This document shows positions 1 through 64,000 of a stretch of DNA of 64,000 nucleotides, piece by piece. The stretch comes from an uncultured Lachnospiraceae bacterium (GTDB lineage Bacteria; Bacillota; Clostridia; Lachnospirales; Lachnospiraceae). How positions within the stretch are numbered: the stretch's first letter is position 1; the number at the start of each line of letters is the position of its first letter. The stretch lies in the NCBI GenBank assembly GCA_947175055.1, contig CAMWLJ010000002.1, forward strand, positions 1-64,000, written 5' to 3'. A program made the translations under genes and the position numbers. The notes under the pieces were generated by a model. The model had not been told where the DNA came from and searched no databases. It worked only from the letters and a program-made list of their open reading frames with translations.

Positions 1-87
1 ATGGATGGCCATGCGGCCCGCCAACCGGCAGGTTATGCATGATGTTATTTACTATATATTCACTAAAGCGATAAGGAGATAAGGAGA

Positions 88-990
88 ATGGAAACCATGT
101 CAGAAATTAAATGGAATGACCGTTTTAATCTGGGTGTGGATGAAATCGACAAAGCCCACCAGAAACTTTTTTCAATCGTGAACAAACTGATCGCCTTCAC
201 CGAGAATCCGGCAAAGCAGCAGCACGCCTGTAAAGAAGGCATCAAATACTTCAAAAGCTACACCATCAAACATTTTGCAGAAGAAGAGGCTTATATGCAG
301 TCCATTGCATATGCAGGACTACCCATGCATAAGAGCCTTCATGATAATCTCCGTGACAAGACTCTGCCTGCTCTGGAAGCAGAGTTGGACGATCAGAATT
401 ATTCCATCGAATCCGTTCAGCATTTCATCGGCATCTGTGTCGGATGGCTCACCGGCCACATCATGGTCGAGGATCGCGCCATCACCGGACGCAACGCCAA
501 CAAATGGGTACATACATCTTCCGATGACAAGATGGAATCTATCATCAAAGCGACCACGCAAGGGTTAAAGTCCATGAGCCGCGCACCGATCCAGCTTGTC
601 AGCCAGCATTATGGCGGCGAGGGCTTCAAGGTTGGCAAACCGCTCTGCTACCGACTGACTTACAGCCATAAGTCTGAACAAAAACAACAGATCCATCTTG
701 TTTTCGAGGAATCTGTTGCGATCCTTACCTTAAATAATATTCTTGATATGGACATCAAGCGGATCGACCGGACAGTCATTGACGCTATGAAGATGCTCTC
801 GATACAGCTGGTTGATTACTTGTATAAGTATTTTCCTAACAATGTCAAATATACGCTGGACAAATCCGATTTTCTGACCTTTGATCAGTTTTCCAAGATT
901 TTCTATAAGCAGGCACCGGCCTGCAGCCTACTGTTCAACGTTGACAACCGCGGCTATATCGCCATGTGCATCGATACTATCCAGCAATAA
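88..990 (+). CDS. Bacteriohemerythrin with C-terminal CheX-like domain
   Basis: A 300-residue soluble protein. Residues about 8-135 form a bacteriohemerythrin four-helix bundle with the full di-iron ligand set: H24, H62, E66, H81, H85, H124 and D129. This family binds O2 reversibly and serves as an oxygen sensor or store. Residues about 155-300 form a second alpha/beta domain that resembles the CheX/CheC phosphatase fold (strand-rich start, long central helix, GYIAMCID-like final strand); that assignment is inference from pattern, not from a search. There is no membrane segment. Two AAGGAG sites lie upstream (73-78 and 81-86), so translation may start at ATG 88 or at ATG 97. The gene stands alone and ends in a strong hairpin. 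The hemerythrin assignment is secure; the tail is not. Confidence 0.85.
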   Translation: METMSEIKWNDRFNLGVDEIDKAHQKLFSIVNKLIAFTENPAKQQHACKEGIKYFKSYTIKHFAEEEAYMQSIAYAGLPMHKSLHDNLRDKTLPALEAELDDQNYSIESVQHFIGICVGWLTGHIMVEDRAITGRNANKWVHTSSDDKMESIIKATTQGLKSMSRAPIQLVSQHYGGEGFKVGKPLCYRLTYSHKSEQKQQIHLVFEESVAILTLNNILDMDIKRIDRTVIDAMKMLSIQLVDYLYKYFPNNVKYTLDKSDFLTFDQFSKIFYKQAPACSLLFNVDNRGYIAMCIDTIQQ

Positions 991-1000
991 ACCTACGACA

Positions 1001-1041
1001 AAAGGGGAACCGTCCGCACTGTAAGTGCACGGTTCCCCTTT
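1001..1041. terminator. Bidirectional intrinsic terminator
   Basis: A perfect 13-bp stem (AAAGGGGAACCGT at 1001-1013 against 1029-1041) with a 15-nt loop. A short U tract follows the stem on the plus strand (CCCCTTTATC) and on the minus strand (CCCCTTTTG). It ends the hemerythrin gene and can also stop transcripts of the convergent histidine kinase. Confidence 0.85.
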
Positions 1042-1170
1042 ATCTGTCATAACAGGAAACTTCTTAGTCGGATGCCTGAAACCGTTAAGTTATTGGCGAG
1101 TACTACGTACTCAATGCTCTGCAGCGAGATGCAGGGCACCATGAATAGCAACAATTACCACATTCTCATA

Positions 1171-4100
1171 TCACTGCGCTCTTGACAATACTTTATTCAA
1201 CGTATTGAACAGAATCTCTATGTTGATCGGCTTCGCGATATGACCATCCATGCCGTTACGCAACGCCTCCTGCTTATCCTCCTCGAAAGCATTGGCCGTC
1301 ATGGCGATCACCGGTACGGAAGCAAGCTTTTGATTCTCCAACTGTCTGATCTCCCGCACTGCCTCGTAACCGTTCATCACAGGCATCTGTACATCCATCA
1401 GCACCAGCTGGTAATATCCCGGACTGGATTTCTCTAACATTTCAACTGCGATCTTCCCGTTCTCCGCAACCTCTGTCTTGAAGCCGGCACTATCCAGTAT
1501 CTCTACGGCGATCTCTTGATTCAGCGCATTGTCCTCAGCTAACAGGATCCTCCCTGCCGTAAACTGCACCGTCCCACTCGCCTGTTCCACTTCATCCGCC
1601 TCTTCCAGGCCGATGACAGTGCGCAGGCAGTCACGCAGTTCCGACATGAACAGCGGCTTGCTGCAAAAGGCCGTAACACCGGCTTCTTTGGCCTCTTCCT
1701 CGATGTCCGACCAATCATAGGCCGTCAGGACGATGACCGGCACATCATCGCCCATCATCTGTCTGACTCTCCTGGTCACCTCGATACCGTTCATATCCGG
1801 CAGCAGCCAGTCAATGATATACACCAGATAGCCGTCCTTGCGCATGCTGGCCTGTTTCGTGCGAAGCACTGCCTCCTTGCCGGACAGCGTCCACTCTGCA
1901 CGAAGTCCGATCTGCCCAAGCATATATGAAACACTGTCACAGGTGTTGAAATCATCATCCACCACCAGCGCCCTGCAATTCTTCAATTCCGGAATGTCCT
2001 GTTCTTCCTTCTCATTCTCCCTGATCTGGAAGGTAAAGGAAACCGTAAAGGTAGAACCTTCGCCTGGCTCACTCTCCACTTCGATCGTGCCGTTCATCAT
2101 ATCCACGATATTCTTAGTGATGGCCATACCCAATCCGGTACCCTGGATACCGCTGACCGTAGAATTCATCTCCCGTTCAAAAGGTTCAAAAATATGCTCC
2201 ACAAACTCAGCGCTCATCCCCACACCGTTATCCTTGATGGAAAACTCGTAAGTCGCATAACCCTCCGGCGCTCCGGCCTTCTCCGTGATCCGCATATTGA
2301 TAGCGCCGCCCGCACCGGTGTATTTGACCGCATTGCCCAGCAGATTGAGAAGTACCTGGTTAAGCCGCAGTTTATCACAGAAAATATCCTCATTGCGGAT
2401 ATCCATCGTATCCACATGCAGCTCCAGCTGTTTCGCGTGTACATCCGCTTGTACGATATTACAAATCCCATGCAAGATCTCCGGCAGACTGCACGCTTTC
2501 TCCTCCAGACGGATCTTGCCGCTCTCGATGCGGCTCATATCCAGCACATCGTTGATCAGGCTTAACAGATGGTTACCCGATGTCATGATCTTCTTCAGAT
2601 ATTCCTCCATCCGGTCTCTGTTGTCAATGTGCTTCATCGCCAACGACGTAAAGCCCACGATGGCGTTCATCGGTGTCCGGATATCATGAGACATATTGGA
2701 GAGGAACACACTCTTGGCCTTGCTGGCTCTGTTGGCCTGCATAAGTGCATCCTTTAAGTGGCCTCTCTGCTCCATCTCACTGCGGATTTCCTTATCCACA
2801 CTGCGAATGCCGAGAACAATACTTCTTCGTTCCTCTGCCAGACCTGCTCTTACGATCTTCATCTGGTTATACTCCGGCACACCGCTTCCTTTCGTGCGGA
2901 AATTCACATGGTACTGCTTACCTTCCAGTAGTCCCTGCTCAATCTTATCTTCGGAGACCGCCTGCCGCACCATATCCCGGTCTTCTTCGCAGACATATTC
3001 CTGTATGTAGAATTCCATGCTCTCTTGAAAAGAAAGCTTCTTCTCGAACACTTCCATGAACTGGCGGCTGTCTTCCTCAACGCGCAGCGGCTGCCCGACC
3101 CCATTCTCCAGATCAAAGAAGCATACTACCCTATAATCTATACTCAGTGCCTGCACAAGCGCCGCCTGGCGTCTTTCATTCTCTTCCTCCTGCAGCTTTC
3201 TGGCAGTACAATCCAGAAGGAAACGCTGGTATCGCAGCTCCTCCTTCTCCCGCATCAACTTAACATTGCCCATCACATACCGGATCTCACCGTCTTTGCG
3301 GCGCACACGGTATTCCACACTGACGCTGTCTCCCTCTTCCTTCAGGCTCTTGATCTTCTCCAGCAGTCCGTCCCTGTCTTCCTCCACGACCGCAGATGAC
3401 ACCATATCAAACCCGTCGGCTGCCATCTCCTCCAAAGACGCATATCCCAGGATATCCAATGCCGCCTGATTGGCGCTCATAACCTGAGTGCCGTCCAAAC
3501 TGTGGTACATCATACCACACTCAATATTGTTAAATATCGTCTCCAACGTGTGATTCTTCTGTATGATCTCTTGCTCGTAAGCCCGCTCCTGGGTCACATC
3601 GATCGCCACCCCAACGGTGCCCATTACACTGCCGTCAAGATCATACAACGGTGATTTGTAAGTCGTAAGCAGTTTGGTGCCGTCCCCGGTCTTCACGCAC
3701 TCTTCGGAGATAAAAGTCCGCCCAGACTCCATAACCTGACGTTCCGACTCGATACAGGCCGGATCGTCCTCCTCCACGTCCCAGATATAGGCGTGCCGCT
3801 GTCCTTCCACCTGTTGCTTCGTCTTATTTACCGTACTGCAGAAGCTGTCGTTTACCTTCTCATGAACACCATCCTTATCTTTATACCAGACGAGATTGGG
3901 TACATTATTGATCGTAGCCTCCAGATAATGGCTGGTCTGCCAATAATCCTTACTCATCTTATAAGTCTGCTGCCACCTTAAGAAACGAAAACGAATCTCC
4001 TCCTCTGCCATAGGCAGTAGCCATATGTCCTTCACTGTCTGCAGCTTATCCGTCAAAAGCGGAAACTGCTCCTTCCCTGCAAGCAGAATGAGCTCTGTAT

Positions 4101-4320
4101 CCTCCCCCCTGTCTGTGGTCAACTCACGCACCGTCTCCTCCACATCCATGTCCCGCAGATCTGCCAGGATCACATCAGCGCTATGCGCCGTCACATCCCC
4201 GCCCTCTTTGCTCTTCGTAAATTCGTGTGTAAAACATGGCTGCGGAGGCATCGCCTCGATGACCGCAAATACATCCTGTCGAATGCCCACTAAATGAAAA
4301 TGAACATGACAATGGTACAT
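1171..4320 (-). CDS. Cytoplasmic PAS hybrid sensor histidine kinase with two receiver domains
   Basis: A 1049-residue phosphorelay kinase without membrane segments. Order: an N-terminal receiver-like region (about 1-115), PAS (about 130-247), PAS (about 255-372), a third diverged sensor region (about 395-510), HisKA with H545 in SNMSHDIRTP, HATPase with N box LLNLLGNAVKY (about 657), G1 DNGVGMS (about 697), F box FEPFE and G2 GTGLGM, then two receiver domains with phospho-acceptors D837 (IIDWLLPDMNG) and D976 (LMDVQMPVMNG). There is no Hpt domain, so an Hpt partner must lie elsewhere. Such soluble multi-PAS hybrids are common in Lachnospiraceae and usually respond to internal redox or small-molecule cues; the signal here is unknown. 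The start is supported by TAAGGAGG nine bases upstream. The N-terminus is His-rich (MYHCHVHFH), which could be metal-related but may be chance. Confidence 0.92.
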   Translation of the reverse strand: MYHCHVHFHLVGIRQDVFAVIEAMPPQPCFTHEFTKSKEGGDVTAHSADVILADLRDMDVEETVRELTTDRGEDTELILLAGKEQFPLLTDKLQTVKDIWLLPMAEEEIRFRFLRWQQTYKMSKDYWQTSHYLEATINNVPNLVWYKDKDGVHEKVNDSFCSTVNKTKQQVEGQRHAYIWDVEEDDPACIESERQVMESGRTFISEECVKTGDGTKLLTTYKSPLYDLDGSVMGTVGVAIDVTQERAYEQEIIQKNHTLETIFNNIECGMMYHSLDGTQVMSANQAALDILGYASLEEMAADGFDMVSSAVVEEDRDGLLEKIKSLKEEGDSVSVEYRVRRKDGEIRYVMGNVKLMREKEELRYQRFLLDCTARKLQEEENERRQAALVQALSIDYRVVCFFDLENGVGQPLRVEEDSRQFMEVFEKKLSFQESMEFYIQEYVCEEDRDMVRQAVSEDKIEQGLLEGKQYHVNFRTKGSGVPEYNQMKIVRAGLAEERRSIVLGIRSVDKEIRSEMEQRGHLKDALMQANRASKAKSVFLSNMSHDIRTPMNAIVGFTSLAMKHIDNRDRMEEYLKKIMTSGNHLLSLINDVLDMSRIESGKIRLEEKACSLPEILHGICNIVQADVHAKQLELHVDTMDIRNEDIFCDKLRLNQVLLNLLGNAVKYTGAGGAINMRITEKAGAPEGYATYEFSIKDNGVGMSAEFVEHIFEPFEREMNSTVSGIQGTGLGMAITKNIVDMMNGTIEVESEPGEGSTFTVSFTFQIRENEKEEQDIPELKNCRALVVDDDFNTCDSVSYMLGQIGLRAEWTLSGKEAVLRTKQASMRKDGYLVYIIDWLLPDMNGIEVTRRVRQMMGDDVPVIVLTAYDWSDIEEEAKEAGVTAFCSKPLFMSELRDCLRTVIGLEEADEVEQASGTVQFTAGRILLAEDNALNQEIAVEILDSAGFKTEVAENGKIAVEMLEKSSPGYYQLVLMDVQMPVMNGYEAVREIRQLENQKLASVPVIAMTANAFEEDKQEALRNGMDGHIAKPINIEILFNTLNKVLSRAQ

Positions 4321-4384
4321 TTCTCTTTCCTCCTTAACGATTCCGGTATCAATATAGAACTTATGATCTTTTCCTCATTCTAAT

Positions 4385-4413
4385 ATCATACTGTATTTTA
4401 CGAATCATGGCAA
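4385..4413 (-). promoter_or_regulatory. Sigma-A promoter of the hybrid histidine kinase gene
   Basis: On the minus strand, TTGCCA (-35, 4413-4408) and TATGAT (-10, 4390-4385) are separated by exactly 17 bases. Each hexamer matches consensus at five of six positions. It lies 65 bases upstream of the kinase start codon. Confidence 0.7.
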
Positions 4414-4442
4414 TCAATTTTATACATTTTAGGTGCTTTTCT

Positions 4443-4524
4443 GTAACAGCTCAGCCAGCAATGTCATTAAGTTAGCTTGATGCATAGCAGACGCTTTTAT
4501 AAATGATGAGCTATGAACTGTTAC
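4443..4524 (-). repeat. Intergenic stem element of the GTAACAGTTCA family (copy 1)
   Basis: An 82-bp element with 11-nt arms. Read on the minus strand the arms are GTAACAGTTCA and TGAGCTGTTAC. They pair along their whole length with one G-U wobble, which would be a C-A mismatch in plus-strand RNA. The 3' arm recurs at 30344-30358, and a related longer element lies at 45270-45383. It sits between the esterase and the kinase, both on the minus strand. The rest of the 4321-4684 gap holds the kinase promoter, the inverted repeat at 4585-4618 and AT-rich sequence without a credible gene. Confidence 0.6.
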
Positions 4525-4584
4525 GCTTTCCATTGATTTAGTTAAATACTTATGTATTATTATGCATTTTGTCTTTTACACAGT

Positions 4585-4618
4585 CGTATACCCCACCTGA
4601 TTCCAGGCGGGGTATACG
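4585..4618. repeat. Strong inverted repeat downstream of the esterase gene
   Basis: A 15-bp stem, CGTATACCCC then CCTG, with one A-C mismatch and a 4-nt loop (4600-4603). It lies 67 bases past the esterase stop codon. Neither strand shows a U tract after the stem, so it is not a standard intrinsic terminator. It may protect the 3' end of the mRNA or act as a factor-assisted terminator. Confidence 0.55.
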
Positions 4619-4684
4619 TTGCTTACTATCATTTTATGATGTCAAGATCAAAACGTAACATGGCCCTGATATCATCATACATGC

Positions 4685-6247
4685 TTAATGCTGCACATCC
4701 TTCATCCTACTCGCCATATTTCTGGCAATGATCGGTCCCATGACCTTAGCCAGCATCGGCACCAGCTCATGATCGAAGTTCACCTTCACTGCAGACTCCT
4801 TGTCGATCACAAGTGTCGCCTCTTCCTCCGGCGTGCAGGCAGGCCAGTTTGGCATCTCCGGATTCTCCGGATTACCTGTCTTGGCAAATGCCATCACCGA
4901 ATCAAAGATCAGTTTCTCCACGCGCTCCGTAACGCCTTCTTCCTGAGTATAAGGCGTAAATGCCGTATTGTGGAAGAAATACGGGATATCGGCACAATGC
5001 CACGGTGTCCGACTGCCGTCAAAGTTCATATCCAGATTGAACAGATAGGACCAAGTCTTGTCGTTGCATTTGCTCCTCTCTCTGATATAGTCAATCTCCG
5101 GTGCACGGAAGAAGAAGTCCGCGGTCATGATATCCACCGGATTACGCTCCGGATATGCTTTCTGGAAACTTGCGATCAATCCTGTCACATCCTCATCGCC
5201 CGCTTCCTTCTTCACATACTCTATGCCTTCTTCTGTCGTCATGGTGCGGTGGTCATAAGGCGTAGGCGCAAAGGAACCGAATTCGCCAAACACACTGCCT
5301 ACCATCAACGGAACATGCGCCGTCTCTTTACGGAAGCCGTTGGAGATCGGCTCTCCTTTATAGAAATCATTGACAAAAGGCGCTCCGCCCACATACTCTC
5401 CAGCCTTCTCCAGATCAGGCTTTACCTTATTATAAGCTGCCGCCAGATCGGCAAAAGGAACCGTCTCTAACGCTTTCACATCCTCGATCTTCAGCTCTTC
5501 CATCATTGCCCGTACCAGCTTCTCGCCACTTCCCTTGCAGTCTGCCATCGCGCCGCCGAGCACGCCGCTCATATTGATGCCTTTGGCAACCAATCCGTCA
5601 GCTGCCGGTGTCTGCAGCAGTGTTGTCACCTTCGCGCCACCGCCGGACTGACCGAATACGATCACGTTTTCCGGATCGCCGCCGAACTTCTCTACGTTGT
5701 CATGCAGCCAGCGAAGCGCTGCCACCAGATCGTCTGTTCCTGCATTGCCGGAATTCGCATACTCCTCACCAAAAGCTGACAGATCGCAGTAGCCTAACAC
5801 ATTCAGTCGATGATTCACGGACACCACTACTACCTGTCCCAGCTTACACATATTCTCTCCTTCATAAGCGATCTGCTCGATAGAAGAACCAGCAAAGAAT
5901 CCGCCGCCGTGCAGCCATACCATGACAGGACGCTTCTCCCCGTCCAGACCCGGCGTCCAGATGTTCAGATTCAGGCAATTCTCACTCATGGGCCAATAGC
6001 GATGAGGCACCATCATCTCGCCGATACCGGGCTGCGGCTCATCCAGAAGCGGACACACATGTCCGTAATTGATCGTCGTCATCACATCATCCCAGGCATC
6101 TACCGGCTCCGGTGCATGGAATCTCTTCGCCTTCGCATAAGGAATCCCCTTGAATATGTACATGTCATCATAGAAATAGCCACGTACCTTTCCTTTCTGT
6201 GTCTCTACGATGGCGGTCTTGTCATCGAAAATAAATTTCTTCTCCAT
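4685..6247 (-). CDS. Type B carboxylesterase
   Basis: A 520-residue alpha/beta hydrolase of the carboxylesterase type B (CE10/COesterase) family. The oxyanion motif HGGG is at 113-116. The nucleophile is S201 in GQSGGG, the likely acid is E322 in VFGEFG, and the base is H417 in TPWHCAD, giving the Ser-Glu-His triad of the family. No signal peptide is visible, so it is probably cytoplasmic. The substrate cannot be read from sequence. Its place beside a LacI regulator and GH3 enzymes suggests removal of acyl groups from imported plant oligosaccharides, which is inference. The start has AAGGAGG ten bases upstream. It diverges from the LacI gene, and their promoters share overlapping -35 elements. 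Confidence 0.9.
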   Translation of the reverse strand: MEKKFIFDDKTAIVETQKGKVRGYFYDDMYIFKGIPYAKAKRFHAPEPVDAWDDVMTTINYGHVCPLLDEPQPGIGEMMVPHRYWPMSENCLNLNIWTPGLDGEKRPVMVWLHGGGFFAGSSIEQIAYEGENMCKLGQVVVVSVNHRLNVLGYCDLSAFGEEYANSGNAGTDDLVAALRWLHDNVEKFGGDPENVIVFGQSGGGAKVTTLLQTPAADGLVAKGINMSGVLGGAMADCKGSGEKLVRAMMEELKIEDVKALETVPFADLAAAYNKVKPDLEKAGEYVGGAPFVNDFYKGEPISNGFRKETAHVPLMVGSVFGEFGSFAPTPYDHRTMTTEEGIEYVKKEAGDEDVTGLIASFQKAYPERNPVDIMTADFFFRAPEIDYIRERSKCNDKTWSYLFNLDMNFDGSRTPWHCADIPYFFHNTAFTPYTQEEGVTERVEKLIFDSVMAFAKTGNPENPEMPNWPACTPEEEATLVIDKESAVKVNFDHELVPMLAKVMGPIIARNMASRMKDVQH

Positions 6248-6368
6248 TTTACTGCCTCCTTATTTATTATGTAGCCTCTCAGGATCCCGTCTATCATTTG
6301 AGGGGATCTGCTGTCCGTTGTTACCTTTCGGCCTTCGCCGAGTTTATCGTTTTAGTTCCTAATTATTT

Positions 6369-6397
6369 ATAATATATTTTACCGGATTGTTTGTCAA
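6369..6397 (-). promoter_or_regulatory. Promoter of the esterase gene
   Basis: On the minus strand, a perfect TTGACA (-35, 6397-6392) and TATTAT (-10, 6374-6369) are spaced by 17 bases. The -35 overlaps the -35 of the divergent lacI promoter. The leader to the esterase ATG is about 115 bases. Confidence 0.75.
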
Positions 6398-6420
6398 TTT
6401 TCCTACTTAACCTATATACT
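6391..6420 (+). promoter_or_regulatory. Divergent promoter of the LacI regulator gene
   Basis: TTGTCA (6391-6396) and TATACT (6415-6420), each five of six to consensus, are spaced by 18 bases. The element is back to back with the esterase promoter, so RNA polymerase can occupy only one direction at a time. The 6248-6550 gap holds these two promoters and the palindrome at 6430-6445 and nothing else that I recognise. Confidence 0.5.
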
Positions 6421-6429
6421 GTCAGAAAA

Positions 6430-6445
6430 TATCCTGTTAAGGATA
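6430..6445. promoter_or_regulatory. Candidate operator palindrome at the lacI transcription start
   Basis: TATCCT-GTTA-AGGATA is a perfect 6-bp inverted repeat placed about 10-25 bases downstream of the predicted lacI -10. The position suits autoregulation by the LacI protein. It lacks the CG centre typical of LacI-family operators, so it is only a candidate. Confidence 0.3.
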
Positions 6446-6550
6446 CGTTAAAAACCCTCGCTCTGATATCCATTTCACACCTTGACCCTGTCCCCTTTTT
6501 CCTGTAGCATAAATTTATACAGATTAAATTTCAATTTCAGGAGCAGCACC

Positions 6551-7588
6551 ATGGTCACGATCAAAGAAATCGCACAGGCGGCCAATGTCTCACCGACTAC
6601 CGTCTCCCTCATCCTTAACAGGAAGTCCAAAGAACGTAAAATTTCCCCTCTGACAGAGAAACGTGTACTGGAGATTGCAGAGCGCATGGGTTATCTGCCG
6701 AATCTCCAAGCCGTCAGCCTGAAGAAAGCCGGCAATCTGTTCGCCCACCGGATCCTTATCTTCTGGGTCGCCGATTCCCGCGCCCAGGTCATGATGCGCT
6801 TTTTCCGCGGCCTTGAAGAGAATATCGAGAACAATAACCTGCCCTATGAGGTGCTTCTGCAGTCTTACAGACCGGGCCAGCTTCACCATGCCATGCGCAA
6901 TGAGCTGCTTCTTTCCTGCCACGGCATTATCGTCTGCAATCCGTCAGAGAGCGATATGGAGTTTCTGGACAGCAGCAGTTTTCCGCGTCCGCTCATTCTA
7001 TATAATCGCTATTCCGACAAATACTCCGGTGTCGTCATGGATGACCGTACCATCGGCTCACTCCCGGCAGAGATCTTCGCTTCCCATAACAGAAAGCATC
7101 CTGCCATAGTCAGCAGCCCACCCACCTTCAATGGCATGAACATACGATTGAATCTCTTCGCCTACACATGTCAGTCCCTGGGAATGGGGGAAGCCCTGAT
7201 CTGTCGCTGCGACATCTCACCCAGAAGCAGCTATGATGCGACTCTGCGTTTGCTGCAAGAACACCCTGAAATCGACTGCATCTTCTATCTGCGTGAGGAA
7301 TTAGCGCTGGGTGCATTGCGCGCCTTTTCCGAGAAAGGCATCCGGTTCCCCGACGACATGGAACTGATCGCCGTCGGGGATTCCAGTCTTGGAATCAGCG
7401 AAGTCTCTTCCCCGACTCTCTCTGTGGTGTATTTACCGTTAGAGAAGACGGCCTCCGAGATCGTCAACCTTCTAAACAAGCATCTCTATGCGCCCAGTTG
7501 TCCGGCCGCCTCCACGGTGATCTCTGTCAATTATGTGCCGCGGGAGAGTTGTCCGCCTTATATTCCATGTGAAGACTGCACAACTTGA
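6551..7588 (+). CDS. LacI family transcriptional regulator
   Basis: A 345-residue repressor. Residues 1-50 (TIKEIAQAANVSPTTVSLIL) form the LacI helix-turn-helix and hinge; a periplasmic-binding-protein-like effector domain follows to about residue 330. I chose ATG 6551 because AGGAG lies seven bases upstream and the helix-turn-helix starts there; the 23 codons upstream in frame are not conserved-looking. Placed between the divergent esterase and the convergent GH3 gene, it probably represses one or both in response to a sugar. Its last 62 bases overlap the 3' end of the GH3 gene on the other strand. Confidence 0.9.
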   Translation: MVTIKEIAQAANVSPTTVSLILNRKSKERKISPLTEKRVLEIAERMGYLPNLQAVSLKKAGNLFAHRILIFWVADSRAQVMMRFFRGLEENIENNNLPYEVLLQSYRPGQLHHAMRNELLLSCHGIIVCNPSESDMEFLDSSSFPRPLILYNRYSDKYSGVVMDDRTIGSLPAEIFASHNRKHPAIVSSPPTFNGMNIRLNLFAYTCQSLGMGEALICRCDISPRSSYDATLRLLQEHPEIDCIFYLREELALGALRAFSEKGIRFPDDMELIAVGDSSLGISEVSSPTLSVVYLPLEKTASEIVNLLNKHLYAPSCPAASTVISVNYVPRESCPPYIPCEDCTT

Positions 7589-10478
7589 TGTCCCCGGTAA
7601 GTTCTACTCTGATCTCCACGGCCTTCTCTGCCTGCACAGCCTCTTTGACTGCATCGGTATCCAGAGGAAGTCGCACGTCTGTGTAGATGGGATGCCAGCT
7701 GGCTCTGCGCTGCTCTGCTTCCACCCTTGCCTTCTCATTCATCGGCGGCATTGCCGTCCGCTCATAGGAAGCCGTATCGCCCTCCCAGAAAGCCGCTTTG
7801 CGGCCGTCAACAAATACCGTGATACTGCCTTTCTCCTCACTCTTACAGTGCAAAAGCAGCGCTTGGGCACCTTGCTCCACTCTGCAGTCCCCATAGCACA
7901 ATACGCCCTTATCCGCCGGATCACTGACCGTCACTGCTTTAAACCCGAAATGCCCCTCTGTCAGCACGATATTCTCATAAGTATCATAATGATCCGCTGC
8001 CGTTCTGTGCCGCAGGCACCGCGTCCCTGTCTGTTGTCCGGGAAGTTCCACCTGCACCGTTAACACGGCTCCCTCACCGGAAGGCCCTGTAAAGACTGTA
8101 TAGCAGCCCTGTTCTACCATAAGCTGTCTGCTGATCACATCGTAGAAACGGAATTCCTCGATCGGGATCGTCAGCTCTGCTCTGCGGCTCTCTCCGGGAG
8201 CCAGCTCTTTAAGCCGTGTAAAGCCTAATAACTGCCGCAGCGGCTTCTTCACCCTGGAGGCAGGCGCCGTGCCATAGATCTGTACCACCTCGTCTCCGGT
8301 CCGCGATCCGGCATTCTTCACCTGCAGAGTGATATGCATATTGACACCATCCTTTACCGTGACTGCCAGATCCGAGTAGACAAACTGCGTGTAGCTTAAG
8401 CCATGGCCGAAGGGATAGAGCACATCCCCTTCAAAATACCGATAAGTCCGACCTTTGCCAATGATATCATAATCGTCGATATCAGGCAGCTGATGGTCAC
8501 CCTCATACCAGGTCAGGTTCAGATGTCCCGACGGATCATTAGCTCCGAACAACGTCTCCGCCATGGCGCATCCCATGTCCTGCGCACCGGTAGCACTCCA
8601 TAAGATAGCCGGCAGGTTCTCCTTGGCAAAGCGGATGGCATAAGGATAGTTGGAAAAAAGCACCAATACCACCTGTCTATTCACGGCACAGATCTCTTCC
8701 AACAGCTTTTCCTGCGCCGGCGGAAGTTCTATCGTATCGCGGTCTACTTCCTCCTTGGCATTGATCATGGAATTACAACCCAGCGCCAATACCACCGTCT
8801 TCTTACCGCCCGCCAGCTTAAGCGCTGCCTGCAGACCATCCTCTACGGTCTCCATAGCAAAGACAGTGCCCTCTCCCTCCTGTGTGGCCCAGAGGCTGCC
8901 ATCCTCACGTACTTCCACGGGCACATCGAAACGGTTCGTCAGGATCACGCTGCCGTCCTTTCTCGTCTCCACATGGAAAATCTCCATCACGAACCAGTCC
9001 ATGGCCGAATCCTTCTCCGCTGCGATCCGTCCCGGTGCCTCCTTACTGTCCGGTCCGCCATACAACCTGGAATTCATATACTTACCTGTCCGCACACTGC
9101 GGAAGGTATGGCTCCCGGAGCCCCAATCTTCCCGGACAAACACGTCCGGCTGATCGCTGATGCACAGTGTCCCGTCTTCTGCCACGGCGATGCCCTGCTC
9201 CCCATAACGGAACACGACTCTGTCCAGCCCGTCCGCATGAGCGATCCCGGCTCCCGTCACCTCTTTGATCCCGTCAAGCAACGTCTTTCTGAAAGGCGGT
9301 TCGCCGCCGTACCAGTCCTGATACCATACATCACCAAGCGGCCCGATCAGCGCCAGGTCGTCTGCCTGTTCTTTGGCAAGCGGCAGGAAGCTGTCTTCGT
9401 TCTTTAGAAGTACCACTGCCTCCCTGGATACCTGCCGGCACACTGCGCGGCTCTCTTCCGAATCCAGGTCCGCCTCCGTCACCCGGTCATATGGATTGCC
9501 GGGTTGTCCGTCATAGATGCCCAGACGCATCCTGGTACGGAATGCGCAGCGCAGCGCTCTGTCGATCTCTTCCTCCGTCAACAGCCCTAACTCCCAGGCT
9601 TCCTTCGCCGCCTGCTCCACCATCACCGGATTGTCGGACATGGTGTCCACGCCCGCCTTCACCGCAGCAGCAACCGTCTCCGCATCGGTGCCGAAGGTAT
9701 GATGCAGCAGCGCGACAAGCGCCGTAGCGCCGCCGTCACTCACCGCATGTTGTAAGCCGTACTCATCCTTAAGGATCTTCTGCACCTCGTCATTGAGCAT
9801 ACCCGGTGTCCCGTTGATCTTATTGTAGGCAGTCATGATCGCTTCCGCGCCGCCTTTCTCGATGGCCCGGCGGAAAGGTTCCAGATACAGCTCATACTTG
9901 TTCCTCGGATCGATGGACACATTTTTCCAGCCTCGTCCCACTTCCGTATTATTACCGTAAAAATGTTTCAAGGTTGCTGCCACACGCAGATAACGGCTGT
10001 TATCTCCCTGCATTCCCTGTACATAGGCGGAGGCCATCTCCCCGGTGAGAACCGGATCTTCCCCGTAGCCTTCTTCCGTCCTTCCCCATCTGGGATCCCG
10101 CTCCAGATCCACCGTAGGTGCCCAGCGGCTCAATCCACGGTCAGGGTGTCTGTGATAGATGACTCTCGCCTCGGTGCCGGTCACCGTCCCTGCCTTGCGG
10201 ATCAGTTCCGGATCCCAGGTAGCACTCATGCCGATCGGCTGTACGAAGGAAGTCGTGGGTTCCGGTCCGCCCAACGTGTTCTGGTCATTCCTGGCCTCCA
10301 CTCCGTGAGCCGCCTCACCGCCAAAGGACATGCCAGGAATCCCCAGCCGCTCAATGGGACGCATCCCTGAAGAAAGGCAGCTGCACTTCTCCTCGATCGT
10401 CATCTCGGACAGCAGCCAGTCGATCCTTTTATCGATTGGCAGCGAACTATCCCAGAATGGTGTGTGTTTCTTTTCCAT
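7527..10478 (-). CDS. Glycoside hydrolase family 3 enzyme, canonical domain order
   Basis: A 983-residue GH3 enzyme (beta-glucosidase or beta-xylosidase type). The N-terminal TIM barrel (about 15-330) carries the conserved KHF (171-173), the RDPRWGR region near 127-133 and the putative nucleophile D248 in VSDGG. The second alpha/beta domain is split by an insert (about 395-540) that resembles a lectin or PA14-like module. An FN3-like domain follows (about 690-790), and a C-terminal beta-sandwich (about 820-975) resembles CBM6. The SDGG nucleophile context in place of SDW and the long barrel loops recall xylosidase-like GH3 members. No signal peptide is visible, so it acts on imported oligosaccharides. 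AGGAGG precedes the ATG. It lies downstream of a solute-binding protein gene on the same strand. Confidence 0.9.
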   Translation of the reverse strand: MEKKHTPFWDSSLPIDKRIDWLLSEMTIEEKCSCLSSGMRPIERLGIPGMSFGGEAAHGVEARNDQNTLGGPEPTTSFVQPIGMSATWDPELIRKAGTVTGTEARVIYHRHPDRGLSRWAPTVDLERDPRWGRTEEGYGEDPVLTGEMASAYVQGMQGDNSRYLRVAATLKHFYGNNTEVGRGWKNVSIDPRNKYELYLEPFRRAIEKGGAEAIMTAYNKINGTPGMLNDEVQKILKDEYGLQHAVSDGGATALVALLHHTFGTDAETVAAAVKAGVDTMSDNPVMVEQAAKEAWELGLLTEEEIDRALRCAFRTRMRLGIYDGQPGNPYDRVTEADLDSEESRAVCRQVSREAVVLLKNEDSFLPLAKEQADDLALIGPLGDVWYQDWYGGEPPFRKTLLDGIKEVTGAGIAHADGLDRVVFRYGEQGIAVAEDGTLCISDQPDVFVREDWGSGSHTFRSVRTGKYMNSRLYGGPDSKEAPGRIAAEKDSAMDWFVMEIFHVETRKDGSVILTNRFDVPVEVREDGSLWATQEGEGTVFAMETVEDGLQAALKLAGGKKTVVLALGCNSMINAKEEVDRDTIELPPAQEKLLEEICAVNRQVVLVLFSNYPYAIRFAKENLPAILWSATGAQDMGCAMAETLFGANDPSGHLNLTWYEGDHQLPDIDDYDIIGKGRTYRYFEGDVLYPFGHGLSYTQFVYSDLAVTVKDGVNMHITLQVKNAGSRTGDEVVQIYGTAPASRVKKPLRQLLGFTRLKELAPGESRRAELTIPIEEFRFYDVISRQLMVEQGCYTVFTGPSGEGAVLTVQVELPGQQTGTRCLRHRTAADHYDTYENIVLTEGHFGFKAVTVSDPADKGVLCYGDCRVEQGAQALLLHCKSEEKGSITVFVDGRKAAFWEGDTASYERTAMPPMNEKARVEAEQRRASWHPIYTDVRLPLDTDAVKEAVQAEKAVEIRVELTGDIKLCSLHMEYKADNSPAAHN

Positions 10479-10520
10479 CTACTTATCTCCTCCTGTTCTT
10501 TGATCATTTTATGCATTCAT

Positions 10521-10590
10521 TCCGAAGTGTCATAAATTCTAACTGAACCTTTTCAGGTTTGTTACACTAAATTGCTCATCAGAGAACTTA
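10521..10590 (-). repeat. Structured leader repeat, TCTGATGAGCAATTT family (copy A)
   Basis: On the minus strand this reads a hairpin around TCTGATGAG (arms CTAAGTTC/CAATTTAG, with one G-U and one mismatch), then a second small hairpin CTGAA-AAGG-TTCAG, then TTAGAATTT and ACTTCGGA. It matches the elements at 50341-50433 and 62909-62960 in order and sequence. All three lie just upstream of a minus-strand gene, here the GH3 gene. The remainder of the 10479-10786 gap is AT-rich with no credible gene. Confidence 0.65.
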
Positions 10591-10786
10591 GTCAACCTTT
10601 CACTATTGTACCTGCTCTCCATGCTGCAATGTACCATACAAATTGCACATCTTATCCCGGCTAAAATACAGCTGATCCGTCAGCATAAAGATAAATTTCT
10701 TCAGATTCGGAAAAAGACTGATATCTTACGGATACCAGCCCTTTCCCGATGTATATGCATGTTAAAGTGAAAAACGCATTGAAATC

Positions 10787-12517
10787 TTACTGCGGCAGTT
10801 TGGTTGCCAGGAATTCTGTCATCATATCGCTGGCTTCCTGCATACCGTTTGCTTCCAGATCGGCCAGCATCGCATCCCAGTTAGCATCGAAAGAATCCAC
10901 CGGATCTGTCACACATTTCACCAGACTCGGGAATACGATCTCATTCAGGATCGTTACGGCATTGTTGATCTCCTGCGGAACCCCATACGCCCACAAAGGT
11001 GAATACGGCGGCACCTCAAACTCATCAGGCTGCGGGAAGATATCCGTCAGCATCTCCACGCCCCACGCTTCACAAGCCGCTTTCTCAGCCTCATTATACT
11101 CTGAGATGGTAGACTGTTTGTTGGTAGGTGTGTAATAATCACCGTTGGCATCCTGTACGCCGTCACCGTAGATCGGGAATCCGGTATAGTTGCCGATACC
11201 TGTCGTCTTACTGTAATCAGGATCCGTCTTAGCCTTGGTGATCTCCTCCTCAGTACGATATCTCATACCGTTCTCATCCAGGAAATAGTGCTCGCCCTCG
11301 ATACCCCAGCGGTAAAGGATCGCACCTTCATCGGAGCAGAGATAATCCAGGAACTTGATCGCGCGCACCGGATCTTCACAGCTCTTGGTGATCCCGATTC
11401 CATACCCTACCTGCAGGCCCTGGTACATCAGACTAGGAGCTTTCTGATCGGCATACAGTGTCACGGGCAGGCCGCAGTAGGTTTTGTCCGCCTTACCTTC
11501 AGCCATCAACGCCATATGCGCCTGGTAATAATGCCAGAGGGAATCCGTGATCGCAACTACGCGGCCGCTGGCCAGCTTGGCGATGTAATCGTCATCTGTC
11601 TGCGTCGCAAAGTTCGGATCCAGAATGCCTTCATCATACATACGGCTCAGCCATCTGAAATATTCTCTCTCATTCTCACTCTTCTGCTTAAAGATACAGT
11701 TATAATCTTCATCTACCAGCCAAACGCCGTTGTCGGGTGCTGCATCCGCAATAAAGCCGGCCGGATTCGACAGAGTGATCAGCCAATGCCAGTCGGATGC
11801 ACTCATGGAGATACCGATGGTCTCCAGGCCGTCCTCCGTGGTGGGATGTGCCTCCAGATAGGCTTTGATCATCGCCTCATACTCTTCTATCGTCGTTGGA
11901 TACTTGTAATCATTCTCCGCCAAAACCGCATACTGAATCTGGCAGGTTCCGCCTGAGCTGAAATATCTGCCGCCCACGCCCGCGTAAGACAGCTGATAGA
12001 TACCAGGGTCGTCGGCACTCCATTTCAGTTTCTCGAACTCGTCGCCGTACATCTTCTTGATATTCGGGCCATACTGCTCGATCAGATCTGTCATATCGAT
12101 CAAGGCGCCCGCATCATAAAGATTCGCCGCAGCCGTCTTGGAATAGATCAGATCCGGATACTCATCATTTGCGATCATCAGCGCCACATCCTCAGCCGGA
12201 TCTCCGGTGCTGGATACAGGATAGCTGATCTCCAGCGTTACCCCGGTAGCCTCCGTGATCGCCGCCCCAACCGGCGTCTCACTCCAGTTGCCGTTCTTGC
12301 CGTCTGCATTGTAATACTCAAAGGTAACAGGCGGCAGATCTTCACCGTCGGCCTGCGCACCCTCACTCGCTTCCGCTCCTGTGCCGGAATCAGCCGACTC
12401 TTCCGTACCACCTGTACTTCCGGCATCCTCTGCTGCCCCGCCGCCTCCGCAGCCGGTGAGCGTACCGGCCAGCATCGCACTGACTGCCAGCAAAGCCAAG
12501 ATCTTCTTGTGTTTCAT
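10787..12517 (-). CDS. Extracellular solute-binding lipoprotein (LplA-like), paralog 1
   Basis: A 576-residue substrate-binding protein of a carbohydrate ABC importer. Residues 1-22 are a lipoprotein signal peptide with lipobox LTGC; C23 is the lipidation site. A low-complexity Gly/Ser/Glu linker (about 24-60) leads into the family 1 solute-binding fold, starting TFEYYNADGKNGNWSETPVG. It is closely similar along its length to the product of 13802-15517, so the two arose by duplication. The AAGGAGG site is strong. No permease or ATPase lies directly beside it; it may use the LplB/YtcP pair at 15588-17407. The ligand is unknown, probably an oligosaccharide given the GH3 neighbour. Confidence 0.9.
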   Translation of the reverse strand: MKHKKILALLAVSAMLAGTLTGCGGGGAAEDAGSTGGTEESADSGTGAEASEGAQADGEDLPPVTFEYYNADGKNGNWSETPVGAAITEATGVTLEISYPVSSTGDPAEDVALMIANDEYPDLIYSKTAAANLYDAGALIDMTDLIEQYGPNIKKMYGDEFEKLKWSADDPGIYQLSYAGVGGRYFSSGGTCQIQYAVLAENDYKYPTTIEEYEAMIKAYLEAHPTTEDGLETIGISMSASDWHWLITLSNPAGFIADAAPDNGVWLVDEDYNCIFKQKSENEREYFRWLSRMYDEGILDPNFATQTDDDYIAKLASGRVVAITDSLWHYYQAHMALMAEGKADKTYCGLPVTLYADQKAPSLMYQGLQVGYGIGITKSCEDPVRAIKFLDYLCSDEGAILYRWGIEGEHYFLDENGMRYRTEEEITKAKTDPDYSKTTGIGNYTGFPIYGDGVQDANGDYYTPTNKQSTISEYNEAEKAACEAWGVEMLTDIFPQPDEFEVPPYSPLWAYGVPQEINNAVTILNEIVFPSLVKCVTDPVDSFDANWDAMLADLEANGMQEASDMMTEFLATKLPQ

Positions 12518-12600
12518 GCTCCTTATCCTCCTTATTTGAATTCTTTCTTACGTTCTTAACCTCTATTCCGAAATATTCTACGCGGCAAAGCGACATAAAT

Positions 12601-12630
12601 ACTATACTATTCTTAATTTTAATATGAAAA
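12601..12630 (-). promoter_or_regulatory. Possible promoter of solute-binding protein gene 1
   Basis: On the minus strand, TTTTCA (12630-12625) and TATAGT (12606-12601) are separated by 18 bases. The -10 is five of six to consensus and the -35 is weak, as expected for an activator-dependent promoter. The AraC gene lies directly upstream. Confidence 0.35.
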
Positions 12631-12741
12631 TCCTCTCATATACCAGAGACAAATTAACCACTTTATAAGGATTTTTTGACCAATTACCTTACTGTTCACT
12701 GCTTTCTGCCTCTCAAAGCAACAGCACATGCCACCTCATCT

Positions 12742-13587
12742 CTATCTCCCGATCCATGTCTTACGGTATTTGCCCGGCGACTCCTTATATTGATTCTTAA
12801 AGGCCCTGATAAATGACTGTTCATCCGGGAATCCGTTGCAATGGGCAATCTCCACAATGGATCTGCCGGTACTGCGAAGCATCTGCTCCGCATGGATCAA
12901 ACGGTATCCGGTCAGATATTCTTTGAACGTCTGTCCGGTATAACGTTTAAAGAATCGGCAGAAATATTCCTTGGAAAAGTGGAATTTCTCCGCCAGTTCC
13001 CCTTGCCTTAGGGGCTGATCGTAATTCAAATGGATATAATCCAAAATGATCTTCTGCCGCTCCGAATCCTTCCAGTAATTGACATCCACACTGTCTCTTT
13101 CTATCGCACATTCCTCCAGCAGAACAGATAGGATCTGGCACACCAGCCCCAAGATCTGGACACTCACACTGACGTCTCTCTGCCCTTCATACAACTCCTC
13201 GATCTTGGCCAAATATGCCGCGATCTTCTCTTCCTCTTCTTTCCGTGGGTCTGTAAATGTGAGATTATCATAGTTCGGAATCACGCTATGCAGGAAATCA
13301 TGCTGGATCAATAGCGTGATCCCTGTATCAACATCATCCGGATTCTCAAACACGGGGGTCGCAGAGTGCACTTCCCCGCTGCTTGCGATGCAGATCCTGC
13401 CTTCCCCACGATCCTTTTCCTGTCCGCCCACATAAAACCGCACCCTTCCTTTTGACACAAGACTGATCTCCAAGTCGTCATGCCAGTGGGCATCGACCCC
13501 TGTGGCCCTCTCTTTTGTATGCTGAAACACCAGTATTGGCGCCGGATTGTTATATCGATGAATTTCCCGGAATGCTTCACTTTTCAT
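12742..13587 (-). CDS. AraC family regulator with cupin sensor domain
   Basis: A 281-residue regulator. Residues about 15-100 form a cupin-type sugar-sensing domain (the HWHDDLEISLV motif is typical). Residues about 180-281 hold two helix-turn-helix motifs of the AraC type, ending in the family signature FSKEYFCRFFKRYTGQTFK and SFIRAFKNQYKESPGKYR. I start it at ATG 13587, which has GAGGAAGAT upstream; the in-frame ATG at 13608 has no ribosome binding site. It lies between the two solute-binding protein genes on the same strand, so it probably activates the transporter and GH3 genes in response to a sugar. Confidence 0.88.
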   Translation of the reverse strand: MKSEAFREIHRYNNPAPILVFQHTKERATGVDAHWHDDLEISLVSKGRVRFYVGGQEKDRGEGRICIASSGEVHSATPVFENPDDVDTGITLLIQHDFLHSVIPNYDNLTFTDPRKEEEEKIAAYLAKIEELYEGQRDVSVSVQILGLVCQILSVLLEECAIERDSVDVNYWKDSERQKIILDYIHLNYDQPLRQGELAEKFHFSKEYFCRFFKRYTGQTFKEYLTGYRLIHAEQMLRSTGRSIVEIAHCNGFPDEQSFIRAFKNQYKESPGKYRKTWIGR

Positions 13588-13626
13588 AGATCCTGATCTT
13601 CCTCTCATGGAATAAGCTTTTACACC

Positions 13627-13662
13627 GGAAAAGGCTGATATCGGTTCAATATCAGCCTTTCC
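13627..13662 (-). terminator. Hairpin between solute-binding protein gene 2 and the AraC gene
   Basis: A 14-bp stem (GGAAAGGCTGATAT paired across a 7-nt loop, with one bulged A). It lies 140 bases past the stop of solute-binding protein 2 and 40 bases before the AraC gene. The U residues are within and just after the stem rather than a long tract, so it may terminate partly or protect the upstream transporter mRNA. Confidence 0.55.
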
Positions 13663-13801
13663 TTAAATGTATGCGTCTTTATTATAACAGCCTGTATATT
13701 ATGTCTTCAAGACCATACCATCCAACCCGACTTCCACGGGTGGAAATAATTTCTTAGATTTTGCAGTGTATGCAAAGTTTTGGGCTGCCCTGTTATGCTT
13801 C

Positions 13802-15517
13802 TTACTGTACCTTGGTCGCCAGGAACTCTGTCATCATCGCGTTGGTCTCTTCAAGGCCGTTCGCTTCCAGCTCAGCGATCATCGCATCCCAGTTAGCGTC
13901 AAAGGAGGACTCAGGCTCCGTTACACATTTAACAAGTGCCGGGAACGCGATCTCATCCAGGATGGATACATTGTTGCTCAGCTCCTGCGGGATTGCATAC
14001 GCCCACAGAGGAGAGTATACCGGTGTCTCAAATTCCTCGGGCTGCGGGAAGATATCTGTCAGCATCTCCACGCCCATTGCCTCGCAGGCTGCCTTCTCTA
14101 CTTCATTATACTCCGCGATCACGGATTCTTTACTGGTCGGTGTATAGTAATTGCCGGTCTCATCCTGCACGCCGTCACCATAGATCGGGAATCCTACATA
14201 GTTGCCGATACCTGTATTCTTGCCGTAGTCAGGATCTGACTTCGACTTCGCGATCTCTTCCTCGGTACGATATCTTATACCATTCTCATCTACCTGGTAA
14301 TGTTCCCCTTCGATACCCCATCTGTAAAGAACAGCGCCTTCATCGGAGCACAGGTAATCCAGGAACTTGATCGCACGCACGGGATCTTCACAGCTCTTGG
14401 TGATGGCAAGGCCATAGCCAACCTGCAGACCCTGATACATCAGTGTGGGAGCCTTATCGTTTGGATCCATAACAACCGGCAGACCACAGTATGTCTTATC
14501 CTGCTTGCCATCTGCATTCAAAGTTGCACATGCCTGCATATAATGCCAGTTTGCATCGGTGATCGCAATGACACGGCCGCTGGAAAGCTTCGCGATATAG
14601 TCATCGTCTGTCTGTGTCGCAAAGTTCTGATCCAGAACGCCTTCATCATACATACGGCTCAGCCATCTGAAATATTCCTTCTCGTCGTCGCTGGAATGCT
14701 TGTAAGTACAGTTATAATTCTCGTCGATCAGCCACTGTCCGTTATCCGGCGCCGCATCTGCGATAAAGCCTGCCGGATTGCCAAGGGTGATCATCCAGTG
14801 CCAGTCGGATGCGCTCATGGAGATACCGATGGTCTCCAGACCGTCCTCGGTGGTCGGATGCGCTGCCAGGTAGGATTTGATCATCTCTTCATACTCTGCC
14901 AGTGTCGTAGGATATTTATAGTCATTCTCTGCCAGTACCGCATACTGGATCTGGCAGGTTCCGCCTGTAGTAAGGATCTTACCCCGCACACCTGCATAGG
15001 ACAACTGATAGATACCCGGATCGTCAGCGCCCCATTTCAGCTTCTCAAACTCGTCTCCGTACATCTTCTTGATGTTCGGGCCGTACTGCTCGATCAGATC
15101 CGTCATGTCGATCAGCGCGCCCGCTTCGTAAAGGTTCGTTACGGATGCTTTGGAGTAGATCATATCCGGATAGTCGTCATTGGCGATCATCAATGCCACA
15201 TCTTCGCTGGCATCACCGGTGCTGGATACCGGATAGGTGATCTCCAGTGTCACGCCGGTAGCCTCCGTGATCGCCGCACCAACCGGCGTCTCACTCCAGT
15301 TACCGTTCTTACCGTCCGCATTGTAATACTCAAAGGTAATGGGCGAAGTGTCGTCTCCACTGTCTGCCTGTGCGCCGTCACCTTCTGCCGCTCCCTGGGA
15401 GTCTCCTGCGCTTCCCGCATCTCCGGATGCTGCGCCGTCACCGCCGCCACAGCCGGTCAGCGTACCTGCCAGCAATGCTCCCACTGCAAGCAGGGCTAAA
15501 ATCTTCTTCCTTTTCAT
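13802..15517 (-). CDS. Extracellular solute-binding lipoprotein (LplA-like), paralog 2
   Basis: A 571-residue lipoprotein with signal peptide and lipobox LTGC (C23). A Gly/Ala/Asp-rich linker leads into a family 1 solute-binding domain that starts with the same TFEYYNADGKNGNWSETPVG as paralog 1. It is the third gene of the LplB-YtcP-binding protein operon (70 bases after the YtcP-like permease), so it is the cognate binding protein of that importer. AAAGGAGG precedes the ATG. Import of a plant-derived oligosaccharide fits the surrounding glycosidases, but the ligand cannot be read from sequence. Confidence 0.92.
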   Translation of the reverse strand: MKRKKILALLAVGALLAGTLTGCGGGDGAASGDAGSAGDSQGAAEGDGAQADSGDDTSPITFEYYNADGKNGNWSETPVGAAITEATGVTLEITYPVSSTGDASEDVALMIANDDYPDMIYSKASVTNLYEAGALIDMTDLIEQYGPNIKKMYGDEFEKLKWGADDPGIYQLSYAGVRGKILTTGGTCQIQYAVLAENDYKYPTTLAEYEEMIKSYLAAHPTTEDGLETIGISMSASDWHWMITLGNPAGFIADAAPDNGQWLIDENYNCTYKHSSDDEKEYFRWLSRMYDEGVLDQNFATQTDDDYIAKLSSGRVIAITDANWHYMQACATLNADGKQDKTYCGLPVVMDPNDKAPTLMYQGLQVGYGLAITKSCEDPVRAIKFLDYLCSDEGAVLYRWGIEGEHYQVDENGIRYRTEEEIAKSKSDPDYGKNTGIGNYVGFPIYGDGVQDETGNYYTPTSKESVIAEYNEVEKAACEAMGVEMLTDIFPQPEEFETPVYSPLWAYAIPQELSNNVSILDEIAFPALVKCVTEPESSFDANWDAMIAELEANGLEETNAMMTEFLATKVQ

Positions 15518-15587
15518 GTTTAAGTCCTCCTTTTTTCTTTAATTGATCTATGTAAAACTTAATCAATTCATAATGAGTGGAACTGCA

Positions 15588-16454
15588 TCAGTCTTTCACA
15601 GAACCAAGTGTCATACCGCCTACAAAATACTTCTGCACGAAAGGATATACGATGATGATCGGCACCGTCGCCACTACCGTTACCGCCATACGGATCGCCA
15701 TAGGCGTTACCGCCTGTGTGGCATTGGTGGTGGTATGTGTATCCAGCTGCATCGTCGCCTGAGACATGATCTCGTACAGTTTATACTGCAGGGTGGGCAG
15801 CTTCTTCGCATACAGATAAGTATCCATGAAGGAATTCCACTGTCCTACCGCATAATACAGAGCGATGGTCGCAACAACCGGCGTACACAGCGGCATAACG
15901 ACCTTGTACCAGATCTGAAAGTCGTTGGCGCCGTCCAGCTTCGCCGCTTCCTGCAGGGCACCCGGCAGTCCGTCGATAAAGGAACGGACAAGGATCATAT
16001 TGTAAACCCAGATCAGACCCGGAATGATGTAAACCAGGAAGTTATCACCCAGATGCAGAGTACGAACGATCAGCAGGTATTCCGGGATCATACCGCCGCC
16101 TACATACATCGTGATGACGAAAAGCAGCGTGAAGAACCTGTGGAATACGAAATCCCGGCGACTTAAAGTATAAGCCAGCATCGCCGTGCAGATCACGCCC
16201 GCCAGTGTTCCGATCACGGTCTTGGCGATGGAGATAAACAACGGCTGTACGATTCCGCCTTCTTTAAATACATATTTGTAGTTTGCCAGCGTAAAATGAC
16301 GCGGAATGATAAAGTTAATATTCTTGATCGTATCCGTAGCGTCGTTCAAGGAGATCGCAAGCACATTCATAAACGGATACAACGTCACGACCAGGATGAT
16401 CGCAAAAAACAACAGAAGAAAATAGTCGAACCATGTTTTATGTAAATTTTTCAT
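15588..16454 (-). CDS. Carbohydrate ABC transporter permease (YtcP/LplC-like)
   Basis: A 288-residue inner-membrane permease with six predicted helices, starting with a membrane segment at about 12-34. The coupling loop EAAKLDGANDFQIWYKVVMP, near 188-207, is the EAA motif that contacts the ATPase. It belongs to the CUT1 permease subgroup that includes B. subtilis YtcP and LplC. It starts 14 bases after the LplB-like gene, and GAGGTGG precedes the ATG. No ATPase gene is present; these importers normally share the housekeeping ATPase MsmX/MsmK. Confidence 0.92.
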   Translation of the reverse strand: MKNLHKTWFDYFLLLFFAIILVVTLYPFMNVLAISLNDATDTIKNINFIIPRHFTLANYKYVFKEGGIVQPLFISIAKTVIGTLAGVICTAMLAYTLSRRDFVFHRFFTLLFVITMYVGGGMIPEYLLIVRTLHLGDNFLVYIIPGLIWVYNMILVRSFIDGLPGALQEAAKLDGANDFQIWYKVVMPLCTPVVATIALYYAVGQWNSFMDTYLYAKKLPTLQYKLYEIMSQATMQLDTHTTTNATQAVTPMAIRMAVTVVATVPIIIVYPFVQKYFVGGMTLGSVKD

Positions 16455-16468
16455 CTCGCCACCTCACT

Positions 16469-17407
16469 CTATACCAATTTGTCTTCGCCGACCAGACTGG
16501 CGATCTTATTCGCGATCATCAGAAGCGTAACGCCTACTACGGACTGGAATACGCCAAGCGCAGTACCAAGACCGTAATCGCTGCTCTTAATACCTCTTGT
16601 ATAGGAGAACCAGGAAAGAACCATCGTATGATCCTGTACCAGTGCATTACTGAGGAGCATCTGTCTCTCCATACCTACATTGAGCGCGCCGCCGATGCTC
16701 ATGATCAGCAGAACGATGATCGTCGGCCGGATACCCGGCAGAGTGATATGCCACATTCTCTGGAAGCGGTTCGCACCGTCGATCTGTGCCGCCTCATACA
16801 GGCCCGGATCGATACCTGCCATGGAAGACAGATAGATGATGGCATTCCATCCCATCTCTTTCCAGCAGTCAATAATGACAATGACCATCCAGATCAAAGG
16901 AGAATTGGTACTCATCAAATGCAGATTGGCACCAACCAGGGAATCGACAACGCCGCCGTCGTTGAAGATGTTCTTCGCGATGCTGGCGATGATAACCCAG
17001 GATACAAAGTGCGGCAGATAGGAAATGGTCTGCGTTACTTTCTTGAATTTCGTGAACATCAGCTCGTTAAGCAATACTGCAAAAAGGATCGCAACAATCG
17101 TACCTACAGCGATCTGTAAGATACTGATGCCAAGTGTGTTGATCATCGTCTGCTTGAACAGTCTGTCCTCGAAAGCCTTCGTGAAATTCGCAAAACCGGC
17201 AAATGGCCGTTCCCAGATCGGCAGCGCAAACGTCGCCGGCTTCACCTCCTGAAACGCCATCGTCCATCCCCAGAGCGGAATGTACTTGAAGATGATGATC
17301 CATATAACAAACGGCAGTGACATCATCAGCAAATACCTCTGTTTCCATATCAGAGCCAAGGAAATCTTCTCTTTCTTATTGGCCCCTCCCTTGCCTTTAG
17401 CAACCAT
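16469..17407 (-). CDS. Carbohydrate ABC transporter permease (LplB-like)
   Basis: A 312-residue permease, first gene of the importer operon. After a Lys-rich cytoplasmic start it has six predicted helices. The EAA loop EAAQIDGANRFQRMWHITLP is near residues 193-212. It pairs with the YtcP-like permease as the heterodimeric membrane channel. I start it at ATG 17407 because AGGGGG lies upstream; the 21 in-frame codons before it (from 17470) have no ribosome binding site. A promoter lies about 120 bases upstream, facing away from the divergent AraC gene. Confidence 0.9.
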   Translation of the reverse strand: MVAKGKGGANKKEKISLALIWKQRYLLMMSLPFVIWIIIFKYIPLWGWTMAFQEVKPATFALPIWERPFAGFANFTKAFEDRLFKQTMINTLGISILQIAVGTIVAILFAVLLNELMFTKFKKVTQTISYLPHFVSWVIIASIAKNIFNDGGVVDSLVGANLHLMSTNSPLIWMVIVIIDCWKEMGWNAIIYLSSMAGIDPGLYEAAQIDGANRFQRMWHITLPGIRPTIIVLLIMSIGGALNVGMERQMLLSNALVQDHTMVLSWFSYTRGIKSSDYGLGTALGVFQSVVGVTLLMIANKIASLVGEDKLV

Positions 17408-17525
17408 ACTCTTACCCCCTGAATCTTTATTCTTTTTTTGTAAGATTTTTACACATTTCCGTGTGCACACGAATAATTATAACAACAACTCAAACGTTTT
17501 ACAGTTGTATTACTTGTCTATTTCG

Positions 17526-17553
17526 ACTATCATTTCTTAACTTTTTTCGTCAA
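17526..17553 (-). promoter_or_regulatory. Promoter of the LplB-YtcP-binding protein operon
   Basis: On the minus strand, TTGACG (17553-17548) and GATAGT (17531-17526) are separated by 16 bases. The weak -10 would suit activation by the divergent AraC protein. The 17408-17801 gap also holds a possible plus-strand -10 (TATAAT, 17558-17563), the palindrome AGATAA-T-TTATCT at 17691-17703, and otherwise AT-rich regulatory-looking sequence. Confidence 0.45.
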
Positions 17554-17690
17554 CTTGTATAATTTGTGTCATTCCCTGCATCGCCCGTTCCTGTGACCTG
17601 AAAATTCCGTAAATACGCTTTTTCCGCGTTTTTTCCACTTAATGTCACCTGTCATTTATGATAAGAATGGTCAAAAAATGCATATAAAAA

Positions 17691-17703
17691 AGATAATTTA
17701 TCT
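17691..17703. promoter_or_regulatory. Palindrome in the AraC/transporter intergenic region
   Basis: AGATAA-T-TTATCT is a perfect 13-bp palindrome about 100 bases upstream of the AraC start codon. It is a possible regulator binding site; no known operator family is recognised. Confidence 0.25.
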
Positions 17704-17801
17704 ATAGTGCACTTCCTTTTTTACCGTATAAAATGAAATGGGCAAAATGACCGTAAGATAAAAATGCCCGGATCAGGAGACTAAGAGACAGGGGAGCAGT
17801 C

Positions 17802-18860
17802 ATGAACAAAGCGCAAGTTTACGATTATCTTTATACGGAATCCAAGAAGGAAAAAACCATGAATTCCCGTCTGCGCAATTTTACCCCCCCCCACTCAGAT
17901 TTTGGCGATTTCTTTACGTTGTTGTCCAAAATGCCGGTGGACTATGATTCTCATAATATTCCACTGGTCACCTGGAACCATATCCTGAATGTCATCTACG
18001 ATGTCTATGACATCCCTACCGATGTGGAGCGTACCGTAGTTCTATTCAAGCCTTCCGACATGGAGATTCCGGAACACACCCACACTTATTTCGAGATCAT
18101 CTATGTACTGTCCGGCAGCAGCGTCCATGTGATCAACCAGACCGTCCAGACCTTCACCGCCGGAGATTTCTGCATTCTCCCGCCCGCAGCAAGGCACGCC
18201 CAGAGCGCCGGTACGGAATGCAACACCATCAAGATCTTGGTCCGCCTGTCCGCCTTCACGGAAATCTGCGCAGGGCTCCTCAAAGGACAGGATATGCTCA
18301 GCCGTTTCCTGCTGGGCAGTATCTATAACGAGAACAGCGAACAGTATCTGCTCTTCCGCACGGGGGATAATGCGGAAGTTCGTGAACACATCCTCGATAT
18401 GTTTGGTGAAATGCTCGCCCCGGACAACTATACGGATCGTATTCTGACCGGAATGCTGATGGTCCTGCTGCTGCGCCTTTCCAAACACTGGCCGGCGGCG
18501 ACCCAGATCGTTCCACTGGGCAACAGCGATCATGAGATTCTCTTATATGTACAGGAAAACTATTCCACCATCACTCTGGAGAAGCTGGCCGCTCATCTGC
18601 ACTATACCGTTCCCTACTGCTCCCGGTATATCAAGAAACTCTTCGGCTGCACCTTTTCCCAGCTGTTAAAGCAGACCCGTTTCCAGAAAGCCGACCTGCT
18701 CCTAAAGAACTCAACGCTGACAGTCAATCAGATCAGTAAGATGATAGGATACGAAAACCCGGAGAACTTCATGCGCGCCTTCAAGAAAAGGCACAAGATG
18801 ACCCCTTCCCAGTACAGGAATCTGTACGCGAACGACAAGGAAGATACTCCTCTCCCATAG
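17802..18860 (+). CDS. AraC family regulator with cupin domain, divergent from the importer
   Basis: A 352-residue regulator. The cupin domain spans about 85-180 (HTHTYFEIIYVLSGSSVHVI, near 97). The AraC DNA-binding domain spans about 245-345 with two helix-turn-helix motifs and the end motif NFMRAFKKRHKMTPSQYR. Divergent placement from the LplB operon makes it the likely activator of that importer. ATG 17802 has AGGGGAG six bases upstream. A second ATG at 17860 also has AAGGA at good spacing and could give a product 19 residues shorter. A run of nine C (17884-17892) lies early in the frame. It converges on the permuted GH3 gene across a shared terminator. Confidence 0.9.
   Translation: MNKAQVYDYLYTESKKEKTMNSRLRNFTPPHSDFGDFFTLLSKMPVDYDSHNIPLVTWNHILNVIYDVYDIPTDVERTVVLFKPSDMEIPEHTHTYFEIIYVLSGSSVHVINQTVQTFTAGDFCILPPAARHAQSAGTECNTIKILVRLSAFTEICAGLLKGQDMLSRFLLGSIYNENSEQYLLFRTGDNAEVREHILDMFGEMLAPDNYTDRILTGMLMVLLLRLSKHWPAATQIVPLGNSDHEILLYVQENYSTITLEKLAAHLHYTVPYCSRYIKKLFGCTFSQLLKQTRFQKADLLLKNSTLTVNQISKMIGYENPENFMRAFKKRHKMTPSQYRNLYANDKEDTPLP
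17884..17892 (+). repeat. Homopolymeric C9 tract inside the AraC gene
   Basis: Nine C residues encode Thr-Pro-Pro-His at about residues 28-31 of the AraC protein, before the sensor domain. A change of one base would truncate the protein. Such tracts can slip and act as phase switches, but they are also prone to sequencing error. Confidence 0.6.
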
Positions 18861-18867
18861 AAAAAGA

Positions 18868-18912
18868 CAAAAAAACAACTGCCACGGTACTGTCTGTAGC
18901 AGTTGTTTTTTG
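18868..18912. terminator. Bidirectional intrinsic terminator
   Basis: The stem ACAACTGC/GCAGTTGT is flanked by an A run on the left and a T run on the right, so each strand reads stem plus U tract. The loop is 16 nt. It lies between the convergent AraC gene and permuted GH3 gene and serves both. Confidence 0.9.
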
Positions 18913-18939
18913 TATATTATAAACAGAAATCTCTATGCC

Positions 18940-21774
18940 CTATTCGCCGGTCTCTTCTTCATGCACTTTCTTCATAGCCTGAAACTTCTCTTCCCAGGAT
19001 TCCTCCAGCATAAGCCGCGCCTCCTTGATCTCCATGCCGCCCTGGCCGAAGAAGAATTTCAGGAAGGTCGTATTGTGGAAGGAAGGATGCAGCGTGACAG
19101 TCTCGGTCCGCCACTTGGTGTCCTCACCGGTCAGGGAGATGGTCTTCACGATCTGCTTATCCTGTGATACCGTAAGCGGCACCTGTGCCAGACTGCTCTG
19201 GCCGACGATCCGGCACACCAGCTCCAGTCTGTAAACGCCCCTCTCACTGAGGTTCAGTTCAAAGTTGATGGTGCTTCCCTTGGCAGTCGGAATCTGCTCT
19301 ACGGGCAGCGCCGTCTCTTTCTCTGAAATCGCAAGCCGCACCAGTTCGCCGAAAGATTCCGTCTCCTGTGCCGCAACAGCCGCCAACTGTCTGTCCAGTT
19401 CGCTCTCTCTGCCCATCATGCGCGCATAGGCGGGCGTCCGCAGCAGATAGCGGCAGATGTTCGCAGCAGTGCGCAGGTATTCGCCTCTCGTAACAGTGCC
19501 TTTCTCCAGGCTTTCCGCGGAATTGTCGTTCTGCGTGTTCTTTGCGGAATCTGCCGTCACCATGAACAGATCGTTCTGAGCACGCACCATAGCCGCCACA
19601 TTCTCTACCTTTCCGGTCTCATTCTCGTCATTGCCCTTCCCCCACCAGTCCGTCATCACGATACCGTCATACTTCCACTCGCCACGCAGGATCGTGGTCA
19701 GCATATCGTAATTGCTGGCAGACCAGAAACCGTTGATGGGATTGTAAGATGTCATGATAGAATAGGCGCCGCCATCCGTCACCGCGATCTCGAAACACTT
19801 CAGGTACAGCTCCCTGAGCGCACGCTCAGATACCACTGCTTCCACCATATTACGCTTATATTCCTGGCTGTTGCAGGCAAAATGCTTGACAGTGCCGGTC
19901 ACATCGTATCGTCCCATGGCCCGCAGCTGCGCCGCCGCCATCCGTCCCGTTACAAACGGATCCTCACTGAAATACTCGAAGTTTCTTCCGTTCAAAGGAT
20001 TCCTGTGCAGGTTGATACCCGGCCCCAGCAGGGTGTCCACTTTATTCTTACGCAGCTCCAAGGCTTCCCATTCAAACAGTTCCTCCGACAATGCCTCATT
20101 GAAAGTACTGCCCAGACACGCGCCGTTAGGCATGGCAAAAGCGATGCTGCCGCAGTCCATACGGATACCGCTGGGACCGTCCGCGCAGCAGGCCACCGGA
20201 ATACCGAAGCTCTGCAGTCCCTCTGTAACACCCCCGAAAGCGCCTGCCGTCCCCGGCGTCACCTTCGGAGAACACATACCCTCTCCTCTTACCATACAGC
20301 ACAGATCTTCATCTGACAGCTGTGCCAGGAAAGTTTCCATTGACACGGTGCCCTTCTCCACATCGGAAAGTTTATAGCCCTGGTCTCCCGTGCAGGTAGT
20401 ATTCTCCGGTAGTCTTTCTGCCCGGCGTTCTCCCGGATTCACTGTGCGCAGAGGCGCTGCCTCATACCCTGTCTTAAAGCCGCCCTGACCGTCCGCCTCG
20501 GGCTTCATACGCTCAAAAGCGGTCACCGGAGCGCAGGCTTCCTCCGCTTCTCTCACCACTCTGGTCTCCTGCAATGTTATTGTACCCGCAGGGGAAGCGC
20601 TCCGCACATCCGTTCCCACATGGAATATGTACTCTCCTTCTTCTAGGATCCAGCAGGATTTATGGCCCGTAGCGCCGCCGTCATCATAAGAAGACACCGT
20701 GTACCAGGAAACCGGGATCTGAAGTGTCTGTGTCTCACCCGGTGCAAGCTCTTTCGTCTTGGCAAATCCGCAAAGCGCTCTGGCCGGCTTGCCAAGTGCT
20801 CCCTGAGGCGCCTCACAGTAAACCTGTACTACTTCTTTACCGACAACGGAACCTGTATTGGTCACCTGTGCACTGACCACAATGTCTGCATCCGCGCTGC
20901 CTCCTGCCACCTCATCAAGCTTTGCCTCCACCGCAAAGGTCGTATAGGAAAGTCCGAAACCGAAAGGATAAAGAACCTTGTCCTTGGCAAAGGTCTCAAA
21001 ATAACGATATCCTACATAGATATCTTCCTGGTAGATATTCCGCTTCTCATCCCCATAGTTGCCGGTAGACGGATAGTCTGTGATATCCTTGGCGATCGTG
21101 TCCGTCAGCTTACCGGAAGGTGTCACCCAGCCCGACAATACGTCCAGAACACCATTGCCGCCTTCCTGTCCGCCCTGCCATACATACAGGACTGCTGCCG
21201 GCTGATAGCGTTCTACCCATTTCATATCGATGATATTGCCCACATTCAAAAGCACCACCGTACGGTCAAAAGAACCGCATACCAGATCAAGCATCTCTTC
21301 CTCGGCTTCCGTCAACAGATAGCTTCCGGCTTCCGCCTTATTGTCCTGATCTTCTCCGGCAGTTCTGCCGATCACTACCACCGCCGTGTCAGATTCCTGT
21401 CTGGCCTTGTCCACCAATTCCTTCGTCAGCGGCATCTCCTTCTGGAACCATGGTTCTCCAGCCCAGCCCGCGCCCGCATCGTAAGGATTCTCCTTAAGCC
21501 ACTCTTCGTAAACCGTCTGCAGTTCCCCATTGAGCACGAACTCGCTCTCTGCCAACGCTTCCCGTATCCCTGTCACATAACTCGTATTGACCAGACCGCC
21601 GGAACCTGTGCCGCTCTTATAATAATTGAACTGTCCTCTTCCAAAAAGTGCGATCTTCTCACCTTTGCCGAGCGGCAGCACCTGCCCCTCATTGCGCAGC
21701 ATGACAATACCTTCCGCCGCCACGGCCCTGGCCGAAGCAGCATATAATTTCGTGTCAAAAATCTTGTTCTCCAT
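18940..21774 (-). CDS. Glycoside hydrolase family 3 enzyme with permuted domain order
   Basis: A 944-residue GH3 beta-glucosidase-type enzyme whose domains run in reverse of the usual order. The alpha/beta sandwich normally at the C-terminus comes first (about 10-275, GIVMLRNEGQVLPL). An FN3-like domain follows (about 285-360), and the catalytic TIM barrel comes last (about 475-760). It carries KHF (about 630-632), an RN/FEYFSEDP loop and the nucleophile D709 in TDWWG. A C-terminal beta-sandwich (about 820-935) resembles a carbohydrate-binding module. Reversed GH3 enzymes are known from rumen Clostridia such as Ruminococcus albus. I start at ATG 21774 (AAGGAG upstream); the 24 codons before it lack a site. 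No signal peptide is visible, so it is intracellular. Confidence 0.9.
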   Translation of the reverse strand: MENKIFDTKLYAASARAVAAEGIVMLRNEGQVLPLGKGEKIALFGRGQFNYYKSGTGSGGLVNTSYVTGIREALAESEFVLNGELQTVYEEWLKENPYDAGAGWAGEPWFQKEMPLTKELVDKARQESDTAVVVIGRTAGEDQDNKAEAGSYLLTEAEEEMLDLVCGSFDRTVVLLNVGNIIDMKWVERYQPAAVLYVWQGGQEGGNGVLDVLSGWVTPSGKLTDTIAKDITDYPSTGNYGDEKRNIYQEDIYVGYRYFETFAKDKVLYPFGFGLSYTTFAVEAKLDEVAGGSADADIVVSAQVTNTGSVVGKEVVQVYCEAPQGALGKPARALCGFAKTKELAPGETQTLQIPVSWYTVSSYDDGGATGHKSCWILEEGEYIFHVGTDVRSASPAGTITLQETRVVREAEEACAPVTAFERMKPEADGQGGFKTGYEAAPLRTVNPGERRAERLPENTTCTGDQGYKLSDVEKGTVSMETFLAQLSDEDLCCMVRGEGMCSPKVTPGTAGAFGGVTEGLQSFGIPVACCADGPSGIRMDCGSIAFAMPNGACLGSTFNEALSEELFEWEALELRKNKVDTLLGPGINLHRNPLNGRNFEYFSEDPFVTGRMAAAQLRAMGRYDVTGTVKHFACNSQEYKRNMVEAVVSERALRELYLKCFEIAVTDGGAYSIMTSYNPINGFWSASNYDMLTTILRGEWKYDGIVMTDWWGKGNDENETGKVENVAAMVRAQNDLFMVTADSAKNTQNDNSAESLEKGTVTRGEYLRTAANICRYLLRTPAYARMMGRESELDRQLAAVAAQETESFGELVRLAISEKETALPVEQIPTAKGSTINFELNLSERGVYRLELVCRIVGQSSLAQVPLTVSQDKQIVKTISLTGEDTKWRTETVTLHPSFHNTTFLKFFFGQGGMEIKEARLMLEESWEEKFQAMKKVHEEETGE

Positions 21775-21968
21775 CCCTTCTCCTTTCCTATACAGGATTT
21801 CCTGCGCAATCTTTGCCGCATTCAAAATACAGGATCTGCCTCGCAAAGATCATGCGCATCCCCCGATGGGTATAGTGTACGACAGCTCTATTTGTCGTTT
21901 ACTATAGTATATAACATTTAAAGGGGGTTCCACAACCACAGCGGGAAGAAATATTGGAATTCCGGCTA

Positions 21969-23420
21969 TCATTTTTTAGCCTTTTGGTTACCGGCAGGAG
22001 CAATGCGGATCCAGTCGATCGACAGCGGCTGCACCTGTTCGCCCCCGGCGTTTTCTGACTCTGTCCCCCCTGGTACTGCCTCGATGCGGAGCGTGTGCTT
22101 GCCCCCTTTAATATAGAAGACATAGGGTTCCCCCGCATCGTCGGCCAGCACATCCTCTTTCCAGCCCCATCCATAGTCGAACTCACAACGCTCCATTTCC
22201 CGAAAAGGCACGGCGCCGTCCAGCATGATCTTCCTGCACGCACCTTCCCGCGCATAATTCTGGCAAAAATGCAGGGAAATGTGATAATAACCGGCTTCTT
22301 CCACTTCAAATTCCCACTCGAACCATGATCCGGCTTTGTCCCAGGAACCGCCGCCGATCATACTGCGCTTTGCTTCTTTCGCATGTGCCAGAGTCCTCAG
22401 CGGCATTGCGGCCATCCCGGTCTCTTCCCGCTCAGGGTATTCCGTCCGTACGGAAGCCCTGTCCACCTGTTTTGCCTCGAGCACGACCGGTTTCCCCTGG
22501 ATCTCCCGAATGCCCACCGCATCCCAGAATCCCTTGACACACCTGTACTCCTGAACCTGCTTTTTCTGACTTAATATGATCTGATGCAGCAGCAACGGTT
22601 CTTTTAAGGAAAGAATAGACACCTTGTGTTCGCCCTTCGTCAGATACACCGACAACGGTTCTACAATGCGCCGTTCCCTGTCATACGTAACACCCATGAT
22701 CCATGCAGACTGTTCCGTAAGGCCGCATCCGGCTTCCGAAAGCTGCGTGTCCCTTGTCCATACACGATCATAGCAGACTCGCGCCAACTCTCTATAAGGC
22801 ACTTCTTTGTCGATCAGAATGCTGCATTCCACAGTGGAGTCACTTCCCGTAACCGGGATATATTCCAGCAAAAGCTCATAAAACCCTTCTTCTTCTACAT
22901 CCACACAAAATTCTGCTCCGGAATTTTCTTCTATATAGATACTATCATCGGATGTCCCCTGATGATCTGTATAGATCACGGATTTCGCAGTCTGACCCGG
23001 TTTCTCATACCCGGTGCAATCCTCCACACCGACTCTGATCTCCTGCTTCGGGTAGACCGCTGCAAAAGCCGCCTCGTACTCCCGATACCCCGGAACATAA
23101 TTCTCCGCACCAAGTTCCTGTGCAAACTCATTATGGGTCTCCACCCCGGAATCAATCCGTGCAAAAGACGGGATTTCCATCGAGTAGAATGACTTCACAG
23201 CCAGCCCAGCCAACAACACCAGTGTCAGCAGGCTTTTACCCTTACCCATATCCCCGGCAAAGCCACTCCTCAATAAGCTGGACTTCTTCGCCGCAACTGA
23301 TACCGCCCCATCCAATGTAACTTCACATCCGTTCACACTACATTCCGCAGCCAAAGCCATTTCATAACCGGTCGTCACTTTCAACTCTTTCATCCGCCCA
23401 TCCCCTATTGCATCCGCCAT
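21969..23420 (-). CDS. Orphan protein with two carbohydrate-binding-like beta-sandwich modules
   Basis: A 483-residue protein that I do not recognise as a named family. Residues about 63-80 (SLLTLVLLAGLAVKSFY) could be a membrane anchor. Two beta-rich segments, about 130-290 and 340-475, resemble CBM6/CBM35-like sandwiches. The first (EEGFYELLLEYIPV, ILIDKEVPYRELARVCYDR) recalls the N-terminal half of very large solute-binding proteins in Lachnospiraceae, from memory of the family and not from a search. The second closes with GGKHTLRIEAV and SIDWIRIAP, typical of carbohydrate-binding modules. No catalytic or binding-protein domain follows, so it may be a truncated relic or a surface sugar-binding protein. 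The start is uncertain: ATG 23420 has a weak site and ATG 23393 is an alternative. Confidence 0.6.
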   Translation of the reverse strand: MADAIGDGRMKELKVTTGYEMALAAECSVNGCEVTLDGAVSVAAKKSSLLRSGFAGDMGKGKSLLTLVLLAGLAVKSFYSMEIPSFARIDSGVETHNEFAQELGAENYVPGYREYEAAFAAVYPKQEIRVGVEDCTGYEKPGQTAKSVIYTDHQGTSDDSIYIEENSGAEFCVDVEEEGFYELLLEYIPVTGSDSTVECSILIDKEVPYRELARVCYDRVWTRDTQLSEAGCGLTEQSAWIMGVTYDRERRIVEPLSVYLTKGEHKVSILSLKEPLLLHQIILSQKKQVQEYRCVKGFWDAVGIREIQGKPVVLEAKQVDRASVRTEYPEREETGMAAMPLRTLAHAKEAKRSMIGGGSWDKAGSWFEWEFEVEEAGYYHISLHFCQNYAREGACRKIMLDGAVPFREMERCEFDYGWGWKEDVLADDAGEPYVFYIKGGKHTLRIEAVPGGTESENAGGEQVQPLSIDWIRIAPAGNQKAKK

Positions 23421-23825
23421 GTGCTCTGCAAGAAGCCATGTTTACAAATACCTTATTACAAGTTAATCTCAATTTTATATAAGCTAAATTAATCACAACT
23501 ATCTGGTTAAAATTATATTACTTTTAGCCTATATTTTCAATATTTTAACTTAAATAAATGTATTTTTGGTATTTATGCATGATTTTATGAGTTGATTTTT
23601 GTCTATTTTATTCCCGCGAGCAACGAGACAAGTGGTTGCTTGCAGCGTGGTCTTTAATTTATCATACAAATTTATGCTAAACTAATTTTACTTAAAAAGA
23701 ATTAAAGCAAGATATACTTCTCACAGACACAAAAAGACCCGGCATTGCCCCGAAAAAGACTTAAGCAGACATCCGGTAGACTCAAGAATCTGTCCACCAA
23801 ACGCCTGCTCCTAACAAACTACAGA
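23421..23825. other. AT-rich intergenic region with one repeat hairpin
   Basis: This 405-bp gap separates the LacI gene from the orphan CBM-like gene, both on the minus strand. It is strongly AT-rich, with tracts such as TTTTATATAAGC, and has no credible reading frame. The one clear structure is the stem-loop repeat at 23610-23655. I could not identify a good sigma-A promoter for the downstream gene. Confidence 0.6.
23610..23655. repeat. Stem-loop repeat, CCCGCGAGCAA family (copy D)
   Basis: A 46-bp element: CCCGC-GA-GCAA pairs with TTGC-A-GCGGG-like sequence across a loop containing AAGTGG. It differs at about five positions from the copy at 50433-50478, and four of the five are transitions or lie in the loop. 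Here it is purely intergenic; the other copy overlaps a coding sequence. Confidence 0.65.
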
Positions 23826-24848
23826 TCACCGCGCGCATACACTGTCTTTTATCACCATATGCCCCTCAACGGTATGGATACTCGGTACATGCCCTTCACC
23901 CGTCTGCAGCTTCTCCAGCATCACATCTACCGCACACTGGGCCATCCGGCCCAGATCCACCTCATAAGTCGTGATCTCCACATCACAGATACCGGGATAG
24001 ATAAAGTTGTCATACCCCACCACCGAGACGTCCTCCGGCACGCGATATCCGTGCTCTTTCAACTTGTTGACCATCCGCCCCGCAGTCAAGTCGCAGTTGC
24101 ACACAAAGGCGGTGGGCATATCCTCCGGCAATTTTAGAAGATTCACTTCATCAATATAGCCGCTCGCCGTGTCCCGGTCTTCGATCACCCAGTCTTCCCT
24201 GATCTTCTTCCCATGTTCCAACATGGATTTGACATACCCAAGATACCGATCCGTTATGGAACTGGTAGCCAGCAGCGTACCCACATACGCAATCCGCTCA
24301 TGCCCCATCTGAAACAGATAGTTGGTCAGCTGATACGCCCCGTAGAAGCTGTCCGAGACGACCGCATCCACATCCTGGCCCTCGTCTGTAAAATCCATAT
24401 ACACGGCAGGCAGCGGAGACTGCTGCTTCAAAAATGCCAGAAAAGACTCCGGCATCTTGCCCAAAATGACAATCCCGTCCACTTTCTGCTCCCGCAAAAG
24501 TCTGGGCAGCGCATATCCCCCCTCTTTCTGCCTGTCGATCACCTCCATCAGCGTAAAGCACCCGGCATCCATCGCTTTCGTGGCGACCTTCTGGTACATC
24601 TGCAGATAAAAGGAATCATATTTATCAATATAGCTTTCCTCCACCAGCAAACCGATATTGTAACTTCTCTCCGGTCCGGTCCTTCTCTCCTTGGACGGCT
24701 GCACATATCCCATCTCATCCGCCAGCCTCCTGATCCGTCCCCTCATTTCCTCGCTGACGCCTTTCTGTCCCGTCAATGCCTTGGACACCGTTACGGTGCT
24801 GACACCTGTCCGCTGCGCAATATCCGCCAGCTTCACTTTCTTAGCCAT
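23826..24848 (-). CDS. LacI family transcriptional regulator downstream of the liv genes
   Basis: A 340-residue regulator. Residues 1-55 hold the LacI helix-turn-helix (KLADIAQRTGVSTVTVSKAL) and hinge; the rest is a ribose-binding-protein-like effector domain. I start at ATG 24848, which has GGAGGAAG upstream and starts at the helix-turn-helix; 19 extra in-frame codons lie upstream. It follows livF by 81 bases on the same strand without a visible terminator, so it may be cotranscribed with the importer. A LacI-type regulator is unusual beside an amino-acid importer, so it may instead control the downstream GH3 region. Confidence 0.88.
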   Translation of the reverse strand: MAKKVKLADIAQRTGVSTVTVSKALTGQKGVSEEMRGRIRRLADEMGYVQPSKERRTGPERSYNIGLLVEESYIDKYDSFYLQMYQKVATKAMDAGCFTLMEVIDRQKEGGYALPRLLREQKVDGIVILGKMPESFLAFLKQQSPLPAVYMDFTDEGQDVDAVVSDSFYGAYQLTNYLFQMGHERIAYVGTLLATSSITDRYLGYVKSMLEHGKKIREDWVIEDRDTASGYIDEVNLLKLPEDMPTAFVCNCDLTAGRMVNKLKEHGYRVPEDVSVVGYDNFIYPGICDVEITTYEVDLGRMAQCAVDVMLEKLQTGEGHVPSIHTVEGHMVIKDSVCAR

Positions 24849-24929
24849 TGTATCTTCCTCCAGAACCCAATCTTCTTCGGCAAAGAGCTGGATGCATGAA
24901 ACCATAAATAGTAACGGTCAATATTTTAC

Positions 24930-25640
24930 TTACTCGCCCAAATACGCTTTCTTCACGGCATCATTATGCATCAATTCACCGGCATCTCCCTCCAAGGAGA
25001 TCGTACCGGTCTCCAATACATAAGCCCGATCCGCGATCGCCAGCGCTTTCTTGGCATTCTGCTCCACCAGGAGTACCGTAGTGCCTGACTGGCTGACCCG
25101 CTTAATGATATCGAAGATCTCATTGACAAAGATCGGCGACAATCCCATGGACGGCTCATCCATCAGTATGATGCTTGGCTGACTCATCAGCGCACGCCCC
25201 ATGGCCAGCATCTGCTGTTCACCGCCGCTCAATGTCCCTGCCATCTGCGTTTTGCGCTCCTCGAGACGGGGAAAACGCTCATACACCATATGCAGATTCT
25301 CTTTGATCTCACTCTTGTCCTTCCGCGTGTATGCACCCATCATCAGATTGTCATACACCGATAACTGTGCGAACACACGACGCCCCTCCGGCACATGCGC
25401 CATTCCCATGGGCACGATCTTATAGCCCGGTGTCTTCGTGATATCTTTGCCCTCAAATATGATACTGCCGCTGGTAGGCTTGATCAGCCCCGTGACCGTG
25501 TGCAGAGTCGTTGTCTTCCCCGCGCCGTTCGCACCGATCAGGGCAATGACCTCTCCCTGTTCCACTTCAAAACTGATTCCCTTGATCGCCTCTATCACAC
25601 CATAATGCACATGGAGATCTTTTACTTCCAACATCGCCAT
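24930..25640 (-). CDS. livF: Branched-chain amino-acid type ABC transporter ATPase LivF
   Basis: A 236-residue ATPase of the HAAT importer family. Walker A GANGAGKT is at 36-43, the signature LSGGEQQ at 137-143, and Walker B IILMDEP with catalytic E162. The C-terminal part lacks the extra segment seen in LivG. It is the last transporter gene of the cluster, 45 bases after livG. With LivG it forms the ATPase pair that drives uptake of branched-chain amino acids or related ligands. Confidence 0.93.
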   Translation of the reverse strand: MAMLEVKDLHVHYGVIEAIKGISFEVEQGEVIALIGANGAGKTTTLHTVTGLIKPTSGSIIFEGKDITKTPGYKIVPMGMAHVPEGRRVFAQLSVYDNLMMGAYTRKDKSEIKENLHMVYERFPRLEERKTQMAGTLSGGEQQMLAMGRALMSQPSIILMDEPSMGLSPIFVNEIFDIIKRVSQSGTTVLLVEQNAKKALAIADRAYVLETGTISLEGDAGELMHNDAVKKAYLGE

Positions 25641-25685
25641 ACTAACTTCCTCCTACTATGTGCCGTTCTCTCTTATTTTCTGCAA

Positions 25686-26468
25686 TCATTCCCCTAAATA
25701 GGCCGTAATGACATCCGGATCGTTAAGCACTTCCTGCGTCTCTCCCTGTGCCAGCACTTCCCCGAAATTTAACACCGTCAGCTTCTCACAGATGCCGGCC
25801 ACCAGCTTCATGTCATGCTCGATCAGCAATACCGTCATCTCAAAGCGGTCTCTCACGAAGCGGATCGTCTCCATCAGTTCCTTCGTCTCATTGGGATTCA
25901 TGCCTGCTGCCGGCTCGTCCAGCAGCAGAAGTTTGGGATTCGTCGCCATGGCCCTGGCTATCTCCAGCTTTCTCTGCTGTCCATAAGGCAGGTTCTCCGC
26001 CTTATAGTCCGCATAGCCTTCTAACCCGAACACTTCCAGCAGTTCCATCGCCCTGGCATTCATTTCCTGTTCCACCTTATGGTAACGGGGCAGGCGCAAG
26101 ATTCCCTCTAAAGTAGAATACGGATAGTGGTTGTGCAGACCCACTTTCACATTGTCAAGCACCGGCATATCGCTGAACAGACGTATATTCTGAAATGTTC
26201 TCGCGATACCTGCCTTACAGATATCAATCGTCTTTTTGCCCGTCAAGTTCACGCCGTCTAACAAGATCGCACCCTCATCCGGCGTATACACGCCCGTCAG
26301 CAAGTTAAAGATCGTCGTCTTACCGGCGCCGTTTGGCCCGATCAGCCCGTATAGCTGCCCCTTTTCCACCGAAATATCAAATGCATTCACCGCCCGCAGG
26401 CCGCCAAAGGAGATTCCCAGGTTCTTTGTCTCTAACAGTACCGTCTTTTCCTCAGAGAATTTATTCAT
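25686..26468 (-). CDS. livG: Branched-chain amino-acid type ABC transporter ATPase LivG
   Basis: A 260-residue ATPase. Walker A GPNGAGKT is at 44-51. The signature is the LivG-type LPYGQQRKLEIARA, and Walker B is LLLLDEP followed by the family-typical AAGMNPNE. It starts three bases after the livM stop codon, so translation is probably coupled. Confidence 0.93.
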   Translation of the reverse strand: MNKFSEEKTVLLETKNLGISFGGLRAVNAFDISVEKGQLYGLIGPNGAGKTTIFNLLTGVYTPDEGAILLDGVNLTGKKTIDICKAGIARTFQNIRLFSDMPVLDNVKVGLHNHYPYSTLEGILRLPRYHKVEQEMNARAMELLEVFGLEGYADYKAENLPYGQQRKLEIARAMATNPKLLLLDEPAAGMNPNETKELMETIRFVRDRFEMTVLLIEHDMKLVAGICEKLTVLNFGEVLAQGETQEVLNDPDVITAYLGE

Positions 26469-26471
26469 CCT

Positions 26472-27560
26472 TTATGCCTCCTCCTTTTCCGCTTTCCTGC
26501 CCGGTAGGAATTTCTGTTTCAGCCGTTTTCTGAAAAATACCGCGTTCGGGCTCCAGTTGAAGATCATCATCACGATCAGCACGATCGAATAGATCAGCAT
26601 CCGGTAATCGCTCAATCCCCGCAGCACTTCCGGCAGCAATGTTAAGAGCACCGCCGCAACGATGGAGCCGCGGATATTGCCTATGCCGCCCAGCACCACA
26701 AACACCAGGATCATGATCGACATGTTGTATCCGAAATTCTTCGGCAGCGCATTCAGCGTGGACAGGTTATGTGCATACAGAACCCCCGCTACCCCCGCCA
26801 ACGATGCAGAAACAGTAAAAGCGATCAGCTTGTATTTCGTCACATTGATGCCCACCGACTCGGCGGCGATCCGGTTGTCACGAATCGACATGACCGCGCG
26901 CCCCGTTCTGGAATGAATAAAATTCAATACGATAAATAAAGTGATCAGGATCAAGATCACACCCACCGTGAAATTCGAATCGTTAGGCGTACCCGTAACA
27001 CCCTGCGCACCCTTGATCAACATTACTCCGTCCTCTTCCAGCTGAAGAGACAAGGCGTCTTTCATAGAAAAATGAACACCCTTGCTGTCCACGCCCAGAT
27101 ATAATACATTGATGATATTCTTGATGATCTCACCGAACGCCAGCGTCACGATAGCCAGATAGTCGCCCCGCAGCCGCAGCACCGGTATGCCCACCAGAAA
27201 TCCTATCAGCGCGGCAGCCGCGGCACCGATCAGTAGCGCCAGAAAAAACCGCAGGCCTCCCGGCAGTACATCCTTAAAAGCCAGTGAGAAGACTGCGCTG
27301 GCAAAGGCGCCCACACACATGAATCCCGCATGTCCCAGACTCAGCTCGCCCAGAATGCCCACCGTGAGATTCAGCGCCACCGCCACGATAACATAAGTAC
27401 AAAAAGGAACCAGAAGTCCCTGGATCAGACTGGATACATGCCCCATGGATACCAGGAGCTGTACCACGATATATGTGAGGATCACCATCCCATAGGTGAT
27501 CAGATCATTCTTCGTCGATTTACTTAATTTAGATTTGTTTATTTTCATTTCCATATCCAT
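26472..27560 (-). CDS. livM: Branched-chain amino-acid type ABC transporter permease LivM
   Basis: A 362-residue permease with about ten predicted membrane helices and the conserved LSLGHAGFMCVGAF motif of LivM. The coupling region RLRGDYLAIVTLAFGEI is typical. I start at ATG 27560, which has AAGGAAGG upstream; two further in-frame ATGs follow within five codons. It pairs with LivH in the membrane. Confidence 0.92.
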   Translation of the reverse strand: MDMEMKINKSKLSKSTKNDLITYGMVILTYIVVQLLVSMGHVSSLIQGLLVPFCTYVIVAVALNLTVGILGELSLGHAGFMCVGAFASAVFSLAFKDVLPGGLRFFLALLIGAAAAALIGFLVGIPVLRLRGDYLAIVTLAFGEIIKNIINVLYLGVDSKGVHFSMKDALSLQLEEDGVMLIKGAQGVTGTPNDSNFTVGVILILITLFIVLNFIHSRTGRAVMSIRDNRIAAESVGINVTKYKLIAFTVSASLAGVAGVLYAHNLSTLNALPKNFGYNMSIMILVFVVLGGIGNIRGSIVAAVLLTLLPEVLRGLSDYRMLIYSIVLIVMMIFNWSPNAVFFRKRLKQKFLPGRKAEKEEA

Positions 27561-27694
27561 GCCCTTCCTTTGTCCCGCCCCAGACATCCTCTGCCGGCAA
27601 CACATCCTTCTGCCGGCCGTCTATGGCCAGGAACTTCTCACAAACGTGTCTTCTATCCTGCATCACTGTCATACTGCACACGATCCCCGGTTCC

Positions 27695-28582
27695 CTAGAC
27701 CTTCTCCAAAACTTTCTTGCCGAGAAGTCCCGTAGGCTTTACCAACAGCACGATGATCAGAATACTGAACACAATTGCATCCGCAAGCTGGGAAGAGATA
27801 TAGGCTTTGCTCAGATTCTCAATAACACCCAATAAGATCCCACCGATAAAAGCTCCGGGAATCGAACCGATCCCGCCAAACACCGCAGCCACAAACGCCT
27901 TGATACCCGGCATGGAACCGGTATAAGGAGTCAGGGACGGATAGGCGGAACATAAGAGCACGCCGGCCACCGCCGCCAAAGAAGACCCGATGGCAAAAGT
28001 CACGGCGATCGTACCGTTTACATTGATGCCCATAAGCTGTGCGGCTCCCTGATCCTCCGAGACTGCCGTCATGGCACGCCCGATCTTCGTCTTCTTGACG
28101 AAAAGGGTCAGGCCGACCATAATGATAATGCTGACGATGACCGTCACGATCGTCACACTCTTGATGATCAGCTGTCCGCCAAACAACTCCAGATTCGGCA
28201 GTGTCACCACATTGCTGAAAGCCTTCGTATCGGAACCAAATACCAGCAGCGCCACATTCTGCAGCAGATAACTCACACCGATCGCCGTGATCAGCACGGC
28301 CAGCGGAGAAGCTCCCCGCAAAGGTCTATATGCCACCCGCTCTATAGTCACCCCCAGCAAGGTACATGCTGCCATCGAGACGATGATCGCCGCCAACGGA
28401 TTGATCCCCAGGCTGCTCGCCGTCACAAACACCACGTAGCCCCCGATCATAATGACATCACCGTGGGCAAAATTCAACATCTTGGCAATCCCGTACACCA
28501 TTGTATATCCAAGCGCGATCAGCGCATATACACTTCCTAAACTTATTCCGTTGATCAAATGGGCCACAAAACTCATACTCAC
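27695..28582 (-). CDS. livH: Branched-chain amino-acid type ABC transporter permease LivH
   Basis: A 295-residue permease with about eight predicted helices and the family motif GYTMVYGIAKMLNFAHGD near the N-terminus. GAGGTG precedes the ATG. It lies 227 bases downstream of livJ, with a hairpin between them, and is the first membrane gene of the importer. Confidence 0.93.
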   Translation of the reverse strand: MSMSFVAHLINGISLGSVYALIALGYTMVYGIAKMLNFAHGDVIMIGGYVVFVTASSLGINPLAAIIVSMAACTLLGVTIERVAYRPLRGASPLAVLITAIGVSYLLQNVALLVFGSDTKAFSNVVTLPNLELFGGQLIIKSVTIVTVIVSIIIMVGLTLFVKKTKIGRAMTAVSEDQGAAQLMGINVNGTIAVTFAIGSSLAAVAGVLLCSAYPSLTPYTGSMPGIKAFVAAVFGGIGSIPGAFIGGILLGVIENLSKAYISSQLADAIVFSILIIVLLVKPTGLLGKKVLEKV

Positions 28583-28720
28583 ACCTCAGTTTTCCTCATC
28601 ACACACTCACACGATTTAAGATCTGTCTGGCAGATCATACTCCATCCATTCCGTCACATAGATGCCTGGTGGCGGATTCCTGCCGATTCCCGTTCCACTT
28701 ATCGGCAAACTTATGGAAAT

Positions 28721-28752
28721 GCACTAAGATAGCCCTCCGGTCATCTTAGTGC
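28721..28752 (-). terminator. Hairpin between livJ and livH
   Basis: A perfect 10-bp stem (GCACTAAGAT, 28721-28730, against 28743-28752) with a 12-nt loop and no following U tract. In importer operons, a structure between the binding protein and the membrane genes often stabilises the upstream mRNA, so that the binding protein is made in excess. Confidence 0.6.
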
Positions 28753-28809
28753 AGCCCCAAACTTTCATTCTCAGTTTATAAATATAACTTCATGCCTTAA
28801 CTGTTATCT

Positions 28810-30087
28810 TTACATTGCTGTATACACGCCGTCCTTGATCACGACTGCTTTCGGCTCCTTCGTCGGCTCACCGGAAGCATCCCATGTGATACCCTCGCCT
28901 GTCAGGCCGTCCACTGTGATCTCTGTCATAGCCGTCTGCATAGCCGCACAGATCTCCTCGTTGGACATATCTGCCGTGATGCCGGCCTTCTCAGCAGCTG
29001 CCTTGATAGTATAGATCGCATCATAGCCGTCTGCCGCAAACTGGTTAGGTGTCTCATTGAATTTCTCTTCATAAGTTGTAACAAATTGCACTGTCAGATC
29101 GTCTGTCGCATCTGCTGCGAAAGGAGTCAACAACATAACGCCCTCTGTCAGGGAAGCGTCAAAATTCTTCACACCCAGGATGCCGTCCAGACCGTCGCAG
29201 CCGAAGAACTTCACTTCAAAGCCCATATCTGCAGCCTGCTTTAAGATCAAAGCCGCTTCATTGTAGTAGATCGGCAGGAATACCAGATCGGCGCCTGCGT
29301 CCTTAGCCTGCTGTAACTGTACGGAAAAATCTGTCTTGTTATCAGCCGTAAATGCACCTGCTGTCACCACCTCGAAAGACTGGCTCTCCGCCTCTGTCAC
29401 GAATTTCTCATAGATACCGGATGAATACACGTCAGAACTGTCGTAGATCACAGCGACCTTCGTTGCCAAACTGTGCTCGCCGATGTACTGTGCAGATGCC
29501 ACGCCCTGATTAGGGTCGGAAAAGCATATACGGAACGAATTCGGGTTAGCCACACATTCAACCGCGGAGCCTGAAGGGGTCAGCTGGAAAATATTGTCCT
29601 CTGCCGTCTTCGCGGAGACTGCGATAGAACATGCACTGGTCACACATCCATCGAGCACCTGTACACCCCAGTCTTTCAGCGCATTGTACGCATTAACCGA
29701 TTTCTCGGAATCCGTCTCGTCATCCTGGAAATTCAATTCAACCGTCATACCGTTGATACCGCCTGCCGCATTGATCTCATCCACTGCGATCTGAGAACCG
29801 TTCATGGCTGCGATGCCGTAAACTGCGTTGCTGCCGGTCAGGGGGCCGATACCACCGATCTTGAAAGTACCACCTGCGCTGTCACCGGATGCTTCTGCAG
29901 AACTATCCTCTGCCGCTGCATCATCGCCCGCTGTCTCCTCAGACACCTCAGTCTCTGCTGCTTCTGTCGTCTCTTCTGCCGCGCCATCTGCGCTTCCCGC
30001 ATCCGATCCTGCGGAATCGCCGCAGCCTGTCAGTAATGCAGCTGTCATAACGCCTGCCAGTACAAGACTCAACATTCTTTTCTTCAT
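28810..30087 (-). CDS. livJ: Branched-chain amino-acid type solute-binding lipoprotein LivJ/LivK
   Basis: A 425-residue binding protein. The signal peptide has lipobox LLTGC with C22 lipidated. An acidic Ala/Glu/Ser linker (about 26-72) leads to a type 1 periplasmic-binding fold (FKIGGIGPLTGSNAVYG, near 75) typical of LivJ/LivK. It is the first gene of the importer, with GGAGGAGA before the ATG. Its leader of about 190 nt contains an intrinsic terminator directly after the predicted promoter. Ligands of the family include Leu, Ile, Val and also urea or other amides; which applies here cannot be told. Confidence 0.9.
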   Translation of the reverse strand: MKKRMLSLVLAGVMTAALLTGCGDSAGSDAGSADGAAEETTEAAETEVSEETAGDDAAAEDSSAEASGDSAGGTFKIGGIGPLTGSNAVYGIAAMNGSQIAVDEINAAGGINGMTVELNFQDDETDSEKSVNAYNALKDWGVQVLDGCVTSACSIAVSAKTAEDNIFQLTPSGSAVECVANPNSFRICFSDPNQGVASAQYIGEHSLATKVAVIYDSSDVYSSGIYEKFVTEAESQSFEVVTAGAFTADNKTDFSVQLQQAKDAGADLVFLPIYYNEAALILKQAADMGFEVKFFGCDGLDGILGVKNFDASLTEGVMLLTPFAADATDDLTVQFVTTYEEKFNETPNQFAADGYDAIYTIKAAAEKAGITADMSNEEICAAMQTAMTEITVDGLTGEGITWDASGEPTKEPKAVVIKDGVYTAM

Positions 30088-30229
30088 AATCTTCTCCTCC
30101 TATTTCTTCTCCTCGTTTTCCGGTTCGCTTCTCCTGCTTCGCATGACCAGGATCCGCTTCCGGGTCCGTTCCAGACATTTCCTGCAGGGCCGTTCAGATC
30201 TCATGTTCCCACGACTGGCACGGTTCTGT

Positions 30230-30265
30230 AAAAAAAGGGACTTCTACATAATAATAAGAAGTCCC
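30230..30265 (-). terminator. Intrinsic terminator in the livJ leader
   Basis: A perfect 9-bp stem GGGACTTCT (30237-30245) against AGAAGTCCC (30257-30265), followed on the minus strand by seven U. It lies about 14 nt downstream of the predicted livJ transcription start and 100 nt past the GH13 stop codon. It can end GH13 transcripts and would also stop most transcripts from the livJ promoter after about 50 nt. Confidence 0.85.
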
Positions 30266-30285
30266 AACTCTGAAACTTAGAAAAA

Positions 30286-30314
30286 ATAATAGTTAAATTC
30301 TACAATTTTGTCAA
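30286..30314 (-). promoter_or_regulatory. Near-consensus sigma-A promoter upstream of livJ
   Basis: On the minus strand, a perfect TTGACA (30314-30309) and TATTAT (30291-30286) are spaced by 17 bases. It points at the terminator at 30265-30230 and then at livJ. Confidence 0.8.
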
Positions 30315-30343
30315 TAGTTTTTTGTGAATTTATTGCAATCTCG

Positions 30344-30358
30344 GTAACAGCTCAGCCA
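30344..30358 (-). repeat. Solo arm of the GTAACAGTTCA element
   Basis: Fifteen bases, GTAACAGCTCAGCCA on the plus strand, are identical to 4443-4457, one arm of the element at 4443-4524. No opposite arm is found nearby, so this is probably a remnant. It lies just past the stop codon of the GH13 gene. Confidence 0.45.
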
Positions 30359-30363
30359 CTATG

Positions 30364-31674
30364 TTATTTCTCCATCTTCCAGAAATATGCGCTGTAAGGA
30401 GGAAGTTCACTGCCGCCGCCGAAGTCATGGTCTTCTCCGCTGATCAGATCTACCGCCATACCGCAGCCCGCATCAAAATGTGCCGTGTACGGTTCACTGT
30501 CCGCGTTGATGGCTACCAATACTCTCTCACCCGCCGCCTTGCGCTCGAAGATGCACTGTTTGTTGGTCAGCACGACCGATCGGAATTCACCGTGATTGAG
30601 TGCCTCGGATGCTTTCTTCGCCTCACTTAAATGTGCGATCCAGTCACACAAGTCATTCCATTCCGGTTCTTCAAAGCATGCACGCAGAGCCGGATCGCCC
30701 TCGTTCTTATGAGCCTTGGCTCCCCACTCACTCCCATAGTAAACACACGGGATTCCCGGCATGCCAAAGCACAGCGCATAGATCAGCGGCAGGTGCTTCT
30801 CGTTGGTCAGATTGCTGGCGATCCTGGTCACATCATGGTTATCTACAAAAGACAGCATATGCTTGCCTCTGTACAGAGTCCAGTTCTCCGGGCCAAACTG
30901 CCGCAGCAGCGAATGATTGATCTCAAACATGTTCATACTGTTGAAACTGGAAAAAAGTCCCTTATAGCATTCATAGTTAGTCGCCGAATGCAGCATCTGG
31001 TCATTGACCATTTGGTTATAATCTCCGTGCAACATCTCACCAAGCAGATAGAACTCCGGTTTCAAGCCTTCCGTGAAAGTCCGCAGTCTTCTCACAAAAT
31101 CATGATCCAGACAATATGCCACATCCAGACGCAGACCGTCGATATCAAATTCGTCTACCCAGCCCTTGACACTGTCCAGGATATGACGGATCACATCTTC
31201 ATGCCGCAGATTGATCTTGACCAGATCATAATTGCCTTCCCAGCCCTCATACCATAACCCATCATTATAATTGGAGTTACCGCCAAGATTGATATTGAAC
31301 CAGCTCAGGTAAGGAGAGTTCTCCCGGTTCTTCAGCACATCCTGAAACGCCCAAAACCCTCTGCCCACATGATTGAACACACCATCCAGCACTACCTTGA
31401 TCCCGTTCTCGTGCAGGTTGTCACACACTTCCTTGAAGTCCTCATTGGTCCCCAGCCTGCAATCAATAGTATGATAGTCCCTCGTATTATATCCATGAGT
31501 ATCCGACTCAAACACCGGCGAAAAGTATACCGCATTGATCCCCAGCTTCTTCATATGCACGATCCAATCGTTCACTTTCAAGATACGATGCTCCAACTTC
31601 CCGTCGTTCTCAAACGGCGCCCCGCAAAATCCCAACGGATAGATCTGATAAAAAACACTTTCATAAGCCCACAT
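30364..31674 (-). CDS. GH13 alpha-amylase family glycosidase
   Basis: A 436-residue GH13 enzyme. It shows the four family regions: I DGVFNHVG (97-104), II GLRLDVAYC with nucleophile D184, III LLGEMLH with acid E213, and IV FVDNHD with D281. It is short and lacks the N-terminal beta-sandwich of neopullulanases, has no signal peptide, and so probably cleaves maltodextrins in the cytoplasm. A short C-terminal beta domain (about 360-436) is present. The start is supported by an AGGGAAAG-like site and a promoter 90 bases upstream. It is divergent from nfo. Confidence 0.9.
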   Translation of the reverse strand: MWAYESVFYQIYPLGFCGAPFENDGKLEHRILKVNDWIVHMKKLGINAVYFSPVFESDTHGYNTRDYHTIDCRLGTNEDFKEVCDNLHENGIKVVLDGVFNHVGRGFWAFQDVLKNRENSPYLSWFNINLGGNSNYNDGLWYEGWEGNYDLVKINLRHEDVIRHILDSVKGWVDEFDIDGLRLDVAYCLDHDFVRRLRTFTEGLKPEFYLLGEMLHGDYNQMVNDQMLHSATNYECYKGLFSSFNSMNMFEINHSLLRQFGPENWTLYRGKHMLSFVDNHDVTRIASNLTNEKHLPLIYALCFGMPGIPCVYYGSEWGAKAHKNEGDPALRACFEEPEWNDLCDWIAHLSEAKKASEALNHGEFRSVVLTNKQCIFERKAAGERVLVAINADSEPYTAHFDAGCGMAVDLISGEDHDFGGGSELPPYSAYFWKMEK

Positions 31675-31764
31675 AGCTTTCCCTGTTCCTTTCTTGTTAG
31701 GTTCTAAAATTCCCCTCTTTGTTCTTTGGTCTGAAGCCGGAAATAGACGGCTGCACCCTTCGTT

Positions 31765-31793
31765 ATTCTACCATACCTTCCTCACAATTGCAA
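31765..31793 (-). promoter_or_regulatory. Promoter of the GH13 gene
   Basis: On the minus strand, TTGCAA (31793-31788) and TAGAAT (31770-31765) are spaced by 17 bases. A TGG extension precedes the -10, making it an extended -10 promoter. Confidence 0.65.
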
Positions 31794-31814
31794 AAATTCC
31801 TGGATCCGATAAAT

Positions 31815-31846
31815 CCGTCTATTTTTGACCCGATCAGTCTATTTTT
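31815..31846. repeat. Two tandem 20-bp repeats in the GH13/nfo gap
   Basis: GTCTATTTTT occurs at 31817-31826 and again at 31837-31846, exactly 20 bases apart, each preceded by CCGAT-like sequence. A third, diverged unit may follow near 31861. The spacing of about two helical turns suits protein binding sites upstream of the GH13 promoter. The rest of the 31675-32175 gap holds the two promoters, the IR GTCACC-TCTT-GGTGAC at 31968-31983 and no credible gene. Confidence 0.4.
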
Positions 31847-32071
31847 CCATAAACCAAAATCCGTATATCGACTTTTCCACATGATTTTACCCATTATTTT
31901 ATGAAATCCACCGCAAATCGGCAAAGAAATCCCCAATTTCCACAAAGTTATCCACATTGACACATATGTCACCTCTTGGTGACTCTTATTCCTTTTTGTC
32001 GAAAACAAAATGTCATTTTCGTTTTTTTCTATCACTTTTTGTCTTTTCCTCTCCTTCCGAAACAAATAAGA

Positions 32072-32100
32072 ATGAAACTTGTCGATAAATATTGTATAAT
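32072..32100 (+). promoter_or_regulatory. Promoter of the nfo gene
   Basis: A perfect TATAAT (32095-32100) with ATGAAA (four of six) 17 bases upstream. The start codon lies 76 bases downstream, with AAAGGAGG just before it. Confidence 0.6.
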
Positions 32101-32175
32101 GTGGTCAAAGAAAAAGCATATTAAGCGCAAAGACGGCCTGAAATGGGCCGCAGACTATAACAAAGGAGGACTAAC

Positions 32176-33042
32176 ATGAATCCAATACTAGGATCCCACG
32201 TAGGAATGAGCGGCAAAGACATGATGCTTGACTCTGTCAAGGAAGCCATATCCTACAGCGCAGACACCTTTATGCTATACACCGGTGCACCGCAGAACAC
32301 CAAAAGAAAAGAACTGGATCAGCTGAATATCCGACCGGCCTGGGAGTGTATGCAGAACAATGGCATCGACAGCTTCGTAGTCCATGCACCCTACATCATC
32401 AATCTGGCCAACACCGTCAATCCCGCCACCTACGAAATTGCGGTGGAATTTCTCGCTCTGGAGATCGAGCGTACCATCGCCATGGGCTCTCAGATTCTGA
32501 TCCTGCATCCCGGATCCCACGTGGGCGCAGGAACGGAAGCCGGAATTGACCGAATCGCTCAAGGCCTCAATGAAGTGCTTACTGCCGACCAGGACTGCTT
32601 GATCGCACTGGAGACCATGGCCGGAAAGGGTTCGGAGATCGGACGCAACTTTGAGGAGCTGGCCGCCATTTTCGATAAAGTGACGCACAGCGATAAGCTG
32701 CGCATCTGCATGGATACCTGTCATCTGCACGATTCCGGATATGATATCGTTAATGATTTCGACGGGATAATTGACCAATTTGATCAACTGATTGGGAAAG
32801 AGAATATCGCTCTTTTTCATATCAATGACAGTAAGAATGAGCGGGGCGCATGCAAGGATCGCCATGCCAACATCGGTACCGGCTATATTGGAACCGATGC
32901 ACTGCGCTACATCGTTCACCACCCTGGCTTTCTGCATCTGCCCAAAATACTGGAAACTCCCTATATCCCTTCATTGACTGATTCGGACAAGAAAGTAGCT
33001 CCTTACAAAGAAGAGATCGCACTGCTGCGAAGCCGTACTTGA
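32176..33042 (+). CDS. nfo: Endonuclease IV
   Basis: A 288-residue AP endonuclease that cuts DNA 5' of abasic sites during base excision repair. All nine zinc ligands of the family can be placed: H70, H111, E146, D180, H183, H215, D228, H230 and E260. Length and motif spacing match the E. coli enzyme closely. AAAGGAGG lies eight bases before the ATG. It is monocistronic and convergent with the nuclease-helicase gene. Confidence 0.95.
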
Positions 33043-33106
33043 TCTCGCTGACGATACACATACAATTCTGTACTCTCTTAGATATGTACTGCCTGATCGC
33101 CTGATC

Positions 33107-33136
33107 AAAAAAGAATCCTGCCTGGAGGACTTTCTT
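33107..33136 (-). terminator. Intrinsic terminator of the nuclease-helicase gene
   Basis: On the minus strand, AAGAA-AG-TCCT pairs with AGGATTCTT (a 9-bp stem with a 2-nt bulge, 6-nt loop) and is followed by six U. It lies 30 bases past the stop codon at 33166. Confidence 0.7.
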
Positions 33137-33165
33137 ATGCTATGATACAAAAAAAGGATGAGTCG

Positions 33166-35574
33166 CTACAGCCACTCATCCCAAAATCGTTCTACCTTAT
33201 GACCTATTTGGTCAACTGCAACGATCTCATAGCTGCTCCATTCCCTTGGAAACAGCCTCCGGTAGGCAGGCGCCAGGAAGCGCTCATCCAACAACAATAC
33301 GATCCCGAAGTCCTCCACAGTCCGAATCACTCTTCCCGCCGCCTGCAATACCTTATTCATGCCCGGATATCGATAAGCATAGTCGAATCCGTTTTCTCCC
33401 CAACCGTCAAAATACTGCTTTAAGATTTCCCGCTCATTACAGACCTGCGGCAGACCCGTTCCGATAATGACCGCACCGATCAAGCTGTCATTCTTCAGGT
33501 CGATCCCCTCGCTGAAAATACCGCCCAACACACAAAACCCCACAAGGCTCTTTTCCTCCTCCACCTCGATCTCCATGTCGATCAGTGCGTTTAAGTCACA
33601 ATCCTCATTACCCATGAAGCGATTCAGAAAATCTTCTCTGGCCTGCTCATTCATATAATCTTCCTGGACAATGCACTCAACCTTCTCATCTGCATTAAAA
33701 TATTGCATGAAGATATCATAGATCTGCCGTAAAAAAGCGTGCGAAGGAAAGAACAGCATGTAGTTTCCATGTCTCTTATCGATCACCGCATTAATATAAG
33801 AAGCAATACGGTAAAATTCCTCATCGCCCCGGCGGGTATATTTACTTGTCACGTCCCTTCCTATGTAAAGACCCAGCTTCTCCGGCCGGAAAACAGATCT
33901 GGCATAGACCTCATAGTCCCCTTCTTCTGCCCCCAGCAGCCTTTTATAGTATTGGATCGGCAGAAGCGTCGCCGAAAAGAGGATCGTACTCCTGCCCCGC
34001 ATCATGCACTCCCGCAGATTCTTAGCCGGATTCACACAGAACAGCTTCAAAATGAAACTACCGTCCGATTCCAGTTCCGTGTAGGTCACATAATTCTCAT
34101 CCAAAAGTTCGTACATCTCCAGAAAGTGTGATATCTCAAAGTAAAATTCCAACACTTCCTTCCGCACCGGGCTGTCCTCATGGTCTTCCAGGAAGTCTTC
34201 GATCGCTGCGCCAAGCCTGGTGAGCGCCCGCACAAAAGGATCTATAAATTCTTCGATGCGATAGTTTTCGCATTCTCGCTTTAAGATCAAAAGCTCCTTG
34301 TTACATTTATCCAGGGTTCCGGCGATTCGCTCGTCGTAGGCCTTGACCGTCCTTTTCAATGCCAGAAAGTCTTCCTTGCACAGCGTCGCACTGTACATGC
34401 TCCGCCCCCGCTCCACCAGATTATGGGCCTCGTCGATGAGGAAGATATACTCTCCCCGCACCCCCTCCGCAAAAAATCTGCGCAGATATACATGCGGATC
34501 GAACACATAGTTATAATCACAGATCACCGTATCGGAAAACAGGCTCATATCCAGACACATCTCAAAAGGGCATACCCTGTGTTTCTTCGCGTAAGTCTCT
34601 ATGTTCTCTCTGCTGTAGACATCCTCGTGGGTGAGAAGGTCATACATCGCCTCGTTGATCCTGTCATAATGGCCCTTCGCATATGGACAATACTCCGGAT
34701 TACATTCCGTCTCCTCCATAAAGCAGATCTTGTCCTTCGCCGTCAGGACCACACTCTTACAGCGCAGCCCGTGTTCCCGCAGCAGGGCGAAGGTATTATC
34801 CGCCACCGTTCTGGTAATGGTCTTGGCTGTCAGATAGAAGATCTTCTCGCACATTCCCTCACCCATCGCCTTCACCGCCGGAAACACTGTGGAGATCGTC
34901 TTGCCGACACCGGTAGGCGCCTCGATGAAAAGCTTGCGCTTATGGTAGATCGTCTGATAGACATAAGTTGCCAACTCCTTCTGTCCTTCCCTGTAAGCAT
35001 AGGGAAACTGCAGCGCCTTGATAGATGCCTGCCTGACCTTCTGCCACTGGAAGCTGTAGTCCGCCCACTTCCGATACTGCGCCATCACCCCCGAAAACCA
35101 TTCCTGCAGTTCGGCAAACGTATAGTCATAGTGAAAATACTTTATTTCTTCCGTCTCCATATGACAGTACGTCATCCGTACCCGGATCTCCGGCAGCTTC
35201 TTCTGCCCGGCATATATGTAAGCATAGCAGCGAGCCTGCGCCAAATGCACCGGTATCGGTCCTTTCAGCTTCTTCAGGTCCTGGAAAGTGCCCTTGATCT
35301 CATCTATAGTCACAGTCAGCCTCTGCGGCTGCTGTACCTCCGTGATGATCCCGTCCGCACGTCCTTCCACAACGATCTCATACTCTCCTGCATCATATAG
35401 ATAACGCAGCCCGACTTCCGCTTGATATTCCGGCCCCATCCGTCTCTGGATCATGCGGTGGATACGGCTTCCTTCCTGCATCGCATTTTCCGGGGACGCC
35501 GCTCTTCGATTATCAATATTGCCGGAACGCAGTATAAACTCCACCAGGCTCCTGACCGAAATCCGTATTTCCAA
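33166..35574 (-). CDS. XPD/DinG-like DNA helicase with N-terminal PD-(D/E)XK nuclease domain
   Basis: An 802-residue protein. Residues about 1-160 look like a Cas4/RecB-type nuclease: D74 in EGRADGII, E92 and K94 in DEIKG, and Q113 in LAQARCYAY. The superfamily 2 helicase follows, with Walker A APTGVGKT (219-226), DEAH at 381-384 and motif VI QAAGRVIRT near the end. Between motifs Ia and II lie C284, C291, C296, C335 and C340, the set expected for the 4Fe-4S cluster of XPD-type helicases. Together the domains suggest unwinding and trimming of damaged or branched DNA. The start is ATG 35574 with no strong ribosome binding site in view. Not a canonical DinG, which lacks this nuclease arrangement. 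Confidence 0.88.
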   Translation of the reverse strand: MEIRISVRSLVEFILRSGNIDNRRAASPENAMQEGSRIHRMIQRRMGPEYQAEVGLRYLYDAGEYEIVVEGRADGIITEVQQPQRLTVTIDEIKGTFQDLKKLKGPIPVHLAQARCYAYIYAGQKKLPEIRVRMTYCHMETEEIKYFHYDYTFAELQEWFSGVMAQYRKWADYSFQWQKVRQASIKALQFPYAYREGQKELATYVYQTIYHKRKLFIEAPTGVGKTISTVFPAVKAMGEGMCEKIFYLTAKTITRTVADNTFALLREHGLRCKSVVLTAKDKICFMEETECNPEYCPYAKGHYDRINEAMYDLLTHEDVYSRENIETYAKKHRVCPFEMCLDMSLFSDTVICDYNYVFDPHVYLRRFFAEGVRGEYIFLIDEAHNLVERGRSMYSATLCKEDFLALKRTVKAYDERIAGTLDKCNKELLILKRECENYRIEEFIDPFVRALTRLGAAIEDFLEDHEDSPVRKEVLEFYFEISHFLEMYELLDENYVTYTELESDGSFILKLFCVNPAKNLRECMMRGRSTILFSATLLPIQYYKRLLGAEEGDYEVYARSVFRPEKLGLYIGRDVTSKYTRRGDEEFYRIASYINAVIDKRHGNYMLFFPSHAFLRQIYDIFMQYFNADEKVECIVQEDYMNEQAREDFLNRFMGNEDCDLNALIDMEIEVEEEKSLVGFCVLGGIFSEGIDLKNDSLIGAVIIGTGLPQVCNEREILKQYFDGWGENGFDYAYRYPGMNKVLQAAGRVIRTVEDFGIVLLLDERFLAPAYRRLFPREWSSYEIVAVDQIGHKVERFWDEWL

Positions 35575-35660
35575 AATGCTCCTCCATCCTGCTTTACAGT
35601 CTCGCTATATCCGAAGTGATCTCCTATGCTCAATGCATTGAGAAAGAATCCCGACAAAAA

Positions 35661-35702
35661 GACTCCCTACTTAAGATATTACGCTATCTTAAATAGGGAG
35701 TC
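35661..35702 (-). terminator. Intrinsic terminator of the HPr-like gene
   Basis: An 18-bp stem (35661-35678 against 35685-35702) with one C-A mismatch and a 6-nt loop, followed on the minus strand by TTTTT. It starts 24 bases past the stop codon. Confidence 0.9.
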
Positions 35703-35726
35703 AATGTATGGGCACATACTATATTC

Positions 35727-35951
35727 TCAACATGCTACTGCATATTTCTTCAGATATTTCTCGAAATCTTCATCATATCCGTTAACGGATACTGTCAAAA
35801 CCTGATTAAAATTGAGCCCTAACACGCCGAGAATTGACTTTGCATCTACGATAAATCTGTTGTAGGAAATATCTACATCAAAAACGCATTTTGTAGCCGC
35901 AGAAACAAAGTCCTTCACTTCTTCCGGTCTTAATTTAATTCTGTGTTGCAT
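35727..35951 (-). CDS. HPr-like protein without the phosphorylated histidine
   Basis: A 74-residue protein of HPr fold: IVDAKSILGVLGLN is the hallmark segment, and S39 in AKSI matches regulatory Ser46 of HPr. The active-site loop, normally GLHARPA with His15, reads IKLRPEEV (5-12); no histidine is present there. It therefore cannot carry PTS phosphate, but could still be a target of HPr kinase or act as a regulator like Crh, which also lacks His15 but has Gln there. AAGGAGG precedes ATG 35951; upstream in-frame codons have no site. It has its own strong promoter, leader palindrome and terminator. Confidence 0.82.
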   Translation of the reverse strand: MQHRIKLRPEEVKDFVSAATKCVFDVDISYNRFIVDAKSILGVLGLNFNQVLTVSVNGYDEDFEKYLKKYAVAC

Positions 35952-36021
35952 AGCAATCCTCCTTTCCAGCTCAGCCCGCAGATTAAGCGCAGGCACTGAT
36001 CTACCTTCACTTTACTTTCCA

Positions 36022-36038
36022 GTCATGTATGACATGAC
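36022..36038. promoter_or_regulatory. Leader palindrome before the HPr-like gene
   Basis: GTCATGT-ATG-ACATGAC is a perfect 7-bp inverted repeat with a 3-nt loop, in the transcribed leader about 70 bases before the start codon. It could be an operator or an RNA hairpin. Confidence 0.4.
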
Positions 36039-36076
36039 ACATAGAGAAATTGTCAACTTTCTCCTCGTTTGAGATG

Positions 36077-36104
36077 ATTATACACTTTTTCCATTGTTTG
36101 TAAA
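36077..36104 (-). promoter_or_regulatory. Promoter of the HPr-like gene
   Basis: On the minus strand, TTTACA (36104-36099) and a perfect TATAAT (36082-36077) are spaced by 16 bases. The 35952-36283 gap holds this promoter, the leader palindrome at 36022-36038 and AT-rich sequence between the promoter and the DUF4130 stop codon. Confidence 0.75.
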
Positions 36105-36283
36105 GAGGTTGTTTCTTTGCCAAAAATCCACTCCTTTGAGCATCACCGCAAAGATTTCTAACATCCTTACAAATTTGTTTTCCGCTCCTAAAAAAATTTG
36201 TATATTCTGTCTATTATGTCCAAATCAGACGATTTTTGGCGACCGCAAAATATTCACTTAACAGAAAACCTCCCATAATAAGT

Positions 36284-37075
36284 TCAGAAACCTTCACGAT
36301 TCATAAATTCCGTCATATACTCCTGGAAGCGCAACGGCAGCATCTGTTGCTGAAGGCGTTTGTTGCGCCGCTCTCTGATCGCTATCGTCTTGTGGAAAAG
36401 AGTAAACAGTTCCTGATACTGCTGCTCTTTGTCAGAATATTGCAAGGCCACCTGCTGTTCTTCTTCATTCCGCTCCACACCGGATACAAGATACCATTCC
36501 CTGCGTGCCGGGTGCACTCCAAATAACCCCCTGTTCTCATCATGGATCATGAAATCCTCCGGGGCAAGACGGTCGGCAAAATGCGGCATCACGAAAGGCA
36601 TCACATTATTCTCCGGACCGATCCTGGCATATAAAACACCCTGCTTCAACTCCTGAAATCTGATAAATTCCAATTCATGATGCACTTCATTAGCGGTACG
36701 CCTGGCAAGCGCAAAAGTCCTTGCTACATAAGGATTGCGCAGATTCTCCATGGTACTGCTGCCGTGGCCACATGTTATGCCGTCCACCACGGTATGATAG
36801 ACCGCATCTCCTTTGTCCGTCCCGTCGGAAGCCGCCGCACGACAGATGGCACCGTAAACATGTTCTCCCAGCCGTTCCTGCAATGTACGGACCACCTTCT
36901 CAGTCTTGCCAAAATCCGGCTGACTATGCAGGTACGTGGCAAACAATCTATAATTGTCCGCCTCTCCCACCTGCACATGCAGATGTTCATGCCCTTCCCG
37001 CAGGGCATATGCATCATAGATTGCCGTAAAGATTCCCTCCAAGGAGTCCTCACAGATAATATATTTCTCTTCCAT
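36284..37075 (-). CDS. DUF4130 family putative DNA metabolism protein
   Basis: A 263-residue protein of the DUF4130/TIGR03915 family, which is encoded next to a radical SAM protein of the TIGR03916 family and in some genomes is fused to a uracil-DNA glycosylase domain. The conserved region includes VMPFVMPHFADRLAPEDFMIHD and the FGVHP segment; the function is not established. It starts 52 bases after the radical SAM gene and has only a weak ribosome binding site (GTGGAA), which suggests dependence on upstream translation. It should share the SOS-type promoter of that gene. Confidence 0.85.
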   Translation of the reverse strand: MEEKYIICEDSLEGIFTAIYDAYALREGHEHLHVQVGEADNYRLFATYLHSQPDFGKTEKVVRTLQERLGEHVYGAICRAAASDGTDKGDAVYHTVVDGITCGHGSSTMENLRNPYVARTFALARRTANEVHHELEFIRFQELKQGVLYARIGPENNVMPFVMPHFADRLAPEDFMIHDENRGLFGVHPARREWYLVSGVERNEEEQQVALQYSDKEQQYQELFTLFHKTIAIRERRNKRLQQQMLPLRFQEYMTEFMNREGF

Positions 37076-37126
37076 AATATTCCACTATTCTTTCTCTGCG
37101 CCGCACACAGACTTATTTCTTCTTCC

Positions 37127-38542
37127 TCAGGCCGTATGCAATGCACTGTCTGCCTTACCGTTACCAGCCGCCTTACTATTACCGATCGTCTTACTGTTAT
37201 GCACATCGACAAAGTTCCTGGTCTCATCCAGCATCTGTCCCGCATCGAACAACGACATCTGCCGATAGGGCGTCCCATCCATTAAGAAGGGCAGCCGCTC
37301 CCCTTTGCCCATCTGGTTCTGATACGTCAGGTTCTGTACGATATATGTCTCATCCAGCTTCGTAGGATACATCATCCTGCCGCTGCACGTGATAAAGTAT
37401 AGCGCCCGTTTTAACACCACACCCATCTTCTTCAGGTCCTCAAAGGTCAGATTCCCGAAGCGTCTGGCGGTAACGATCCGCTTAGCGCTCTTAACGCCGA
37501 TTCCCGGGACACGCAGCAGCAGACGGTATTCCGCACGGTTGATCTCCACCGGAAATACCTCCAGATGCCGCACCGCCCAGTCTGCTTTCGGATCGATCGC
37601 CATATTGAAGTTCGGTCTCTCCTTTGTCAGCAGTTCATCCACCTTAAACCCATAAAACCGCAGCAGCCAGTCTGCCTGATAAAGCCTGTGCTCCCGCAAA
37701 AGCGGCGGTCCTGCCGTGATCGACGGCAGCTGCTTATCCTCATTCACATTCACGAAGGCAGAGTAATATACCCTCTTCAGGGAGAACTTCTCATACAAAC
37801 TCTCTGCCACCGACATAACCTGGTAGTCACTCTCCGGCAGCGCTCCCACGACCATCTGCGTAGACTGGCCGGCCTCGCAGAAATGAGGCGCATGTTTATA
37901 TAGCATAAGTTCGTTCTTATTCTCAGTGATACCGTTCTGAATCTGACGCATCGGTTTCAAGATTGTCTTACGATGCTTGTTGGGCGCCATCTCATGAAGC
38001 CCTTCTGCAGTCGCCATCTCCAGATTCACACTCATGCGGTCTGCCAGATAACCGGCTCTCTGTATCAACAGAGGATCCGCTCCCGGTATGGCTTTCACAT
38101 GAACGTATCCCTGAAACCTATGCACTGTCCGTAGCTTATGAACCGTCTCACAGATCAGTTCCATCGTATAATTAGGACTGTACAATATCCCTGAACTCAA
38201 AAACAGACCTTCTATATAATTACGTCTGTAAAATTCCATCGTCAATTCACACACTTCATCCGGTGTAAAGGAAGCCCGCGGCACGTCATTGGATCTCCTG
38301 TTGATACAATACCGACAATCATAGATGCATTCGTTGGTAAACAGTATCTTTAATAAGGAAATACATCTGCCATCCGCACCAAAGCTGTGGCAAAGGCCTG
38401 CCGCCACGGTATTGCCTAATCCGGTACCGTCATTCTTCCGTGAAGAGCCGCTGGAGCTGCAGGATACATCATACTTTGCCGCATCTGCCAATATCTTCAA
38501 TTTATCCATCAGCGACATCTGCGGCGATAACTTAACTTCCAT
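37127..38542 (-). CDS. Radical SAM protein, putative DNA modification or repair (TIGR03916 type)
   Basis: A 471-residue radical SAM enzyme. The cluster-binding motif is C72-x3-C76-x2-C79 (NECIYDCRYC). After the radical SAM barrel, a helix-hairpin-helix DNA-binding motif (RVPGIGVKSAKRIV, near 345) is seen, as in DNA repair enzymes. Family members are described as putative DNA modification/repair proteins linked to uracil-DNA glycosylase domains; the reaction is unknown. I start at ATG 38542, preceded by AAGGTGG; a GTG at 38554 with AAGGAG is an alternative. The C-terminus (about 455-471) is low in complexity. The promoter is bracketed by two LexA-type boxes. Confidence 0.88.
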   Translation of the reverse strand: MEVKLSPQMSLMDKLKILADAAKYDVSCSSSGSSRKNDGTGLGNTVAAGLCHSFGADGRCISLLKILFTNECIYDCRYCINRRSNDVPRASFTPDEVCELTMEFYRRNYIEGLFLSSGILYSPNYTMELICETVHKLRTVHRFQGYVHVKAIPGADPLLIQRAGYLADRMSVNLEMATAEGLHEMAPNKHRKTILKPMRQIQNGITENKNELMLYKHAPHFCEAGQSTQMVVGALPESDYQVMSVAESLYEKFSLKRVYYSAFVNVNEDKQLPSITAGPPLLREHRLYQADWLLRFYGFKVDELLTKERPNFNMAIDPKADWAVRHLEVFPVEINRAEYRLLLRVPGIGVKSAKRIVTARRFGNLTFEDLKKMGVVLKRALYFITCSGRMMYPTKLDETYIVQNLTYQNQMGKGERLPFLMDGTPYRQMSLFDAGQMLDETRNFVDVHNSKTIGNSKAAGNGKADSALHTA

Positions 38543-38667
38543 AATAGATTCCACCTTATCTCCTTACTCAAACCTCATATCAGTCCCTGCACGGATATCA
38601 GTGCAACGTGAGGTATCAGTAGTCTCATTATTCCATTGTCAGATCAATCCCCATAAATGACCCGATA

Positions 38668-38681
38668 AGAACATGTGTTCT
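38668..38681. promoter_or_regulatory. LexA-type SOS box, promoter-proximal
   Basis: GAAC-ATGT-GTTC at 38669-38680 matches the Gram-positive LexA (DinR) consensus GAAC-RNRY-GTTY at every position. It lies about 14-27 bases downstream of the -10 of the radical SAM promoter, where a bound repressor would block elongation or initiation. Confidence 0.7.
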
Positions 38682-38694
38682 TTCCTGTAAACCT

Positions 38695-38723
38695 ATCCTA
38701 ACATAGAAAGCAGTATATTGCAA
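38695..38723 (-). promoter_or_regulatory. Promoter of the radical SAM/DUF4130 pair
   Basis: On the minus strand, TTGCAA (38723-38718) and TAGGAT (38700-38695) are spaced by 17 bases. LexA-type boxes flank it on both sides. The 38543-38845 gap holds this promoter, the two boxes and the short asnA leader. Confidence 0.55.
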
Positions 38724-38732
38724 TAGTTTTCT

Positions 38733-38746
38733 CGAACATTTGTTTG
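38733..38746. promoter_or_regulatory. LexA-type SOS box, upstream of the -35
   Basis: CGAAC-ATTT-GTTTG matches the Gram-positive consensus CGAAC-RNRY-GTTYG with one mismatch in the spacer. It lies ten bases upstream of the radical SAM -35 element and is also about 100 bases upstream of asnA. Confidence 0.6.
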
Positions 38747-38845
38747 CTCTTGATTTCTTTCTTAAAAAGAAGTTAAATAGTAACTAGTACAACGAATATT
38801 ACGTATTCATTGTATTGGAATGAAAATATTAAAGTGAGGTTTTCT

Positions 38846-39856
38846 ATGGATAACTTAATGATCCCTAAAGATTACAGATCGGCGCTGAATCTGCATGATA
38901 CCCAGATTGGCATCAAGACTGTAAAGGACTTTTTCCAGGTGCTGTTGGCAGAAGAACTGCACCTGTTGCGTGTGTCTGCTCCGCTGTTCGTCGATCCGGC
39001 CTCCGGTCTCAACGATAACTTGAACGGCGTAGAGCGTCCGGTCTCTTTCGGTATCAAGGAACAAGGTGACGCACAGGCAGAGATCGTACACTCCCTGGCC
39101 AAATGGAAGCGTATGGCTCTGCAGAAATACGGTTTTTCTCACGGGGAAGGGCTCTACACCGATATGAGTGCTATCCGCCGGGATGAAACAACTGACAATA
39201 TCCACTCTATTTACGTAGACCAATGGGACTGGGAGAAGATCATCTCCCGTGAAGAGCGCACGATCGACTACCTACAGCAGACAGTCAGATCCGTATACAA
39301 AGTACTGCGCAAGACCGAGAAGTACATGGCGATCCGTTACGACTATATCAGCGAGATCCTGCCCCATGATATCTTCTTCATCACCACCCAGGAACTGGAA
39401 AACATGTTCCCCGACTATACGCCGAAAGAACGTGAATATTACATAACGAAGGCTAAAGGCGCCGTATGCCTTATGCAGATCGGGGATCTGTTGGAATCCG
39501 GTGAGAAGCATGACGGCCGTGCCCCGGACTATGATGACTGGGCCTTAAACGCCGATATTCTTGTCTATTATCCGGTACTCGATATCGCACTGGAACTGTC
39601 CTCCATGGGAATCCGCGTGGATAAGGAGGCCCTGCTTGGCCAGCTCGACAAAGCCGGGTGTCCGGAACGCGCCCAGCTGCCTTTTCAGAAAGCGATCTTG
39701 GACGAAGAACTGCCATATACCATCGGCGGCGGTATCGGACAGTCCCGTATCTGTATGTTCTTCCTGCGCAAGGCGCATATCGGAGAAGTACAGTCCTCCC
39801 TGTGGCCGGAAGACGTCGCAAAAGAAGCCCTTTCCAAAGGAATACAGCTCCTCTAG
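38846..39856 (+). CDS. asnA: Aspartate-ammonia ligase (asparagine synthetase A)
   Basis: A 336-residue AsnA, related to class II aminoacyl-tRNA synthetases. It forms asparagine from aspartate, ammonia and ATP. Family segments visible are FQVLLAEELHLLRVSAPLFV, GVERPVSFGIKE, AEIVHSLAKWKR near the first third, and GGGIGQSRICMFFL close to the C-terminus. Length is normal for the family. I start at ATG 38846, with GTGAGG six bases upstream; 12 in-frame codons lie before it. It is monocistronic and convergent with an AraC gene. Confidence 0.95.
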   Translation: MDNLMIPKDYRSALNLHDTQIGIKTVKDFFQVLLAEELHLLRVSAPLFVDPASGLNDNLNGVERPVSFGIKEQGDAQAEIVHSLAKWKRMALQKYGFSHGEGLYTDMSAIRRDETTDNIHSIYVDQWDWEKIISREERTIDYLQQTVRSVYKVLRKTEKYMAIRYDYISEILPHDIFFITTQELENMFPDYTPKEREYYITKAKGAVCLMQIGDLLESGEKHDGRAPDYDDWALNADILVYYPVLDIALELSSMGIRVDKEALLGQLDKAGCPERAQLPFQKAILDEELPYTIGGGIGQSRICMFFLRKAHIGEVQSSLWPEDVAKEALSKGIQLL

Positions 39857-39858
39857 TC

Positions 39859-39931
39859 ACTCCCCTCCCTGGTTCTCTTCTGATCTTGCGTGGGCATAAT
39901 GCACAAATTGCTCACGCATTCAGGGGGGAGT
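39859..39931. repeat. Large imperfect hairpin past asnA
   Basis: The outer arms ACTCCCC-TC-CCTG and CAGGGGGGAGT pair with a 2-nt bulge. An inner pair TGCGTG/CACGCA (39887-39892 against 39913-39918) extends the structure. It starts two bases after the asnA stop codon. No U tract follows, so termination is unproven. Confidence 0.5.
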
Positions 39932-39996
39932 CGACACACGGGAGCTTTTATGCATGATACCTTTTCACTGAGGGTAGAGAGCACCGGATAAACTTT

Positions 39997-40908
39997 CTAT
40001 CCGTCCGCCTTCCGCACCGCCGAAGGCGCAATACCGAACTTCTTCTTAAACAGCTTGCTGAAATGATAAGCATCATCATATCCCACTCGCGCTGCCACCT
40101 CCTGGATGCTTAACCTAGGTTCCGCCAGCAGCAGCTCCTTAGCCTTCTCCATCCGGATATCGATCAGGGAATGAATTGGTGTCTCCCCGGTCTCTGCCTT
40201 AAAGATCTTCGATATATAGAAAGGGCTTAAATACATGTTGCCCGCGATCTGGCCCAGCGAGATCTTCTGCGTGTAGTGCTCCTCGAAGTAATCCATGATC
40301 TTCTCTACCAGATATTTCCTGTTCACCGACTCGAAGGCATACTGCTCCATGGGCCGCTCCTTCCTGGGCAGCTCCTGTCCCCTGATAAAGAGCAGCAACA
40401 TCTGCAGAGCATAGGTCTTCATCATGAAATAACCGCCAAACCGCTCCGTCTCCTTCTCCGCTTCCATGGAAATGCAGAGTCTTCCAAGCTTCATCTTCAA
40501 CTCACCTGACGTGTGCAGGATAGGATCCTCCCCCGGCGTCGGCAGGCAGTTCCTCTCATATCCCCTCAGATTGATATCCGTCAAGCCTACATAGAATTCC
40601 ACTGCCGGGCCGCCGCTTGCGCTGACCAACGCCTGGTGATATTGACCGGCATTGATCAAGATCAGATCTCCTTCGCTGACCTCATAGACCCTGTCCTCGA
40701 TCCGATGGCGTCCTCTGCCAGACATCACATAGCAGAATTCCAGATATTCATGATTATGATAGTTCTTTTCATCCTCCCTGCGGATCCCTTTCCATGTAAA
40801 AAGAAAAGCAGGGTTAAAATCTTCCTGTAATAAATTTTCCTGTTCCCTCACAATATTCTCCATTCTGCCTGTCATAGTCTCCATACACCACAGACCGGCT
40901 CCCGTCAT
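39997..40908 (-). CDS. AraC family regulator with cupin domain
   Basis: A 303-residue regulator. The cupin sensor domain covers about 45-110 (YHNHEYLEFCYVMSGRGRHR). The AraC DNA-binding domain covers about 205-300, ending in YDDAYHFSKLFKKKFGIAPS. The start is unsure: ATG 40908 has a weak site, and ATG 40863 (MENIVREQ) is a reasonable alternative. It diverges from the ABC exporter genes across about 120 bases and may regulate them. A 6-bp hairpin (39985-40003) overlaps its stop codon. Confidence 0.85.
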   Translation of the reverse strand: MTGAGLWCMETMTGRMENIVREQENLLQEDFNPAFLFTWKGIRREDEKNYHNHEYLEFCYVMSGRGRHRIEDRVYEVSEGDLILINAGQYHQALVSASGGPAVEFYVGLTDINLRGYERNCLPTPGEDPILHTSGELKMKLGRLCISMEAEKETERFGGYFMMKTYALQMLLLFIRGQELPRKERPMEQYAFESVNRKYLVEKIMDYFEEHYTQKISLGQIAGNMYLSPFYISKIFKAETGETPIHSLIDIRMEKAKELLLAEPRLSIQEVAARVGYDDAYHFSKLFKKKFGIAPSAVRKADG

Positions 40909-41032
40909 CCCATCAAAAAAATAACAACATCTGACAGGCAGCCTGCAAGATAGTACATTTTCTTTTTACAACAAAATAATAAAATTAACAAGGGTTGTTT
41001 TGATAAAATTTCTAACCAGGGAGGATATTTTT

Positions 41033-42838
41033 ATGACACCGGTCAAATGGTTCTGGGGATTTCTGAAAAAATACAGTCTGCCGCTGTTCATCGGGCTGCT
41101 GATGACCACCGCGATCTCAGTTCTGTCCATCGTCAATCCGTATATTTCCGGACTGATCGTGGATGACGTGATCCGGGGCGGCGCCCTTGACAAGCTTCCG
41201 CAGCTGATCATGATCCTGCTTTCGGTAACACTTGTGCGGGGCGCCCTGCGTTTCGCTCATCAGGTCATCTTTGAAAGCTGCTCACAGGGTGTCCTCTACG
41301 ACATGCGCGACAAATTCTTCCGGCGGCTGCTGGTAGAGGATCTTGCTTTCTACAACAGGAAAAAGACAGGCGACCTGATGAGCCGCCAAACGGGTGACAT
41401 GGACGCTATCCGCCATTTTACGGCTTATATCATCTATGCCGTCTACGAGAATCTGTTGATGTTTGCCTTCGCACTGCTGATGATCTTTACGGTCAATGTT
41501 AAGCTGGCGCTGTGCATGCTCTTCGTCCTTCCTTTTACCGCGCTCACCACCGTGCGGCAGTCAAAAGAAGTGCGGCCCACCTTCGCCCGCATACGCAGCC
41601 GTTTCTCTTCCCTGAATTCTTTTGTGCAGGAAAATGTCAGCGGCAACCGGGTGGTAAAGGCCTTCGCCAAGGAAGACTTTGAGATCGAAAAATTTAATCG
41701 GGAGAACGACGCCTATCAGGAAGCACAGCTTGCCTCCTCCCGGGTGTGGATGAAATATCTTCCAGTGTTTGAAGTATTGTCCTATCTGCTCAACGTAGTG
41801 CTGATGTTCTACGGAGGCTATATGGTCATTCAGGGTGAGATCACCATGGGTAATCTGGTCACGGTGAACGGCTATCTTTGGATGCTCAATGTCCCCCTGC
41901 GGATGGCCGGCTGGTGGGTAAACGATATCCACCGTTTTCTCACTTCCGTGGAAAAGATTTACGACACCTATGTAGAAGAGCCCCGCATCAAAATGCCTTC
42001 CGCACCTGTCAAAAGCCGGCATTTCGAGGGAAATATAGAGTTCCGGAACGTCTCATACTCGGCGGACGGCGAAGACATCGTCAGAGATATCAGCTTCGCT
42101 GCCACCAAAGGGCAGACGATCGGTATCCTTGGCTCCACCGGTGCGGGCAAATCCACTCTCATGAATCTGCTCTGCCGTTTCGTGGATGCCGAAACCGGGC
42201 AAGTATTGGTGGACGGCGTCAATGTGAAGGATTTGGATCTCTACGAGCTGCGGGACAACATCGGTATGGCCATGCAGGATATCTTCCTGTTCTCAGATAC
42301 CATCGAAGGCAATATCGCCTACGGCCGGCCAAACTGTTCTTTTGAAGAGATACACGAGGCTGCTGTTATGGCAGATGCCAACCATTTCATCAAGGAAATG
42401 CCGGAAGGCTATGACACGATCGTGGGTGAGCGCGGCGTAGGACTGTCCGGCGGACAGAAGCAGCGTATTTCCCTGGCCCGGGCACTGCTCAAGAAACCAT
42501 CTATCCTGATCCTGGACGACACCACCTCCGCCGTGGATATGGAGACGGAGAGCTATATCCAGAGTCAGCTGAAAAAGTTAAACGGCCAGTGCACCGTCTT
42601 CGTGATCGCCTACCGTATTTCTTCCATCAAGGACGCGGATCTGATCCTTGTGATGGACAATGGCCGCATCATCGAGCGGGGCACCCATCAGGAGTTGTTA
42701 GCGCGAAACGGTTACTATGCCAGCGCTTTTAATCATCAGTACGGCGAGATCCCTTCGCCGGAGGAGATGCAGCGTGCAGGACTACAGCCCGGCGGCTCTG
42801 CCTCGGATGTTTCCCTGCGCACCGCTGCCCCGGCCTAG
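41033..42838 (+). CDS. ABC exporter half-transporter with degenerate ATP site
   Basis: A 601-residue type IV ABC exporter subunit: six membrane helices (about 15-320) then the ATPase domain. Walker A GSTGAGKS is at 367-374 and the signature LSGGQ at 471-475. Walker B reads LILDD, so the catalytic Glu is Asp (D496), and the switch His is Tyr (Y527 in IAYRIS). These are the changes seen on the inactive side of heterodimeric exporters such as TM287/288 and BmrCD. I start at ATG 41033 with GGGAGG upstream; 11 in-frame codons precede it. It is followed after 110 bases by its partner. Confidence 0.92.
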   Translation: MTPVKWFWGFLKKYSLPLFIGLLMTTAISVLSIVNPYISGLIVDDVIRGGALDKLPQLIMILLSVTLVRGALRFAHQVIFESCSQGVLYDMRDKFFRRLLVEDLAFYNRKKTGDLMSRQTGDMDAIRHFTAYIIYAVYENLLMFAFALLMIFTVNVKLALCMLFVLPFTALTTVRQSKEVRPTFARIRSRFSSLNSFVQENVSGNRVVKAFAKEDFEIEKFNRENDAYQEAQLASSRVWMKYLPVFEVLSYLLNVVLMFYGGYMVIQGEITMGNLVTVNGYLWMLNVPLRMAGWWVNDIHRFLTSVEKIYDTYVEEPRIKMPSAPVKSRHFEGNIEFRNVSYSADGEDIVRDISFAATKGQTIGILGSTGAGKSTLMNLLCRFVDAETGQVLVDGVNVKDLDLYELRDNIGMAMQDIFLFSDTIEGNIAYGRPNCSFEEIHEAAVMADANHFIKEMPEGYDTIVGERGVGLSGGQKQRISLARALLKKPSILILDDTTSAVDMETESYIQSQLKKLNGQCTVFVIAYRISSIKDADLILVMDNGRIIERGTHQELLARNGYYASAFNHQYGEIPSPEEMQRAGLQPGGSASDVSLRTAAPA

Positions 42839-42948
42839 CATACTTCCTGCAAAGCTGCACTGTAACACTCATAATGCCAGTCTTTATCGCATCCCCCACT
42901 GCTTGCGGCGAGGCAACGACTTAATCATAGAAGAAGGAGTACATATAC

Positions 42949-44733
42949 ATGGCACGCAACAAATACGACGTAGACGAGATTCTGGAAGAGAGTTTCGACT
43001 TTGAACAGTTTAAAAGGCTGATGGGCTACTTAAAGCCCTACCGGAAACGTTTTCTCTCCGTGGCGGTCCTGATGCTCAGCGCCTCCGCCTCGACGATGTT
43101 GATCCCGCAGTTTTTCATGAAGATCATGGATGAAAGCATTCCTGCAAAGGATATGCAAAGCGTTGCCTTTTACAGCGGACTGACACTGCTTGCCGCCCTC
43201 TATTCGGCCATCAGCCTGCGGTATAAGATCAAGCATACCAATATCATCGGGCAGCAGATCATTCACGATCTGCGGTACGATATTTTCGAGCACCTGCAGG
43301 ACCTGCCTTTTTCCTACTATGACAACAGGCCCCACGGCAAGATCCAGGTGCGGGTAGTCAATTATGTGAACAGCTTAAGCGACCTGCTCTCCAACGGTAT
43401 CGTCAATACCATCACCGACTTATGCAACCTGTTTTTTATCGTGACCTTTATGTTCCTGACCAACGTGCGTTTGACGCTGCTGTGCCTCTGCGGCCTGCCA
43501 CTGCTGGCCGCCGTGGTGATCTTCATCAAGAAGAGGCAGCACAGAGCTTGGCAGATCCAAAGCAACAAGCAGTCTAACCTGAATGCCTACATCGCTGAGA
43601 GCATAGGCGGTATCCGGGTGACCCAGTCCTTCGTGCGGGAGGAGATGAACAGCGATATCTTCAACAACCTAAGCCGCAGTTACCGGAAATCCTGGATGCA
43701 CGCGGTGCTGTACAACTTTACCATGGGCCCCAGCGTCGATATCATCTCCATGGCGACCACTTCGGCCATCTATGTATTGGGCATTCACTGGATGTTTGAC
43801 AGTTCCTCTCCCATCACGGTAGGTGTACTGATCGCTTTTACATCCTATGTCAGCCGATTCTGGGCACCGGTCAACACACTGGCAGGCTTTTATAACTCAC
43901 TGCTCACCGCCATCTCCTATCTGGAGCGCATCTTCGAGACCATCGACGAGCCGGTCTCCGTGCAAGACGCCCCTAACGCGGTCGAGATGCCGCCCATCCA
44001 CGGCGATGTGTCCTTTGAGCAGGTCTCCTTCAGTTACGAGCCGGGCGTCCGCATTCTGGACAAAGTAAGCTTCCGCGCCCACGCCGGAGAAAGCTTCGCC
44101 ATCGTAGGCCCCACCGGCGCTGGAAAGACCACTCTGGTCAATCTCTTGAGCCGCTTCTATAATCTGGAAGAGGGCCGCATCCTGATCGACGGCACCGACA
44201 TCGCAGGTGTGACCATCCACTCTCTTCGGGCGCAGATGGGCGTGATGATGCAGGACAGCTTTATTTTTGCCGGAACGATCATGGACAATATCCGCTACGG
44301 CAATGCTACTGCCAGCGACGAAGATGTCATCCGCGCCGCAAAGACGGTCTGCGCACATGATTTTATCATGGAACTGGAAAACGGCTATCAGACAGAAGTC
44401 AACGAGCGTGGCAGCCGCCTCTCCGTAGGCCAGCGGCAGCTGATCTCCTTCGCCCGCGCTCTGCTGGCCGATCCGAAGATCCTCATATTGGATGAGGCCA
44501 CCTCCAGCATCGACACGGAGACGGAGATCGTACTGCAGAGAGGCTTAAATGAGCTGCTAAAGGGACGCACGTCCTTCATCATCGCTCACCGCCTTTCCAC
44601 CATCCGCAACGCCTCCTGCATCATGTATGTAGATAAAGGCACAATCCTGGAAAAAGGAACCCATGAAGAACTCATGGCCCTTGGAGGAGAATATTACAGA
44701 CTGTATATGTCACAGTATCTCAACTGCGCATAA
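42949..44733 (+). CDS. ABC exporter half-transporter, catalytic partner
   Basis: A 594-residue exporter subunit with six helices (about 35-325). Walker A GPTGAGKT is at 387-394, Walker B ILILDE has catalytic E516, and switch H547 lies in IAHRLS. Its signature reads LSVGQ (491-495) in place of LSGGQ. The full catalytic residues sit with the weakened signature here, and the reverse holds in the upstream subunit, which fits a heterodimer with one active and one degenerate ATP site. AAGGAG lies nine bases before the ATG. Substrates may be drugs, lipids or peptides. It converges with a GNAT gene, eight bases apart. Confidence 0.92.
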   Translation: MARNKYDVDEILEESFDFEQFKRLMGYLKPYRKRFLSVAVLMLSASASTMLIPQFFMKIMDESIPAKDMQSVAFYSGLTLLAALYSAISLRYKIKHTNIIGQQIIHDLRYDIFEHLQDLPFSYYDNRPHGKIQVRVVNYVNSLSDLLSNGIVNTITDLCNLFFIVTFMFLTNVRLTLLCLCGLPLLAAVVIFIKKRQHRAWQIQSNKQSNLNAYIAESIGGIRVTQSFVREEMNSDIFNNLSRSYRKSWMHAVLYNFTMGPSVDIISMATTSAIYVLGIHWMFDSSSPITVGVLIAFTSYVSRFWAPVNTLAGFYNSLLTAISYLERIFETIDEPVSVQDAPNAVEMPPIHGDVSFEQVSFSYEPGVRILDKVSFRAHAGESFAIVGPTGAGKTTLVNLLSRFYNLEEGRILIDGTDIAGVTIHSLRAQMGVMMQDSFIFAGTIMDNIRYGNATASDEDVIRAAKTVCAHDFIMELENGYQTEVNERGSRLSVGQRQLISFARALLADPKILILDEATSSIDTETEIVLQRGLNELLKGRTSFIIAHRLSTIRNASCIMYVDKGTILEKGTHEELMALGGEYYRLYMSQYLNCA

Positions 44734-44741
44734 CAGCGATC

Positions 44742-45227
44742 CTAGATTTTTTCATAAGCGATCCGCGGCGTCCCGTCACTCACATGGATGACGCCGCATC
44801 TCTGAAAGCCGCACTGCCCGATCGCATGCTGCATGATATGATTATCCTCATGCGTGTCGATCCGCAGATGCGGTATTTTTTTCTCACAGTAGGACACCAC
44901 TTCCCGCAAAAGGCCATGGACCGTTCCGTCCCCGGCTACCCTGTGGATCGTCCCGTATGTACTGTCCTGGATCCATTTTCCCTGCTCGATCACGCGATAT
45001 GTCTCATCCGGCCCGATGGCAAAGAAGAAGACACCGCAGACCCGTCCTGTCTCCCCTTCTTCCACAACATGCAGGTTCCCTGTTGCGATATCCTCCTGCA
45101 GCAAAGACAGGGGCGGGAATCCTCCCGCCCACTGGTGAGGGTTGCCATTCTTCGCCATAAAGTCCCTCGCATACGCGTAAATCTCCGATATGACCGTTAA
45201 ATCCGCTTCTCTGGCCTGTCTGATCAT
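44742..45227 (-). CDS. GNAT family N-acetyltransferase
   Basis: A 161-residue GNAT protein. The fold is seen in the N-terminal MIRQAREADLTVISEIY, the central strand GRVCGVFFFAIG and the C-terminal HIMQHAIGQCGFQRCGVIHV, which is the usual acetyl-CoA end motif. The A motif is weak: the R/Q-x-x-G-x-G/A loop is not obvious near GDGTVHGLL. The substrate is unknown. GGGGAGG precedes the ATG. It is separated from the upstream MalY gene by a large structured repeat. Confidence 0.82.
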   Translation of the reverse strand: MIRQAREADLTVISEIYAYARDFMAKNGNPHQWAGGFPPLSLLQEDIATGNLHVVEEGETGRVCGVFFFAIGPDETYRVIEQGKWIQDSTYGTIHRVAGDGTVHGLLREVVSYCEKKIPHLRIDTHEDNHIMQHAIGQCGFQRCGVIHVSDGTPRIAYEKI

Positions 45228-45269
45228 GGCCGTACACCTCCCCTGTCATCACTTTGACCATAAAAGGCA

Positions 45270-45383
45270 TAACAGTTCAGCCTTCGGCTTTACTGTCACG
45301 CGTGGTTACCATGTAACCACAATGCACACAAAATCGCATACAGAGCGATTTTACTCGCGGAATATCCTAAGACTGAACTATTA
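45270..45383 (-). repeat. Three-stem intergenic element of the GTAACAGTTCA family (copy 2)
   Basis: A 114-bp element. Outer arms (45369-45383 and 45270-45284) pair over 15 bp in minus-strand RNA with two or three G-U wobbles, which would be C-A mismatches in plus-strand RNA. Inside lie two perfect 8-bp hairpins: GTGGTTAC/GTAACCAC (45302-45320, loop CAT) and AAAATCGC/GCGATTTT (45330-45352, 7-nt loop). The layout is that of a three-way junction. It sits between malY/patB and the GNAT gene. Confidence 0.7.
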
Positions 45384-45397
45384 CTAAAAGTCACTTT

Positions 45398-46597
45398 CTA
45401 TACAAACACATACTTGCGCAGACGCTCCAGCGCTTCTGTCAGCATTGTCTCAGGCAGCGCCAGATTCATGCGGATACCGCAAGGACTGTGGAAAGCCCGT
45501 CCGTCCTGCCAGATGACACCCACTTCCACACCGGCTCTCTGCACCTCATCAATGGTCTTGCCATGCTGACTGCACCAGTCACTGCAATCCAAAAGCAGCA
45601 TGTAAGTCCCCTGCGGCTTCGCCACCGAGACGCCCGGGAAATGCTCCGCTATATAATCACAGGCGTAAGTCACATTCCTGCTAAGCACCTGACAAAGCTC
45701 ATCCGCCCATTCTGCGCCTTCGTCGCTATAGGCTCCTATGAGAGCATACATCGACAGCACATTCATGGAATTATAGTGGCAGAGAGAAGATTCTTTCATG
45801 ACTCTGTCCCTGATCCACGAATCATAGATGATATGATAGCTACCGATCAGTCCTGCCAGATTAAAGGTCTTAGACGGTGCATACAGTGCGACCGTGCGCA
45901 TTCTGGCGTCCTCCGATACAGACTGTGTCGGAATGTGGGTATTCCCATCCAGGATAATATCGGCCCAGATCTCATCCGAAACGACCCTCACATCATACTT
46001 CTTGAATAACGCCATAGCTTCTTCCAGCTCCCAGCGCTCCCAGACTCTGCCGCATGGATTGTGCGGGGAACAGAATACTGCCGCATGGATCGACTGCTCC
46101 TTCAATTTCTTCTCCATATCCGCAAAGTCCATCCGCCAGACACCCTGCTCATCCCTGTGCAGAGGGCTTAACACCATGTTATAGCCATTGTTGCCAAGGC
46201 TTCCGGTAAATCCCACATAAGTCGGGGAGTGAAGCAGCACCTTGTCTCCCTTCGAGCAAAACACATTAAGCGCACTGACCACACCGCCCAAGACACCATT
46301 CTCATAGCCGATGCACTCCTTCGTCAGCCCCTGCACGCCGTGACGCTCCTGCTGCCAGCGGATGATCGCATCATAGTACTCCTGCCGCGGATCGAAATAA
46401 CCGTATAAAGGATGTGCAAGCCGCTCCGCGATCTTCTGCGGGATCGTCGGCGCCGTGGCAAAGTTCATGTCTGCCACCCACATGGGGATCCTTGTGAACC
46501 CTTCCTTCACCTGCACATCCGCCGCATAGGGAATCTTCTCCGCCGCGATCGCATCCTTGCCGTTCCGTTCGATGATATCTGTAAAATTGTACTTCAT
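45398..46597 (-). CDS. PLP-dependent MalY/PatB family beta-C-S lyase or aminotransferase
   Basis: A 399-residue fold type I PLP enzyme of the MalY/PatB family, which cleaves cystathionine or related C-S bonds. PLP would bind K243 in YAPSKTFNLAGL. The conserved starting segment FTDIIERNGKDA and the IPMWVADMNFATAP segment, near 37-50, are typical. I start at ATG 46597 from comparison with the family; the ATG at 46621 is eight codons upstream. Both have weak ribosome binding sites. The family can also affect regulators, as MalY does with MalT in E. coli, but nothing here shows that. Confidence 0.9.
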   Translation of the reverse strand: MKYNFTDIIERNGKDAIAAEKIPYAADVQVKEGFTRIPMWVADMNFATAPTIPQKIAERLAHPLYGYFDPRQEYYDAIIRWQQERHGVQGLTKECIGYENGVLGGVVSALNVFCSKGDKVLLHSPTYVGFTGSLGNNGYNMVLSPLHRDEQGVWRMDFADMEKKLKEQSIHAAVFCSPHNPCGRVWERWELEEAMALFKKYDVRVVSDEIWADIILDGNTHIPTQSVSEDARMRTVALYAPSKTFNLAGLIGSYHIIYDSWIRDRVMKESSLCHYNSMNVLSMYALIGAYSDEGAEWADELCQVLSRNVTYACDYIAEHFPGVSVAKPQGTYMLLLDCSDWCSQHGKTIDEVQRAGVEVGVIWQDGRAFHSPCGIRMNLALPETMLTEALERLRKYVFV

Positions 46598-46672
46598 GTC
46601 TGTATCCAGTCCTTTCCTCATTCGTTCTCACTGTTTACGGCCTGGCCGCTGCTGTCCTGTCTGATACCGATT

Positions 46673-47071
46673 CTACCGTTCCTGCTCTGCAGTGCTTCCG
46701 TCGAATTGATACGGCTTCCCTGTTTCCACATCCCGGTACTCATGCTTCTCATAATACCCGATCAACTTCCCTGCCTCGTCACGGAGGGCGACCATGTACA
46801 CATCCTTATTCTCTTTCTCATTGCGGAAGGTATAGATCCTGTTATGCGCCGTACTCTCCTGATACCAGGCCACCACCTTCCTGATCAGTTCCTCCGACTT
46901 CCCGTTATGACAATCGAAGATGCTCTGGCCCACGAGATCTGCGCCGCCGCGTTTCCCGTATCTTGCCACCGCCGCCGGATTCATATAAATGATCTTATGC
47001 TCCAGATCGCAGATCACGACAGAGCACAGATCCTGATCGATGATACTCTTGAAATATTTTGACAGTTCCAT
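46673..47071 (-). CDS. Single PAS domain protein
   Basis: A 132-residue protein made of one PAS domain (about 8-115). It resembles the PAS domains of DUF438-type proteins, with SIFDCHNGKSEELIRKVV near 52-67. Conserved Cys and His lie there, so haem or metal binding is possible but unproven. No output domain is attached. The GGAGAAA ribosome binding site is provided by the repeat at 47074-47115, and the gene follows the alpha-mannosidase gene by 56 bases, all of it repeat sequence. Confidence 0.8.
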   Translation of the reverse strand: MELSKYFKSIIDQDLCSVVICDLEHKIIYMNPAAVARYGKRGGADLVGQSIFDCHNGKSEELIRKVVAWYQESTAHNRIYTFRNEKENKDVYMVALRDEAGKLIGYYEKHEYRDVETGKPYQFDGSTAEQER

Positions 47072-47073
47072 AC

Positions 47074-47115
47074 TTTCTCCATTTCCGCGCTGCTTTTGCG
47101 CATAACGAGTTTGTG
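47074..47115 (-). repeat. Leader repeat with built-in ribosome binding site (copy E1)
   Basis: On the minus strand it reads CACAAACTCGTTATGCGC, then AAAAGCAGCGCGGAAATGG and AGAAA, ending two bases before the ATG of the PAS gene. It matches 60754-60797 almost base for base. The GGAG at its end is the Shine-Dalgarno sequence of the PAS gene. A second AGCAGCGCGGAAA lies just upstream, overlapping the end of the mannosidase gene. Confidence 0.7.
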
Positions 47116-47127
47116 TTTTCCGCGCTG

Positions 47128-50100
47128 CTATGCTCTCCTGATCCGCACCGTCTTCACCTCAAACGCCCTAAACGGCAGCTCTAATACGCCATCCTCCATG
47201 GGAATCTCTTCTGTCACGTTCTCCAACATATCGCACAGGTACGCTTTTACCCCCAGCCTGCACGCAACCCTGGCCGTGACCGCCGCTTTCTTGGACTCAT
47301 AGAGACGAAGGATGATGTCACCGCTTGCGTCCTCCGCCGGCTTCATGGTATCCAGGATCACATTGGCCTGTTCCACCGCCGCTGCACTGAACGTCTTCAC
47401 TGCACCGTCACTGATCATCGGTTGCACATTAAGCTCATAGCCCTGCCGCACCACATCGCTTTGCATAAAACTGCCTTCCCATGCGGTAAAAGCATAGGCA
47501 AATTGATGCATTCTGTTATCCGCCCGCATCTCCGGCGAAGAAGAAGCCCGAAGCAGGGTCAGTTCCAGCGCATTCCCGTTCATGCTCACTCCGTATTTAC
47601 AATCATTCAATACCGCCGCCCCATGAGCACCGTCACACAGTGCACTGTAGCGGTGGTTGCACACCTCGAAGCGATCCTTGTCATAAGGCTTGGAACGATG
47701 CGTCGGCCGCTCCACAAAGCCAAACTGCATCTCGTTGATACCGTTCTTTGCATATACCTCCACCGGGAAGCACGTCTTCAACAGACGGTGCAGTTCCTGC
47801 CAGTCGATCGATGTGTCGAACACAAGCCTGCTGCTGCCTGCCGCGAGACGGATATACTGCTCTACGGAAGATTTGCTGACTTTCCCGGTCAACTTCAGGA
47901 TCCCTTCCAGGCCCTGCGAAACGATCTCCACCCTGGCGTCGGTCAGCGCCTCCACTTCCTGCCATATATAATTGGAATCAATATCCCACGCATCAAACAT
48001 CCGCGGCACATCCTTATAGAGACGGAACCGGTTCATGGGCTGCGCCGCAAACTCCCTGCCGGAGCTTTTTAATATGAAAGAAATCACTTGACCTGTTTGG
48101 TCGATTACCGCTTTCACCCGATTGTTTTCCATTATGAAGCCCCGAGAAGTCTCTGCGACGGTCACCTCATCTGCCACACGCTGTCTTATCACAGCATCCG
48201 CCGTCACCTCTACCGCCGTGACAGCATCCTTGCTCCCGCCTTCTTCCTCTTCTGCCGACAGCGGGAGCAGAGAGACCGCCCCGCAGGAAGGTATCGTCAC
48301 GAGAGCTTTCACGACCACGCCCTGTCCGCTCTCTGCCTTCTGCACCGGCACCTGTTCTCCATCCACTGTCTTCGCCCCGTTGACAAACCGCTCCGGCAGC
48401 GAAACCAGGGCCTGCCTCTCGAAACTCAAGGAATTCCAAACTGTCACTGCGCCATCCTCGGACCAGCCTGTCAGAACCTCGAGCGCGTGGTCTGTCATCT
48501 TTCTTGCTTCCTCCTGGATCCTGCCGTGTGCTTCCTCCGCCTCCACATAGACCCGACCGATACAAGATCCCGGCAGGATATCATGGAATTGGTGCAGCAG
48601 CAGTTCCTTCCAAAGAGCGTCCGCGCGAGACAAGTCATAGGGCATACCGCCCGCCATCGCCAGACTGCTCCACAGTTCCATCTCCCGCAGTGCAAGCTCA
48701 CTGCGGCGGTTGTTCTGCTTGATCATCGCCTGGGCAGTATACGTGCCTCTATGTGCGCTGAAATACAGTTCTCCCACATAAGTATTCACCGGTCCGCCCT
48801 GTTCTTCCATATCATGGAAAAATTCAAGCGGCCCTGCCATCTTCACCTTCACGCTTCCTTCCAGATCTTCCTGCCGCCTTGCATACTCCACAAAATCTCT
48901 GGCCGGGCCGCCGCCACCGTCTCCGTATCCGAAAGGCATCAAGAAGGCATCCAGATCCTGCAACTGTGTCCGTTCCTTCCAGATTCGGTTCGCCTCCACC
49001 GGATCGGTGCGGTAAGTATAGCTGGTGGGCAGGAAAGAGATAACCTGTGAACCGTCCATTCCTTCCCAGGTAAAATAGTGGTACGGGAACTGTTCCCCTT
49101 CATTGTAGGACCAGAAGATCTTCTGGGTCACCAGATACTTCACACCGCAGCCCTGCAGGATCTGCGGCAGCGCAGCCGTGTAACCGAAAGTATCCGGCAA
49201 CCATAGGATCTGGCTGTCCACACCGAATTCCTCCTGATAATACCGTTTCCCATGGACCAGTTGGCGGATCAGTGCCTCTCCGCTTGCCATATTCGTATCC
49301 GGTTCCACCCACATGGCGCCGTCCGCGATCCACTGACCGCCCTTCACCGCCTCCTTGATCCTTGCAAAAAGCTCCGGATAGTATTTCCTGCACATCTCAT
49401 AGGAAGCCGGCTGGCTCTGGATAAATTTATACTCCGGATATTCCTCGATCAGACGCAGCTGCGCCGCAAAAGTCCGCTCCGTCTTGCGGTAAGTCTCCGC
49501 CATAGGCCACAGCCATGCCAGATCCAGATGCGCGTTGCCCACTGCATAGAACACCGGCGCACTGGAACCGTTCTTCGCCTCCATCACCGGTCTAAGTGCC
49601 TCTCTCGCCGCCTGGTAAGAGGCGATTCGCTCCTCCCGCGGCTGTTCAAAATCCACGATCAGAGTAAACTGTTCCAGCGCCTTCGCAATCTTGGCCGCCC
49701 GCAGGGATGTTTCGTCCAGGGTGGTCAACAGCATCTGCAACGTCTTCGCATCCATATAAAGCTGATACGCCGCTTCATTCCAGATACCGTAAGTACATTT
49801 TCCCAAAACCCTTCTTGCGCCTTCCTTCGCCGGATCCTGATAAGCGCCGGGCAGGACCGGACCGGTACAGCAGCCGCCTGTGGGCGCCTCCGGCATAAAA
49901 TGTCCCGCATAAGTCTCCATCAGCACCTCGTAATGCTCTCCGCCTTCTGCACAGACCGTCAGCACATTATCCTCCAGGAAGTGATGCGGTGCATGTACCC
50001 AGGAAGCACGGTATGTGCCAAATGACTTCCCGTTCACAAACAAGCTGGATTCCCCGTCAGGCCTCAGATCCATCACGATACGCTCTCCCCGCGCGCTCTC

Positions 50101-50328
50101 TGGAAGTGTAAAACTCCCCCGGAACCAACCGTACTCCCACTCCTTACCCCAGGTGTATCCAGGGGTTACCGGCACGAACTTCCCCTGCACGGCCTCCTCG
50201 GGTGTCAGATATTCCATGGTAGTATAAGCCTCCCAGGCAATCTCCCCCAACGGCTCATAGAGATCCTCCTCCAAGGTACGTATCCAGTGTTTCACCCGAT
50301 CCCGCCATTCTGAATGCATCAGTTTCAT
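47128..50328 (-). CDS. GH38 alpha-mannosidase
   Basis: A 1066-residue GH38 enzyme of the bacterial cytosolic type. The metal site motif NAHLDLAWLWP has H267 and D269. The nucleophile is D379 in LWLPDTFGY. An N-terminal beta domain (about 40-150, the GYGWFRGSFTLP-like segment) precedes the barrel, and large beta-sandwich domains follow (about 640-1066). It should release mannose from alpha-mannosides such as host N-glycans or plant glycans. No signal peptide is visible. I start at ATG 50328 with GGAGG eight bases upstream; the TTG at 50340 overlaps that site. A structured repeat (50341-50433) forms its leader. Confidence 0.93.
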   Translation of the reverse strand: MKLMHSEWRDRVKHWIRTLEEDLYEPLGEIAWEAYTTMEYLTPEEAVQGKFVPVTPGYTWGKEWEYGWFRGSFTLPESARGERIVMDLRPDGESSLFVNGKSFGTYRASWVHAPHHFLEDNVLTVCAEGGEHYEVLMETYAGHFMPEAPTGGCCTGPVLPGAYQDPAKEGARRVLGKCTYGIWNEAAYQLYMDAKTLQMLLTTLDETSLRAAKIAKALEQFTLIVDFEQPREERIASYQAAREALRPVMEAKNGSSAPVFYAVGNAHLDLAWLWPMAETYRKTERTFAAQLRLIEEYPEYKFIQSQPASYEMCRKYYPELFARIKEAVKGGQWIADGAMWVEPDTNMASGEALIRQLVHGKRYYQEEFGVDSQILWLPDTFGYTAALPQILQGCGVKYLVTQKIFWSYNEGEQFPYHYFTWEGMDGSQVISFLPTSYTYRTDPVEANRIWKERTQLQDLDAFLMPFGYGDGGGGPARDFVEYARRQEDLEGSVKVKMAGPLEFFHDMEEQGGPVNTYVGELYFSAHRGTYTAQAMIKQNNRRSELALREMELWSSLAMAGGMPYDLSRADALWKELLLHQFHDILPGSCIGRVYVEAEEAHGRIQEEARKMTDHALEVLTGWSEDGAVTVWNSLSFERQALVSLPERFVNGAKTVDGEQVPVQKAESGQGVVVKALVTIPSCGAVSLLPLSAEEEEGGSKDAVTAVEVTADAVIRQRVADEVTVAETSRGFIMENNRVKAVIDQTGQVISFILKSSGREFAAQPMNRFRLYKDVPRMFDAWDIDSNYIWQEVEALTDARVEIVSQGLEGILKLTGKVSKSSVEQYIRLAAGSSRLVFDTSIDWQELHRLLKTCFPVEVYAKNGINEMQFGFVERPTHRSKPYDKDRFEVCNHRYSALCDGAHGAAVLNDCKYGVSMNGNALELTLLRASSSPEMRADNRMHQFAYAFTAWEGSFMQSDVVRQGYELNVQPMISDGAVKTFSAAAVEQANVILDTMKPAEDASGDIILRLYESKKAAVTARVACRLGVKAYLCDMLENVTEEIPMEDGVLELPFRAFEVKTVRIRRA

Positions 50329-50340
50329 TTTTACCTCCAA

Positions 50341-50433
50341 TCCGAAGCAGTTTTTAAGTAGTTTTATGAATCGTCACAAATTCTAACTGAACTTGTTCAG
50401 TTTGTTGAACTAAATTGCTCATCAGAGAACTTA
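50341..50433 (-). repeat. Structured leader repeat, TCTGATGAGCAATTT family (copy B)
   Basis: On the minus strand this has the TCTGATGAG-loop hairpin (arms TAAGTTC/CAATTTA), then the perfect hairpin AACTGAAC-AA-GTTCAGTT, then TAGAATTTGTGACG and GCTTCGGA, ending at the ribosome binding site of the alpha-mannosidase gene. It shares this order with copies at 10521-10590 and 62909-62960. Confidence 0.7.
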
Positions 50434-50478
50434 TTCCCGCGAGCAATGAGCTAAGTGGCTGCTTGCAGCGGGGTCTTT
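50433..50478. repeat. Stem-loop repeat, CCCGCGAGCAA family (copy B'), overlapping a coding end
   Basis: A 46-bp element about 90% identical to 23610-23655, with the same stem. It directly adjoins the leader repeat B and runs into the EAL gene, where it encodes the last eight residues, KTPLQAAT, and the stop codon. Confidence 0.7.
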
Positions 50479-51767
50479 GATTCAAGTAGAAAAGCTTCCA
50501 ATTCTTCCTCCGGAAGCGGCTTCACAAAATAAAAACCCTGAATGCGGTCCACGCCCGTCTCTCTGGCAGACTGTACCTGCTGCACAGTCTCAATTCCCTC
50601 CGCAACGACCACCATGCCATTCTCATGCATGATCTGCGTCAGCAGTTCGATCGTCCTGTATCCGCTCCTGCTATTGCCCATCATCTGCACCAGAGACTGG
50701 TCGAATTTGATCACCTCAAACGGCAGAGAAAGTACGCTGGAAAGATTGGAATAACCGGTTCCGAAATCATCCAGATAGAATCGTACTCCTCTTTTCTCCA
50801 AACATTGCATCACCTGCTTTACTTCCTCAAAATCATCTGCGACGGTCCGCTCCGTGATCTCGATGCGCAGCTTGTCCCCGAACAGCTGACAATCATCTAA
50901 CAGAGAATCGATCCGATCAAGCAACGTAGCATCTGCCACCTGCTGCCCCGTAAGATTGACCGACACCGTGCGCAGCGGCAGCTGCGGATGTTCCCCCAGG
51001 AAACGGCACACCTTCTCCAATACGATCCAGCTGATCTGATCGATCAGGCCATTCTCTTCTGCCATGGGGATGAACTCGGACGGAGATATGAATTCCCCGT
51101 TCCTGTCCCAGAGCCTGATCAGAGACTCCGCGGCAACAAACTTTTCTTCCCTGCAGTCATAGATCGGCTGATAGTGCATGCGAAATGTCTTATGTTCGAT
51201 CGCGTATCGTACTTCTTCCAGAACATGATTGCGGTGTTCCATCTCTCTCTTGATCTTCTCGTCAAAAAAGACAACCCTGTCTCCGTCTCTGTTCTCCATC
51301 ACCGAAATGCCAAAGTTCATTTTGTCCAGAAGATCATTCTCCGTATCCTCCTCTTCCAGAAACATATGGACAAAACAGGCCCTGGCCATAATACTATGCG
51401 TCTGTCCGGCACAAGAAACCTGCCAACTTTCCCCGAAACGCTCACGGATCCGGTTCATGCACGCATCCGCCTCCTGCCTGCTGCACACCGGCCCCAGCAG
51501 CATCAGCCGTGAATTGGCTATCCGATACCCCGTATACTGCTCGTCCAACTCCGCAAGCCACATGGAAATATCCCGGATCAGCTGGTCTCCCACCGCAACA
51601 CCATATTTGCGGTTGATCTGCATCAAACGCGACAGCTGAACCATAATGATATGTACCTGCCTGCCGGAATCCCTGCACACATTCACATCATCGAAAAATG
51701 TCATCCTATCCAACAAACCTGTCATGGAATCATAAGTTGCCCCAATTCCTGTATCGTGAACTCCCAC
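50451..51767 (-). CDS. EAL domain phosphodiesterase with degenerate GGDEF domain
   Basis: A 438-residue cytoplasmic protein. Residues about 10-170 are a GGDEF-like domain whose active site reads ANSRL (84-88), so it cannot make c-di-GMP. Residues about 180-430 are an EAL domain with ESL at 214-216 and the other catalytic residues in place: E214, N271, E303, D333 and D334 (DDFGTGYS), K354 and E390. It should hydrolyse c-di-GMP. It has no sensor or membrane segment. The start is GTG 51767 with GGAGG six bases before it. Its last eight codons are repeat-derived. Confidence 0.9.
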   Translation of the reverse strand: MGVHDTGIGATYDSMTGLLDRMTFFDDVNVCRDSGRQVHIIMVQLSRLMQINRKYGVAVGDQLIRDISMWLAELDEQYTGYRIANSRLMLLGPVCSRQEADACMNRIRERFGESWQVSCAGQTHSIMARACFVHMFLEEEDTENDLLDKMNFGISVMENRDGDRVVFFDEKIKREMEHRNHVLEEVRYAIEHKTFRMHYQPIYDCREEKFVAAESLIRLWDRNGEFISPSEFIPMAEENGLIDQISWIVLEKVCRFLGEHPQLPLRTVSVNLTGQQVADATLLDRIDSLLDDCQLFGDKLRIEITERTVADDFEEVKQVMQCLEKRGVRFYLDDFGTGYSNLSSVLSLPFEVIKFDQSLVQMMGNSRSGYRTIELLTQIMHENGMVVVAEGIETVQQVQSARETGVDRIQGFYFVKPLPEEELEAFLLESKTPLQAAT

Positions 51768-52018
51768 TTTTACCTCCAGTCATCTAAATAAATCTTTCGT
51801 CCCTTCTCGTCCTGGCATTTACCTGTCCGGCCCGCAGGCACTCGACTTTCTTCTATACATTATATCGTTTACGAACCTTGATGACAAGCAAAATCAGAAG
51901 GGCAAAAAAACACATCTGATTGCATAGAAAATACATTTCTAATTCAGGCGTTCTAGTATAGCATGGAGCCATATCATTATTAACAAGAGTATATTTCTTG
52001 GAAAGGTCAGGTGTTCCC

Positions 52019-53416
52019 ATGGAAAGATTGATGCTTGACATGCACTGGTTTTTAGGACGTTTTCGGAGAACCTTCTTTATGGCGCTGCCGGAAAATGAGG
52101 CGGACTTTGAGAAAAGCAGACGGCGCTACATAGTCGGTGATGCAGCTGCACAGACCATCGTCCAGCTGGCCGGCGGCACTTTCCTTGTCTCCCTCATGCT
52201 CTCAGTGGGCTTTTCCGATGCACAGGCGGGTGTGCTTACTTCTGTTGCCAGCCTGGCTGCCCTTTTTCAGCTCTTCACCATGCGGATGGTCAATCATCTG
52301 AAGAAGCGGAAACTGTTCGTGTGCCTTATGACCGTGCAGAAACTTTATCTGGCGTTTATCTTCTTTATCCCGCTGCTGCCGGTGCCAGACAGTGCCCGTC
52401 AGCTGCTGGTGATCGCCGGCTACTCTGTCGCACAGATCTGTGCACAGATCGGGACTCCTGCCACTCAGGACTGGATTGCATCCCTGGTGCCTGCACGGCT
52501 GCGGGGAAACTATTTCTCCAGAAAAGACGCAGTCTGTGTATTTGTCACGGTCACGATGATGATGTTGTCCGGAATCGTCATGGATGCCACTGCCGGAGAA
52601 CGCCAAAGCACTGGCTTTACGCTGAACGGCAGCATAATCCTCATCCTGGTGCTCTTAAATGCCTGGGCTTTCAGCTGCATGAAGGAACCCCGTCTGGGAG
52701 AAATGAATGCTGACGGGAAAGAGATGCATGGAAAACTAAAATACAAATATTCAAAAAAGACACCGACACATGATGGCAATCTTCTCATGGAGATGAAAGA
52801 CGCATTCAAAAAGTCTGACTTCCGTATGGCATTTATGCTCACGCTCCTTTGGCAGACTGCGTTCTACTGTGCCACCCCCTTTAACAGCAGCTATCAACTG
52901 GAAGAATTGGGGATGCCCTTTACCTTTATCATGGTCATGGGTTTTGTATGCAATATGCTGCGCATTGCCATCACGCCGCTGATGGGAAGGCTGGGTGATA
53001 AACACGGTATGGCTTTCCTCTACAAATATTCCCTGATAGGGATCCTTTTGTACTTTATCTTCTTTGCCATGGCAGTCCCCGCCAACGCCTACCCGATGGT
53101 GATCCTGGGAACGGTCAGCTCCGCGCTGGGATGGAGCTTTGCCGGAATCGGTCTGTTCGGCGTGCAGCTGGAACTTCTGGAAGAAGGCAAGAGGGACATC
53201 CAGCTTTCAATCCTGCTCGCTCTTTCGGGCGCCTACGGATTCCTGGTCTCTTTCGCGTCCGGATGCCTGCTCGACTTTCTGCAGAGAGTACTGGCCACAC
53301 TGCCCGGACAGAAACTTTATGCCCAACAGTTTACCAATATCCTTGGCGCAGGATTCCTTCTGCTCACGATCCTGTACCTGAAATACAGAGTCCAGAAAAG
53401 AGAGCGGCAGCTATAA
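52019..53416 (+). CDS. Major facilitator superfamily transporter
   Basis: A 465-residue membrane protein with about 12 predicted helices in two halves joined by a charged loop near 235-265 (EMNADGKEMHGKLKYKYSK). It resembles the MFS group related to sugar or drug transporters seen in Clostridia; the substrate is unknown. I start at ATG 52019 with AGGTG upstream; a TTG at 51998 is possible. The stop codon lies inside the loop of the terminator of the convergent MATE gene. Confidence 0.88.
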   Translation: MERLMLDMHWFLGRFRRTFFMALPENEADFEKSRRRYIVGDAAAQTIVQLAGGTFLVSLMLSVGFSDAQAGVLTSVASLAALFQLFTMRMVNHLKKRKLFVCLMTVQKLYLAFIFFIPLLPVPDSARQLLVIAGYSVAQICAQIGTPATQDWIASLVPARLRGNYFSRKDAVCVFVTVTMMMLSGIVMDATAGERQSTGFTLNGSIILILVLLNAWAFSCMKEPRLGEMNADGKEMHGKLKYKYSKKTPTHDGNLLMEMKDAFKKSDFRMAFMLTLLWQTAFYCATPFNSSYQLEELGMPFTFIMVMGFVCNMLRIAITPLMGRLGDKHGMAFLYKYSLIGILLYFIFFAMAVPANAYPMVILGTVSSALGWSFAGIGLFGVQLELLEEGKRDIQLSILLALSGAYGFLVSFASGCLLDFLQRVLATLPGQKLYAQQFTNILGAGFLLLTILYLKYRVQKRERQL

Positions 53417-53429
53417 GCCACCGCTCTCT
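53399..53429 (-). terminator. Terminator of the MATE operon, overlapping the MFS stop codon
   Basis: A perfect 9-bp stem AGAGAGCGG/CCGCTCTCT with a 13-nt loop that contains the MFS stop codon (53414-53416). Read on the minus strand a TTTTC tract follows. The plus strand lacks a U tract. Confidence 0.7.
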
Positions 53430-53442
53430 CCATAACTCCATT

Positions 53443-54834
53443 CTATTCTTCCTGTTTGGCCTTCTCGGCCATTTCCCGCAACTCCCGTACTACCATCACC
53501 ACAATGATCTGTGTGAGTATAAAAGTAAGACCGTCCGCTACAGGCTGCGCAAGCTGAAGCCCTGTCACGCCAAAGATGCGGGGCAGGATCAGGATCGCCG
53601 GGATAAAGAAAAGTCCCTGTTTGCTGACAGCGGTAAGCGTCGCCCGGAAACTGTAGCCGATCGATTGCGTCAGCATATTTCCTATGATCACGTAAGACTG
53701 GAAAGGAAGCAGACAGCACTGCATTTTCAGCGCCAGCGCACCGATACGGATCACCTCCGCATCCTCCCTTCTGAACAAACGCATGATCGGCGTGGAAACC
53801 GCAAACATGACAACCCCCATCACCAGCAGAAAGGTAAGTGCCACACGACGACAGAAGTAATAGGACTCCAACACCCGATCATATCTCTTTGCTCCGAAAT
53901 TAAATCCGCACACCGGCTGAAATCCCTGGCCAAACCCGATCAGAGCTGAATTGATGAACATCATGATCCTCGTGACGATGGACATGGCCGCCACTGCCGC
54001 ATCTCCAAACCCGGAGGCAGCCACATTCAAAAGGACAGACGCCACACTTGCCAGCCCCTGCCGGCCAAGGGTCGGCAATCCGGCAGAAAGGATCTCCCCA
54101 TAAACCCAGCCCTGAAACGTAAAATATTTCGGCAGCGGCTTCAACACATTGCCCGAACGAATCACCAGGACCAACAGAATAACAAAACTTACAAACTGGC
54201 TGAAGATCGTAGCAATCGCCGCGCCTGAGATTCCCATATGAAAACCAAAGATCAGGATCGGATCCAGGATCACATTCAATACGCCGCCCGTAGTGATACC
54301 GATCATGGACAGCGCTGCATTTCCCTGAGAACGAAGATGATTGTTGAACACAAAGGAGACTGTCATATAAGGTGCCGCGATCAATATGTATTTCCCATAG
54401 TCCTTCGCATAAGGCGCGATCGTCTCCGTCGCACCTAAGACCCGCACCAGACTGTCGATATTTAAGATTCCCAGAACGGCCAGCGCCAGGCCGAAAGTAA
54501 ACGCGGTATATACCGCCGTGGAACAGGCACGCTGCGCCTTCTCCTGCTCTCTGGCTCCTAACATCCTGGAGATATAGTTCCCGCTTCCCATACCGAGCGT
54601 AAAGCCGATCGCCTGGATCATGGCCATCAGGGAGAAGTTGACTCCCACGGCGCCGGAGGCGCTCGTACTCAGCTGACTCACGAAAAAAGTATCCGCCATA
54701 TTATAGATAGAAGTGATCAGCATACTGATGATAGTCGGCACCGCCAGTTTAGAGATCAAACGGCTGACCGGCGTCTGTGTCATCATCTTGTATTTCTCTT
54801 CATAACTCATTGCTTTCATCCCGTGTTTCTCCAT
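53443..54834 (-). CDS. MATE family efflux transporter
   Basis: A 463-residue transporter with 12 predicted helices in two similar halves. The start PVSRLISKLAVPTIISMLIT followed by YNMADTFFVSQLS is characteristic of the MATE family, which exports cationic drugs by Na+ or H+ antiport. It overlaps the end of the CPBP protease gene by 35 bases, so translation is coupled. ATG 54834 has AAGGA nine bases upstream; ATG 54819 (GGAG upstream) is also possible. Confidence 0.92.
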   Translation of the reverse strand: MEKHGMKAMSYEEKYKMMTQTPVSRLISKLAVPTIISMLITSIYNMADTFFVSQLSTSASGAVGVNFSLMAMIQAIGFTLGMGSGNYISRMLGAREQEKAQRACSTAVYTAFTFGLALAVLGILNIDSLVRVLGATETIAPYAKDYGKYILIAAPYMTVSFVFNNHLRSQGNAALSMIGITTGGVLNVILDPILIFGFHMGISGAAIATIFSQFVSFVILLVLVIRSGNVLKPLPKYFTFQGWVYGEILSAGLPTLGRQGLASVASVLLNVAASGFGDAAVAAMSIVTRIMMFINSALIGFGQGFQPVCGFNFGAKRYDRVLESYYFCRRVALTFLLVMGVVMFAVSTPIMRLFRREDAEVIRIGALALKMQCCLLPFQSYVIIGNMLTQSIGYSFRATLTAVSKQGLFFIPAILILPRIFGVTGLQLAQPVADGLTFILTQIIVVMVVRELREMAEKAKQEE

Positions 54835-55774
54835 AAGACAATATCCTTGCTATGCCAAACACCGACACCGCCGCGACTGCAAGCAGCGCCGTACAGCACG
54901 GTACTGTAAAAATCTGTCCCTGCAGAGCAATATTGTGCGCGATCAGATAGACCACACCGTTTGCCACTGCATGAAAAAGAACCGTGATACAGAAGGTATG
55001 CGTCCTCTCATACAGATACGCCATCAGGATACCCATACAGCAGCCATAGATCCCCTGCACCAAATTCCCGTGATAGATGCCGAACAGTACACCCGAAGTA
55101 ACGATCGCTGCCATACGTCCCCGTCCGGAACCTGCGGCAGCTCTCTGCGAGACCTGTCCTTCACTTCTCCGAGATTCCATACTGCCAACTGAATCTTCCG
55201 TCCCGGGAAGACACCTGCGCAGGCGATTATATATAACACCCCGAAAGACGATCTCCTCCGCCAACGGCGACACCACCATATAGAGAAGCAGTCCGATGCC
55301 AAATACAACACCGTACTGCCTCTGTGCCACCTCCTGATAATCCGTAGAATTCTGTACCAGTCCGGTCAATGACAACAATATATTGAGTCCGACCGCGGAA
55401 GCCGCCGCTGACACCACTGTCAAAACTATGGTCACGGTACCCTGCCATCCCCACAGCCGTCCTCCCGTCGCCGCAGTTCCTTTCTCTTTCTGATACGACT
55501 GTCGGTGATTCTGCAGTTCTGTCCGCAGCATGGGCAGAAGAACCGCTGCTCCGATCAGCATGCAAACGCTATTGACTATGCCGATCAGCGTCTCCCGGTA
55601 CTCCCCAGCCAGCTTCTCGATGCCTGTCAACACCCTGCCTGCATTCTCTCCACCTCCGGCTCCCGGCACACCGGCCATCATCTGCAGAGGCCACGACAGA
55701 AGAATGAATGACGTCACATACACCCCATAATACACCAGGAAGGGTATAAACACCGCCCGGAACGTCTTATACAT
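54800..55774 (-). CDS. CPBP family intramembrane metalloprotease
   Basis: A 324-residue membrane protease of the CPBP (CAAX/bacteriocin-processing) family. The catalytic motifs are complete: EExxxR at E173-E174-R178 (AEEIVFRG), FxxxH with H235 (FGIYHG), and HxxxN with H268 and N272 (LFHAVANG). About eight helices are predicted. Family roles include prenyl-protein processing and self-protection from bacteriocins. It overlaps the chemoreceptor gene by eight bases, with GAGGAG inside that gene as its ribosome binding site. A loop at about 190-220 is rich in Arg and Ser. Confidence 0.9.
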
Positions 55775-57743
55775 GGAACTCCTCGATGATACAGTTAAGA
55801 CGTTTCACTACTTCATTCAATTCACCCATGGACACATTGATACGGTCTATCTCCGCACTCTGGTTCTCTACCCGCTCGTTCACTTCCTGACTGGCAGCCG
55901 TCAGTTCCTGGGTCTCACTGGAAATATTGGAGAATTTATCAACAATGTCGTCCTTGTTATGATTCAGATTCTCTACCGCATTCTCCAGCTCGTTAATATC
56001 ATTGCCCATACCGGAAATATTGTCGCTGATCCGCTGGAACACACCCTGTGTATCAGACATCGTGCTCATACAGTCTGTCGTCGTATCCTGGATCTCTCCG
56101 ATCTGCTGGCTCACATTCTTGATCTCGTTCTGGATCTCGGAAATAATATGATTGATATCCCCGGTAGCCGACGCCGTCTGCGCCGCAAGAGCACCGATCT
56201 CTCCCGCCACTACCGCAAATCCTTTGCCCATCTCACCGGCTCTGGCAGCCTCGATGGCCGCATTCAGCGCTAAGAGCGAAGTCTGGCTGGCAATCTCACT
56301 GATCGTCTTACTGATTCCGTCAATAGAACGGGACTTCTGAGAAAGGCTGTTGGCCGTCTCATAGGTAGCATTCTGCAGATCTCGGCTCTGATCGATCTTT
56401 CTGGAAAGCAACTCCACCGTCTCCATCCCATCATAACACTGGCTGACTGCTGCTGCCGCAACTTCATTCATCCGTTCCATGCGGCCCGCAACCATGGAAA
56501 GTTCATCCGCAAACTCGCTGAAATTCTCATTCGCCTGCTGCGTCTGCTGCGCCACATCATCGATCGCGATCACGATCTGGCCGATCGTGTCTCTCACGGA
56601 ATGATTGTCGGCTACGGAATTTTCCACTGATACGCATACCGTATCAAACTGCTCCTTCAAGGTATCCGATGCCTTGATCATCTGCTGTACGATCTGGTTC
56701 AGACGCCCTCTCAGCTCCTGAATCGCCTTATCCATGACGCCCATCTCATCCTGCCGCGCATGTCCGCCTGCCGCATTTTCCTTCATCTGCAGCTTCAGCT
56801 CCCGCAGTTCCACGATCTCGTGCTGCATCGCAACGATCGGCTTCGTAATACTGCCACTGAACAATGCCACGATAACGGCAGCCACCACTGCAGCGATCAA
56901 CATTGTAACGATAAAAGTGAGCAAAAGCTGGTTAGTCGCATCATTGTAAACAGAAACCGGCGTAGCGATGACCACACTGCCCACACTGCTCGCCACCGCG
57001 GTCAGGTACCGTTCCACACCATCATAATCTTTGACCGGAATAGACCCATCCTCCATGGAAGTGCGATATGCTCCATTCAGGACTTCCAATACAGAACTGA
57101 TCTTTTCCGCTGACGGCATAAATTCCATATTCTCATGCATCAGAATATTACCGCTGTTGTCCGTCATAAATACATAACTGCCGTCCGAAGCAGCCGCGAT
57201 CTCATTGACCGTATCAAACAAAGTCTGCAACTGCAAACTCATACCGATCACGCCGGTAGATCCATCCTTACAGGTAAACTGTCTGGAAACAGGCATCACC
57301 ATGCCGCCGTCGTTATAAGGCTCGCAGTAAACCTTCCCATCCACAGCCAGCGCCTCCGTATACCACGGATAACCGGTATAGTCCCAGTCCGAACCGAGTT
57401 CGAGCCTGCCGCCGTCCAGAAAAGTACCGTCCGTAAACGCTGCAAACACATCTGTCGTTCCTCCGTTGGCCTTCATCAGCGCCTCCAGATAATCGACGAC
57501 CGCCGCTTCATTGACCACATCCAGTGATTCCATATATACTACTGCAGAATCGACAAGAGACGTTTTCTGTTCGAGCCATGTCTGAATCGAGGAAGCATAA
57601 TACTGCGCCGTTGTCCTCGCCTCGATATCATTCATCTCGTCAAACCTCTTACGCGTCCTTGACAGAACACATAACATAGCGATCAGCATACATCCGATGC
57701 AGATCGCAGAAAAAATAGTGATCAGTTTGGCTTTGATTTTCAT
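55767..57743 (-). CDS. Methyl-accepting chemotaxis protein with dCache sensor
   Basis: A 658-residue chemoreceptor. Helix 1 (about 7-27) and helix 2 (about 272-296) enclose an extracellular double-Cache domain (about 30-270); YPWY (near 125-128) and YCEPYND (near 139-145) sit where dCache proteins bind ligand. A HAMP-like segment follows, and the signalling tip near residues 490-530 reads [20 protein letters not shown], as in the family. AGGAGGG precedes ATG 57743; 26 in-frame codons upstream are not supported. It is the first gene of an operon with the CPBP protease and the MATE transporter. No che or flagellar gene is in the window. Confidence 0.9.
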
Positions 57744-57783
57744 CGTAGAATCCCTCCTATATGTAACAATAATACTTCTATAC

Positions 57784-57812
57784 AGTATACTGTTTTTTCC
57801 AAAAAAAGTCAA
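57784..57812 (-). promoter_or_regulatory. Promoter of the chemoreceptor operon
   Basis: On the minus strand, TTGACT (57812-57807) and TATACT (57789-57784), each five of six to consensus, are spaced by 17 bases. The -10 lies in the palindrome CAGTATACTG. Confidence 0.75.
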
Positions 57813-57902
57813 AACCGGCAAGCCATCCGTGTTACACTTTTGGCCAAGGTTTTGCTATCTCTCCCAGAAGCACTTCCTCCAGCTCTTCTACCGTTTTCAC
57901 GA

Positions 57903-57936
57903 GTAAAAAGAATCCTCACCTGGCATCAAGTGAGGA
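57903..57936 (-). terminator. Intrinsic terminator of the hypothetical gene at 57972
   Basis: A 7-bp stem TCCTCAC/GTGAGGA (57913-57919 against 57930-57936) with a 10-nt loop. On the minus strand it is followed by CTTTTTAC. It lies 36 bases past the stop codon. Confidence 0.75.
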
Positions 57937-57971
57937 CTCGTCTTCCGATCAACTATAAAATTACCGATCTG

Positions 57972-58478
57972 TTATGCCGTCATAAACATCTCATATGCCC
58001 GCAAAGCCTGCTGCATCTGATAATTAATGTTCCCGCCGTTTGCATCCGCCGCCACATCTATATCTGCTTCTACGGTGGCCTGCTCTACCGGCTGTGCATC
58101 TTCTGTCCCGGACAGGTCAAAACGCGCAGCAGCACTTCCTGCATTCGCCGCCGGCCGGCCCGCTTCTTCCGTCACACTCTGCACCGCATTCGCTCCTGTT
58201 TCCATCGGACGCATGATCTTGGCCGCGATATTCTGCCCACGGCGCATCTGCATATCAAGCATTCCCTGGAAGTCAAGCGTCTGCCCTTTCTTAAGCGGGT
58301 TCTCGTTGAGACTCTCGTCTGCCAGCTCGCTGTAATCGATCTTCTTATCCAGCACATCGTCCGATATCCTGGACAGTTTATTCATGCTGGCTGAATTTAC
58401 TGTATTCGCATTATACACATACGGCCGAAAACTCACTGCACTCATCGCCCCATATGCACTGATCGCTCCGATCGCCAT
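57972..58478 (-). CDS. Hypothetical protein, Asn/Ala-rich, 168 residues
   Basis: I do not recognise a named family. The N-terminus (AIGAISAYGAMSAVSFRPYVYN) is hydrophobic and small-residue rich but not a clear signal peptide. The middle (NPLKKGQTLDFQGMLDMQMRRGQNIAAKIM, residues about 60-89) looks helical and amphipathic, and the end (NYQMQQALRAYEMFMTA) resembles C-terminal helices of flagellar or secretion-related proteins. That likeness is weak. GAGAGGGA precedes the ATG, and a terminator follows. The gene is single and upstream of the chemoreceptor operon on the same strand. Confidence 0.65.
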   Translation of the reverse strand: MAIGAISAYGAMSAVSFRPYVYNANTVNSASMNKLSRISDDVLDKKIDYSELADESLNENPLKKGQTLDFQGMLDMQMRRGQNIAAKIMRPMETGANAVQSVTEEAGRPAANAGSAAARFDLSGTEDAQPVEQATVEADIDVAADANGGNINYQMQQALRAYEMFMTA

Positions 58479-58619
58479 AGCTCATTCCCTCTCTTCAATA
58501 CATGATTCTGAATTGATCCCTGCATTTATTTTAGTACGTCTGACCCAAATTTACAAGTCCAAATTTGCTCTGTGCCTATTCACAGTCAATCACAGTTGGT
58601 TAAGCCGATGCGCCGCGCC

Positions 58620-59210
58620 TCAATCGATCTCCTCAGCCTCCACATCCAGCGCTTCGGCCTCCTGCCGCAGCACCTTCGCCGTCCTCGATATCCTCGACAC
58701 GATCCATAGATCCGACACACCGTCATAGATCAGGAAAAATCCGATCAGCGTCACCACCGTATCAAGCGCCGCAAAAGGCTTGAAGATCAGCAGCGCACCG
58801 AATCCTACCGTCACCAGTCCTAAGATCAGCGCCACCCACCATTTGTCATAGTTCTCTTTGCAGAGCGACACTGCCTGCTGTAAGTTGTTCAGACCATGCA
58901 CCGCGATCACGATCCCCACGATGATGGGAATGATCGCCAGCACCTTCTCCGGTTTGATCACGATCCAAACCCCGACCACGGCGAAGATGATCCCCACGAT
59001 CATGTTCATCTGCGTGTACATACTGCCGTCTCTGTCAAAAAAGCTCTCCGCCAGCCGCACCAATCCGCCCAGGATCAGTACCGAGCCGATGGCAATGCAC
59101 ACGATGTGCATCGACATCCCCGGCCAGATGGCCAATACCAGTCCTAACACAATACATAATATGGCAGAGATCACCACATTCTTCTTTAGTTTCTTTAACA
59201 GGCTGCCCAT
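58620..59210 (-). CDS. DUF308 family membrane protein
   Basis: A 196-residue protein with six predicted helices in three similar pairs, each resembling the HdeD/DUF308 unit (ILCIVLGLVLAIWPG, VGIIFAVVGVWIVIKPE, LGLVTVGFGALLIFKP). HdeD-type proteins are linked to acid tolerance in enterobacteria; the function here is unknown. The C-terminus is acidic. It starts 38 bases after vanZ, with AGGAGGGGG before the ATG, as the last gene of the AI-2E permease to DUF308 run. Confidence 0.85.
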   Translation of the reverse strand: MGSLLKKLKKNVVISAILCIVLGLVLAIWPGMSMHIVCIAIGSVLILGGLVRLAESFFDRDGSMYTQMNMIVGIIFAVVGVWIVIKPEKVLAIIPIIVGIVIAVHGLNNLQQAVSLCKENYDKWWVALILGLVTVGFGALLIFKPFAALDTVVTLIGFFLIYDGVSDLWIVSRISRTAKVLRQEAEALDVEAEEID

Positions 59211-59248
59211 AATATCCCCCTCCTATATGCAACACCCGCATCTTAATT

Positions 59249-59767
59249 TTATTGTTTTATTTTATTCCTTTTCCCGGATAAACACAACCACCGGAACCCT
59301 TTTTTCTCCAAGATCTTATAAATACCGAATCCCAATGCCGCTCCCAGGCAGTTTAACAGGATATCATCCACATCGAAAGCGCCGAAAGCACTGAACAACT
59401 GAAAAGTCTCGATCCCCAGCACGAAGGTGAAGGCATTCACGAACATGACCGAAAACTTTCTGCCGTCCTGGGATACCAGGGGAAAAAGAAACCCGAAAGG
59501 TACAAAGGCCAGAACATTTCCTGCCAGGTTCTCCACACTATTTAATTTGTAAGCATACTCTATATACATCCTGATCGTATGGAACGGCACGAAATTCGCC
59601 GTCCCCAGCCCTTCCAGGATCACGCCTTTCTGCCACGTATTGGCGATGGCCTGCAGCTGTTCAAACGGATATTTAAAGATAATGACCTTGATGACCACCA
59701 CGATATAAAGGGCAAAAAGGAATTTCAGGAAACGCTTTGATTTTAATTTCTCTAATTCAATCCTCAT
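59249..59767 (-). CDS. VanZ family protein
   Basis: A 172-residue membrane protein with four or five helices. The VanZ hallmark segments are NFVPFHTIRMYIEY near 57-70, NLAGNVLAFVPFGFLFP near 80-96 and DVDDILLNCLGAALGFG near 131-147. VanZ-type proteins give low-level teicoplanin or lipoglycopeptide tolerance; many are chromosomal and unlinked to resistance. Its ATG overlaps the stop codon of the D-lactate dehydrogenase gene by four bases (ATGA). Confidence 0.9.
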   Translation of the reverse strand: MRIELEKLKSKRFLKFLFALYIVVVIKVIIFKYPFEQLQAIANTWQKGVILEGLGTANFVPFHTIRMYIEYAYKLNSVENLAGNVLAFVPFGFLFPLVSQDGRKFSVMFVNAFTFVLGIETFQLFSAFGAFDVDDILLNCLGAALGFGIYKILEKKGFRWLCLSGKRNKIKQ

Positions 59768-60750
59768 TTAATCTCCCATGGATTCTCTTTTCCTTCCATA
59801 TGACATTTGCAGCTCATCAAAGAGTCCTTTACTACCGTTTCCACATAGTTTCTGGTATAAAAAGCCATATGGTGCGACACCGTCACATTCGGAAAGCTTC
59901 TGAGCAGTGCAAGCTCCTTATTCTTTAATATATCCGTTTTGTGATCATAATAGTATAGTCCGAACTCATTTTCTACCACATCCAGTCCCGCAGCACCGAT
60001 CTTGCCTTCCTCGATGGCTTCGATAAAAGCATCCGAATCGATCAACGCTCCCCTGGCCGTATTGATGATCACTACCCCGTCCTTCATCTGTGCCATGGTG
60101 TCCGCATTGATCAGGTGGAAATTGTCTTCAGTCAGCGGCGTGTGCAGCGTGATCACATCAGCTTCCTGCCAGATCCGGGCAAGCGGCACATAAGATGCGT
60201 ACTGCCTGACTTCTTCTTTTTCATATAGATCATAGGCCAGGATACGGCAGCCGAACCCGGACAGACTGCGTACTACCGTTGCGCCGATACGCCCCGTCCC
60301 GATGACTCCTACAGTCAGATCCTTCAACTCCCTACCGTTTAAGCCGGCCAGCGTATAGTCCTGCAGAGCAGTCCTTCCCAGGATCGCCCCCATCTTACGG
60401 ATAGACATCAATATCAGCATCACCGTATAGTCAGCTACCCCATGCGGGCCGTAAGGCGCATTGCCCACCCGGATACCGCATTCTTTCGCCGCCGCCAGAT
60501 CTATATGATCATAGCCGATCGTTCTGGTAGTAATAAATTCAACCCCCTGCTCACGAAACGCCTGCACCAACTGCGCATCGATCTTCGTGGTGAGCACATC
60601 CACACAGCGGCTTCCCTTACTCAGAGAAACATTATCGTGATCCGGTGCGTCCGCACACAGCACCACTTCTATACCCAGTTCTTTCGCATACTCCAGAAAC
60701 AAGTCCTTCTCGTCAAAATCCCTGCAACTATATACCGTCACCTGCATCAT
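59764..60750 (-). CDS. D-lactate dehydrogenase (VanH-like 2-hydroxyacid dehydrogenase)
   Basis: A 328-residue NAD-dependent D-2-hydroxyacid dehydrogenase. The NAD motif is GTGRIG (151-156), and the catalytic residues are R233 (NTARGALID), E262 and H294 (SHHMAFYT). The YYYDHKTDILKNKELALL segment near 267-284 is typical of D-lactate dehydrogenases including VanH. It interconverts pyruvate and D-lactate. ATG 60750 is preceded by GGAGAAA from the repeat at 60754-60797; in-frame codons farther upstream lie inside that repeat and are not likely coding. The gene overlaps vanZ by four bases. Confidence 0.92.
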   Translation of the reverse strand: MMQVTVYSCRDFDEKDLFLEYAKELGIEVVLCADAPDHDNVSLSKGSRCVDVLTTKIDAQLVQAFREQGVEFITTRTIGYDHIDLAAAKECGIRVGNAPYGPHGVADYTVMLILMSIRKMGAILGRTALQDYTLAGLNGRELKDLTVGVIGTGRIGATVVRSLSGFGCRILAYDLYEKEEVRQYASYVPLARIWQEADVITLHTPLTEDNFHLINADTMAQMKDGVVIINTARGALIDSDAFIEAIEEGKIGAAGLDVVENEFGLYYYDHKTDILKNKELALLRSFPNVTVSHHMAFYTRNYVETVVKDSLMSCKCHMEGKENPWEIK

Positions 60751-60753
60751 AGT

Positions 60754-60797
60754 TTTCTCCATTTCTGCGCTGCTTTTTGCGCATAAACGAGTTTGTG
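60754..60797 (-). repeat. Leader repeat with built-in ribosome binding site (copy E2)
   Basis: Nearly identical to 47074-47115. On the minus strand it ends in ATGGAGAAA three bases before the D-lactate dehydrogenase ATG and supplies its Shine-Dalgarno sequence. Here a longer stem is possible: TCTGCGC-GT-TGCTT upstream (60801-60814) pairs with AAGCAGCGCAGA inside the repeat. Confidence 0.7.
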
Positions 60798-60825
60798 GCA
60801 AGCAACGCGCAGACACAAATCTCGC

Positions 60826-60849
60826 GATTGAAAATTTTAATTTTCAATC
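60826..60849. repeat. AT-rich perfect hairpin past the AI-2E permease gene
   Basis: An 11-bp stem GATTGAAAATT against AATTTTCAATC with a 2-nt loop, 49 bases past the permease stop codon. No U tract follows on the minus strand, so it is at best a weak terminator. Confidence 0.45.
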
Positions 60850-60897
60850 TTCATCCTTCTTTCTTTTCCTTAAGTTTACGCCCCTTCCGACCACTCT

Positions 60898-62196
60898 CTA
60901 CTTCTTATCGATCTTCTTCGATATGATCTTCTTAATAATAAGCGGCTCCTCGATCTTGATCTTAGCCGCCTCCTCCAGCTCGCGCTCTTCCTCCTCGGCG
61001 CTCCTTAGCTTAGACTGGTAACTGCGCTCCACTTCGCGCTCATATTCCTCCACGATAGCGATATCCTCCGGCCGGATTCTTCTGAATTTGTTAAATCCTG
61101 CCGCCAGGATCTTCAGGCTCTGCCTCGTGGTGTCAAAAGCACCGTCCTCATAAAGATTGATCACGATGATACCGATCGGCACTGCAATGATCATCCCCAT
61201 CACTCCGGCCACTTTATATCCTACAAACAGCAAAAACAAGGTCGGAATAGCATCCACTCCGATGGAATCGCCCACGATCTTCGGCTGGATCACCTGCCGT
61301 ACAAGCTGTCCCGACAGCCAAATGATGATCAATCCTACTGCCATCTTATAATCCCTGCTCAGGATCTCGATCACCGCCCAGGGAAGCATCACCGTACCCG
61401 TACCGAACACCGGCAGGAAATCCAGGAATGCTATCCCCAGCGCCACCAGCGGCACATACCGCACCTTCAAGATAAAGAGACCTATCACCAGCATTACATA
61501 GATCCAGCATTCAATCTTAAACTGTGCCTTGAAATAACCGCCCACCGCATTCCGGAAACTTCTCCGGATCAGGTCAAACCGGTAAAGCACCGCCCCCGGC
61601 ACACACTTTTTCATGATATTCGCCATATATCCCTTATCCGCCACGAAGAAATACGCCGAAAGAACACACATGATGACGCCCAGGAAGATATCCGGCAGCT
61701 GTTTGGCCACATTCCCCACCGCCTCAAAAGTCGGTGAACCGATACTCTCAATGATCCCTCCGAAATAAGTACCCATCTCCGAACCGAGATTGTTCAGCGT
61801 CTGCTGTGTTTCCAGAGGCAGCTTATTGAAAAGCCCTTCCAGATTGTCTCCAACCTCATTAAACTCCGCCATGATACTGTCCCACAGTATGGGCAGCTCG
61901 TTGACGAAATTGATACCTTCCTTCACCAGTTTTGCGCCAACCGCATAGAACAGGAGAATCACCACCGCAAGCACGGCCACGATCACGATCACCGACGCAC
62001 CCTTGCGCCGTATCTTCAACCGTTCCTCGAAAAAGCGAACCACCGGCGAAGCGATCAGTGATATGAACCACCCGATGATAAACGGCATAAAGAAGATGAT
62101 GCACCGCGGCAGCAGAAAAATACACAAAAGCAGTATGATCAGCGCCGTCAGCAGATTCAATATGACTTTCAGGTATGTCTTGCTCGATTGTCTCAT
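60898..62196 (-). CDS. AI-2E/PerM family transporter (YtvI-like)
   Basis: A 432-residue membrane protein of the AI-2E transporter/UPF0118 family. About seven or eight helices are seen, with a large extracytoplasmic segment (about 85-160) and the family core WIYVMLVIGLFILKVRYVPL followed by DFLPVFGTGTVMLPWAVIEIL. The C-terminus (about 385-432) is highly charged. The resemblance to sporulation protein YtvI is inference from overall pattern. Some members export AI-2, others act as antiporters. I start at ATG 62196 with GGAGG ten bases upstream. Confidence 0.88.
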   Translation of the reverse strand: MRQSSKTYLKVILNLLTALIILLLCIFLLPRCIIFFMPFIIGWFISLIASPVVRFFEERLKIRRKGASVIVIVAVLAVVILLFYAVGAKLVKEGINFVNELPILWDSIMAEFNEVGDNLEGLFNKLPLETQQTLNNLGSEMGTYFGGIIESIGSPTFEAVGNVAKQLPDIFLGVIMCVLSAYFFVADKGYMANIMKKCVPGAVLYRFDLIRRSFRNAVGGYFKAQFKIECWIYVMLVIGLFILKVRYVPLVALGIAFLDFLPVFGTGTVMLPWAVIEILSRDYKMAVGLIIIWLSGQLVRQVIQPKIVGDSIGVDAIPTLFLLFVGYKVAGVMGMIIAVPIGIIVINLYEDGAFDTTRQSLKILAAGFNKFRRIRPEDIAIVEEYEREVERSYQSKLRSAEEEERELEEAAKIKIEEPLIIKKIISKKIDKK

Positions 62197-62288
62197 CCAA
62201 ATTCCTCCATTTCTAACCAAGCCGCCCCTCACTTTATCGCACCGTTACCAAAACCAAAGCAGTTTCCTTAACCGGAGTATCACCTCTG

Positions 62289-62888
62289 TCAAACTTCTTC
62301 CTCATCCTCCAACATCCTGTCCAGAAGCTCATAGATCTCGTCCCGCCCCTGTTTCGACAAAGATGAATAGGGAATGACTGTAGTGTCCTCCACCACTGCC
62401 AGCGTATCACAGATCAGCTTCACGTGCTTTTGCACCTGGCTTCTCTTGATCTTATCCAACTTCGTGGCAATGATGATCGGCTTATATCCTCTGTCCAGGA
62501 TCCAGTCGTACATGATCCTGTCATTCTCGGAAGGCGCATGCCTGATATCGATCAGCAGAAAAACCGCGCGGATCTTCTTTGACTGATACAGATAATCCTC
62601 GATCAATTTGCCCCACTGCGCTTTCACTTTCTCATTGGCGGTGGCATACCCGTACCCGGGCAGATCCACGAAATATATCTGGCCATTCACATTATAGTAG
62701 TTGATCGTCTGCGTCTTGCCCGGCTGAGAGCTTGTACGCGCCAGCGACTTGCGGTTCATCAGCCCGTTGATCAACGACGATTTTCCCACATTGCTCTTTC
62801 CCGCAAAAGCTACCTCCGGCAGCACATTCTCCGGCAGCGTACTGGTGATCCCGCATACCGTCTCCAAGTTTACATTTTTGATTATCAT
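62289..62888 (-). CDS. ysxC: Ribosome biogenesis GTP-binding protein EngB/YsxC
   Basis: A 199-residue TRAFAC GTPase needed for 50S ribosome assembly. G1 is AGKSNVGKSS (27-36), G3 is DLPGYG, and G4 is TKLD. The SRTSSQPGKTQTINYY switch region, near 49-64, is diagnostic; here it reads ARTSSQPGKTQTINYY. It lies directly downstream of lon, as in Bacillus. I start at ATG 62888 with AAAGGA upstream; 20 in-frame codons before it lie in the leader repeat. Confidence 0.95.
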   Translation of the reverse strand: MIIKNVNLETVCGITSTLPENVLPEVAFAGKSNVGKSSLINGLMNRKSLARTSSQPGKTQTINYYNVNGQIYFVDLPGYGYATANEKVKAQWGKLIEDYLYQSKKIRAVFLLIDIRHAPSENDRIMYDWILDRGYKPIIIATKLDKIKRSQVQKHVKLICDTLAVVEDTTVIPYSSLSKQGRDEIYELLDRMLEDEEEV

Positions 62889-62908
62889 TGATTCGTCCTT
62901 TCCTCTAC

Positions 62909-62960
62909 TCCGAAGCGGCACAAACTCCTTTATAAATAAATTGCTCATCAGACAATTTAT
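62909..62960 (-). repeat. Structured leader repeat, TCTGATGAGCAATTT family (copy C)
   Basis: On the minus strand a perfect 9-bp hairpin AATAAATTG-TCTGATGAG-CAATTTATT is followed by GGAGTTTGTGCCGCTTCGGA and then the ysxC ribosome binding site. Compared with copies A and B, the stem is changed at two positions (G to A, C to G), and the pairing is improved. The second hairpin of A and B is missing. Confidence 0.65.
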
Positions 62961-63031
62961 TCATCGCTTTCTTTGCATATATACATGCCTTACAATGCTT
63001 ACGCAGCAGGCCGGATGAAGGCATACTCACG

Positions 63032-64000
63032 CTATACGCAAACAAACGCATAGCCTGCGACCTCTTCCATATGCTCAACCATGCAGATCTCTAAGCCGTC
63101 CGTGATCTCCCGGTCCAGTTCCGCGATATCTTTCTCATTATCCTTCGGAACGAGCACCCTATGTACTCCCGCCGTCTTCGCCGCCAGTATCTTCTCCTTC
63201 AAACCGCCGATGGGCAATACTCTTCCGCGAAGAGTGACTTCACCGGTCATCGCAACGTCCGCCCGCACCGGCCTTCCCGTCACGGCAGAGAGAATCGCCG
63301 TCGCCATGGTAATGCCCGCTGACGGTCCGTCCTTGGGGACGGCTCCTTCCGGAATATGAAGATGAAAGTCCCTCTTTCGGAACAGTTTCTCCTCGATCTG
63401 ATACTGCTCACTGACAGAGCGCACATAGCTCATGGCTATCCGCGCGGATTCCTGCATTACGTCACCCATTTGACCGGTTAGGTCGATCTTTCCTTCTCCA
63501 GGCATCATGTTTACCTCGATCTGCAGGGTGTCGCCACCCACACTGGTCCAGGCCAGGCCGCGCACGATACCGACCTCATCTTTTTGCGCGATCTTATCCT
63601 GCTGATACCGGGGCTTGCCCAGATACTGTTCCAGATTATCCGCAGTGATCACGACCTTATCAGTCAATTGCGCTTTTTCCTCTCCTGCATGGCTTTTCTT
63701 CTTCGCCGCCGTCTCCTGTCGTCTCTCCAGAATATGCCGCGCCTCCTTCCGACATACAGCCCCGATCTGCCTCTCCAATCCACGCACGCCTGCTTCTCTC
63801 GTATAACGACTGATGATGGCACAAAGCGCTTCGTCGGTAAAATCTATCTCTTCCTCCCGGATGCCGTTCTTATCCATTTCCTTCTGTACCAGATGTTCCC
63901 TGGCGATATGAAATTTCTCATTTGCCGTGTAGCTATTGATCTCGATCAGCTCCATACGGTCGAGAAGCGGCCTCGGAATGGTGTCCGTGCCGTTCGCCGT
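63032..64000 (-). CDS. lon: ATP-dependent protease Lon, C-terminal part (cut by window edge)
   Basis: 323 residues are visible: the end of the AAA+ domain (NGTDTIPRPLLDRMELIEI, with the arginine-finger region) and the proteolytic domain. The catalytic Ser lies in KDGPSAG and its partner Lys in GGLKEKILAA. The reading frame is open to the window edge, so the 5' part lies beyond position 64000. Between the two domains, a Lys-rich stretch (ETAAKKKSHAGEEKAQ) is somewhat longer than usual for LonA. The gene degrades misfolded and regulatory proteins. It is followed by ysxC after 143 bases that contain a leader repeat. Confidence 0.95.
   Translation of the reverse strand, partial: TANGTDTIPRPLLDRMELIEINSYTANEKFHIAREHLVQKEMDKNGIREEEIDFTDEALCAIISRYTREAGVRGLERQIGAVCRKEARHILERRQETAAKKKSHAGEEKAQLTDKVVITADNLEQYLGKPRYQQDKIAQKDEVGIVRGLAWTSVGGDTLQIEVNMMPGEGKIDLTGQMGDVMQESARIAMSYVRSVSEQYQIEEKLFRKRDFHLHIPEGAVPKDGPSAGITMATAILSAVTGRPVRADVAMTGEVTLRGRVLPIGGLKEKILAAKTAGVHRVLVPKDNEKDIAELDREITDGLEICMVEHMEEVAGYAFVCV

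Follow-up and report, generated by a model that had tools for sequence, protein, structure and literature searches.

The operon encoding a TIGR03916 radical SAM protein and a TIGR03915/DUF4130 protein in an uncultured Lachnospiraceae bacterium is preceded by two LexA-type boxes, which flank a promoter-like element in the 64-kb stretch of DNA analysed here (the window). From its sequence context, we predicted, with a probability of roughly 90%, that this operon is under LexA (SOS) control, both in this bacterium and in most of the Clostridia that carry lexA along with the operon. The apparent LexA control of the pair, which the earlier note had put forward from the window alone, is strongly supported by the boxes, by their footprint upstream of the orthologues and by their association with lexA.

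LexA-type boxes around the promoter of the operon

The features of the locus are listed in Table 1. Both LexA-type boxes described in the earlier note were found around the promoter, one exact and one with a single mismatch to GAAC-N4-GTTC. Two details had to be corrected. The mismatch of box 2, previously placed in the spacer, in fact affects the final position of a half-site, which reads GTTT in place of GTTC, and the downstream box, previously put at +14 to +27, lies at approximately +9 to +20 as estimated from the −10 and −35 elements. GTTT is a listed half-site in the lexA, recA and ruvC operators bound by Clostridium difficile LexA in SPR (PMC4234289). The promoter between the boxes fell below the threshold of a generic sigma-70 scan (8 of 12 matches, threshold 9), and no repeats were reported around it. 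The radical SAM gene starts at GTG 38554 in the list of open reading frames, with ATG 38542 and ATG 38518 as alternatives that are conserved in most same-genus loci.

Table 1. Features around the promoter in the window, followed by SOS-type promoters elsewhere in the same genome (contig:positions)
Feature	Position	Strand	Remarks
LexA box 1, downstream operator	38669-38680	-	exact GAAC-ATGT-GTTC, GAACATGTGTTC; just past the estimated transcription start
LexA box 2, upstream operator	38733-38746	-	CGAACATTTGTTTG on the + strand, CAAACAAATGTTCG on the - strand; 10 bp upstream of the -35
Promoter-like element between the boxes	38695-38723	-	-35 TTGCAA 38723-38718, 17-bp spacer, -10 TAGGAT 38700-38695
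TIGR03916 radical SAM protein	37127-38554	-	687 bits, cut-off 343.5; first gene of the operon
TIGR03915/DUF4130 protein	36284-37075	-	207 bits, cut-off 112.25; PF13566 150 bits; second gene of the operon; 51-bp intergenic gap
asnA	38846-39856	divergent	upstream of the radical SAM gene
HPr-like gene	35727-35996		downstream of the pair
rad3/DinG-type helicase gene	33166-35574		downstream of the pair; below family cut-offs
recA promoter	C12:44841-44886		
lexA promoter	C20:40119-40164		
uvrB promoter	C37:38-49		
Probable polymerase gene promoter	C50:5617-5628		

Exact GAAC-N4-GTTC occurred twice in the 64 kb against 0.8 expected, and its one-mismatch form occurred 24 times against 20.4 expected. 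The bacterium's own genome held 34 exact sites, compared with 47 for the reversed pattern. As the bare count was enriched neither in the window nor in the genome, we dropped it as evidence and replaced it with tests of position, matrix score and conservation. The matrix was built from 61 sites in other Clostridia, each no more than 400 bp upstream of a LexA-domain gene; 27 of 30 loci had a site. With this lexA-promoter matrix, box 1 and box 2 ranked first and second in the window, with scores of 17.9 and 17.8, while the next-best site scored 11.5. No site in 100 simulated 64-kb sequences scored as high as the two boxes. The bare pattern is within chance; what makes the boxes significant is their position, as seen in matrix rank and conservation.

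The genome carries lexA (PF01726), whose promoter combines an exact box with a one-mismatch box at a distance of 32 bp. At recA there are likewise two boxes, spaced by 33 bp, and boxes of the GAAC-N4-GTTC form were found at uvrB and at a gene for a Y-family (dinB-like) polymerase; lexA was identified by PF01726, the other three by reading their translations. The lexA-promoter matrix gave the boxes of these four genes scores of 16.45 to 22.93. The assignment for the polymerase gene is less sure, since its box also lies near a divergent transporter-like open reading frame. Among the 34 exact genome sites, we inspected 16 stretches in addition to the window site, and in these 16 the only recognised SOS genes beside a site were lexA, recA, uvrB and the polymerase gene. 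The completeness of the assembly is 80.9%. These promoters provide a start for the SOS regulon of the organism.

According to the arrangement in this genus, we propose that two LexA dimers, bound approximately 10 bp upstream of the −35 and just after the transcription start, would clamp a single sigma-A-type promoter. Upon DNA damage, RecA* would cleave LexA, and the promoter would be freed, inducing the operon. The radical SAM enzyme, with its CX3CX2C site, three extra cysteines and DNA-binding helix-hairpin-helix (HhH) domain, may then work with its DUF4130 companion on a DNA lesion. The helicase could share the SOS operon, though a 287-bp gap intervenes. The ten best window sites by the lexA-promoter matrix included no box for either the downstream HPr-like gene or the helicase gene. 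In the 57 long named loci, flanks of 5 kb contained an HPr-like match in 14 and a helicase match likewise in 14, and the two sets of loci do not fully coincide.

Conservation of the boxes and their association with lexA

To describe conservation within the genus, we used 35 loci, among them that of the window and two with fragmentary or split genes (G002 and G019). A box was present within 450 bp upstream in all 35 loci and within 250 bp in 34, compared with a shuffle mean of 0.33; in the single exception (L036), both boxes are farther upstream. Exact GAAC-N4-GTTC was found within 250 bp upstream in 33 of the 35 (the window's own included), whereas the highest count for any of the 255 remaining 4-base palindromes was 6. 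Two boxes, 53 to 66 bp apart, were seen in 31 loci. In all 31, the best promoter pair between the boxes had a 17-bp spacer, in a scan that allowed spacers of 16 to 18 and favoured 17 in ties. The −35 started with TTG in 26 of these 31 loci and was mostly 9 to 10 bp past the upstream box.

Of 110 loci outside the genus (order and class), 84 carried GAAC-N4-GTTY in the 250 bp before the gene, whereas shuffled sequences gave a mean of 1.05 and a maximum of 4; these 110 still contain the second copies L114 and L163, and also L097 (G213). When all 256 half-sites were given equal freedom in these loci, GAAC reached 84 and the overlapping AAAC 82, followed by TTTT with 28. Exact GAAC-N4-GTTC was not special there (13 of 110, compared with 16 for TTTT), and one-mismatch counts were uninformative, being 88 for TTTT, 88 for GAAC and 85 for AAAC. 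The signal outside the genus is held by the GTTY form and not by exact GTTC. Only 5 of the 110 loci had two sites, so paired boxes mainly characterise this genus and its neighbours.

The earlier note had named the absence of boxes before orthologues as a result that would speak against LexA control. Among the loci with a full 450-base upstream window, 114 of 139 have GAAC-N4-GTTY, whereas three control windows taken at these loci gave 7 of 145, 1 of 144 and 3 of 138. The proposal was thus not refuted; 35 of the 145 loci in this comparison are same-genus. Further, a box was found in 56 and two boxes in 23 of 80 named loci (L215 to L294, the best 80 of at least 593), which provide no independent count because they overlap the unnamed set in at least two loci. 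In the 23 two-box loci of this named set, the spacings were 24 to 31 bp (10 loci) or 49 to 64 bp (13 loci), suggesting two promoter layouts.

We also compared the presence of the box with that of lexA in 107 outside-genus genomes with TIGR03916 over its cut-off. A box was found in 77 of the 94 genomes with lexA, compared with 4 of the 13 without detected lexA (p = 3e-4). Counted by genus, the numbers were 53 of 66 and 4 of 12, respectively (p = 0.002). This comparison omits genomes of the same genus, both second copies (L114 and L163), G213 (no lexA search) and G077 (gene in pieces). Among the 17 lexA-bearing genomes without a box, two have near-boxes (L102 and L144), and one of the four box-bearing genomes without detected lexA has an atypical spacer. 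Some of the lexA-less genomes are incomplete (74–89%), so lexA may be missed in them. The exceptions in both directions may stem from lexA genes that escaped detection, from promoters that have moved or from genuine losses.

We considered whether the boxes could serve the divergent asnA instead of, or besides, the radical SAM operon. Between the end of the upstream box and the start codon of asnA there are 100 bp, and asnA is also upstream within 5 kb in 4 of the 57 long named loci. To our knowledge, asnA has no SOS role. We judged asnA an unlikely target, with a slim chance, because the promoter-like element between the boxes is conserved and directed towards the radical SAM gene, and because a box is present in 38 of the 53 long named loci where asnA was not found. 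It is very improbable that the boxes are chance palindromes or a GAAC-N4-GTTC-like operator of another repressor: although the bare pattern is no commoner than its reversed control in the genome and some genomes without detected lexA retain a box (4 of 13), the lexA-promoter matrix separates the two boxes from the next site by a wide gap, the best unrelated palindrome outside the genus falls far below GAAC (28 against 84 of 110), and the box goes with lexA while control windows are nearly empty.

Co-occurrence, anatomy and possible function of the pair

In 243 sampled Clostridia genomes, TIGR03916 was over its cut-off in 99 and TIGR03915 in 94. All 94 genomes with TIGR03915 also have TIGR03916, and the reverse holds for 94 of the 99. 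Four of the five TIGR03916-only genomes have sub-cut-off TIGR03915 matches; the fifth, G223, has none, and its gene is near a contig end. A DUF4130 match on the same strand was present within the fetched flank in 133 of 145 loci, and likewise in 77 of the 80 named loci (best 80 of at least 593). Adjacency is usual and not absolute: in G225 and G191, the DUF4130 gene is elsewhere in the genome. The nearest named orthologue among the matches listed was from a Lachnospiraceae metagenome-assembled genome (90% identity), followed by 'Bacterium 0.1xD8-71' (88%). Additionally, we noticed a second radical SAM paralogue in G054 (L114), 40% identical and below the family cut-off, and sub-cut-off TIGR03916 matches of about 300 bits in G080, G091, G093, G102, G116 and G164.

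The radical SAM protein matched PF04055 with 31.9 bits (cut-off 29.5) and the helix-hairpin-helix family PF12836 with 28.6 bits (cut-off 27). The cysteines of its CX3CX2C cluster motif (C76, C80 and C83) were invariant in 23 sequences. Three further invariant cysteines, C28, C51 and C60 (ATG-started numbering), are located in the N-terminal part and, judged from sequence, could hold a second iron-sulfur cluster. For the model of this protein, the nearest solved folds among the 50 rows listed were HydE, lipoyl synthase, biotin synthase and ThiH.

The predicted fold of DUF4130 resembles DHH phosphoesterases, a structural resemblance only. DHH phosphoesterases bind metal through DxD and DHH motifs; neither is found among the invariant columns of 60 DUF4130 sequences (E130, R139, F140, F166, R169, D179, R236 and E256). 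Homology to DHH proteins by sequence was rejected, as hhalign against NrnA-type (6 sequences) and RecJ (7 sequences) proteins gave 0.2%. The DUF4130 profile had no match to PDB sequences at E up to 10 and no relation to the radical SAM profiles.

Considering the regulation, the HhH domain and the family names, the two proteins probably act together in the repair or tolerance of DNA lesions under anaerobic conditions. A bolder combination would be an SOS-induced new DNA-repair chemistry, in which a lipoyl-synthase/HydE-like radical SAM enzyme with a second cluster and an HhH domain is joined by a DHH-like pseudo-phosphoesterase DUF4130 protein (RecJ/Cdc45-like without the metal site) under a double LexA clamp in Lachnospiraceae. 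Taken jointly, these features make up a tentative picture with well under even odds.

We take COG4277 to be the TIGR03916 family. The pair could also be a uracil or base-excision accessory, working on a base or abasic product alongside a uracil-DNA glycosylase (UDG), which in other phyla is part of the same operon (COG1573-COG4277). A UDG-COG4277 operon lies under LexA-type motifs in Bacteroidetes, and UDG-based systems are cited for Verrucomicrobia and Alphaproteobacteria (PMC8565304). However, the DUF4130 protein has no UDG domain, none was detected in the six proteins scanned around the promoter, and the two UDG-family matches of the genome are on other contigs (C68 and C8). We consider the accessory role less likely than not.

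A spore photoproduct lyase (SPL)-like reversal of photolesions appears doubtful. SPL is not known to have extra N-terminal cysteines or a constant companion, and the present pair differs from it in both respects. Apart from TIGR03916, the radical SAM protein had a single NCBIfam match, to CofH and below the cut-off, and no SPL was among the 50 structure rows listed, an absence that is no proof. What speaks for an SPL-like role is the radical SAM DNA-repair annotation, the prediction that splB is SOS-controlled in alpha- and beta-Proteobacteria (PMC3323433), and the wording of Aravind and colleagues, who wrote of SplB-like radical SAM photolyases (PMC3765255).

Comparison with published systems

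SOS control of the pair or of its UDG-linked form is not new in kind, being in print as a prediction for Clostridium acetobutylicum and also for Bacteroidetes, which weakens the novelty that the earlier note had implied for it. Features that we did not meet in the literature consulted are the proposed clamping of a promoter by two boxes, the footprint across the class, the dependence on lexA, the strict co-occurrence (94/94 genomes), the three extra invariant cysteines and the DHH-like predicted fold for DUF4130. Among the papers listed from the open-licence literature, there was no LexA work on the pair in Lachnospiraceae, nothing specific on the SOS regulon of gut Clostridia, and no reaction for the pair, in agreement with the earlier note on the last point.

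The regulation adds a member to a known regulon relation; the reaction of the pair is the interesting part. With TIGR03916 in 99 of 243 Clostridia genomes, a companion and a lexA-linked box, a DNA-damage role becomes directly testable for a family of putative repair proteins. Additionally, the box offers an easy way to trace the SOS regulon of gut Clostridia from sequence.

Several studies touch on neighbouring subjects. A Streptomyces LexA study has a radical SAM gene among its targets (PMC9380542), whereas the work on C. difficile LexA does not use the term 'radical SAM' in its main text (PMC4234289). A further study concerns Fusobacterium nucleatum in co-culture (PMC9848294).

The closest precedent is the operon CAC3343-CAC3344 of C. 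acetobutylicum, for which LexA control was predicted in 2013 from footprinting and expression clustering (PMC3828012). It is one prediction in one species; the LexA section of that paper does not label CAC3344 as DUF4130 and is without the two-box arrangement, a lexA-loss test or protein anatomy. The Bacteroidetes operon (PMC8565304) resembles the present one in that COG4277 and a partner gene are under SOS control. Unlike here, the partner is a uracil-DNA glycosylase, and the LexA motifs are GGA-N5-TCC and CTAA-N5-TTAG. DUF4130 itself has been associated with SOS neighbourhoods, with UDGs and with SplB-like radical SAM proteins (Biol Direct 2013, 8:20, PMC3765255), in passages that give no LexA boxes for the pair and no DUF4130 fold. 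With SplB, the TIGR03916 protein shares the radical SAM assignment, a link to DNA repair and a predicted SOS control (PMC3323433 for SplB in alpha- and beta-Proteobacteria), whereas it differs in its family models, its extra cysteines, its HhH domain and its constant DUF4130 companion.
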